A stretch of DNA of 32,601 nt from a virus, in IMG/VR virus record IMGVR_UViG_3300037537_000334, positions 1 to 32,601 of that record; one strand, written 5' to 3'. A program made the translations under genes and the position numbers. The notes under the pieces were generated by a model. The model did no database searches. It was not told the origin of the DNA and worked only from the letters and a program-made list of their open reading frames with translations. Within the stretch, counting starts at the first letter, position 1, and every line of letters starts with the position of its first letter. Below are positions 1 through 32,601 of this stretch, in pieces.

Positions 1-851
1 CTCCACCTGATTTAAGTTCATACTTAACAAGTGAAACAGATAGCCAAGACTTAACAATAAGCGGAAACGTAATTAGTTTAACAGGACAAGCAGGTAACGT
101 TGACTTAACAAGTGCAATTGCCAGTGGTGCCGGAACAACTACTTTACTAGGATTAACAGACGTAGGCTCAGACGGATCTTCCGGACAAGTACTAACTACA
201 AACGGTGCTGGTGCATTTACATTTACAACAGTAAGTAGTGGTTCTGGAGATATTACAGCAGTTGTAGCAGGTACAGGTATAACCGGTGGAGCAACAAGTG
301 GAAGTGCAACTATTACATTAGCAGATACGGCTGTAACAGCAGGTACATATGGAACTTCATCAAAAAGCCCACGTATTACAATAGACCAACAAGGTAGAAT
401 AACTGGTGTAACTGAACAAAACATTTCCGGAGGAGGTGGATCAGGTACTTCATATGAATACTTTAAACTATATTACACATCGGCAGGAGCAATTGATACT
501 ACTCAAGGCACTGGCGGTATTAGTGATAAAAGTTCTAACGTAGGAACTGTTACAGTAAATAATGCGGCATCAAACAGTTGTGAAATAAAATTACATTTTG
601 ACAGTAACTACGATAGACCCCCACTAGGCATTACAGCTTATGGTTATTCCCAATCAACAAGTGAATATAACATCAAGAGCATGATACAGAATGTAATTAA
701 CACCACATTAAAAATGGATGGAACTGGTACTCCACATGGATCTTTAGGCACAAACGAAATAACAATGAGTTTGACACGGTCTGAAACAGGATCAAGTAGT
801 AGTTTTGGACAAGCTAGTCATGCTTGGATTTACTTTGTAATGGGAAGTTAA
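1..851 (+). CDS. Phage fibre/structural protein, C-terminal part (5' end outside window)
   Basis: An uninterrupted frame read from base 3 to the TAA at 849-851 gives about 282 residues with no start, so the gene begins upstream of the window. The first half is Gly/Ser/Thr/Ala-rich and beta-like. It carries a module of the form AGTYGT...PRITIDQQGRITGV (about nt 340-415) that recurs twice in the large fibre gene at 3018. A glycine-rich linker (GGGGSG) follows, then a non-repetitive C-terminal domain rich in aromatic and polar residues that could be the distal tip. The stop is one base before the next ATG, so it is cotranscribed with the following gene. Fibre or other virion surface protein is inferred from composition and shared modules; the exact position in the virion is unknown. 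Confidence 0.7.
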   Translation, partial: PPDLSSYLTSETDSQDLTISGNVISLTGQAGNVDLTSAIASGAGTTTLLGLTDVGSDGSSGQVLTTNGAGAFTFTTVSSGSGDITAVVAGTGITGGATSGSATITLADTAVTAGTYGTSSKSPRITIDQQGRITGVTEQNISGGGGSGTSYEYFKLYYTSAGAIDTTQGTGGISDKSSNVGTVTVNNAASNSCEIKLHFDSNYDRPPLGITAYGYSQSTSEYNIKSMIQNVINTTLKMDGTGTPHGSLGTNEITMSLTRSETGSSSSFGQASHAWIYFVMGS

Positions 852-852
852 G

Positions 853-2880
853 ATGGGCGATGTAATTAGTAAGAGATCAACTGCAACACTAGACGTATAT
901 AAACCAGCAAAAGTATTACAATTAAGTGTTACTTCTGCAACAGGTGAAAAGTATTGGCCTCACGATGACGGTCTCGGCGACCCGTGGTGGAGTTCAAGTG
1001 CCAGTCCTAAGTTTTATCAATACAAGTTGGTAATGACTGTAACAGAATATTCACATGGTTCACATAAAACTAGAGCACATAAAAAATATAACGGACTTGA
1101 CGTAGCAGTTGGCGATTGGATTGCTGGCTCACAAGACGGCAAGTGTATGCAAATTGTAAGTGTAAGTGCCAAGTCAGCAACTGCCGTTACTTGCATTGTA
1201 GAAGATGTATTAAGATATAATACATTTAGAAGTTCGGCAGGTAGTCCGCTTTTTTCCGTACCAGGTACAGCACTACTATTTACGCTTAACGAAAAAGGTA
1301 AGCCTCTTATTGACCCGTTGCCTGTAAGTGTTGTCAGTGCAGACTTTTACCCAAACGTAACTAGTAGGTTTGAATACTTTAATCCTGCTGAAAACTTTAG
1401 ATTAGAAAAGACAGCTCATGGTTTTTCCAGGGGCGATGTAATTGTTGTCACTGAAGCTGGAGACTTTGCTAAGGCAAATGCGGCTACTATGTCAAGAACA
1501 ATTGGTGTAATTAGTGTTATTGGACCTGGGCCTAATCAATTTGCAATAATGCCACAAAATCAAATTGTAGATTTCAATCCTGCATTACCAGGAGTAGTTG
1601 GTAACTACATATATGCAGACATCGACGGAGATTTAACTACTACAGATACAGGTAAAGTTATATTTTTAAAAATTAAAAACTCTGTTGAAACAACAGTTAC
1701 TAGTTCAAATGCTACAGCAACAGGAACAGTTAGTGACCAATTAGAAATCAATGGAGTTAACGTAACCTTTACTGGTTCTACTGTTTCTACCATCTTATCT
1801 GACATTAACGGCACGGCTAACACTTATGTAACAGCTAGTACACAGCCAGAGCCTACAGCAGTAACTAGCGATACAGGCACATATAATTATGGAATACTAG
1901 GTGGATACATACCATTTGCAGGTACTATTAGTACTGGTAGTGGAGACGGAATAGCAAACGTAATAACTAGCCCTAGTGGAAATGTTGCATACGGAGCCGG
2001 CATTGCAGATGCTACAGATATTAAGAATACAATTGAGGCATTAGGCATTGCAAACTTGTCTGTTACTTTATTAGGTTCAGGACAATTAAGATTAAACGAA
2101 GCAAATGGTAATGCTGTAACTATTTCCAACACTACTGCTGATGCAAATGGTAATCCATTTGGTGGATCGAGTAGTGTTACTGGTTTACCTTTATCAACTG
2201 GAGCCACATCAGGTAGCTTTTTACATATTGCTAGAGCAGACGGCGGACCAATTGACTTAGCAGATACTGTGGGAACTCCTACAGGTGACCTATCTATTTA
2301 TAGTACACACAATGGACAATATCCATTAGGACTATATATTGAGCATGGCGTAAGGAGTGGTGGTATTACTATAGTTGCTAACATAGCGGCTCGTGGTGGA
2401 CTAACTGCTCAAGGTGGTGACTTGGCTTATGTTACTGACGCTGGCGACGGTGAATGGGGTCTATTTATTTACAATGGTTCTATTTGGGTTGAAGTAGGTA
2501 ACCAAGATAGTGCGGCAACTGATGCCCAAACAATTAGTTTCAGCTATTCTGCACCAGGCGGTGGCTTTGGTGGAATTGAAACTGTTAACTTAGCAAACAT
2601 CTCACCTGGTGCTAGAATTGTAGATGTTAGTGTTGAAGTTACCACGGCATTAAGTAACTACTCAGGTGGTACAGAACCCACAGTAGAAGTTGGTACAGCA
2701 AGTGACTTAGATCAGTTTATGACTGGTGATGAAAGTGATTTGTCAGCTACTGGTACTTATACTGCTAATCCAAATTACTTATACCCAGCAGTACAAACAG
2801 TTGACCTCAGTCTTAAATCTAAGATCTCCCATAGATCAGCCACTGCGGGCGCCTTCGTAGTTACTGTAACCTATGTTTAA
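853..2880 (+). CDS. Large phage structural protein, probably fibre or baseplate associated
   Basis: 675 residues, starting at an ATG one base after the preceding stop, so translational coupling is likely; I see no strong Shine-Dalgarno. Residues 1-180 form a mixed, tryptophan- and tyrosine-containing region that looks globular. Residues 280-450 are low-complexity Thr/Ser/Asn/Gly-rich with INGVNVTFTG and SVTLLGSGQLRLNE stretches typical of beta-structured virion proteins. The last 130 residues include LFIYNGSIWVEVGNQ, a common motif in proteins where a parameter block ends and a fibre tip begins. There is no catalytic motif. Position between two fibre-like genes and before a late promoter supports a virion role. 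I do not recognise a specific T4 counterpart. Confidence 0.65.
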   Translation: MGDVISKRSTATLDVYKPAKVLQLSVTSATGEKYWPHDDGLGDPWWSSSASPKFYQYKLVMTVTEYSHGSHKTRAHKKYNGLDVAVGDWIAGSQDGKCMQIVSVSAKSATAVTCIVEDVLRYNTFRSSAGSPLFSVPGTALLFTLNEKGKPLIDPLPVSVVSADFYPNVTSRFEYFNPAENFRLEKTAHGFSRGDVIVVTEAGDFAKANAATMSRTIGVISVIGPGPNQFAIMPQNQIVDFNPALPGVVGNYIYADIDGDLTTTDTGKVIFLKIKNSVETTVTSSNATATGTVSDQLEINGVNVTFTGSTVSTILSDINGTANTYVTASTQPEPTAVTSDTGTYNYGILGGYIPFAGTISTGSGDGIANVITSPSGNVAYGAGIADATDIKNTIEALGIANLSVTLLGSGQLRLNEANGNAVTISNTTADANGNPFGGSSSVTGLPLSTGATSGSFLHIARADGGPIDLADTVGTPTGDLSIYSTHNGQYPLGLYIEHGVRSGGITIVANIAARGGLTAQGGDLAYVTDAGDGEWGLFIYNGSIWVEVGNQDSAATDAQTISFSYSAPGGGFGGIETVNLANISPGARIVDVSVEVTTALSNYSGGTEPTVEVGTASDLDQFMTGDESDLSATGTYTANPNYLYPAVQTVDLSLKSKISHRSATAGAFVVTVTYV

Positions 2881-2929
2881 AACTTGTTATTATAACTAGC
2901 CGGTAGCCCGGTGGATCTAACACCTTTAG

Positions 2930-2937
2930 TATAAATA
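2930..2937 (+). promoter_or_regulatory. T4-type late promoter, TATAAATA
   Basis: Exact TATAAATA octamer about 80 nt upstream of the fibre gene at 3018, in a gap with no ORF. This is the T4 late promoter -10 consensus read by sigma gp55/gp33 with clamp gp45. Marine T4-like phages use NATAAATA. The match, its orientation and a downstream virion gene make this one of the best promoter calls in the window. Confidence 0.75.
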
Positions 2938-2974
2938 CAACTAGTATTACAGTAGGAATAATTCCTTCTGCATA

Positions 2975-2988
2975 CTATCTATAGATAG
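2975..2988. repeat. 14-nt perfect palindrome in fibre-gene leader
   Basis: CTATCTATAGATAG is self-complementary over 14 nt and lies between the late promoter and the ribosome binding site (AAGGAG at about 3003-3008) of the gene at 3018. A second small inverted repeat, AGGAAT-A-ATTCCT (2954-2966), precedes it. In the transcript both could fold as small hairpins in the leader. The AT-rich palindrome is weak as a structure; its role is unknown. Confidence 0.35.
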
Positions 2989-3017
2989 ATAAATTTAATC
3001 CTTAAGGAGTAACACAA

Positions 3018-6000
3018 ATGGCGAACATAAAAAACTTTGGTATCAAAGGTGTAGCCGCAGATATTCAATTTGGTAAAGGCGGAGGGTTCATGGTATATGA
3101 CAAATCCAACAACAAATTCCAAGTTAAAGATTCTGGTAGTAGTTTAGAAGATATTGAATTCGCAACCGTACTGGCCGGTACGTGGGCGGGTACAGCAATC
3201 GGCGTTGTTAAAGGCGGAACTGGTTTAACGACCGTTGCGGCAGACAAAATGCTTTATACTACAGGTTTAAACACGTTTGGTGCAACAGACATTACAGCAA
3301 CGGGAAGAGCGGTAGTAGGCGCGGCTTCTACGAGTGCTGGTCGAACAGCTTTAGGGCTGGGATCGATGTCGACACAGGCTGACACATCTGTGGACATTAA
3401 TGGCGGTGCTATTGACGCAACCGTAATTGGTGCGAACACTAAAGCGGCAATTGGTGGAACTACAATTACTGCAACTTCGAATTTTGTCGGAGACATTACA
3501 GGTGACGTAACAGGTAATGCAGACACAGCAACAGTTTTAGCAACAGCAAGAACAATCGGTGGCGTTTCTTTTACAGGCGCCGCAAACATCGACCTACCAG
3601 GAGTTAACGCGACAGGTAATCAAAATACCTCAGGTTCCGCGGCTACTTTAACAACTGGCAGAACAATTGGTAGTACAGGAGATGTTACATGGACATCTGC
3701 CACATTCAATGGTAGCGGAAACGTTACTGGTGTGGCTACTTTAGCAACAGTTAACACTGACGTAGGATCCGCTGGTTCAACCACAAGTGTTCCTGTCATT
3801 ACAGTTAACGCTAAAGGTCTAGTTACAGCAGTTTCTACTGCTACAATCGCAACATCATTTGACGTTGCGGCAGACACAGGTTCAAATGATACCATAGCAG
3901 GTGGAGAGACTTTAACATTCGAAGGTACTACAAACGAAGTAGATACAATCGTAAGTGCTAACAAAATCAAAGTAGGATTAGTAACTAATCCAACAATTGG
4001 TGGTAACTTAACAGTTTCTGGTAACTTTACAGTTAACGGTACGAATACTACAGTTGATACAACTAGCATGGCAGTACAAGATTCACTAGTATCATATGCT
4101 ACTGGTAACGCTTCTGATGCAGTTGATATTGGTTTCTTTGGTAAGTATAATGATGGTTCAGACGATCTTGCAACTGGTTTATTCCGTGATGCAAACGATG
4201 GTAAGTTCCACTTCTTTACAGCTTCAGAAGAAACTATTACAGGAAACACAGTTGATATAACTGCAACAGGTTATACTGTAGCAACTGTTAAAGCAAATAC
4301 AGAAGGCACACATACTGGTGCAGTAGTTGGTAACGTAACTGGAGATGCATCAGGATCATCTGGTACGGTAACAAGTATTGCGGCTCACATTAAAGATGAA
4401 GACAATATGGCTAGCAATAGTGCTACTCATGTTCCTTCACAGCAATCATCTAAAGCATACGTTGACACAAGCATTGCCGCTATTAGTACTGTACTTACAA
4501 TTGGTGCAGACAGTGGCTCAGATGACGGTGTTACAATTGGAACTAATACACTTAATTTCGCTGGAACAACGAATGAAATTGAAACAACAGTTAGCGATAA
4601 CGCTATTACTATTGGATTAGTTAACGCTCCTACAGTTTCAGGACTTATGACAGCTGGATCCTTTGCTGGAGACTTAACTGGTGATGTAACGGGTAATGCA
4701 GATACAGCAACATTAGCCGCTGGAGCAACAGTATTAGCATCAGCAAGAACAATAGGTGGAGTATCATTTAATGGTTCTGCAAATATTAACTTGCCAGGAG
4801 TTAACGCGACAGGTAATCAAAACACTTCAGGAAGTTCAGCAACAGTAACAAGTATTGCCGCTCATATTAAAGATGAAGACAATATGGCTAGCAATAGTGC
4901 AACTTTTGTCGCTTCACAGCAATCAGTTAAAGCATACGTTGATACTGAAATCGCGGCGGCTGTAACGGCTTCCGACTTAGACTTCCAAGGTGATTCAGGT
5001 GGAGCATTATCAATTGATTTAGATAGTGAAGTACTTGACATTGCAGGTGGAACAGGTATTTCGACAGTAGGTGCATCTAATACAGTAACAGTATCTCTAG
5101 ACGCAACAGCAGTATCAGCTGGATCATATGGTAGTACAACTGCTATTCCAGTAATTACTGTAGACGCACAAGGTAGATTAACATCAGCCTCAACTGCGGC
5201 AATTAGTACTTCTTGGACACTAACAGGTGATTCAGGTTCACAAGTTGTAGCAGGCGGAGACACAGTTGACGTTGCAGGTGGAACTAACATTACTACAGTA
5301 GCAAGTGCAACTGACACATTGACAGTTAACTTGGATACTAACGTAACTGGATTAACATCTTTAAGTGCAACAACTGTTACAGGTACTACGGTAACTGACG
5401 GAACGGCAAGTATAAATGCTGGTGCAATAACTGGCGTAACTAATATTGCCGCTACTGACTTAGTATTATCTGGTAACTTAACTGTTAACGGTGCAACTAC
5501 TTCAGTTAGTTCAACTAACACTTCAATAACAGATACCTTGATTGAATTACAATCAGGATTAGCTGGTGCAAACACTAGTGATATTGGTATTATACTAGAA
5601 CGTGGTAGTACTGGTAACAACGGCTTTATGGGTTGGGACGAAAGTGAAGACAAATTTGCTTTTGCTACAACTACAGCGGTTGGTACAGCAACTGGCGCTT
5701 TAACTTTAGCAGATGCAGGCATCAAAGTTAGTGATGTATTAGCTTCTGGAACAGTTACATACGCAAGTTTAAGCGATGGTGCAATTACTATAACAGCATT
5801 TGTTGATGAAGATAACATGGCTAGCGATAGTGCTACTCTTGTTCCAACACAGCAATCAGTTAAAGCATACGTTGACTCACAAGTAGCCGCAGTAGATGAT
5901 ACTGTTTTAAGAGCTACTTTTACAGCTAACTCGTCAGCAAGTTCCTTTAACATTGGTACTATGCCAAATACAGCTGGTAGAACTTACCTAGGCTCAAAAC

Positions 6001-6257
6001 TTACTCTTAACGTTAGTACAGCATTTGCTGGCGGTAGCGTTGATGGTATTGTTGTTAATGACGGAACTAATGACTTAATGCTTGTGGCTCAGAACGATCC
6101 AACAGTAGCTGGTCTTTATGTTGTTGACTTAGGTGCAAGTACTGTAGCAGGCGGAGCAACAGTTAGTTGTTCCTTTAAGCAGTCAAATGGAAGCACAGCG
6201 AGTGTTCCAACTTCCGGCGCAGTAACGGCAACAGTTGAATATCAATTCTATACTTAA
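3018..6257 (+). CDS. Long repetitive phage fibre-like structural protein
   Basis: 1079 residues with a good AAGGAG site and an exact late promoter upstream. The protein is dominated by Thr, Ser, Gly, Ala and Asn and is built of repeated modules: a TGDVTGNADTAT...ARTIGGVSF...NINLPGVNATGNQNTSG unit twice, an AHIKDEDNMASNSAT...QQSxKAYVD unit two and a half times, an AGSYGSTTAIPVITVDAQGR-type unit twice, and a GNLTVxG...SDIG unit twice. Such units are widespread in fibre and collar-type proteins of marine T4-like phages. The C-terminus (about residues 970-1079) is non-repetitive and could be a tip or trimerisation domain. A rho-independent terminator follows 25 nt after the stop, closing the structural transcript. 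Structural role is well supported; receptor binding is inference. Confidence 0.75.
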   Translation: MANIKNFGIKGVAADIQFGKGGGFMVYDKSNNKFQVKDSGSSLEDIEFATVLAGTWAGTAIGVVKGGTGLTTVAADKMLYTTGLNTFGATDITATGRAVVGAASTSAGRTALGLGSMSTQADTSVDINGGAIDATVIGANTKAAIGGTTITATSNFVGDITGDVTGNADTATVLATARTIGGVSFTGAANIDLPGVNATGNQNTSGSAATLTTGRTIGSTGDVTWTSATFNGSGNVTGVATLATVNTDVGSAGSTTSVPVITVNAKGLVTAVSTATIATSFDVAADTGSNDTIAGGETLTFEGTTNEVDTIVSANKIKVGLVTNPTIGGNLTVSGNFTVNGTNTTVDTTSMAVQDSLVSYATGNASDAVDIGFFGKYNDGSDDLATGLFRDANDGKFHFFTASEETITGNTVDITATGYTVATVKANTEGTHTGAVVGNVTGDASGSSGTVTSIAAHIKDEDNMASNSATHVPSQQSSKAYVDTSIAAISTVLTIGADSGSDDGVTIGTNTLNFAGTTNEIETTVSDNAITIGLVNAPTVSGLMTAGSFAGDLTGDVTGNADTATLAAGATVLASARTIGGVSFNGSANINLPGVNATGNQNTSGSSATVTSIAAHIKDEDNMASNSATFVASQQSVKAYVDTEIAAAVTASDLDFQGDSGGALSIDLDSEVLDIAGGTGISTVGASNTVTVSLDATAVSAGSYGSTTAIPVITVDAQGRLTSASTAAISTSWTLTGDSGSQVVAGGDTVDVAGGTNITTVASATDTLTVNLDTNVTGLTSLSATTVTGTTVTDGTASINAGAITGVTNIAATDLVLSGNLTVNGATTSVSSTNTSITDTLIELQSGLAGANTSDIGIILERGSTGNNGFMGWDESEDKFAFATTTAVGTATGALTLADAGIKVSDVLASGTVTYASLSDGAITITAFVDEDNMASDSATLVPTQQSVKAYVDSQVAAVDDTVLRATFTANSSASSFNIGTMPNTAGRTYLGSKLTLNVSTAFAGGSVDGIVVNDGTNDLMLVAQNDPTVAGLYVVDLGASTVAGGATVSCSFKQSNGSTASVPTSGAVTATVEYQFYT
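3489..4845 (+). repeat. Two copies of a fibre module (3489-3645 and 4668-4845)
   Basis: The translated units run from GDxTGDVTGNADTAT through ARTIGGVSF and LPGVNATGNQNTSG to the following SAT. Copy 2 carries a short insertion (LAAGATVLA-like) before ARTIGG. At DNA level the stretch encoding VNATGNQN is nearly identical in both copies, so recombination between copies is possible. Confidence 0.75.
4368..5893 (+). repeat. Three copies of the DEDNMAS...KAYVD module
   Basis: Copies at about 4368-4481, 4845-4958 and 5805-5893 encode DEDNMASxSATxVxxQQSxKAYVDxxxAA. The first two also share the preceding VTSIAAHIK. Nucleotide identity is highest over the DEDNMAS segment. This unit recurs in fibre-like proteins of marine T4-like phages and acts here as a modular building block within the gene at 3018. 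Confidence 0.75.
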
Positions 6258-6281
6258 TAGATAGATAGGAAATAAATTAAA

Positions 6282-6312
6282 AGCACACTTTCTCGAGAGT
6301 GTGCTTTTTTTT
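6282..6312 (+). terminator. Rho-independent terminator after the fibre genes
   Basis: AGCACACT (6282-6289) pairs with AGTGTGCT (6298-6305), the stem extends inward through T-G and T-A pairs to a CTCG loop, and eight T follow (6305-6312). It sits 25 nt after the fibre stop and just before a new sigma70-like promoter, cleanly separating two transcription units. Confidence 0.9.
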
Positions 6313-6323
6313 GGGTCAAAAGG

Positions 6324-6352
6324 TTGACAAGCACCACAAATAATCGTATAAT
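6324..6352 (+). promoter_or_regulatory. Sigma70-like (early-type) promoter
   Basis: TTGACA (6324-6329), 17-nt spacer, TATAAT (6347-6352): perfect consensus. The context AAAGG before the -35 is shared with promoters at 6652, 7965 and 14317. The predicted start site, seven bases after the -10, coincides with the A of the ATG at 6359. Confidence 0.85.
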
Positions 6353-6358
6353 ACATGC

Positions 6359-6655
6359 ATGACTAAAGACAAAGATGGCGATGATCCAAAGGATAACGTA
6401 CTAACGTTTCCTTCCAAACCGGAGAAAGACACTCATTATGAGATCGTTATTAGTGATTTTAGTCCTGAAGAGCTACACAAACGAATGATCGAATTGGATC
6501 TATCATTCGATGCATGTTTTGACTTTACTAAGGAAATTGAATACACCATGCATAATCTTCATAATTCTCTATCTCTAGAGCGCCTAAAGGCCCTAGAAAT
6601 CAAGCTAGAACAGGTATTTTTAGAATTTACCCCTGAAAAGGATGAAAAAGGTTGA
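6359..6655 (+). CDS. Small acidic phage protein, unknown function
   Basis: 98 residues, highly charged at both ends (MTKDKDGDDPKD and PEKDEKG) with a middle of predicted amphipathic helices around LHKRMIELDLSFDACFDFTKEIEY and LERLKALEIKLEQVFLEF. No membrane segment, signal or catalytic motif. It has its own terminator/promoter boundary upstream, and the next promoter (6652-6680) overlaps its last codons. The ATG is only six bases after the TATAAT box, so there is no room for a ribosome binding site and the mRNA is predicted to be leaderless. An alternative is that a distant upstream transcript also covers it. The next in-frame ATG (residue 43) would remove almost half of the protein, so I keep 6359. 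Function unknown. Confidence 0.65.
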   Translation: MTKDKDGDDPKDNVLTFPSKPEKDTHYEIVISDFSPEELHKRMIELDLSFDACFDFTKEIEYTMHNLHNSLSLERLKALEIKLEQVFLEFTPEKDEKG

Positions 6656-6680
6656 CATTGGGTACTAATTTTAGTATAAT
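6652..6680 (+). promoter_or_regulatory. Sigma70-like promoter for the AAA+ ATPase gene
   Basis: TTGACA (6652-6657), 17-nt spacer, TATAAT (6675-6680), followed by ATGTGCATA as at related promoters. It overlaps the stop of the preceding gene and lies 48 nt before the ATG at 6729, which has a GTAGGAG ribosome binding site. Confidence 0.85.
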
Positions 6681-6728
6681 ATGTGCATAGGTTGAAAAAA
6701 TAAAACATAATTTCGTAGGAGTAATTAT

Positions 6729-7826
6729 ATGGACACACTAACAGTAAGACCCAGTCAAACTCAAAATATTGTAAAAAGAGCCTTCAAGGCAAAAAGACCA
6801 ATATTTATTTGGGGAGCACCAGGTATTGGCAAATCAGAATTAGTTCAAGGTATTGTAGACTCAGGTGAGTTAGGCAATGCACTTTTAATTGATATGCGCC
6901 TAGCATTAATGGAACCAACCGACCTTAGAGGTTATCCGTTCCGTAACCCAGATACAAATCAAATGGAATGGGCACCACCGGCTGACCTTCCATCACAAGA
7001 ACTTGCAGATATGTATGACATAATTGTATTGTTCTTAGACGAATTAAACTCAGCACCACCAAGTGTACAAGCGGCGGCTTACCAGTTAGTCCTCAATGGT
7101 CGAATTGGTCAGTACAAACTTCCTAAGAATGTTAGGATTGTAGCGGCTGGTAACAGAGAGACTGATAGAGGTGTTACTTATAGAATGCCTAGTCCACTTG
7201 CTAACAGATTCAGACACATTAACATGGACATCAATTTTGAAGATTGGAGTGTTTGGGCTGTTAATAACAAGGTACACCACGATGTTGTTGGGTACTTAAC
7301 ATATAGTAAAGCAGATTTATTTGACTTTGATCCTAAGACATCAAGTCAATCATTTGCTACACCACGTAGTTGGACTTTCGTAAGCGAAATTTTAAGTGAT
7401 GAAGACTTTGAACAAGCTGAAGACTTTGAACAGAAGGCAGAAATTGCTGGAGCAGTTGGCGAAGGAATGGCTATTAAGTTCTGTGAACACAGAAAGGTTG
7501 CTTCAAAACTACCTAACCCAGAAGATGTATTAACAGGTAAAGTTAAGAAGCTTGAAGTTAAAGAAAAGTCAGCTCAGTACTCATTTGCAATTGGGCTATG
7601 CTACGAACTAGCGGCACTTTATAATGCTGATGATGAACCGGCATTTGACAAAGGTGTTGATTACTTCTTTGACTTTATAATGGATAACTTTGAACCAGAG
7701 CTAGTTATTTTTAGTGCTAAAAGTGTTCTTAGTGACCACGACATAGATATTAAGCCTAGAAAACTCCAAGGCAAAAAAGAGTTTAAGGAAAGGTATTGGA
7801 AATACTTGTTCCCTCAAACGGCATAA
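6729..7826 (+). CDS. MoxR-like AAA+ ATPase
   Basis: 365 residues. Walker A GAPGIGKS is at 29-36, Walker B IVLFLDEL at 99-106, a sensor 1-like VAAGN around 138-142, and a candidate arginine finger in PLANRFRH (R160). This arrangement is that of MoxR/RavA/CbbQ-type AAA+ proteins, cytoplasmic ATP-driven chaperones that typically remodel or metal-load a client together with a VWA-domain partner. The next large gene (8029) encodes exactly such a VWA protein, so the two likely form one module, although they are separated by a terminator and a second promoter. The start is supported by GTAGGAG seven bases upstream. Family assignment is strong; client and role during infection are unknown. The C-terminal third is specific to this protein. 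Confidence 0.85.
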   Translation: MDTLTVRPSQTQNIVKRAFKAKRPIFIWGAPGIGKSELVQGIVDSGELGNALLIDMRLALMEPTDLRGYPFRNPDTNQMEWAPPADLPSQELADMYDIIVLFLDELNSAPPSVQAAAYQLVLNGRIGQYKLPKNVRIVAAGNRETDRGVTYRMPSPLANRFRHINMDINFEDWSVWAVNNKVHHDVVGYLTYSKADLFDFDPKTSSQSFATPRSWTFVSEILSDEDFEQAEDFEQKAEIAGAVGEGMAIKFCEHRKVASKLPNPEDVLTGKVKKLEVKEKSAQYSFAIGLCYELAALYNADDEPAFDKGVDYFFDFIMDNFEPELVIFSAKSVLSDHDIDIKPRKLQGKKEFKERYWKYLFPQTA

Positions 7827-7838
7827 GGAGAAAAAAAA

Positions 7839-7915
7839 CTGTTGCTGTATCCTACACCGGAACGAAGTAACGAAAGTTATACTCGTACCGTGTTACTCCT
7901 ACAACCTAACAGCAA
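7839..7915 (+). ncRNA. Candidate structured RNA between the ATPase and VWA genes
   Basis: An outer helix pairs TTGCTGT (7842-7848) with ACAGCAA (7909-7915). Inside, CA/TG, CGG/CCG (7858-7860 with 7888-7890), an A-A mismatch, ACGA/TCGT (7862-7865 with 7883-7886), a small internal loop and TAAC/GTTA (7868-7871 with 7876-7879) stack up to a GAAA tetraloop (7872-7875). A terminator follows at 7925. The element could be a small RNA, an mRNA 3' element of the ATPase transcript, or an attenuator. I recognise no known family. Evidence is pairing by eye only. Confidence 0.45.
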
Positions 7916-7924
7916 TAAGTTTTT

Positions 7925-7953
7925 AACCCTGCTCAAAAGGCAGGGTTTTTTTT
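7925..7953 (+). terminator. Rho-independent terminator
   Basis: AACCCTGC (7925-7932) pairs with GCAGGGTT (7940-7947) around a short A-rich loop, followed by a run of T to 7953. It lies directly before the promoter at 7965, repeating the terminator-promoter arrangement seen at 6282-6352. Confidence 0.9.
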
Positions 7954-7964
7954 GGTTAAAAAGG

Positions 7965-7993
7965 TTGACTCCAAGGTGCTAAGGTGCTATAAT
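7965..7993 (+). promoter_or_regulatory. Sigma70-like promoter for the VWA gene
   Basis: TTGACT (7965-7970), 17-nt spacer, TATAAT (7988-7993), preceded by AAAAAGG and followed by ATGTGTATA. Predicted start about 8000, leaving a leader with GTAGGA before the ATG at 8029. Confidence 0.85.
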
Positions 7994-8028
7994 ATGTGTA
8001 TATTAAGTAGGAATTGTAGGATATTTTT

Positions 8029-9360
8029 ATGTCATTTGAAACAGATACATTAGAAGTGAAAGGACCAAAAATAACAGGTACACCAAGTGACACAGCTCAC
8101 AAGGCAATAGCCAGTATTCCACCGTCCAAGCTCACTGATAAGGAAGTTGAAGACAGACTTATTTCAACTCGTATTAACATGTTATTGCAATGTCCGTTCT
8201 ACGGTAACTTAGCATGTCGTTTAGAATTTAAGGATGCTAGTAAATGGTGTCCAACTGCCGCTACAGACGGCAAGTATTTCTACTACAATAAAGACTTTAT
8301 TTCAGCACTATCAATACCTAACTTAGTTTTCCTTTGGGGACACGAAGTAGAGCATTGTGTTTACGATCACTTTGGAAGACGTGGAGATCGTAACCCTATG
8401 CTTTGGAACATTGCTAATGACTATATAGTAAATATGGATCTAGTAGAAGGTAATATTGGTGAGAGAATTACATTGGTCGAAATACTATTTGATTACAAAT
8501 ATCGTAAATGGACTAGTGAAGAAGTATACGCTGACTTGTTCAAGCAAATGGAAGAAGAACAGAAAGAGTTTGAAGATGGTACTACACTTGATGTTCATTT
8601 AGATATGTCAGATGGTGATGACGAACAAAGTGGACAAGGTAAAGGTAACGTTAATGACGGAACCGAAGGACCAGTTAGATACACAGAAGAAGAAAAGCAG
8701 AATATTAAAGAATCATTTAAGAATGCTACAGTACAAGCGGCACGTTCGGCTGGCGCTGGTAACTTACCGGGTGGTATCAAACGTCTTGTAGATGATTTGG
8801 TTAACCCACAACTTACTTGGAAAGAATTACTACCACAGCAAATACAAAGTGTAATGCGATCTGACTACAGTTACAATCAATGTTCACGTAAAGGATTGGA
8901 CAGTGGCATTTGGTTACCTGGTATGGATAGAGAAGATACAATTGATATTGCACTTGCTATTGATACGTCAGGATCGATGACTGATGAAATGCTTAGAGAT
9001 ATCCTTAGTGAAACAAAAGCCATTATGGATCAATACAGTGACTTCCGTATACATTTGTTCTGCTTTGATACTGAGGTACACAATCCACAAGTGTTTACAG
9101 AACACAATATGACCGAGTTTTTGGAGTACGAGCCAGGTGGCGGCGGCGGTACTGACTTTGAGGTATGTTTTAATTACTTCAAAGAAGAAGGCATAGTGCC
9201 TAAGAAGTTCGTAATGTTTACAGATGGTTATCCTTGGAACAGTTGGGGTGATGAGAATTACTGTGATACATTATTTATCGTACACGGTGGAGGCTTTGGT
9301 GGTAACGTACCTATCGCACCATTTGGTATAACTGTTCCATATGAGAGGGATCAAAAATGA
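8029..9360 (+). CDS. Metallopeptidase-like plus VWA-domain protein (MoxR partner)
   Basis: 443 residues with two recognisable parts. Residues 100-140 carry HEVEH (105-109), an HEXXH zinc site, followed by a conserved-looking WNIANDYIVN. This combination fits the putative metallopeptidase domain often fused to VWA domains. Residues 195-225 are a charged, low-complexity linker. From about 305 a VWA fold shows a complete MIDAS: DTSGS (312-316), T375 in the GGGGGTD segment, and D399 in FTDGYP. VWA proteins of this type usually pair with MoxR-like ATPases such as the product at 6729. The stop overlaps the ATG of the next small gene (ATGA). Whether it cleaves protein or only binds metal cannot be told from sequence. 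Confidence 0.8.
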   Translation: MSFETDTLEVKGPKITGTPSDTAHKAIASIPPSKLTDKEVEDRLISTRINMLLQCPFYGNLACRLEFKDASKWCPTAATDGKYFYYNKDFISALSIPNLVFLWGHEVEHCVYDHFGRRGDRNPMLWNIANDYIVNMDLVEGNIGERITLVEILFDYKYRKWTSEEVYADLFKQMEEEQKEFEDGTTLDVHLDMSDGDDEQSGQGKGNVNDGTEGPVRYTEEEKQNIKESFKNATVQAARSAGAGNLPGGIKRLVDDLVNPQLTWKELLPQQIQSVMRSDYSYNQCSRKGLDSGIWLPGMDREDTIDIALAIDTSGSMTDEMLRDILSETKAIMDQYSDFRIHLFCFDTEVHNPQVFTEHNMTEFLEYEPGGGGGTDFEVCFNYFKEEGIVPKKFVMFTDGYPWNSWGDENYCDTLFIVHGGGFGGNVPIAPFGITVPYERDQK

Positions 9361-9512
9361 TTATTGATATTTGGAATATAATGGTACCGTTGATTATGTT
9401 AGGAATGGTATTCGGTATTGTGTTCGGTGTTATCTCTGGGTTTATTAAGTTAGGGTGGCAACTTGCTCCTTACATTGTATTATTCAGTTTGATAGTTTGG
9501 ATGCTTAATTAA
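9357..9512 (+). CDS. Small two-helix membrane protein
   Basis: 51 residues starting at an ATG that overlaps the VWA stop as ATGA, so translation is probably coupled. Nearly the whole chain is hydrophobic, with two likely membrane segments (about residues 8-29 and 37-50) joined by a short KLGWQ-type loop. No known family recognised. Small two-helix membrane proteins in phages include holins, but the position after the MoxR/VWA genes argues equally for a partner of that module. Too short for a standard ORF cutoff; supported by the overlap and by AAGGAG placement of the next gene directly after it. Confidence 0.55.
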   Translation: MIIDIWNIMVPLIMLGMVFGIVFGVISGFIKLGWQLAPYIVLFSLIVWMLN

Positions 9513-9527
9513 ACAAGGAGAAGAAAA

Positions 9528-9704
9528 ATGATGGAAGTAGATAACAGTGAATATTTCCACATACTAGATGCAATTAGGGCTTCTGGAAAAATGAATATGT
9601 TCGGAGCCCCTAGTTGGCTAGTAGAAAATTACGATTTAACAAAAGACCAAGCAAAGGAAGTATTTACTGCTTGGACTGAAACATTTAGGAAAACAGAAAT
9701 ATGA
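9528..9704 (+). CDS. Small soluble phage protein, unknown
   Basis: 58 residues, ATG preceded by AAGGAG at a good distance. The chain reads as two or three short helices with motifs FHILDAIRASGK and NMFGAPSWL, then a C-terminal helix (DQAKEVFTAWTETF). Proteins of this size and pattern occur in many phages without known function. Its stop overlaps the next start (ATGA), so it belongs to a tight string of three mini-genes between 9357 and 9838. Confidence 0.6.
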   Translation: MMEVDNSEYFHILDAIRASGKMNMFGAPSWLVENYDLTKDQAKEVFTAWTETFRKTEI

Positions 9705-9838
9705 ATACTTTAATTATTATTTTAATAGGAATTGTACTAGGTTGGTTTATACCCAGACCTTGGTTTATTGGACCTATAGAAGAGAAACTATTAGGACCTA
9801 TTAAATCAAAAGTACCAGAAAAATATAAGTGGTGGTAG
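9701..9838 (+). CDS. Small single-pass membrane protein
   Basis: 45 residues beginning at the ATGA overlap with the preceding gene. One N-terminal membrane segment (about residues 3-18, LIIILIGIVLGWFIP) is followed by a Pro- and Lys-rich tail ending KYKWW. No family recognised. Coupled translation and lack of a gap before the next gene support it being real. Confidence 0.5.
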   Translation: MNTLIIILIGIVLGWFIPRPWFIGPIEEKLLGPIKSKVPEKYKWW

Positions 9839-9840
9839 AA

Positions 9841-10149
9841 ATGCCTGATGTATATACGTTTGAAAAGTTCCATAGACTAACACTAGATGAGTTCACCCTG
9901 TTAAAAGGCACTGAGCTCATGTCAACAATGTTAATCAACAAATGGTATACGAACAGTGATGACGTTATAGATTTACTAGACGATTATGCAACTGGGGCCT
10001 GGTGTACTACGAAACATGGTGATGGATGGCTTGTATACCTTTCTAGTGAATCCGATATTATATTAGCAAGGCAACATGTTACACCAGATATTGTTCCTGC
10101 TCCAGCAATAACGAGTATAAATATTGCTGATGAGTTTACAAATACCTAA
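9841..10149 (+). CDS. Small phage protein, unknown
   Basis: 102 residues from the ATG at 9841, which follows the preceding stop by two bases. A GTG at 9829 would extend it by four residues into the preceding gene and seems less likely. The sequence has an N-terminal helix-rich half (FEKFHRLTLDEFTLL...) and a middle segment GAWCTTKHGDGWLVYLSSES that looks like a beta hairpin. No catalytic motif identified. Its 3' end overlaps the amidinotransferase gene by about 20 nt, so the two are probably translated from one message. Confidence 0.6.
   Translation: MPDVYTFEKFHRLTLDEFTLLKGTELMSTMLINKWYTNSDDVIDLLDDYATGAWCTTKHGDGWLVYLSSESDIILARQHVTPDIVPAPAITSINIADEFTNT
10116..10123 (+). promoter_or_regulatory. 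Possible late promoter inside upstream gene
   Basis: Exact TATAAATA within the end of the preceding CDS, seven bases before the amidinotransferase ATG. The 14 nt TATAAATATTGCTG also occurs at 12235. Initiation here would give an almost leaderless message, so chance is a real alternative. Confidence 0.35.
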
Positions 10150-11206
10150 TAAACATATATGGTCCTGCAATGAGTGGGACCCCCTTAAAGAGATAATTAT
10201 CGGGACGGCAATAAATGCCAACATACCTGATAACGATATAAGTCACCATGCTACAAACTATGCTAACCTAACTTCAGAAGAGTATGCACAATTGCCCAAG
10301 GGAAGATATCCCGAGCATGTATACAAAGAAGCTGAAGAGGATCTAGAAGGATTAGTATCTGTACTAGAACAAGCAGGAGTAACGGTTCACAGACCTGATA
10401 CAAGCGTCATAGACTTCACTAGTACTGTAAGTAATGGTCTATGGGAGTCAACACAATACGAAGCATACTGTCCGCGTGATAGTGTTACTGTTATAAGTGA
10501 TACTATAATAGAAGGTGCTATGAGTTTACGAGCAAGGTACCACGAAACATTCTTGTTCAACAAACTATTCAAAGAGAAGAGTATGCAAGGTGCTAGATGG
10601 CTACCAATGCCTAAGCCCATGCTACAAGATAACCTGTTTAAGTTACAGCCAGGCAAAGATCCTAGTGTAAATAACAACGAGCCTATTTTAGATCCTGCTA
10701 ACTTAATTAGATGTGGGTACGATATAATGTATTTGATATCTAATACAGGTAACGAACAAGGTGCTCAATGGCTACAAAACACCCTCGGAGACGCATTTAA
10801 CGTTCATATGATGCACGATTTATACAGTTGGGCTCATGTAGACAGTACTATTATGCCGTTACGTCCTGGTCTTGTAGTGTTAAATGCTACTAGAGTAGAC
10901 AAGGATAAAGTCCCTGAGCTATTTAAGAGTTGGGATAAGATTTGGTACACAGAAGAGATGTGTGTTGGACAGCCTTGCTTAGAAAACTATGCACCAGCAA
11001 GTGCATGGATAGGTATGAATACACTTAGTATTGATCCAAATACAGTTATAGTACCAAGTGAAGAAGTAGGTTTGATGAGAGCAATGAACAAATATGGTGT
11101 GGATACAGTACCAGTTCAGATGCGTCATATGAGGACATTAGCTGGCGGACCGCATTGTGTAAGCACAGATTTAGTGCGAAAAGGCACCCTAGAATCGTAT
11201 AAATAA
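10130..11206 (+). CDS. Glycine amidinotransferase-family enzyme
   Basis: 358 residues from the ATG at 10130; a TTG at 10124 is the other option. The family transfers the amidino group of arginine to an amine acceptor, giving ornithine and a guanidino product (AGAT, or StrB-type aminocyclitol amidinotransferases). Hallmarks visible: N-terminal SCNEWDPLKEIIIG, PRD (115-117), DPANLIRCGYDI with D198 at the AGAT catalytic Asp position, the histidine motif AHVDSTIMPL (H236), and the C-terminal nucleophile in GGPHCVSTDL (C343) followed by KGTLESYK, close to the AGAT ending. Length fits. All catalytic residues are intact, so activity is likely. The acceptor cannot be read from sequence. It overlaps the upstream gene and ends at a late-promoter octamer. 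Confidence 0.88.
   Translation: MSLQIPNKHIWSCNEWDPLKEIIIGTAINANIPDNDISHHATNYANLTSEEYAQLPKGRYPEHVYKEAEEDLEGLVSVLEQAGVTVHRPDTSVIDFTSTVSNGLWESTQYEAYCPRDSVTVISDTIIEGAMSLRARYHETFLFNKLFKEKSMQGARWLPMPKPMLQDNLFKLQPGKDPSVNNNEPILDPANLIRCGYDIMYLISNTGNEQGAQWLQNTLGDAFNVHMMHDLYSWAHVDSTIMPLRPGLVVLNATRVDKDKVPELFKSWDKIWYTEEMCVGQPCLENYAPASAWIGMNTLSIDPNTVIVPSEEVGLMRAMNKYGVDTVPVQMRHMRTLAGGPHCVSTDLVRKGTLESYK
11198..11205 (+). promoter_or_regulatory. Late-promoter octamer TATAAATA
   Basis: Exact TATAAATA overlapping the last codons of the amidinotransferase gene, 67 nt before the phosphoesterase start. A consensus sigma70-like promoter follows at 11217, so the downstream gene may have both early and late promoters. 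Confidence 0.5.
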
Positions 11207-11216
11207 CGGAAATAAC

Positions 11217-11245
11217 TTGACATACACCATGGATTTTGCTATAAT
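11217..11245 (+). promoter_or_regulatory. Sigma70-like promoter for the phosphoesterase operon
   Basis: TTGACA (11217-11222), 17-nt spacer, TATAAT (11240-11245), followed by ATGTATATA. A ribosome binding site AAGGAG at about 11260 leads to the GTG start at 11272. Confidence 0.85.
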
Positions 11246-11271
11246 ATGTATATAGCGTAAGGAGCTAGGCA

Positions 11272-11997
11272 GTGGGATTTTTAGTCGTAGGAGACATACA
11301 TAACGAGATTAAGCAGATGACAGCAGTCGTCGATTTTGCTACGAGTAAAGACTTGGACTTGATATTTGTTGGTGACTTAGTTGACTATGGCCCTAACCCA
11401 GCAGAAGTTATTAAACTTGCTAACTCATTACCTAATGCACTATTCATAGAAGGAAATCACGATAACAAAATACACAGGTATACTAAAGGCAACGATGTAA
11501 TAATTGGTGTGAGCCAACAAGGTACTGTTGATGCATTAGAAGACCCTGAAGTATTAGAAGAGTGGAATGAATTGTATGCCAAAATGGAACCTTATATTTC
11601 TATTGGAAACACTTACATAACTCACGCAGGATTTAGTGGAGAGTTTTGGGATGGTATTGACAACAAGAACGTTAAGAGAACATTTTTGTATGGTGAGATG
11701 GATAAGAATTTGCCTTTGGTTGAAAGATTCGGACAAATGTACCCACACAGATCCTACGGCTGGACTGGATCAGTACCAGAAGGCAAAACTGTTATAGTTG
11801 GACACGATAGAAGTCCATTTCAGGAAGAGCCTGCTTTTGATTCAAACATAAACAAAGTCGTAGTAAGTGAAAACGAGCAAGGTGGTACTGTGATATTTAC
11901 AGACACTGGCTCGGGTAAAGGCGGATTTGTTAGTGGAGTGGTTATCGATGGCAACGGAGTAGTACAAGACTTCGTTTCATTTGAAGATGACGCTTGA
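11272..11997 (+). CDS. Calcineurin-like metallophosphoesterase
   Basis: 241 residues from a GTG preceded by AAGGAG. The metal-binding motifs of the superfamily appear in order: GDIHN (D8, H10), GDLVDYGP (D35), GNHD (N62, H63), THAGF (H118) and GHDRS (H178). The layout resembles PrpA/ApaH-type phosphatases, which hydrolyse phosphoproteins or dinucleoside tetraphosphates; phages carry several of these (lambda phosphatase is the classic case). Substrate is not predictable. It has a consensus promoter of its own, and the next small gene overlaps its 3' end, so the two are cotranscribed. Confidence 0.85.
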   Translation: MGFLVVGDIHNEIKQMTAVVDFATSKDLDLIFVGDLVDYGPNPAEVIKLANSLPNALFIEGNHDNKIHRYTKGNDVIIGVSQQGTVDALEDPEVLEEWNELYAKMEPYISIGNTYITHAGFSGEFWDGIDNKNVKRTFLYGEMDKNLPLVERFGQMYPHRSYGWTGSVPEGKTVIVGHDRSPFQEEPAFDSNINKVVVSENEQGGTVIFTDTGSGKGGFVSGVVIDGNGVVQDFVSFEDDA

Positions 11998-12196
11998 CCT
12001 ACATGGTGTAAGACACTACCACGTTGACCTTATAGTCGAAAACTTTATATTAATGAATCAATCTAGAGTACCACTTACAATTATGTGTGGTAACAGTGAA
12101 CGCATGATTGAACTTGTCAATAAAGTTATAGATCGAATTGGGTGCGAACATGCTGGAATGGACCGCTATGGTACCATTGTGGTAAGAAAAGTCTAA
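11987..12196 (+). CDS. Smr-like mini protein
   Basis: 69 residues from the ATG at 11987, overlapping the preceding gene by 11 nt; a TTG at 11981 is an alternative. The start LDLHGVRHYHVDLIVENFI and the later PLTIMCGNSERM are the LDLHG and beta-strand/TGxG-like positions of the Smr (small MutS-related) domain, which acts as a DNA or RNA nuclease in MutS2 and related proteins. The usual second motif is CGNS here rather than TGKG, so nuclease activity is uncertain. Near-minimal length suggests a stand-alone domain. Confidence 0.6.
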   Translation: MTLDLHGVRHYHVDLIVENFILMNQSRVPLTIMCGNSERMIELVNKVIDRIGCEHAGMDRYGTIVVRKV

Positions 12197-12234
12197 AAAC
12201 TAACCAATTAATTCCAATTAAATATACATTTATT

Positions 12235-12242
12235 TATAAATA
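12235..12242 (+). promoter_or_regulatory. T4-type late promoter, TATAAATA
   Basis: Exact octamer in an AT-rich 91-nt gap, 46 nt upstream of the ATG at 12288. No sigma70-like -35 accompanies it. It likely drives the genes 12288-14280. Confidence 0.7.
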
Positions 12243-12287
12243 TTGCTGTACGAAACATTTATACATATAAACACAGGAGCAGTAAAA

Positions 12288-12602
12288 ATGGCAAAAGCAC
12301 AAAGTAAGGTTGCTGAAGAAGTTGTTGAGCAGACAGAAACAGCTAACCCAGAAACAACCGCAGGTGAGGACGTAGTTGAGAGTATTTCACTCGTAGACTT
12401 GAACAGCCTGGCACAGATTATTGACCTAGCATCAAGTAGGGGTGCATTTAGAGGTGGAGAATTAGAACCAATCGGCGCATTGTTTAATAAATTAACAGCA
12501 TTTTTAGGATCAGTTAAAAATGCACAAGATGCCGCCGCACAAAAAGAAAACGCAGACGGAGCCAGTGCAGAAGCACCGGGTGCCGCATCTGCAGGAGAAT
12601 AG
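12288..12602 (+). CDS. Small phage protein, probably virion or head related
   Basis: 104 residues from the ATG at 12288, which has AGGAGC nine bases upstream. The in-frame TTG at 12243 lies directly on the late promoter and cannot be the start of a late message. Ala/Glu-rich termini flank a conserved-looking core SISLVDLNSLAQIIDLASSR followed by GAFRGGELEPIGALFNKL. I recall similar cores in hypothetical proteins of marine T4-like phages, without a known function. It sits at the head of a late unit with the genes at 12606, 13263 and 13582. Confidence 0.6.
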   Translation: MAKAQSKVAEEVVEQTETANPETTAGEDVVESISLVDLNSLAQIIDLASSRGAFRGGELEPIGALFNKLTAFLGSVKNAQDAAAQKENADGASAEAPGAASAGE

Positions 12603-12605
12603 ATT

Positions 12606-13220
12606 ATGGCTAAGATGGTAAAACATGTCGGAATATATGGCGAAAAGCCTTGCGTAGTAGTTTTTAGAGCACTACCTGAGGAACCTAGTAATGCACTAAT
12701 TTGTGTAAGCGATGGCTTAGAAGGAAAACTACATGATGACGTTATGTCTGTTGTAGATAGTCCTGAAGGTCAATCGGCAAACGAAATCAGTGAAGTATTT
12801 TTTAGACGTAGGTTAAGTGACGGCGAGAATATGCTCGAAGCATTACATTCAAGAAACAAGTTGTTAAAAGTACCAGTTAATATGGTAAAATTAACTCCAC
12901 TACCTAACCAACAAGTTGATCTAGCTGAAATTAATAAGCAGTTAGGACAAATTGAATCAGGTAGTAACCCAGCGTTGAAGACCGAAGCTCAAGAGGTAGT
13001 TGCAGAATCGCAAATAGCTGAAGTTCCTTCAGTAGCTGATGATGACAATAGTCCCGAAGGAATTGCTAAAGGATTAATTACACAATCAGAACTTATTGAA
13101 GCGGATGCAAACGCAATGTTAGTAGACGCCGCCGCCAAGTTGGCACAGGCATACGAAATGGCACCAGCACTGAAGCCTAAGAGAGGCCCAGGTCGACCGC
13201 CAAAAACTGATACAGTATAG
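12606..13220 (+). CDS. Phage protein with AT-hook-like C-terminus
   Basis: 204 residues, ATG three bases after the previous stop. Residues 1-105 look globular (GIYGEKPCVVVFRALPEE, EVFFRRRLSDGENMLEAL). Residues 110-175 are an acidic, probably flexible linker. The tail KPKRGPGRPPK (190-200) has the GRP core with flanking basic residues of an AT-hook, a minor-groove DNA-binding motif. Late promoter control and DNA-binding potential would fit a head or genome-associated protein, but this is inference; only the motif is seen. Confidence 0.6.
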   Translation: MAKMVKHVGIYGEKPCVVVFRALPEEPSNALICVSDGLEGKLHDDVMSVVDSPEGQSANEISEVFFRRRLSDGENMLEALHSRNKLLKVPVNMVKLTPLPNQQVDLAEINKQLGQIESGSNPALKTEAQEVVAESQIAEVPSVADDDNSPEGIAKGLITQSELIEADANAMLVDAAAKLAQAYEMAPALKPKRGPGRPPKTDTV

Positions 13221-13262
13221 TACCAGTTAAAACAAATAACTGTAGGGTTACAAGGAGATAAC

Positions 13263-13589
13263 GTGTCAGCTCACGACGTGAAGATATTATTGGTTGCGAA
13301 GCATAGTAAAAATAAAAAGTTTGAGTCGTTACTCAAGGAAGTCTTTCCTACAGAGATACCGGTAGAAGTTATTGACCAGGTCATTTTAGAGTTTGTTGAC
13401 GGAACACAAGCAAAGTTGGATCATACAGAACTTAAAGATCCTTTACCAACTGCCCCTGGCAAGACCTGGTCAACAATGATTCAAGCATTCGCTCACGTTA
13501 AACAGATTACTATTGTAGTCGATGTTAACAATGTGGAACAACAAACTACTAAAAAAGTAAATGATGTCTTAGGGAAACACTTTGACTAA
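13263..13589 (+). CDS. Small phage protein, unknown
   Basis: 108 residues from a GTG with AAGGAG six bases upstream. The chain is an alternation of beta strands and helices (VKILLVAKHS, VILEFVDGT, QITIVVDVNNV) with no catalytic motif that I recognise. The short-chain dehydrogenase gene begins eight bases inside its 3' end, so expression is coupled. Function unknown. Confidence 0.6.
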   Translation: MSAHDVKILLVAKHSKNKKFESLLKEVFPTEIPVEVIDQVILEFVDGTQAKLDHTELKDPLPTAPGKTWSTMIQAFAHVKQITIVVDVNNVEQQTTKKVNDVLGKHFD

Positions 13590-14280
13590 GATAGCAATTA
13601 CAGGACACACTAGTGGAATAGGAGAAGCAGTCTATAACATGTGTGACTTAGCAGGTCCTAAAGAAGATGAAGTTATTGGCTATTCAAAAAGCAACGGCTG
13701 GAACATAGCTGAAGAAGATGGTGACAAAATAATTGCAGAGTTAATTGAACAAGACCCTGACGTACTTGTAAACAATGCATACTATCCCAAAATACAAACT
13801 AAGATACTAACTACACTATTCGAAGAGTGGAAAGCGAAACCTAAAACAATTGTTAATGTAGGTTCTATCGCAGGATACTTACCTCAAGTAACGAAAGAGA
13901 AGAGATTAAATACTTACGGAAACGACAAATTTGAACAAGCTCAATTCATTATTCGTAACAGTTTCAGAGATGGTGTGGACTGTCAAATACGAATGTTCAA
14001 CATCAGTTTTAGTTTTGTTAACTCGCCCCTACTTGCAAGATCAGTCGGACATGCACTTAATTTAGAGAAGATGATAGACGTAATGGATGCCGCAGAATTG
14101 ATTATAGATTGCATAGAAGACAATAGTAAACCATACCATATAGTAGAGCGGGTGGTCCAATGCAAAGTCCTAACACCCGAAGAATTAGTACAAAATTTCA
14201 TGACAGGTAGCAGAAACATGGCAAAACATGTGATTAGAAGCGACCGAGCAATTAAAAAAGCAAACAAATCAAGCACTTAG
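13582..14280 (+). CDS. Short-chain dehydrogenase/reductase (SDR)
   Basis: 232 residues from a TTG overlapping the previous gene; no ATG lies near the start of the Rossmann strand, so TTG is the natural choice. SDR features are complete: TGHTSGIG cofactor loop (7-14), NNA (64-66), catalytic Ser in VGSIAG (S95), and YGNDK (Y112, K116). An NAD(P)H-dependent oxidoreductase of the cytoplasm; the substrate is unknown. The C-terminus (about 195-232) is Lys/Arg/Asn-rich. Its place at the end of a late unit and the presence of other sugar- or cyclitol-type dehydrogenases at 31495 and 32369 suggest a shared small-molecule pathway, which is inference. Confidence 0.8.
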   Translation: MTKIAITGHTSGIGEAVYNMCDLAGPKEDEVIGYSKSNGWNIAEEDGDKIIAELIEQDPDVLVNNAYYPKIQTKILTTLFEEWKAKPKTIVNVGSIAGYLPQVTKEKRLNTYGNDKFEQAQFIIRNSFRDGVDCQIRMFNISFSFVNSPLLARSVGHALNLEKMIDVMDAAELIIDCIEDNSKPYHIVERVVQCKVLTPEELVQNFMTGSRNMAKHVIRSDRAIKKANKSST

Positions 14281-14316
14281 AACCCTAAATTGCCAGTTTT
14301 ATTGGCAGAAAAAAGG

Positions 14317-14345
14317 TTGACTCCACCTCCGAAATCCTGTATAAT
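14317..14345 (+). promoter_or_regulatory. Sigma70-like promoter
   Basis: TTGACT (14317-14322), 17-nt spacer, TATAAT (14340-14345), with AAAAAAGG before the -35. A small stem (TGCCA/TGGCA, 14291-14307) precedes it without a T run. It drives the gene at 14382, which has GTAGGAG upstream of its ATG. Confidence 0.85.
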
Positions 14346-14381
14346 ATATATATTAAACAATAAAAGCAGTAGGAGTTTTTT

Positions 14382-14930
14382 ATGTACAACATTTTTCAAA
14401 TCAAACTAAACAAGGAAGTTATTGACTATGTAAATAGCAATGACACTGGTCACTCTGGTGCTGAAGCAAAATATCCAATTTATGAGGCGAGCAAGAGACT
14501 TGGACATTCTTTCAGAGATGAGGTGGAATTTAAAGATACTGACTTCCAACACTTCACTAAAGTTTGTATCGTAAACAAGGAAGGTCCGCTTGTAAATAGC
14601 GATGATGATACTCCTTATGTTGTTGATGGATTAGAAGAAGTATTTTCAATCCTTAATGGTCGTTACTACGATGAAGACACAGAAAAAGATGATGTGTTTG
14701 ATAATTATGTAACTGACTTTAAAATGAAAACGTTCACTCGTAAGGACGGAAAAGTTAATACCTACAGAGATATGCATTCACTATCAATAGGTGATGTTGT
14801 TGAAGATGTTGACAACGGAACATTTCACATTGTTGCTGGTATGGGGTTTGAAGACATTACCATGCAAATTAAAAACTATGTTGAATCTTACAACATGATT
14901 GGTTGTGGTTCTGAAACTTTTGTAGCATAG
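14382..14930 (+). CDS. Phage hypothetical protein
   Basis: 182 residues, strong promoter and GTAGGAG site. The sequence is acidic and soluble, with motifs FQIKLNKEVIDYVNS, YPIYEASKRLG and a DDDTPYVVDGLEEVFSILNGRYY stretch (about 74-96), then a mixed beta C-terminal half. I recognise no family or catalytic residues. It heads a unit with the genes at 14939, 15176 and 15794, so an early role in nucleotide or DNA metabolism is possible but unproven. Confidence 0.65.
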   Translation: MYNIFQIKLNKEVIDYVNSNDTGHSGAEAKYPIYEASKRLGHSFRDEVEFKDTDFQHFTKVCIVNKEGPLVNSDDDTPYVVDGLEEVFSILNGRYYDEDTEKDDVFDNYVTDFKMKTFTRKDGKVNTYRDMHSLSIGDVVEDVDNGTFHIVAGMGFEDITMQIKNYVESYNMIGCGSETFVA

Positions 14931-14938
14931 GAGATAAA

Positions 14939-15166
14939 ATGGCTGAAGAATTAAAAGAATTAAACGATTGTTATCAAGATTTATTTGAAAAGGTTATAGA
15001 GCTTCAAGAGAAGTATCCTAGCACAATGATTGCAGGAAGTTTGGTGGCACAGGCTTTAAGGATTTATAAAACTACTCTTAATGATGAAGAATTTAAAAGT
15101 ATGATAGAAGCTATTGCTGAAAGTGAAAGCAAGATTGAACCTTACTATAGACCAACATTACAATAG
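14939..15166 (+). CDS. Small helical phage protein
   Basis: 75 residues; GGAGATAAA precedes the ATG. Predicted all-helical and acidic (LNDCYQDLFEKVIELQEKY, then a second helix with LVAQALRIYKTTL and a third, EEFKSMIEAIAES). No membrane segment. Function unknown; it lies between two cotranscribed genes with gaps of only about nine bases. Confidence 0.6.
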   Translation: MAEELKELNDCYQDLFEKVIELQEKYPSTMIAGSLVAQALRIYKTTLNDEEFKSMIEAIAESESKIEPYYRPTLQ

Positions 15167-15175
15167 GGGATTAGA

Positions 15176-15778
15176 TTGGCAAATAAATATATTATAACAG
15201 ACATTGATGGTGTCGTGTTAGATTGGGAAGAAGGCTTTAGTGTTTGGATGGAACACCGTGGCCATCAAAAAGTAGAAGGATATCAATTCATCTACAGCAT
15301 GGGAGACAGGTACGGCATGAGCAGAAATGCTGGACATAAACTTATTAAGCAATTTAATGAGAGTGCCGCAATAGGCTTTTTGCCTCCACTAAGAGACGCC
15401 CAATGGTATATTAATTTACTCCATGAGAAACATCGTTACAAGTTTATTGCCGTAACAAGCCTGAGCTTAGATCCGTATGCTCAACATTTAAGAGAGCGTA
15501 ACCTAGCAAAGTTAATGGGTGACGCATTTGAGAGAGTTATTTGTTTGGACACTGGTGCTGATAAAGATGAAGTATTAGCAGAATTAGCAGGGTATGCTAA
15601 GTACAAAGATTGCTACTGGATTGAAGACAAACCGCTGAATATTAAGGCTGGTAACAAAGTAGGATTTAAAACCATGATGATGGAACATGGTCATAACATG
15701 GATAGCAAAGTAGATGCTATTGTTGTTAAAAATTGGGAACATATTTACAAATTGTTGACAGAAACTATTCAATACTAG
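15176..15778 (+). CDS. HAD-superfamily phosphatase (5'-nucleotidase-like)
   Basis: 200 residues from a TTG preceded by AGGGGA. HAD motif I is TDIDG (D9, D11), motif II is VTSL (T94), and motif IV-like acidic residues appear in CYWIEDKP (E150, D151). A basic residue in GADKDEV (about K130) could be motif III. The size and a cap of about 70 residues fit small phosphatases such as deoxyribonucleotidases found in phages. Probable cytoplasmic phosphate-ester hydrolase; the natural substrate is not determined by sequence. Its neighbours are uncharacterised phage genes. Confidence 0.7.
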   Translation: MANKYIITDIDGVVLDWEEGFSVWMEHRGHQKVEGYQFIYSMGDRYGMSRNAGHKLIKQFNESAAIGFLPPLRDAQWYINLLHEKHRYKFIAVTSLSLDPYAQHLRERNLAKLMGDAFERVICLDTGADKDEVLAELAGYAKYKDCYWIEDKPLNIKAGNKVGFKTMMMEHGHNMDSKVDAIVVKNWEHIYKLLTETIQY

Positions 15779-15793
15779 ATAAGGAAAGGGGTT

Positions 15794-16501
15794 ATGCATT
15801 TATATACAGGAAGAGAAGTTATTGCCCATGCTGTTGCTGTCGATAGACATCAAGGGTTTAAATACATCAAATCGCATGAAGCAAAGGAAGGAGAGAAAGC
15901 TAACTTTAGCCTATTAATCCATTCATTAAAGGACCCAAAGACGTCAGTAGTTGGTGCCATTACTGAAAAGGACTATAATACAGCAGACGAAATCGTCGAT
16001 TACTTCGAAGGATTAGTGTTTAAGGCTATGCAACGTGAGTTAAGCGAGTACGAAATAAAGATCACTAATCTTATTAACGCAGAAGATATCGATTTAAGGG
16101 GTAGAGACGATAGGCTTCCTATTGTTGGTTCGTTACCTAACGTATTTAGAAACAATAACAAGCATGATATTTGGGCAGAACAGGAACAACGTCTACGCAA
16201 GACATCAGACTATGAAGGCGAACTTAAAACTAGATGCGAGTTTTCTGGTACAGTTAAGATGTCTCGTTTTATGAACAGGACTAATAGTTTGTTAGTTGCA
16301 GTACTCACAGACAAAGGAAACATTGTTAAGTTCTTCTATGACTTGTACAGACAATCACCTGACTTTGAACCTAAGGATGCACTCGCAGAAGGCAAAACAA
16401 TATCCTTTATAGGATATGTTAAAGGACAGGACATATCCAAATACTCTAAATGTAAAGAAACGTTTATTAATAGAGTCAATGTCAATACAGAAGATAAATA
16501 G
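15794..16501 (+). CDS. Phage hypothetical protein, possible nucleic-acid role
   Basis: 235 residues, AAAGGGG before the ATG. The N-terminal part is mixed and charged. The C-terminal part (about 140-235) reads as alternating strands: CEFSGTVKMSRFM, SLLVAVLTDKGNIVKFFYDL, TISFIGYVKGQD, which could be an OB-like or similar beta barrel. That is a guess from pattern only. The final codons carry the late-promoter-like GATAAATA that precedes the envelope block. I do not recognise a family. Confidence 0.55.
   Translation: MHLYTGREVIAHAVAVDRHQGFKYIKSHEAKEGEKANFSLLIHSLKDPKTSVVGAITEKDYNTADEIVDYFEGLVFKAMQRELSEYEIKITNLINAEDIDLRGRDDRLPIVGSLPNVFRNNNKHDIWAEQEQRLRKTSDYEGELKTRCEFSGTVKMSRFMNRTNSLLVAVLTDKGNIVKFFYDLYRQSPDFEPKDALAEGKTISFIGYVKGQDISKYSKCKETFINRVNVNTEDK
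16493..16500 (+). promoter_or_regulatory. Late-promoter-like GATAAATA
   Basis: Lies at the end of the previous CDS, about 85 nt before the cytochrome gene. NATAAATA is the late promoter form reported for marine T4-like phages. The 11 nt AAGATAAATAG recur at 22157, before the next fibre gene. Confidence 0.5.
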
Positions 16502-16511
16502 AGTATATAAG

Positions 16512-16562
16512 AATATAAGATAACCTTATATTAGTATCAGAGCATTCGCTCGTAATTGATAC
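16512..16562 (+). promoter_or_regulatory. Two hairpins in the leader of the cytochrome gene
   Basis: AATATAAG (16512-16519) pairs with CTTATATT (16525-16532). Immediately after, GTATCA (16534-16539) pairs with TGATAC (16557-16562), enclosing GAGC-ATTC-GCTC (16540-16551). No T run follows, so termination is unlikely. The leader may regulate stability or translation of the gene at 16585. Confidence 0.45.
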
Positions 16563-16584
16563 GCCACCAGAAAGGAAAACATAA

Positions 16585-17871
16585 ATGTACAAATACATAG
16601 CCGTGGCTCTTTTAGCCACTGTGGCTAATTCAGCGTGGGCGATGGACGAAGTAACTTACATTGATGGGGTTTCATCAATAATATATCATAATTGTGTCGT
16701 ATGCCACCGAGAAGGTGGAATTGGTCCAATGAGTTTTGAGTCTTATGAACAAGTAAGACCCTGGGCACCACTTATCCAAATGAGGGTAGCAAATAGAGAA
16801 ATGCCACCTTATGCTTACGATCACGGTATTGGTATTCAAGACCTACAAGGTGATTGGAGACTACCGCAAAATGATATTGACACGATAGTTAATTGGGTAA
16901 GGAGTGGCTCTCCATATGGAGATGCCGATACGGCGATTATATTACATTCACCTCCAATAAGGGACTTAGATGCATGGAATTTTGCAGATAATTTTGGCCA
17001 ACCCGACCTAATTATCCCTTCAATACCTTTAGATATTCCAGCCAATGGAAATGACATGTGGCATAAACATCTTGTACCTTCTGGAGTTACAGAAGATAGA
17101 TGTATTAAAGCAGTACAAGTCAAGCCATTAGGCCATGCTAAATCTGTTGTCCACCACGCTAATTCTAATATAATATTAGAAGACGAGTCGCAAGGTGGAA
17201 TGCTTACTGAATATGCAATGGGTAAGTGGGGAGAATTAGTCCCTGAAGGAGTTTGTAGGACATTTCCAGCAAATGCACAAGTCCGTTGGGATATTCATAT
17301 GTTCCCAGGCGGAGTAGGAGCAATGGCACAAGGAAAAATGATTAAAGATAATGTAGTTGAAATTGGATTATGGTTTCATGAGCCAGACTATGAGAGTGAG
17401 TATAAGCAAGATTTAAGTTTATATAGACTCGGAGACCAGGCTGATATAGTTATTCCACCTCATGGATATTACATGACACAAGGATTTAAGTCTTTTGATC
17501 ATCCTGTGAGAATAGATAGTTGGCAACCACACGGACATTTAAGAATGAATGCCGCCAGCATAGAAATATTTTATCCAGAAACAGGCAGAACTGAACAAAT
17601 AAGCCAAGTATCAAATTGGAGTGCAACATGGCATCACAGTCATATATTTGCTTCGGATGTAGCACCATTACTTCCTACTGGAGCAGTAATAGTATTGAAA
17701 CAATGGTACGACAACACAGAAAACAACCCCAACAACCCCGATCCAGACCAATGGGTGGTTGGTGGTAGTAGAACAGGTGATGAGATGACTCATAACTGGA
17801 TGGCGATTACCCATTTAGATGATGAAGGCTATGATAAACTAAAGGAGGAACGAGGTATAAATGAAATCTAG
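16585..17871 (+). CDS. Secreted c-type cytochrome / PHM-like copper monooxygenase fusion
   Basis: 428 residues. A signal peptide (about 1-19, cleavage near AWA) sends it to the periplasm. Residues 30-110 hold one c-type heme site, CVVCH (37-41), with a possible axial Met in REMPPY (M73). The rest matches the two-domain copper type II, ascorbate-dependent monooxygenase pattern (PHM/DBH): HH (190-191) and H238 as one copper site, HGH (316-318) and M401 in GDEMTH as the other, plus the NNPNNPDP segment. Fusions of this kind are known from bacterial genomes; I do not know of one in a phage. Heme could feed electrons to copper; substrate unknown. All ligand positions are kept, so it looks functional. 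AAAGGA precedes the ATG and a lipoprotein gene overlaps its end. Confidence 0.8.
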   Translation: MYKYIAVALLATVANSAWAMDEVTYIDGVSSIIYHNCVVCHREGGIGPMSFESYEQVRPWAPLIQMRVANREMPPYAYDHGIGIQDLQGDWRLPQNDIDTIVNWVRSGSPYGDADTAIILHSPPIRDLDAWNFADNFGQPDLIIPSIPLDIPANGNDMWHKHLVPSGVTEDRCIKAVQVKPLGHAKSVVHHANSNIILEDESQGGMLTEYAMGKWGELVPEGVCRTFPANAQVRWDIHMFPGGVGAMAQGKMIKDNVVEIGLWFHEPDYESEYKQDLSLYRLGDQADIVIPPHGYYMTQGFKSFDHPVRIDSWQPHGHLRMNAASIEIFYPETGRTEQISQVSNWSATWHHSHIFASDVAPLLPTGAVIVLKQWYDNTENNPNNPDPDQWVVGGSRTGDEMTHNWMAITHLDDEGYDKLKEERGINEI

Positions 17872-17995
17872 ACAGGTAATATTTATGTTATTTCTAGCAA
17901 GTTGCAACTTCACCGAGGATTATTGGGAGGGCGGACATGAATTGTATGGTACACATTTTCAATGGGTGGGACCTGGAAAAGTAATAACGAGGTAG
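17861..17995 (+). CDS. Very small lipoprotein
   Basis: 44 residues, starting inside the last codons of the cytochrome gene, with AAAGGAGG about 15 nt upstream. An N-terminal hydrophobic stretch ends in a lipobox FLASC (C15), so the mature part is only about 30 residues (NFTEDYWEGGHELYG...), anchored in a membrane by lipid. A GxHFQWVGPG segment resembles GPEFEWVEPL in the lipoprotein at 18674, so the two may be related. No function recognised. Overlap with the upstream gene suggests a subunit or a partner of the cytochrome. Confidence 0.6.
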   Translation: MKSRQVIFMLFLASCNFTEDYWEGGHELYGTHFQWVGPGKVITR

Positions 17996-17997
17996 CC

Positions 17998-18126
17998 ATG
18001 TTTTTTGAATTCCTTATAAACATATTAATAGTCTATCTATCTTTTATAATTATAGTCTGTACAGGAATATTAATTATAGGAGCAGTGGAAGACTGGAAAG
18101 AATTACTAGGACGTAAAAAAGGATAA
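17998..18126 (+). CDS. Small membrane protein
   Basis: 42 residues, two bases after the lipoprotein stop. One long hydrophobic segment (about residues 4-30, rich in Ile/Leu) is followed by a charged tail EDWKELLGRKKG that should stay in the cytoplasm. No family recognised. Could act as a membrane anchor for the neighbouring proteins; a holin-like role is an alternative. Confidence 0.5.
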   Translation: MFFEFLINILIVYLSFIIIVCTGILIIGAVEDWKELLGRKKG

Positions 18127-18127
18127 A

Positions 18128-18259
18128 ATGATTAGACTACTTCCATTATTCTTACTAACTAATTGTATTGTCTTTGAGACAATAGACAAACTGCCCGAAC
18201 CAGCTGTTCATGCAATTATGATTCCTATAACTATGGGACTACCTTTAATACTAATATAA
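18128..18259 (+). CDS. Small hydrophobic protein, possible lipoprotein
   Basis: 43 residues. The hydrophobic N-terminus ends in LLTNC (C13), an imperfect lipobox, followed by a short polar part and a second hydrophobic stretch to the C-terminus (HAIMIPITMGLPLILI). It starts one base after the previous stop. If lipidated it would be a tiny envelope protein; otherwise a two-segment membrane peptide. Unknown function; reality supported only by tight packing. Confidence 0.4.
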   Translation: MIRLLPLFLLTNCIVFETIDKLPEPAVHAIMIPITMGLPLILI

Positions 18260-18283
18260 ATGTTTGGATTTTAGAAGAAGAAA

Positions 18284-18496
18284 ATGATTGAACACGAACG
18301 AACGGCTGTGTTACACGAACGAACTCAACAGTTAGTAGATGACTTACGAGAAGAAGTTTCATGTTGTTGTAGTTGGCACAGGACTATAGCAATCAATGAC
18401 ATGCTAGACGAGATGCAAAAGATGCTAAACGAGATGGTCGCAATATCAGATGTTTTGAAAGTCGATAGGTTACGAAGGCTGAACAATGGTCAATAA
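18284..18496 (+). CDS. Small helical protein with a CCC-S-WH motif
   Basis: 70 residues, GAAGAAG before the ATG. The only soluble-looking product in this part of the block: no signal peptide, charged helices at both ends (VLHERTQQLVDDLREEV and NDMLDEMQKMLNEMV). In the middle three adjacent cysteines and a histidine (SCCCSWH, about 26-32) could bind metal such as copper or form disulfides. Given the copper/heme enzyme nearby, a metal-handling role is conceivable, but only the motif is seen. Confidence 0.55.
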   Translation: MIEHERTAVLHERTQQLVDDLREEVSCCCSWHRTIAINDMLDEMQKMLNEMVAISDVLKVDRLRRLNNGQ

Positions 18497-18647
18497 ACAC
18501 CATCTCCCATTTAAAAGTGGATTGGCAGGAATAGGGTTGCTTGGAGCATTGTTTTATGTTACGTTTGATCCTATAACAATTATTTCATACGGGTTATATA
18601 TTTCATTGGCAAGTTTAATGTTTCCGTTGATATGGGATTTATTGTAA
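18486..18647 (+). CDS. Small two-helix membrane protein
   Basis: 53 residues, overlapping the end of the previous gene by 11 nt. Two hydrophobic segments (about 11-26 and 30-50) follow a basic N-terminus MVNKHHLPFK. No family recognised. Overlap and continuity of the unit support expression. Confidence 0.5.
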   Translation: MVNKHHLPFKSGLAGIGLLGALFYVTFDPITIISYGLYISLASLMFPLIWDLL

Positions 18648-18673
18648 ATGTATATAAACGAGGAGAGAGAGAA

Positions 18674-18886
18674 ATGAAGACAATATTTGCACTACTTATA
18701 GTTGTGCTGACAGGATGTACTAGTGACTTGGTATATTATTTGAATGGTACAGAGATTTACCCAGACTTTGAATTAAATTCTGGACCAGAATTTGAATGGG
18801 TTGAACCTTTGCTATTCCAACATAATTTAAGAATTTGCAGGTCCCAGCCAACTTGTTCTGTTGATCAGATATTTAATAGATATTAA
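18674..18886 (+). CDS. Small lipoprotein
   Basis: 70 residues from the ATG at 18674, which has a purine-rich AGGAGAG upstream; the earlier in-frame start at 18632 would put 14 polar residues before the signal and lies inside the previous gene. The signal ends in the lipobox VLTGC (C15). The mature part has three further cysteines? Only two are clear (C57 and C63 in RICRSQPTCS), which could form a disulfide in the periplasm. Resembles the mini lipoprotein at 17861 in the EFEWVEP segment. Function unknown. Confidence 0.65.
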   Translation: MKTIFALLIVVLTGCTSDLVYYLNGTEIYPDFELNSGPEFEWVEPLLFQHNLRICRSQPTCSVDQIFNRY

Positions 18887-19009
18887 AGGCAGGCAGTAGG
18901 CTAATGGATAAAGATACTGATTGGATTAAGTTACTAAGGTAGTAATTTAAAAGGACAATCTTTAAAATACTAGGAGAAGACTTAATAGGCCTTACGGAGG
19001 TCCAGCAGA

Positions 19010-19735
19010 ATGAAAAGACAACTGATATATGTCCTTATTATTTTAATATGCTTTTCTATACCAAAGGTATATGCCCAAGATCCGTATGATTTCTCCGAAG
19101 TTAATATTCTACAGACTGAAGCCCAACGCCTTATTGAAAATCAACAGCCCACAGCAGGCTATGCCTTATTTGAACAGATACTTTTTCTAATTAGAGTTGA
19201 GAAAGGATTATATTCTGTTGAGCAAGTCCCTTATCTATTAGAATATATGGCGTGGAATAAAGAAATTGGGGCCTGGGAAAAGACTTTAAGTATTGGGGAA
19301 AGAACTAGTTGGCTATTGGGTAGAAATGAACATCAGATAGATAATTACAGACGATTATTATTAGAACATATTTACGTTCCAGAAGATGATAGTTGTTTAA
19401 GGAAAGATAGATATGGCTTGTGGATCAGAGGCGCAAGATTGTGTAATGACTTACGATTCTTTATGGCAGATACTTACATTGCGGCTACAGAACTTCAACA
19501 GATAGTGGTGCAGATTACTAACAATGAAATGGACTGGGAATCTCTCAAGTATTTAGCATTGGCTACTGCACAAATGGTTTTTGGTGTTGATGGTTCTCCT
19601 ATAATGATAGAAATTAGAGATGGAACTTTGGAAAGGATTGACAATACAGTTATCAGGGAGAGATACAGACCGGACACATGGCTAAGAATTGCAAAAGACG
19701 CAGATGAAAATATTAAAGAGCTGGTGGGGGAATAG
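19010..19735 (+). CDS. Secreted TPR-like helical protein
   Basis: 241 residues with GGAGG before the ATG and a signal peptide (about 1-22, cleavage after VYA). The mature part is helical and resembles periplasmic proteins with TPR-like repeats that I associate with Gammaproteobacteria (QRLIENQQPTAGYALFEQIL; VEKGLYSVEQVPYLLEYMAWN; a WLLGRNEHQIDNYRRLL segment). A cysteine pair at about 128 and 144 (SCLRK, RLCND) may be bridged. Such proteins usually scaffold protein contacts. The next gene begins immediately after its stop. Family resemblance is from memory of the pattern; role unknown. Confidence 0.6.
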   Translation: MKRQLIYVLIILICFSIPKVYAQDPYDFSEVNILQTEAQRLIENQQPTAGYALFEQILFLIRVEKGLYSVEQVPYLLEYMAWNKEIGAWEKTLSIGERTSWLLGRNEHQIDNYRRLLLEHIYVPEDDSCLRKDRYGLWIRGARLCNDLRFFMADTYIAATELQQIVVQITNNEMDWESLKYLALATAQMVFGVDGSPIMIEIRDGTLERIDNTVIRERYRPDTWLRIAKDADENIKELVGE

Positions 19736-19789
19736 ATGAAAGTTAAAATATGGTCATACATCCCCTCAACTATTGTTGATGGACAAAAA

Positions 19790-20950
19790 ATGAAGAAACT
19801 TTTAATTATATCAATAATGTTATTACTTTCGTTTTGTGCAACTCACACAAGCAAAACAACTGAATATACACCCATAGTACAAAGTCGAGATAATACTCCT
19901 GAAGAATTACTACTTGATGTAGGTGTTACAATAATGGATGCCGGCTTAGATAACTTTATTGGGAGTGATGAATCAGTAACTGATGGCGACATACGAATAG
20001 CAGAGGCTAGATACTCAACATTCTTACTAGCGGATACGTTACAACGCTCTGCTAATTGGGGTATAGTTTATCTACTACCTCTTGATAGAATCATCATGGA
20101 CGTTTATATAGATGGATCTATTATTCGTTCTAATGGTGAAGAAATGCAACTGCAAATTGCAGTAAGAGATTCAACAGGTAGAGAGTGGTATAATAAACTT
20201 TATACTGAAATAATCAGTAAATTCAACTACGAACAATCAAACCGTACTCTACACGACCCCTTCCAAGTAATCTATAATAAAATAGCCAATGATTTATTAG
20301 TCTTCCGTAATAATGAACTATCTAATACTGAAATAACAAATATTCGATCTATATCTGAGATACAGTTCGCACAAGATTTTGTGCCTGATGCGTTTAATAA
20401 ATATATCTCTCAAGATAGAGAGGGTCTCTATAGACTAACAGCTCTTCCCGCCGAGGAGGATCCCCTATTGATTAACATTCGAACTATACGTGACAGAGAC
20501 TACATGTTCATAGATACCATCCAGGATTATTATGTAACGTACACTAGACAAATGCGTGGTAGTTATGATTCCTGGAGAGAAGTAGCCTACAATGAAACTG
20601 TATCTATCAGAGAACTTGATGCAACATCTTTAAGAAGAAAACTAATAGGCGGAGCACTAATTGTAGCGGGTGTGGCAACTGCTGTGAATGGCGGTAACTA
20701 TGCAACTCAAGCAGGGGGAGCCGGCATAATAGGTATAGGAGCACAAATAACCCGAGAAGGCTTTAATAAGGGTTCAGAAGCTGATATGAGGAGAGAAACT
20801 CTCAAAGAATTAAATGAATCGTTTGCTAACGATGTCGTCCTAAGAACTATTGCTATTGAAGATAGAACTATTACATTGACTGGTAATATTGAAGAACAAT
20901 ACAGCCAATGGAGAGAAATTTTATCTGATATGTACGCACAATCAAATTGA
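19790..20950 (+). CDS. Large lipoprotein of bacterial type
   Basis: 386 residues from the ATG at 19790, placing a signal (MKKLLIISIMLLL) directly before the lipobox LSFC. The earlier in-frame ATG at 19736 abuts the previous stop but adds 18 residues ahead of the signal, so I prefer 19790. The mature N-terminal half holds a segment NWGIVYLLPLDRIIMDVYIDGSI, which resembles bacterial envelope proteins where a periplasmic domain senses or binds a partner. A Gly/Ala-rich hydrophobic stretch (about 300-340 of the long form) could be membrane-associated. I recall similar lipoproteins next to TPR proteins in Gammaproteobacteria, so the pair 19010/19790 may have been acquired together. Function not known. 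Confidence 0.55.
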   Translation: MKKLLIISIMLLLSFCATHTSKTTEYTPIVQSRDNTPEELLLDVGVTIMDAGLDNFIGSDESVTDGDIRIAEARYSTFLLADTLQRSANWGIVYLLPLDRIIMDVYIDGSIIRSNGEEMQLQIAVRDSTGREWYNKLYTEIISKFNYEQSNRTLHDPFQVIYNKIANDLLVFRNNELSNTEITNIRSISEIQFAQDFVPDAFNKYISQDREGLYRLTALPAEEDPLLINIRTIRDRDYMFIDTIQDYYVTYTRQMRGSYDSWREVAYNETVSIRELDATSLRRKLIGGALIVAGVATAVNGGNYATQAGGAGIIGIGAQITREGFNKGSEADMRRETLKELNESFANDVVLRTIAIEDRTITLTGNIEEQYSQWREILSDMYAQSN

Positions 20951-21408
20951 GATTACTCGTAGCTATAATTGTTCTCGCTGTTTTTAATGCTCTTGCTGTT
21001 GCGGCTGACATGCCTTGGGGTTTTAAAAACCCTATTCAATTTCCCGAAGCAGTTCCCGAAGCAGTTCCCGAAAAAGAAACGTTCATTATTGAAGAAATTC
21101 TTACCGCCCCGCGCCCACAAGGTGTGGAGACCCCTCCCCCATTGTTAGAACTAAAATGCACCACAGAAATCGTTGACCACAATACGATGACATTTGGATG
21201 CACAAATGACGTAAAGGGTTGGTGGACATTCAGTGATGTAAAACCTAATGGAGAATATGTTATAATTCTAGATAGAATCTGGGGAAAAGACATGGAAATA
21301 TTAATGCAAGCCGCGGAGTATGTCATATCTATTACCTTGACAACATATGATGGAAGAAAAACCTTTAAACTTGTTCCAGTGTTTAATATAATTGGAAAAA
21401 GAGTATGA
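20947..21408 (+). CDS. Secreted protein with short Pro-rich repeat
   Basis: 153 residues from a TTG in a TTGA overlap with the previous gene. The signal peptide (about 1-20, cleavage after AVA) is clear. Residues 32-42 contain FPEAVPEAVPEK, from a 12-nt tandem repeat in the DNA. After a Pro-rich linker (RPQGVETPPPLLELK) a small beta domain follows with two cysteines (CTTEIVDHNTMTFGC, likely bridged) and GWWTFSDVKPNGEYVIIL. No family recognised. Last gene of the envelope block. Confidence 0.6.
   Translation: MRLLVAIIVLAVFNALAVAADMPWGFKNPIQFPEAVPEAVPEKETFIIEEILTAPRPQGVETPPPLLELKCTTEIVDHNTMTFGCTNDVKGWWTFSDVKPNGEYVIILDRIWGKDMEILMQAAEYVISITLTTYDGRKTFKLVPVFNIIGKRV
21043..21066 (+). repeat. 12-nt tandem repeat
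   Basis: Two exact copies of CCCGAAGCAGTT, with a partial third (CCCGAA) following. In frame they encode the EAVP repeat of the secreted protein at 20947, so the copy number can change by multiples of four residues without breaking the gene. Confidence 0.9.
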
Positions 21409-21432
21409 GCTGTTAACTCCAAATACTATCTA

Positions 21433-21440
21433 TATAAATA
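21433..21440 (+). promoter_or_regulatory. T4-type late promoter, TATAAATA
   Basis: Exact octamer in the 97-nt gap before the SleB-type hydrolase, 66 nt before its ATG. Late timing fits a lysis or virion-associated cell-wall enzyme. Confidence 0.7.
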
Positions 21441-21505
21441 ATATAGAGAATATCACTGGTATAACACTAGTGTAAAATTGATAGAATCAAATTAGGGAGG
21501 CCGAA

Positions 21506-22120
21506 ATGATACGAAACATATTTTTAGCTGGCTTGGTATTTTTAGTAAGTGTTGTGATAATTGAGAAAACTTTATTAACAAGTTTACCTCAAAGTGTTGC
21601 AACATTAGAACCTGTGATTGTTGCACCAGAACCCCCATTACCCAAACCAATAGACATAAATGAAATGCATTGTCTTGCTACAAACATTTATCACGAAGCA
21701 CGTGGTGAAAGTATTGCGGGTAAAGTAGCAGTAGGAAATGTAACACTTAATAGAGTTAATCACATACAATATCCCGATACAATATGTGCTGTAGTTTATC
21801 AGGCTCATTTACGATTGAACTGGCGAGGTAAGTTAGTACCTAGGTTACACAAATGTCAATTCTCATGGTACTGCGATGGCAAAAGCGATGTCATCTATTT
21901 GAAAACATCAAACGGAAAAATTATCAAACATAACATGGAGGCTTGGGAGCAAAGTCTTAACGTTGCTACAACAATTCTTAAAAATGAAATGTATGATCCT
22001 ACTTTTGGTGCAACACATTATTACAATGACAAGTTAGCAGATCCTTCTTGGGCAGACGCATACATGTTGGTTGCAAGGATTGATAACCATGTATTCCATA
22101 GACAAGGATCTACTTTCTAA
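21506..22120 (+). CDS. SleB-type cell-wall hydrolase with N-terminal membrane anchor
   Basis: 204 residues with AGGGAGG before the ATG. A single hydrophobic segment (about 5-20) could be a signal peptide or a signal anchor, as in SAR endolysins. A Pro-rich linker (37-50) leads to the hydrolase_2 (SleB) domain, whose catalytic signature is EMHCLATNIYHEARGE (E64 likely acid). Later blocks GNVTLNRV, QFSWYCDGK and FGATHYYNDKL fit the family. It cuts peptidoglycan glycan strands by lytic transglycosylation or similar. As the main peptidoglycan-degrading enzyme in the window it is the best endolysin candidate; virion-associated use is possible. Confidence 0.82.
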   Translation: MIRNIFLAGLVFLVSVVIIEKTLLTSLPQSVATLEPVIVAPEPPLPKPIDINEMHCLATNIYHEARGESIAGKVAVGNVTLNRVNHIQYPDTICAVVYQAHLRLNWRGKLVPRLHKCQFSWYCDGKSDVIYLKTSNGKIIKHNMEAWEQSLNVATTILKNEMYDPTFGATHYYNDKLADPSWADAYMLVARIDNHVFHRQGSTF

Positions 22121-22158
22121 GGTGTAACTATATTTAGTATAGTTTTCGACAGACAAAA

Positions 22159-22166
22159 GATAAATA
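22159..22166 (+). promoter_or_regulatory. Late-promoter-like GATAAATA
   Basis: In the gap before the fibre gene at 22235, 76 nt upstream of its ATG. Shares AAGATAAATAG with the copy at 16491. Confidence 0.5.
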
Positions 22167-22182
22167 GTATTATAACTTAGAA

Positions 22183-22203
22183 CTAGAACCCTTAGGGTTC
22201 TAG
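22183..22203 (+). promoter_or_regulatory. Perfect 9-bp hairpin in fibre-gene leader
   Basis: CTAGAACCC (22183-22191) and GGGTTCTAG (22195-22203) form a perfect stem with a TTA loop. No T run follows, so it is not a standard terminator. It may end or protect transcripts, or affect translation of the gene at 22235. Confidence 0.55.
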
Positions 22204-22234
22204 ACTGTTACAATAACAGATCGGAGTATAATAT

Positions 22235-23410
22235 ATGGCAGTCATGATGAATGCCAAAGGCACTACGAGCACCTCATATCAGATAGGTAAACGTGGTGGT
22301 AAGGTCTTTGGCGGCGGAACAACACCAGTTGCAAATGACGTTAGTACAGGTGATATTTGGCTTGATAAGTCAAACGAGCTTACTAAGATAGCAACTAAAA
22401 CTGGTGGTTCCGTTGTTTGGAACGAAATTTTAACTGAATCAGTTGGAGATTTAACTATCTCTGGTAACTTAACGGTTGAAGGCACAACGACTAGCATTGA
22501 TTCTACAACAATAGAAGTCCAACAAAGTCTAGTATTTGAAGGAAGTTCAGCTGACGATCATGAAACTACTCTAACAGCAACAAACCCAACAGCAGATAGA
22601 ACTATTACTATACCAAACGCAAGTGGTACATTACTACTTGGTGGCGCAGTAGGAGTTGAAGACTTTGCGGCGGCGTCATATGTTACTCAAGGTGAAACTT
22701 GGAATAGTGACGACAGCGAATTTGCTACAACAGGTCGAATAGACCAAATGATTGTTACTGAGATTGCTAATGCAAGTATTATGCATAACAGCGGATCAGA
22801 ATCATTTGCTGGTCAAAAGACATTCACTACTGGTATCACAGTAACCGATGCAACTGTAACTGGACTTAAGACTTCAAGTGTTACAGAAGAAACTAATTTG
22901 TATTACACTGATGCTAGGGTAGACACCCGAGTTGGTAACCTAAGCACAGACAGTTTACCAGAAGGAGCGGGTCGCTTATACTACACTAACCCAAGAGCAC
23001 GTGGTGCCATTAGCGTCACAGACAACTCAACTGCCGGCGATGAACTTTCATACAATAGTTCGACAGGTATTATTGTTTGGGAAGGTACTGTTTCAAGTAC
23101 AACTGACGTAGATAAAGTAACAGCATTATCCTTTGGACAACTTACAGACTACGGTTTAATTACAGCAAATACAACACTCACTAGCAATTGGGGTGCAATT
23201 ACAGGCGCCAATGCTACATTCGCTGACACAGGATATCTTCAAAGAGATACAGGTTTGCCACAACTACCTAGCTATTTGTTAGCAACTTTACCTAGTACAG
23301 TGAGTGCAGGAGACTTAGCACTATGTACTAATGAAACGGGTGGGGCAACAGTTGTATTTAATGATGGTACCAATTGGCGTAGAATGTCTGACAGAGCTAT
23401 TGCTAGTTAA
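22235..23410 (+). CDS. Fibre-like structural protein
   Basis: 391 residues; GGAGTATAAT precedes the ATG. Residues 70-95 hold the GNLTVEGTTTSIDSTTIEVQ module found twice in the fibre gene at 3018, followed by NPTADRTITIPNASGTLLL, a frequent fibre segment. A middle part has EETNLYYTDARVDTRVGNLS and EGAGRLYYTNPRARGAIS, a common repeat in phage fibres. The C-terminus (FNDGTNWRRMSDRAIAS) is typical of a domain ending. It lies downstream of the cell-wall hydrolase, under a late-like promoter. Its stop overlaps that of the convergent minus-strand gene. Confidence 0.72.
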   Translation: MAVMMNAKGTTSTSYQIGKRGGKVFGGGTTPVANDVSTGDIWLDKSNELTKIATKTGGSVVWNEILTESVGDLTISGNLTVEGTTTSIDSTTIEVQQSLVFEGSSADDHETTLTATNPTADRTITIPNASGTLLLGGAVGVEDFAAASYVTQGETWNSDDSEFATTGRIDQMIVTEIANASIMHNSGSESFAGQKTFTTGITVTDATVTGLKTSSVTEETNLYYTDARVDTRVGNLSTDSLPEGAGRLYYTNPRARGAISVTDNSTAGDELSYNSSTGIIVWEGTVSSTTDVDKVTALSFGQLTDYGLITANTTLTSNWGAITGANATFADTGYLQRDTGLPQLPSYLLATLPSTVSAGDLALCTNETGGATVVFNDGTNWRRMSDRAIAS

Positions 23411-24102
23411 TACTCGCACTTCCATCTAATCATAACACTTCTTCTTACATCACCTTCAGCGATATTAGTTGGTGCTTGATGCCACGAGCCTTTAGCATTG
23501 GTTGTTATAAACATTGTGTTAGGTAGGTAAGGAGCAGTAACTTCGTGTTTCCATAAATGCTCTTTATCTTTGTGTGCCATATGAGGTTGATGCATTCCTT
23601 CATCTGTTACTGCATCTTCGTTTATGTTATCACCTATGTAAGTAAACAGTTTAGTACCGTAATGCTTCATAGTATTGTCTAACGGCAAATAAATCATAGC
23701 ACTAATAGTATATGATGTAGGATCAAAGAACTCATCAGTATGGATATCGTTTATTAATAGTTTGTTAGTGTCTGTCCAAAAGTTAACAGTAGGATCCGGA
23801 GCCTCTTGTACATCATCATCAAACTTGTTAGCAATAGTGTGAAACAGTTTATCCATTAACTTGTTGAAGTGTCGGAGATCAGAGGTTGTAACATCTACTG
23901 GAGTTAAAACATGTTCTATTCTACCATCTTGTTCTTCCCCACCTACTAAGTTCTCGTTAAGAGTATTGTGATAGTCTGTGAACATACGATAGTCTTTAAT
24001 AGGTTCTTTAACATACATGTGGGGCCAAGGTTCTTCAAGCAGTTCTGACTGCTCGACTTGATAAATCATATTATTCAGCGATTGTATAAAATCCGTATAC
24101 AT
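23407..24102 (-). CDS. 2OG-Fe(II) oxygenase-like protein (copy 2)
   Basis: 231 residues, ATG at 24102 with GGAG seven bases upstream; an ATG just after the previous stop (24069) has no such site. The iron triad of the 2-oxoglutarate/Fe(II) fold is visible: HTD (H121, D123) in NDIHTDEF, and SWHQAP (H208), with Arg after it (R220/R221, VRRSVMIRW) to hold 2-oxoglutarate. It parallels the adjacent gene at 24071-24865 motif by motif, so they are paralogs. Such enzymes hydroxylate proteins, nucleic acids or small molecules in the cytoplasm; the substrate is unknown. Last gene of the minus-strand unit, converging on the fibre gene. Confidence 0.7.
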   Translation of the reverse strand: MYTDFIQSLNNMIYQVEQSELLEEPWPHMYVKEPIKDYRMFTDYHNTLNENLVGGEEQDGRIEHVLTPVDVTTSDLRHFNKLMDKLFHTIANKFDDDVQEAPDPTVNFWTDTNKLLINDIHTDEFFDPTSYTISAMIYLPLDNTMKHYGTKLFTYIGDNINEDAVTDEGMHQPHMAHKDKEHLWKHEVTAPYLPNTMFITTNAKGSWHQAPTNIAEGDVRRSVMIRWKCEY

Positions 24103-24865
24103 GTTTTCTCCGTATGTCTTTATTAATTATCGGACTACTGTGCCAAGCCTGTGCAGATCTCGGTATAAAGTATGCTGTTCCGTTAGTGAACGGTAGTTGG
24201 TTTATTAGTGTGCAGTTTTCTCTTATTAAACTTTTAGTTAAGTCTGCTTCAAGGTCATTTGGTTTCCAAAACTGTGTACCAAACTCTGATACTTGGTCAT
24301 CGCCTGGCAAGTACATGCCAAACGTAATGCCAAACAAGTCGCAGTCTACATGTACATCATTAATTGTAAACTGATTACTATCTTCCCATAGCCAAACTCT
24401 ACACTCATGCTCTTGATATATCTCAAACTTATCTGCTATAGCTATTCTAATGTATTCGTGATTGAATACTAAATCACTTAGCTCTTGATATGCATCATTA
24501 CAATCTATATCTGCTTGTAGTCTGCCGTTAACTTCTATAGTATACATGTCAGTGGGCCAGTTAACATTAAGTTTATCCAACAATTCAGGGTGTATAAAGT
24601 TTTCTATAACTATCTTGCCTTGTAATATCTTAGATTGTGCTATTGCATTTAGCGAATGTATTGTGTATGGATGAAACTGTATGTCGCCTATGCTTTCAAC
24701 AATACCACCTTCAAGTAAGATAGGTAGTCTTGGGTACCAAGGTTCAGCATCCATAGGTAAATGTGTGCAACTATTCATTAGTCCACATTGTATACATTTT
24801 ATTCTGGGATAGTCCGGATCGTATTCCGAAGGGTGAAACGGAATACCGTGTTTATTTCTAGCCAA
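24071..24865 (-). CDS. 2OG-Fe(II) oxygenase-like protein (copy 1) with Cys-rich N-terminus
   Basis: 264 residues from a TTG (24865). The triad is HVD (H172, D174) in NDVHVDCD, distal AWHSS (H242) and R252 in DIRRKHVYGFY. The strand before H242 (NGTAYFIPRS) matches the position in its paralog. The N-terminus has C24-x2-C27 and C33-x-H35 (KCIQCGLMNSCTH), which may bind zinc and is absent from the paralog. It overlaps the following gene by 32 nt. Catalysis is likely, substrate unknown; a role in modifying virion or host components is possible. Confidence 0.7.
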   Translation of the reverse strand: MARNKHGIPFHPSEYDPDYPRIKCIQCGLMNSCTHLPMDAEPWYPRLPILLEGGIVESIGDIQFHPYTIHSLNAIAQSKILQGKIVIENFIHPELLDKLNVNWPTDMYTIEVNGRLQADIDCNDAYQELSDLVFNHEYIRIAIADKFEIYQEHECRVWLWEDSNQFTINDVHVDCDLFGITFGMYLPGDDQVSEFGTQFWKPNDLEADLTKSLIRENCTLINQLPFTNGTAYFIPRSAQAWHSSPIINKDIRRKHVYGFYTIAE

Positions 24866-24867
24866 GG

Positions 24868-25179
24868 TTATATCTCAATACTGGCTTCGAAACTGAATGT
24901 TATGTTATCAAATTCTCCAAATAGAATACTACTAATCTCATCACCTTCTTCAGGATTAATCTCTTCATCTAATACTATTTCGTAAATGAATAGGTTTCCG
25001 TCTTTGTCCTCGTCTGTATATGATATAACCTCTATGCCTACTTGTTCTTTTTCTTCGTCGTAAGCAGTTAGTAATTTAGTAGCCACAATACTTTGCACGA
25101 TATCGAAGTATTCGATAACGTCTTCGTCGACTAACTCTTCTCGAGTAATCATTCTTGTAAAGTATTTTGTGAATGCCAT
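24868..25179 (-). CDS. Small acidic phage protein
   Basis: 103 residues, very acidic (EELVDEDVIEYF, DEEINPEEGDEISS). Alternating strands in the second half (QVGIEVISYTDED, NLFIYEIVLDEE, NITFSFEASIEI) suggest a small beta domain. No membrane segment or catalytic motif. Only two bases separate it from the oxygenase gene that follows, so it is part of the same unit. Acidic, DNA-mimic-like composition is an observation only. Confidence 0.6.
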   Translation of the reverse strand: MAFTKYFTRMITREELVDEDVIEYFDIVQSIVATKLLTAYDEEKEQVGIEVISYTDEDKDGNLFIYEIVLDEEINPEEGDEISSILFGEFDNITFSFEASIEI

Positions 25180-25184
25180 GTTAC

Positions 25185-25619
25185 TTATTTACCTTTTGAA
25201 AATGCTTGAGCACCGAAGAATGCGGCTACGATACCAGCAACTGCTACAAAGTATGTTGGTGCCATACTACCTAGTGTTGCTTGTGCTTCGCTTAGTCCTG
25301 TATAACTAGCAACAACTACTGCGGCTGGATATAGTAACATTCCAAGTAATGAGAACCATGCCATCTTACGTTGAGCATCTCTCATTGCATCTGCATCTTC
25401 AAGTTCTTTTCGTTTGAACTCTAGATGCATGTCCATCTCACTATTTGAAATATGACCATCTTTGTTAAGGTCTACATCTTCCATACCTTCGACAGTTTTA
25501 AAACCTCGTTGGTCGTATCTACCTCCAGTGGTAGGGTCTTCGCCGTCGGCTCTCGCCTTCAACGCATCGTATTCTGCACGACTCATACTTACTTCTGCTT
25601 TTTCTTCTTTGTCTGCCAT
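25185..25619 (-). CDS. EF-hand-containing membrane protein
   Basis: 144 residues, TAGGAG before the ATG. The N-terminal half is charged and soluble and contains one EF-hand loop, DLNKDGHISNSE (about 50-61), with Asp/Asn/Asp at positions 1, 3, 5, Gly 6, Ile 8 and Glu 12 of the calcium-binding loop. Two membrane segments follow (about 87-107 and 121-138), ending in a basic SKGK. Similar membrane proteins occur in marine T4-like phages to my memory, with unknown function. First gene of the minus-strand unit; a late-like promoter lies 51 nt upstream. Confidence 0.65.
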   Translation of the reverse strand: MADKEEKAEVSMSRAEYDALKARADGEDPTTGGRYDQRGFKTVEGMEDVDLNKDGHISNSEMDMHLEFKRKELEDADAMRDAQRKMAWFSLLGMLLYPAAVVVASYTGLSEAQATLGSMAPTYFVAVAGIVAAFFGAQAFSKGK

Positions 25620-25669
25620 GTTGTGTCTCCTACAAAACTTTTATTAGTTCTGTTACTGTATGTACTGTG

Positions 25670-25677
25670 TATTTATC
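25670..25677 (-). promoter_or_regulatory. Late-promoter-like GATAAATA (minus strand)
   Basis: GATAAATA read on the minus strand, 51 nt upstream of the EF-hand protein start, same form as at 16493 and 22159. It overlaps the left arm of the inverted repeat. Confidence 0.5.
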
Positions 25678-25690
25678 TAAATGATAGTTC

Positions 25691-25718
25691 TTGACTTAGC
25701 CAGCATTTAGTGTATAAT
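25691..25718 (+). promoter_or_regulatory. Sigma70-like promoter for the DsbA-like gene
   Basis: TTGACT (25691-25696), 16-nt spacer, TATAAT (25713-25718). Predicted start near 25725, with AGAGGT before the ATG at 25775. Confidence 0.7.
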
Positions 25719-25774
25719 AAGAGCAAGTCTAATAAATATTATTACATTCAAATACACAGTACAAAGAGGTAAAA

Positions 25775-26038
25775 ATGGCATTTAATAAAACATTCAACGC
25801 AGAAGAACAATCAAGATTAAAGAAACTAGTCCAAGAAGGCGACCAAGTTCTTTACGAAGTAGACGCACTAAGCGAAGGGTTACGAGAAACTGTTAAATCA
25901 ATAGCAGAAGAGATGGATCTTAAACCCGGAGTACTTATGAAAGCAGTTAAAATTGCTCATAAAGCTAAGTTTACAGACGAAAGAGCTAAGTTCGACGAGC
26001 TGGAAACTATCCTGGAAACTGTTGGCAAAACACTTTAA
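25775..26038 (+). CDS. dsbA: DsbA-like dsDNA-binding protein
   Basis: 87 residues, nearly all helical, with AGAGG before the ATG. The pattern (about 15-75) of VQEGDQVLYEVDALSEGLRE, MDLKPGVLMKAVKIAHKAK and a C-terminal acidic helix resembles T4 DsbA, a small double-stranded DNA-binding protein that helps late transcription. Size matches (T4 DsbA is about 89 residues). It stands just before the polymerase gene and under an early-type promoter. Resemblance is by pattern, so the symbol is tentative. Late promoters of T4 type elsewhere in the window fit its presence. Confidence 0.55.
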   Translation: MAFNKTFNAEEQSRLKKLVQEGDQVLYEVDALSEGLRETVKSIAEEMDLKPGVLMKAVKIAHKAKFTDERAKFDELETILETVGKTL

Positions 26039-26057
26039 TTTTTAGGACAGTTCTTAT

Positions 26058-28751
26058 ATGAGTTACGTCGACGCATTTCACGACAAAACCAAAGATAAAA
26101 TTTATGTAGCCGAAAGAGTAAATGGCGAACGTAAGATTATCACACACCAACCAGAGTATAACTTTTTCTTTAGCGATCCTAGAGGAAAGAAACGAAGCAT
26201 TTATGGCGAGTCTGTAACTGAAGTTAGATGTAAAACTCTCAAAGAGTTTAGAAAGAACATTGCTATTAATAAAGCAACTGGTAAGTTATATGAAACTGAT
26301 GTTAAGCCTGTAAACAAAACTCTAGAGAAAAACTATCTAAACATTGAGCCACCTAAGTTGCACACATGCTTCTTTGACATCGAGGTAGACTTTGATCCTG
26401 TTAACGGATTTAGTACACCTGAAGATGCTCTAATGCCTATTACAGCAATTGGTTTTTACTTAGACTGGATGGATACTATGGTGTGTTTAGCAGTTCCGCC
26501 TAAGACATTAAGTTGGGAACAGGCTGAGAGCATTGCAAAAGAATACAAAGAAGTAATACTATTCAAAGACGAAGCAGAAATGCTTAGAACATTCCTCACA
26601 CTAATTGATGATGCAGATATATTGTCAGGTTGGAACAGCGAAGGGTATGATATCCCTTACACTATTAATAGGATCATTAAGATATTAGGACGTAGTGCAA
26701 CTAGACAGATGTGTTTGTTTAAGCAGTTGCCCAAGGAAAGAATGTATGAGAGTTTTGGTACTGAGAGACAGAGCTATGATTTAATTGGTCGTGTACACTT
26801 AGACTACTTGCAACTATATCGTAAGTATAACTATGAGGAACGACACAGTTACAGACTAGATGCTATTGGTGAAGTTGAATTAGGCGAGAAGAAAGTTGTC
26901 TATGATGGATCACTAGATAGATTATACAATCATGACTTTGGTAGATTCTTAGAGTATAACATACAAGATGTTATGCTTATTGCTCGTATGGATAAGAAAC
27001 TACAGTTTATTGACTTAGCAAATACTATTGCACATGACAACACGGTACTACTGTACACTACAATGGGTGCTGTGGCAACTACTGAACAAGCAATCATTAA
27101 CGAAGCACATAGACGTGGCATGGTTGTACCCGATAGAAAGCGAGGCGGTAGTAAGAAAGGAACAACAGCGGCTGGCGCCTTTGTGGCAACACCCAAGAAA
27201 GGATTTCACGAATGGATTGGCAGTATGGATATTAACAGTCTATATCCTAGTGTGTTCCGTGCATTGAATATGGCTAACGAAACTATTGTTGGTCAGTTGC
27301 GTCCTGACTTTACTGATGAAGAAGTTGAATCAAAGATTAGACTAGAGAAGAAGTCTTTTGCTGATGCTTGGTTAGGTAAGTTTGGTAGCAACGAATACGA
27401 ACTTGTTATGGAGAAAGACAACAAGCGAACAATGAATTTAGATATGGAAGACGGCACTACAGTAGAAGTAACTGGCAGTGATGTATACAACTTAATATTC
27501 AACAGTAGTCAACCTTGGAGTATTAGTAGTAACGGAACTATATTTAAAACAGATGTACAAGGCATTGTGCCAGGCTTACTAGAGCGTTGGTATAGTGAAC
27601 GACAAGAACTACAAGCAAAGATGAGGACAGCTACCACAGACGCACAGAAAGCATTCTATGACAAGCGACAGTTAGTTAAAAAGATTAACTTAAACAGTTT
27701 GTATGGAGCGATTCTTAATCCAGGCTGTAGGTTCTTTGACAAACGTATTGGTCAGAGTACTACTTTGACCGGAAGGCGTATCACACGCCACATGGGAGCA
27801 AAAGTGAATGAGTTGCTCACAGGAAGTTACGATCATACAGGCGACACAATCATTTACGGGGACACTGATTCAGTGTACTTTACGGCAACGCCTGCCTTAC
27901 CTGATGATATGCATTTAGATATGGATAGTGCAGTTAGCTTGTATGATCGTATCAGTGACCAAGTTAGTGCTACCTTCCCAGAGTTTATGAAGCAAAACTT
28001 TAATACTCCAATAGAGATGGGTAGTGTTATTAAAGCAGGTAGAGAAGTAGTTGGTAAGTCCGGTATCTTTATTACTAAGAAACGTTATGCAATTAAATGT
28101 TTAGACATTGAAGGTTATCAACCAGAAGGTGGCTACCTTAAAATTATGGGTATGGACATTAAGCGTTCAGACACACCTGAATTCATACAAGACTTTTTAG
28201 AAGAGATACTAGATGTTACATTGGAAGGTAAAGAAGAGTCTGAAGTAATACAAATGATTAAGGACTTTAAAGAATCGTTTGGTAAATTAAATGCGTGGAG
28301 GAAAGGAATGCCTAAACGTGTTAACAACTTAACCAAGTACACTGACAAACTCAAGAAGCAACAAAACACAATGCCAACTGGCAGTACTATGTTTGGTATG
28401 GCAAGTGCCGCCGATACCGGCGAGAACAAAATGATACCAGGACATGTTAGAGCTAGTATTAATTACAATGCTATGCGATTTGCTAACGGAGACAACTATA
28501 GTTTACAAATTATGGACGGCAGTAAAGTCGTAGTATGTAGATTAAAACCAAACCCAATGGGCTATACAAGTATTGCATATCCAACAGACGAAATGCAAAT
28601 TCCAAAATGGTTTAAAGATATGCCATTCGACGAAGAGGCAATGGAAGAAGCAGTATTGGATAAAAAGATACAAAATGTATTAGGCGTAATGAATTGGGAT
28701 CTTAAGAGTGCTAATGATAGTGCGGCATTCCAACAATTTTTTGAATTTTAG
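26058..28751 (+). CDS. 43: Family B DNA polymerase (T4 gp43-like)
   Basis: 897 residues, almost exactly T4 gp43 length, with its own proofreading. Exonuclease motifs: Exo I DIE (D107, E109), Exo II GWNSEGYD (N193, D198), Exo III YNIQD (Y300, D304). Polymerase motifs: A DINSLYPS (D391), B KKINLNSLYG (about 541-550), C YGDTDS (D602, D604). All catalytic acids are intact. The last residues FQQFFEF resemble the C-terminal clamp-binding peptide of T4 gp43. This is the clearest phage marker in the window. The putative clamp gene lies at 29189. TTAGGA precedes the ATG weakly. Confidence 0.96.
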   Translation: MSYVDAFHDKTKDKIYVAERVNGERKIITHQPEYNFFFSDPRGKKRSIYGESVTEVRCKTLKEFRKNIAINKATGKLYETDVKPVNKTLEKNYLNIEPPKLHTCFFDIEVDFDPVNGFSTPEDALMPITAIGFYLDWMDTMVCLAVPPKTLSWEQAESIAKEYKEVILFKDEAEMLRTFLTLIDDADILSGWNSEGYDIPYTINRIIKILGRSATRQMCLFKQLPKERMYESFGTERQSYDLIGRVHLDYLQLYRKYNYEERHSYRLDAIGEVELGEKKVVYDGSLDRLYNHDFGRFLEYNIQDVMLIARMDKKLQFIDLANTIAHDNTVLLYTTMGAVATTEQAIINEAHRRGMVVPDRKRGGSKKGTTAAGAFVATPKKGFHEWIGSMDINSLYPSVFRALNMANETIVGQLRPDFTDEEVESKIRLEKKSFADAWLGKFGSNEYELVMEKDNKRTMNLDMEDGTTVEVTGSDVYNLIFNSSQPWSISSNGTIFKTDVQGIVPGLLERWYSERQELQAKMRTATTDAQKAFYDKRQLVKKINLNSLYGAILNPGCRFFDKRIGQSTTLTGRRITRHMGAKVNELLTGSYDHTGDTIIYGDTDSVYFTATPALPDDMHLDMDSAVSLYDRISDQVSATFPEFMKQNFNTPIEMGSVIKAGREVVGKSGIFITKKRYAIKCLDIEGYQPEGGYLKIMGMDIKRSDTPEFIQDFLEEILDVTLEGKEESEVIQMIKDFKESFGKLNAWRKGMPKRVNNLTKYTDKLKKQQNTMPTGSTMFGMASAADTGENKMIPGHVRASINYNAMRFANGDNYSLQIMDGSKVVVCRLKPNPMGYTSIAYPTDEMQIPKWFKDMPFDEEAMEEAVLDKKIQNVLGVMNWDLKSANDSAAFQQFFEF

Positions 28752-28763
28752 AGAGGATAGTAC

Positions 28764-29147
28764 ATGAGTACATATAAACATAGTTTTAACAATAGCATTT
28801 ATACTGCGGTACCTAACGCTAATTCTGTTTCATTTAATACTGGTACGGGTGGAACAGTCACAATACCGTCAGACTTTGATTTAGATGGAACTATTACAAC
28901 TAGCACAATAACAGCATCCACAGCCGCACCTACAATTACATTATCTTCTGATTGGGATGATTTAGCTACAGACTCATCAATTACTATAGGTGATTTTGAA
29001 ATTACTGAAGACATAGTTAGAGACCTAATGATTATGCTAGAAGTCATAAAACAGCTGGACGATAGCAATCCAATTAAAGATATGTTTAATACTATTAAGA
29101 TGTTAGACACAATAAAAGGCAAGAAAAACCTTGACTTGCCTAAATAA
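28764..29147 (+). CDS. Small phage structural-like protein
   Basis: 127 residues with GAGGA before the ATG. The first half is Thr/Ser/Asn-rich and beta-like (SFNTGTGGTVTIPSDFDLDG, TITASTAAPTITLSS), as in virion proteins. The second half is helical and acidic (FEITEDIVRDLMIMLEVIKQL). It sits between polymerase and the clamp-like gene, which is unusual for a structural protein, but small proteins with this pattern are, to my memory, seen in marine T4-like phages. A promoter for the next gene overlaps its last codons. Confidence 0.55.
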   Translation: MSTYKHSFNNSIYTAVPNANSVSFNTGTGGTVTIPSDFDLDGTITTSTITASTAAPTITLSSDWDDLATDSSITIGDFEITEDIVRDLMIMLEVIKQLDDSNPIKDMFNTIKMLDTIKGKKNLDLPK

Positions 29148-29159
29148 ATGTAGTACAAT
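29131..29159 (+). promoter_or_regulatory. Sigma70-like promoter for the clamp-like gene
   Basis: TTGACT (29131-29136), 17-nt spacer, TACAAT (29154-29159). Predicted start near 29166, followed by CGGAGAA before the ATG at 29189. One mismatch in the -10. Confidence 0.65.
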
Positions 29160-29188
29160 GTTATTACAAATATATCACCGGAGAAAAT

Positions 29189-29941
29189 ATGAATAATTAT
29201 GTAAAAGACTTTTTTAAAGATGTACTAAGACATACACATGGTCTTGGCATTTTTGAAATGGCAAAAATTAGAGGAACCAACGAGATAACTGAGATTGAGA
29301 CTGTTGATGCAGACAAGACAGTTATTGTTAAAGGACAATCAATTAACCCTGTAGTAGACTTTGCAGATGCAACAATTGGTCTAAGCAGAATGGGTGTGTT
29401 GGCTGGTTTTATTAACTATCCTGGCTTTGATGCTGAAGATGGAACAGTAGAAGTAGTTACACAAAACAGAAATGGAACAGAAACTCCTGTTGAAGTTATG
29501 TTTAAGGACGTTAATGGTAACGATGCACATTATAGATTTATGTTAGCAGATGTTATTAATCAACAACTTAAAGACATTAAGTTTAAAGGTGCTGAGTTTG
29601 ACGTAAACATTTTACCTAGTGTAAAAGCGTTAAAGGATTTAACATACTTTAATGGTGTTCAAGCTGGATACGAAGAAAACTTTACACCTAAGACAGAGAA
29701 TGGTGCATTGTACTTCTTCGTAGGTGGCGAAGCAAGTGATAGGACTAAAATCCTAGTTAGTAACAACGTTGAAGGAGAACTTACTTCCGAATGGAACTGG
29801 CCCTTAGAGATAGTGTTAAAGATTCTTAGACTTGGAGACAACAGCAATCTGGTATTAAGTATTAACAATCAAGGATTATTACAAATTATTGTAGATAGTG
29901 GATTGGGTGTTTATACTTACTTATTACCAGCGAGAAGGTAA
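29189..29941 (+). CDS. Candidate sliding clamp (gp45-like), divergent
   Basis: 250 residues; T4 gp45 is 228. The layout fits a two-domain beta-clamp: an N-terminal helix (FFKDVLRHTHGLGIFEMAKI), a strand and helix INPVVDFADATIGLSRMGVLAGFI that resembles the gp45 DVAIYDLNGFLGILSL segment, and a C-terminal half with NNQGLLQIIVDSGLGVYTYLLPA as the closing strands. Clamps tether the polymerase and, in T4, activate late promoters. Its closeness to gene 43 and T4-type late promoters fits. Similarity is low and only by pattern, so a different small replication or structural protein is possible. Its stop overlaps the next ATG by one base. Confidence 0.5.
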   Translation: MNNYVKDFFKDVLRHTHGLGIFEMAKIRGTNEITEIETVDADKTVIVKGQSINPVVDFADATIGLSRMGVLAGFINYPGFDAEDGTVEVVTQNRNGTETPVEVMFKDVNGNDAHYRFMLADVINQQLKDIKFKGAEFDVNILPSVKALKDLTYFNGVQAGYEENFTPKTENGALYFFVGGEASDRTKILVSNNVEGELTSEWNWPLEIVLKILRLGDNSNLVLSINNQGLLQIIVDSGLGVYTYLLPARR

Positions 29942-31491
29942 TGCGAGATTTATCCAAGACGCATAGCGATTATGCAACATTTTTACCAGCAATTAGTGGC
30001 TTTATGACAGAGCTACTAGGTAGATGTAAAAATGTGCCTGGATATATCCCAGACGGTAGAGTCCCAAATGGATTTGAACATGGCTTCGAAGGCATGAACT
30101 TCTTGGATAAAGAAAAAGGTTACTATTATTATGACAAAGCACTTTATAGTGCCGGTCATGCTTATCTCGATATAGAGAAAAGTAAGGTCATGGAACATAT
30201 TATACAATATAGAGACAAAAGTAATACAACTATTGTAGGAGACTCCGGTGGTTTCCAAATTGGTAAGGGTGTTATTAAGTTTGACTGGGCAAACTTTTTC
30301 GAGAAGCCCGGTGACATGGGCTACAAAGGTGATGCTGATAAAGTTAGGGCTAAAATCCTTGCTTGGTTAGAACATACTGCAGACTGGAGTATGACATTTG
30401 ATGTTCCTAGTTGGGCATGTAAGCCTGGCTTTAAAGAAAAGACTGGACTACAGAGCTTTGAAGAATGTTTGAAGTGTACTACATATAACTTAGGTTGGTT
30501 TAAAGATAATCGTTTAGGATACACAAAGTTCTTAAATGTGTTGCAAGGAACATATTGGGAAGATGCAGAACAATGGTATCAAACAGTTAAGCCTTACTCA
30601 GAAGGACCTGACGGATTAGAAGGTTGGGGCATGGGTGGTAACAATATCCGCGACATGCACATGGCACTGAAACGTATTATTACTTTGCGTGATGATGAAC
30701 TACTACAAGACAAAGACTGGATACACTTCTTAGGTACAAGTAAACTTGAATGGGGTGTGATGCTCACAAGCATACAGAGACAGTTAAGAGAACATGTTAA
30801 CCCTAACATCATAGTTAGTTTTGATTGTGCTAGTCCTTACATTAGTAGTGCAAATGGTTTAGTATACACAAGAAACAAAATTACTAGTGATCAGATGAGT
30901 TACATTATGGAGAAGTGTTTTGATAACAAAGCATTTAGTCATCACTCACCTGGCAACTTGTCTAACAATCCTTTCCCTTGGGAGAGTGAGATTGGTAGTA
31001 GAATTGTTACTGGTGATGTTAATTGGTATGCTCCAGGTATGTTAAACAAAATACACAAAGAAGGTAAAACTTCTTGGGATAGTTTCACATACGGTATACT
31101 AATGGCACACAATGTTTACATGCACATTAGAGCAGTACAAGAAGCAAACAGCCTAGCAACATTAGAGATAGAGAACTATCAATTAGATTGGAAGAACTGG
31201 CAGAAGAAAGGTAAGAAACTTAATCAAGAAAGTTTGTACACGCCTAGAAATATGCTAATGTTTGATTCATTTGTTAAAGAACTATTTGTAAGTGATAACC
31301 CACACAAACTATTAGATGACGCACATCCGTTCTTAGATGATGTTAGTAATAACAAGCACAAAGATGCAGACACGGCATTTAATTCAAGTGCGGCAAGCAT
31401 GTTCTTTGAAGCAGAAGTAGAGCAACAAGTAGAAGGTGAGTTTGATGCTATCCAAGAAGAAGCATTGGGCAACCTAGTGGCGGAGTTATAA
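29941..31491 (+). CDS. TGT/DpdA-like base-exchange enzyme
   Basis: 516 residues, ATG overlapping the clamp-like stop. Queuine tRNA-ribosyltransferase (TGT) superfamily motifs are visible in order: GDSGGFQIG (D101), NVLQGTYWEDAE (VQG position), GWGMGGN, HFLGT and a late SFDCASP (D295), where TGTs keep the nucleophilic Asp. These enzymes swap a guanine for a 7-deazaguanine in tRNA; phage and bacterial DpdA members do it in DNA. I find no CxCxxC-type zinc site, unlike typical TGT, which favours a DpdA-like branch. A long C-terminal extension is acidic. No preQ0 synthesis gene lies in the window. tRNA versus DNA target remains open. Confidence 0.78.
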   Translation: MRDLSKTHSDYATFLPAISGFMTELLGRCKNVPGYIPDGRVPNGFEHGFEGMNFLDKEKGYYYYDKALYSAGHAYLDIEKSKVMEHIIQYRDKSNTTIVGDSGGFQIGKGVIKFDWANFFEKPGDMGYKGDADKVRAKILAWLEHTADWSMTFDVPSWACKPGFKEKTGLQSFEECLKCTTYNLGWFKDNRLGYTKFLNVLQGTYWEDAEQWYQTVKPYSEGPDGLEGWGMGGNNIRDMHMALKRIITLRDDELLQDKDWIHFLGTSKLEWGVMLTSIQRQLREHVNPNIIVSFDCASPYISSANGLVYTRNKITSDQMSYIMEKCFDNKAFSHHSPGNLSNNPFPWESEIGSRIVTGDVNWYAPGMLNKIHKEGKTSWDSFTYGILMAHNVYMHIRAVQEANSLATLEIENYQLDWKNWQKKGKKLNQESLYTPRNMLMFDSFVKELFVSDNPHKLLDDAHPFLDDVSNNKHKDADTAFNSSAASMFFEAEVEQQVEGEFDAIQEEALGNLVAEL

Positions 31492-31494
31492 GTA

Positions 31495-32379
31495 ATGAAA
31501 GCACTATTAGTTGGATTAGGTGGCATAGGCAGTAATGTTTATTTGCCTGAGCTTATTAAGTTAGGATATACTGTAGACACAGTAGATTCTGTAGTTAGTG
31601 GTGCAACATTTAAAGACGTAAAACAAGTAACATCGAACTATAATGTTTGTATTATTTGTACTCCCAACTTTACACACGATTCAATCGCTAGGGCGTTAGC
31701 TTCTAGAGATAATAGATGTATATTCATTGAGAAGCCAGGCTTGCCCAGTTCATCACAATGGAATGCACTATGCGAAGACTTCGAAGACACTAAGTTTATA
31801 TTGTGTAAAAATAACTTATATAGAAATAATTATGGTGCTGTAGATGACTTTTTAAAAGGAGGAGAGGAGCTCGTAGGTATAGATGTTACATGGTTTAATG
31901 CTAATAGAGTACCAAATCCGGGTGGCTGGAGCACACAAAGACGTAAAGCATGGGGAGGAGTTGCATTAGATTTATTCCCACATTTGTATTGTCAATTGAT
32001 TAAAGTGTTTGGCGGTGTACCTGAAATGGATCGTAGCAGTCACAGTATGGTCCAACAGCATGTACTAGGTGACTTAGAAGGTAGTGACTATGGTCCAATG
32101 CATATGGGAGGCATCTACAACGTATGTGATTATGCTCAAGAAACATGGTACGTCGATGACAAGTATCCTATTAACATTAAGGCTAGTTGGAAAATTGGTT
32201 TCGATGACCAAAGTATTAGGATATATACTGAGAATAGTATGTACCAATGGAATTTTGGTTTATGTCCAGCTGATGCATACGGCAGTATGATAGCAGTTGG
32301 TCAAACAGAACCATACGACTTACACAGACATATTGATACTTGGATACACAAGAACCTAGAGGCATACCATGAAGGTTGA
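31495..32379 (+). CDS. Gfo/Idh/MocA-family oxidoreductase
   Basis: 294 residues, three bases after the previous stop. N-terminal Rossmann motif GLGGIG (7-12), then CTPNFTHDS (55-63) and EKPG (79-82), the classic Gfo/Idh/MocA signature; a second half with strands fits the C-terminal beta-sheet domain but is somewhat short for the family. They oxidise or reduce sugars, inositols and related compounds using NAD(P). The next gene overlaps its 3' end. Substrate not predictable; see the link with the amidinotransferase. Confidence 0.82.
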   Translation: MKALLVGLGGIGSNVYLPELIKLGYTVDTVDSVVSGATFKDVKQVTSNYNVCIICTPNFTHDSIARALASRDNRCIFIEKPGLPSSSQWNALCEDFEDTKFILCKNNLYRNNYGAVDDFLKGGEELVGIDVTWFNANRVPNPGGWSTQRRKAWGGVALDLFPHLYCQLIKVFGGVPEMDRSSHSMVQQHVLGDLEGSDYGPMHMGGIYNVCDYAQETWYVDDKYPINIKASWKIGFDDQSIRIYTENSMYQWNFGLCPADAYGSMIAVGQTEPYDLHRHIDTWIHKNLEAYHEG

Positions 32380-32601
32380 TCAATACTACACTACTGGCAA
32401 GATGGATATATTTAGGCAAGAGTACGACAAGCCTAACCATACACACAACCAGATAGAAGTTCAGAGTATTTACACCGGAGTATGTAGTAGTGATGTAGCA
32501 ATGTATAAGGGAGAGTTTCCTTTACTACCAACTCACATGCATGGACATGAATCGCTTGGTAAAGTTATCGCAGTAGGTTCAAGTATATCTAATGTAGACG
32601 T
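32369..32601 (+). CDS. Zinc-dependent alcohol dehydrogenase, N-terminal part (3' end outside window)
   Basis: 77 residues visible, continuing beyond the window. The ATG overlaps the previous gene by 11 nt. TGVCSSDV with a zinc-ligand Cys (about C39) and GHES (about H60, E61) are the first catalytic zinc ligands of medium-chain dehydrogenases, within a GroES-like fold. Together with the preceding Gfo/Idh/MocA gene it forms a small oxidoreductase unit. Family is clear; the cofactor domain lies outside the window. Confidence 0.78.
   Translation, partial: MKVDQYYTTGKMDIFRQEYDKPNHTHNQIEVQSIYTGVCSSDVAMYKGEFPLLPTHMHGHESLGKVIAVGSSISNVD

Follow-up and report, generated by a model that had tools for sequence, protein, structure and literature searches.

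A phage-borne gene for a predicted secreted protein with heme c and PHM-type two-copper monooxygenase features

We describe a gene, referred to here as gene A, on a viral DNA fragment of 32,601 bases (the window, an IMG/VR virus record that is linear and without end repeats). Its product is a predicted secreted protein in which a putative heme c site precedes a fold resembling those of PHM and DBH. The gene, its fold, the conservation of its ligands, its phage context, and its linkage to partner genes were all computed, and they show gene A to be a phage-borne, partner-linked variant within a known enzyme superfamily rather than, as far as can be told, a carrier of new chemistry. We think it likely that the protein acts as a periplasmic copper monooxygenase fed with electrons through its own heme.

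Fold and metal sites of the gene A protein

Gene A begins with an ATG at 16585 and ends with a stop codon at 17869 to 17871, exactly the position first given for it. Its N terminus, MYKYIAVALLATVANSAWA/MDE, reads as a Sec-type signal peptide. The GC content of the gene is similar to that of the surrounding DNA, so that composition speaks neither for nor against recent transfer. The features of the locus are collected in Table 1.

Table 1. Features of gene A, its leader, and its partners (window coordinates unless a locus is named)
Feature	Position	Strand	Basis or remark
Gene A, heme c/PHM-type two-copper monooxygenase-like, predicted secreted, 428 aa	16585..17871	+	ORF, conservation, fold
Predicted signal peptide, residues 1-19	16585..16641	+	Read from sequence; helix 2-17 in AlphaFold model
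CVVCH, predicted heme c attachment site, residues 37-41	16693..16707	+	Invariant in A and B
Met73, candidate distal heme ligand (REMPP)	16801..16803	+	One of only two invariant Met
Predicted two-copper monooxygenase fold, residues 136-415	16990..17829	+	Foldseek and VIA-align matches to PHM, DBH
His190-His191, predicted CuH ligands	17152..17157	+	Invariant in 219 homologs
His238, predicted CuH ligand	17296..17298	+	Invariant in 219 homologs
His316-Gly-His318, predicted CuM ligands	17530..17538	+	Invariant across A and viral B; most bacterial redoxin fusions have lost it
Met401, predicted CuM ligand (DEM motif)	17785..17787	+	Invariant
Conserved leader hairpin GTATCAGAGCATTCGCTCGTAATTGATAC ahead of gene A	16534..16562	+	Compensatory change GAGC/GCTC to GAGT/ACTC
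ATAAATA, possible late-promoter-like element	16494..16500	+	~91 nt upstream of start codon
Small lipoprotein Lip, partner of gene A	18632..18886, likely start 18674	+	Downstream of A in 31 viral loci
Cytochrome c between A and B, examples	L109 4348-4716; L113 11257-11622; L144 11417-11785		

In an AlphaFold model (pLDDT 84, pTM 0.82, from a 70-row alignment), the protein is predicted to adopt a PHM-like two-domain beta-sandwich fold. When the model was compared with the PDB by Foldseek, ranks 1 to 31 were all PHM or DBH (E values of 2e-11 to 1e-8), and VIA-align gave Z scores of 18.5 to DBH and 15.4 to 18.2 to PHM; PNGase F, the fold that came next, scored 8.7. A preliminary description of this DNA had proposed a fusion of heme c with a PHM/DBH-type copper domain, and both the match to PHM and DBH and the conservation of the ligands support that proposal. 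Searches of Pfam, NCBIfam, and PHROG placed the protein in no family above threshold, and sequence searches of the PDB returned no match to PHM; SMC3, Aer2, and formin-like sequence matches from the PDB were weak and unrelated, and were rejected. Pfam Cu2_monoox_C (PF03712) did not match the gene A protein and matched a viral paralog, termed B, weakly (E value of 0.09, 12.7 bits); those bacterial relatives that exceed the cut-off for this profile (up to 30.8 bits) match the gene A protein with E values down to 4e-39. A structure search of BFVD found no comparable PHM-like viral protein, the best matches being poorly superposed.

The N-terminal domain modelled alone (pLDDT 83) is predicted to form three helices. 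Against the PDB, this isolated domain had no Foldseek match, and its best VIA match was the PgcA cytochrome domain at a Z score of 2.1. Because it has no clear fold match, the cytochrome reading rests on CVVCH, on Met73, and on weak Pfam cytochrome c scores (E values of 0.048 and 0.4, both below cut-off). A CXXCH and a distal Met in a small helical domain are traits of class I cytochromes c, and the invariant CVVCH and Met73 and the predicted helices agree with them.

The strongest sequence evidence for the heme/copper reading is the invariance of the putative ligands in an alignment of 219 homologs, made up of viral and bacterial close relatives of A plus viral paralogs B, the latter 24 to 28% identical to the gene A protein. 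Only 43 columns are invariant, and each of the ten heme and copper positions falls in one of them (hypergeometric P value of 4e-11). The only invariant His residues are 41, 190, 191, 238, 316, and 318, and the only invariant Met residues are 73 and 401, so that the predicted CuH set (H190, H191, and H238) and CuM set (H316, H318, and M401) are both present as invariant residues. Every A and viral B sequence having the relevant column keeps all of the ligands. The signal peptide, single CVVCH, and six copper-ligand positions listed in the preliminary description were all recovered as claimed. Between near relatives of gene A, dN/dS is ~0.04 to 0.3, and the gene is under purifying selection.

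In animals, PHM/DBH-type enzymes make peptide hormones and noradrenaline. The residues with which PHM holds the peptide carboxylate, R240, N316, and Y318, align in local register with Q314, H403, and W405, which are invariant in family A; the PHM sequence itself was checked for this comparison. The peptide-carboxylate anchor of PHM proper is thus absent from family A, and because the residues holding the peptide are replaced, the substrate is probably not peptidylglycine. The gene A protein looks PHM-like at its metal sites, yet it is probably not a peptidylglycine hydroxylase. Oxidation of a peptide, one of the activities proposed at the outset, becomes less likely for the same reason.

Phage context and distribution

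Gene A is truly phage-borne. The window also encodes a T4-type DNA polymerase (phrog_262, 2e-201), an endolysin, a tail fibre, and a baseplate wedge initiator. As this polymerase is closest to those of jumbo phages of 349 to 490 kb (40 to 47% identity), the window is probably a fragment of a jumbo phage. Relatives of gene A are encoded on at least 228 IMG/VR stretches, and their presence beside phage markers in many contigs supports the phage origin first suggested for the gene. On T4-like and jumbo-phage contigs they occupy several sites: between gp44 and gp62/regA, directly after the major head gene gp23, or close to genes for tail fibre, Fe-S assembly, NrdB, or lysis. The genes adjoining phage copies encode major head protein, prohead protease, clamp loader, sliding clamp, regA, and tail tube. 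A T4-type head protein, terminase, or DNA polymerase is found on 16 of the 22 long contigs, one of which, at 340 kb, has all three. Gene A sits between phage genes in phage genomes, as an auxiliary metabolic gene would.

In the gene A tree, the viral copies form one clade (SH-aLRT of 93) that lies beside two gammaproteobacterial sequences (99) and nested inside a bacterial, gammaproteobacterial family. Among 50,697 phage genome records, there was no match for A, B, Lip, or the extra cytochrome described below, and none of the cultured phages in the collection searched carries gene A. The literature searched, which took in few subscription papers and no preprints, turned up the phage genes pmoC, amoC, and nirK and no phage gene of this kind. 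The earlier remark that no phage example had been described therefore holds for these records and this literature. Since the family is common in IMG/VR, absent from the phage records, and unnamed in the profile libraries used, annotation pipelines likely miss it.

The leader hairpin ahead of gene A recurs at three other loci (L104 501-529, L105 5650-5678, and L141 9953-9981) whose A proteins are not the nearest relatives, and among the loci compared it is found only ahead of A. A search of the window against Rfam gave no match, the hairpin included. As to expression late in infection, as first proposed, the promoters differ between sites: a late promoter of the T4 type, TATAAATA, lies ~38 to 40 nt upstream of relatives linked to gp23, those linked to gp44/gp62 have no such promoter upstream of A, and ATAAATA in the window is not above chance (17 observed versus 14.6 expected).

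It is also worth pointing out some features of the surrounding DNA. Two loci labelled as Neomarinimicrobiota and Flavobacteriales MAGs, L012 (PBPT01000016.1, 335 kb) and L011 (DQKQ01000288.1), look like phage; by eye, clamp loader, PhoH-like, ThyX-like, and lysis-like genes surround A in L012. A 4Fe-4S ferredoxin-like phage gene lies a few genes upstream of A in L110 (2446-2787), L111 (2045-2386), and L012 (2934-3269), and another phage has a ferredoxin-reductase-like gene upstream of A (L139 6626-7354). In the gp45-gp44-A-gp62 cluster, a phage peroxiredoxin (Redoxin, 7e-27) is encoded two genes upstream of A (L002 582-1199 and L004 3980-4633). The window itself encodes an amidinotransferase-like protein of 360 aa (10124-11206; likeness by eye) that matches phrog_25854, of unknown function, at 5e-31.

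Partner genes and bacterial relatives

Viral copies of gene A are followed by either of two partners, the lipoprotein Lip (55 to 84 aa, with a C-terminal CRxxxxC...LF motif) or B, which is a second, diverged copy of A with the same heme and copper motifs. We counted 31 viral loci with Lip, the window included, and 39 with B; no viral locus had both, 6 had neither, and 13 had no room to tell, all of these counts including near-duplicate contigs. The start of Lip often overlaps the stop of A, and in the window it lies ~800 bases downstream. The tree of A requires six changes between B and Lip, at least four of which are forced by well supported branches. L012, which has Lip, and its sisters L111 and L119, which have B, have matching neighbours except for this swap. 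A search with Lip alone found A directly upstream in 4/4 loci having upstream sequence, and a pattern search of the bacterial loci retrieved saw no Lip. Eight loci have a gene for a membrane-anchored monoheme cytochrome c (PF00034, 3.6e-7) between A and B. Lip, its alternation with B, and the interposed cytochrome c are new here, and with paralog B itself and the breadth of the family they go beyond the preliminary description. Downstream of Lip in the window (19010-21408) lie three consecutive genes whose products (241, 404, and 153 aa) have a signal peptide or a lipobox and belong to no known family.

Full-length relatives from Gammaproteobacteria (Pseudohongiella, OM182, and others) are 65 to 76% identical and have the same domains and ligands. 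Their genes are arranged in tandem, with up to four or more copies per array, beside GMC oxidoreductase, MFS, and propeller genes. Across 73 bacterial loci, the neighbours included a secreted unknown protein (49 loci), an MFS transporter (17), a GMC alcohol oxidoreductase (16), and gluconate-2-dehydrogenase subunit 3 (15). This neighbourhood fits a hydroxylase that makes an alcohol, the product being oxidised further in a catabolic route. A PHM-PAL pair occurs in animals; a similar pairing with the adjacent bacterial NHL propellers was considered and dropped, as Pfam prefers gluconolactonase-like propellers. Bacterial relatives of the B type carry a fused redoxin domain (AhpC-TSA, 3e-6), and unlike A, most of them have lost the HxH pair, which indicates that the fold can persist without CuM. 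Examples of bacterial fusions of redoxin, heme c, and PHM fold, mostly without the CuM HxH and encoded divergently from A, are L028 1583-3346 and L013 1671-3440, both on the minus strand.

Proposed function and comparison with known systems

From these features we infer a course of export, heme and metal loading, electron transfer, and monooxygenation, as well as a kind of substrate and a benefit to the phage. The gene A protein would be exported into the host periplasm, where the cytochrome c maturation machinery of the host would attach heme at CVVCH and copper would occupy the CuH and CuM sites. The cytochrome pool of the host periplasm could then pass electrons into the heme and on to the coppers, the heme domain taking the place of the ascorbate used by the animal enzymes. 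O2 would be activated at CuM and one of its atoms inserted into a C-H bond, either of a small molecule or of some component of the envelope. Lip in the window, or elsewhere B with or without the membrane-anchored cytochrome c, probably serves to anchor the enzyme or to supply electrons. For the infected cell, the benefit would most likely be a gain in nutrients or energy. A broader reading, which we put forward tentatively and with slightly less than even confidence, is that a widespread group of uncultured phages possesses a self-wired periplasmic heme c/two-copper oxygenase with an exchangeable partner and a substrate beyond the known range of PHM and DBH, by which the phage would conduct oxygen chemistry of its own in the envelope of the host; that partner would be either Lip, which in the loci compared was seen in viruses only, or another monooxygenase, in some cases accompanied by the membrane cytochrome c.

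Other explanations need to be weighed against a heme-fed monooxygenase of this kind. The enzyme might use PHM-like catalysis, tethered by Lip, to modify lipid, O-antigen, or porin in the host envelope and so exclude other phages or aid lysis. A translation-coupled lipoprotein partner, endolysin and spanin-like genes near several loci, and gp23-linked loci with a late promoter would all suit such a role, which we nonetheless regard as unlikely: bacterial relatives adjoin dehydrogenases and transporters, not envelope genes, and the gp44/gp62-linked copies lie within a replication cluster. Alternatively, the protein could be devoted to redox balance or stress, draining electrons to O2 or removing peroxide, NO, or copper, with no hydroxylation. 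We consider this improbable despite the redoxin fusions of bacterial B-type relatives and the phage peroxiredoxin upstream of A in gp44/gp62 loci, since neither copper site varies in A, the CuM triad, which in PHM binds O2, included, and a simple electron sink would have no use for two such sites.

Loss of HxH from most bacterial B-type proteins, where the fold outlives the CuM site, raises the further thought that the copper domain is catalytically idle and that the protein is a heme c carrier or scaffold built on an old PHM fold. The invariance of the ligands in all A and viral B sequences that have the column and the low dN/dS make this very improbable. It is harder still to credit that misassembly or binning attached bacterial DNA to a phage contig. 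The window is indeed a 32.6-kb fragment without end repeats, and close bacterial relatives exist; however, the same gene is present in many independent phage assemblies and at several phage sites, the viral copies form a clade of their own, and the bacterial loci retrieved showed no Lip.

Among characterized proteins, the closest likeness is to PHM and DBH, the copper type II ascorbate-dependent monooxygenases, with which the gene A protein shares the two-domain fold (Z scores of 17 to 18 over ~250 residues), the HH/H set at CuH, the HxH/M set at CuM, and the DEM motif. It differs from them in its low identity (12 to 14%), its N-terminal putative heme c domain, its bacterial/phage origin, the lack of a known ascorbate partner, and the replacement of the peptide-carboxylate residues. 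If our reading is true, the protein could serve as a model, in soluble form, for PHM-type enzymes fed through a heme, and so shed light on how electrons are supplied to the two distant coppers of PHM and DBH. The gammaproteobacterial cytochrome c/copper proteins differ in being encoded in tandem arrays, whereas phage copies are single or paired with B or Lip.

Cyanophages carry electron-transport genes, for example for plastocyanin, whose products are carriers only, with no oxygenase. Gene A resembles them in supplying an electron carrier from the phage and is predicted to add an oxygenase. PmoC and AmoC each form one membrane subunit of a complex of the host, and their fold is unrelated to that of the gene A protein. 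Their genes are phage-borne copper-dependent oxygenase genes, and the phages carrying pmoC are large too (PMC7674155, PMC8115048). Compared with these subunits, gene A is predicted to encode a complete soluble catalytic unit together with its own electron-entry domain. If the enzyme works as proposed, phages would run O2-dependent C-H oxidation directly in the host periplasm, a takeover that has so far been suggested in comparable form only by way of single subunits such as PmoC and AmoC.
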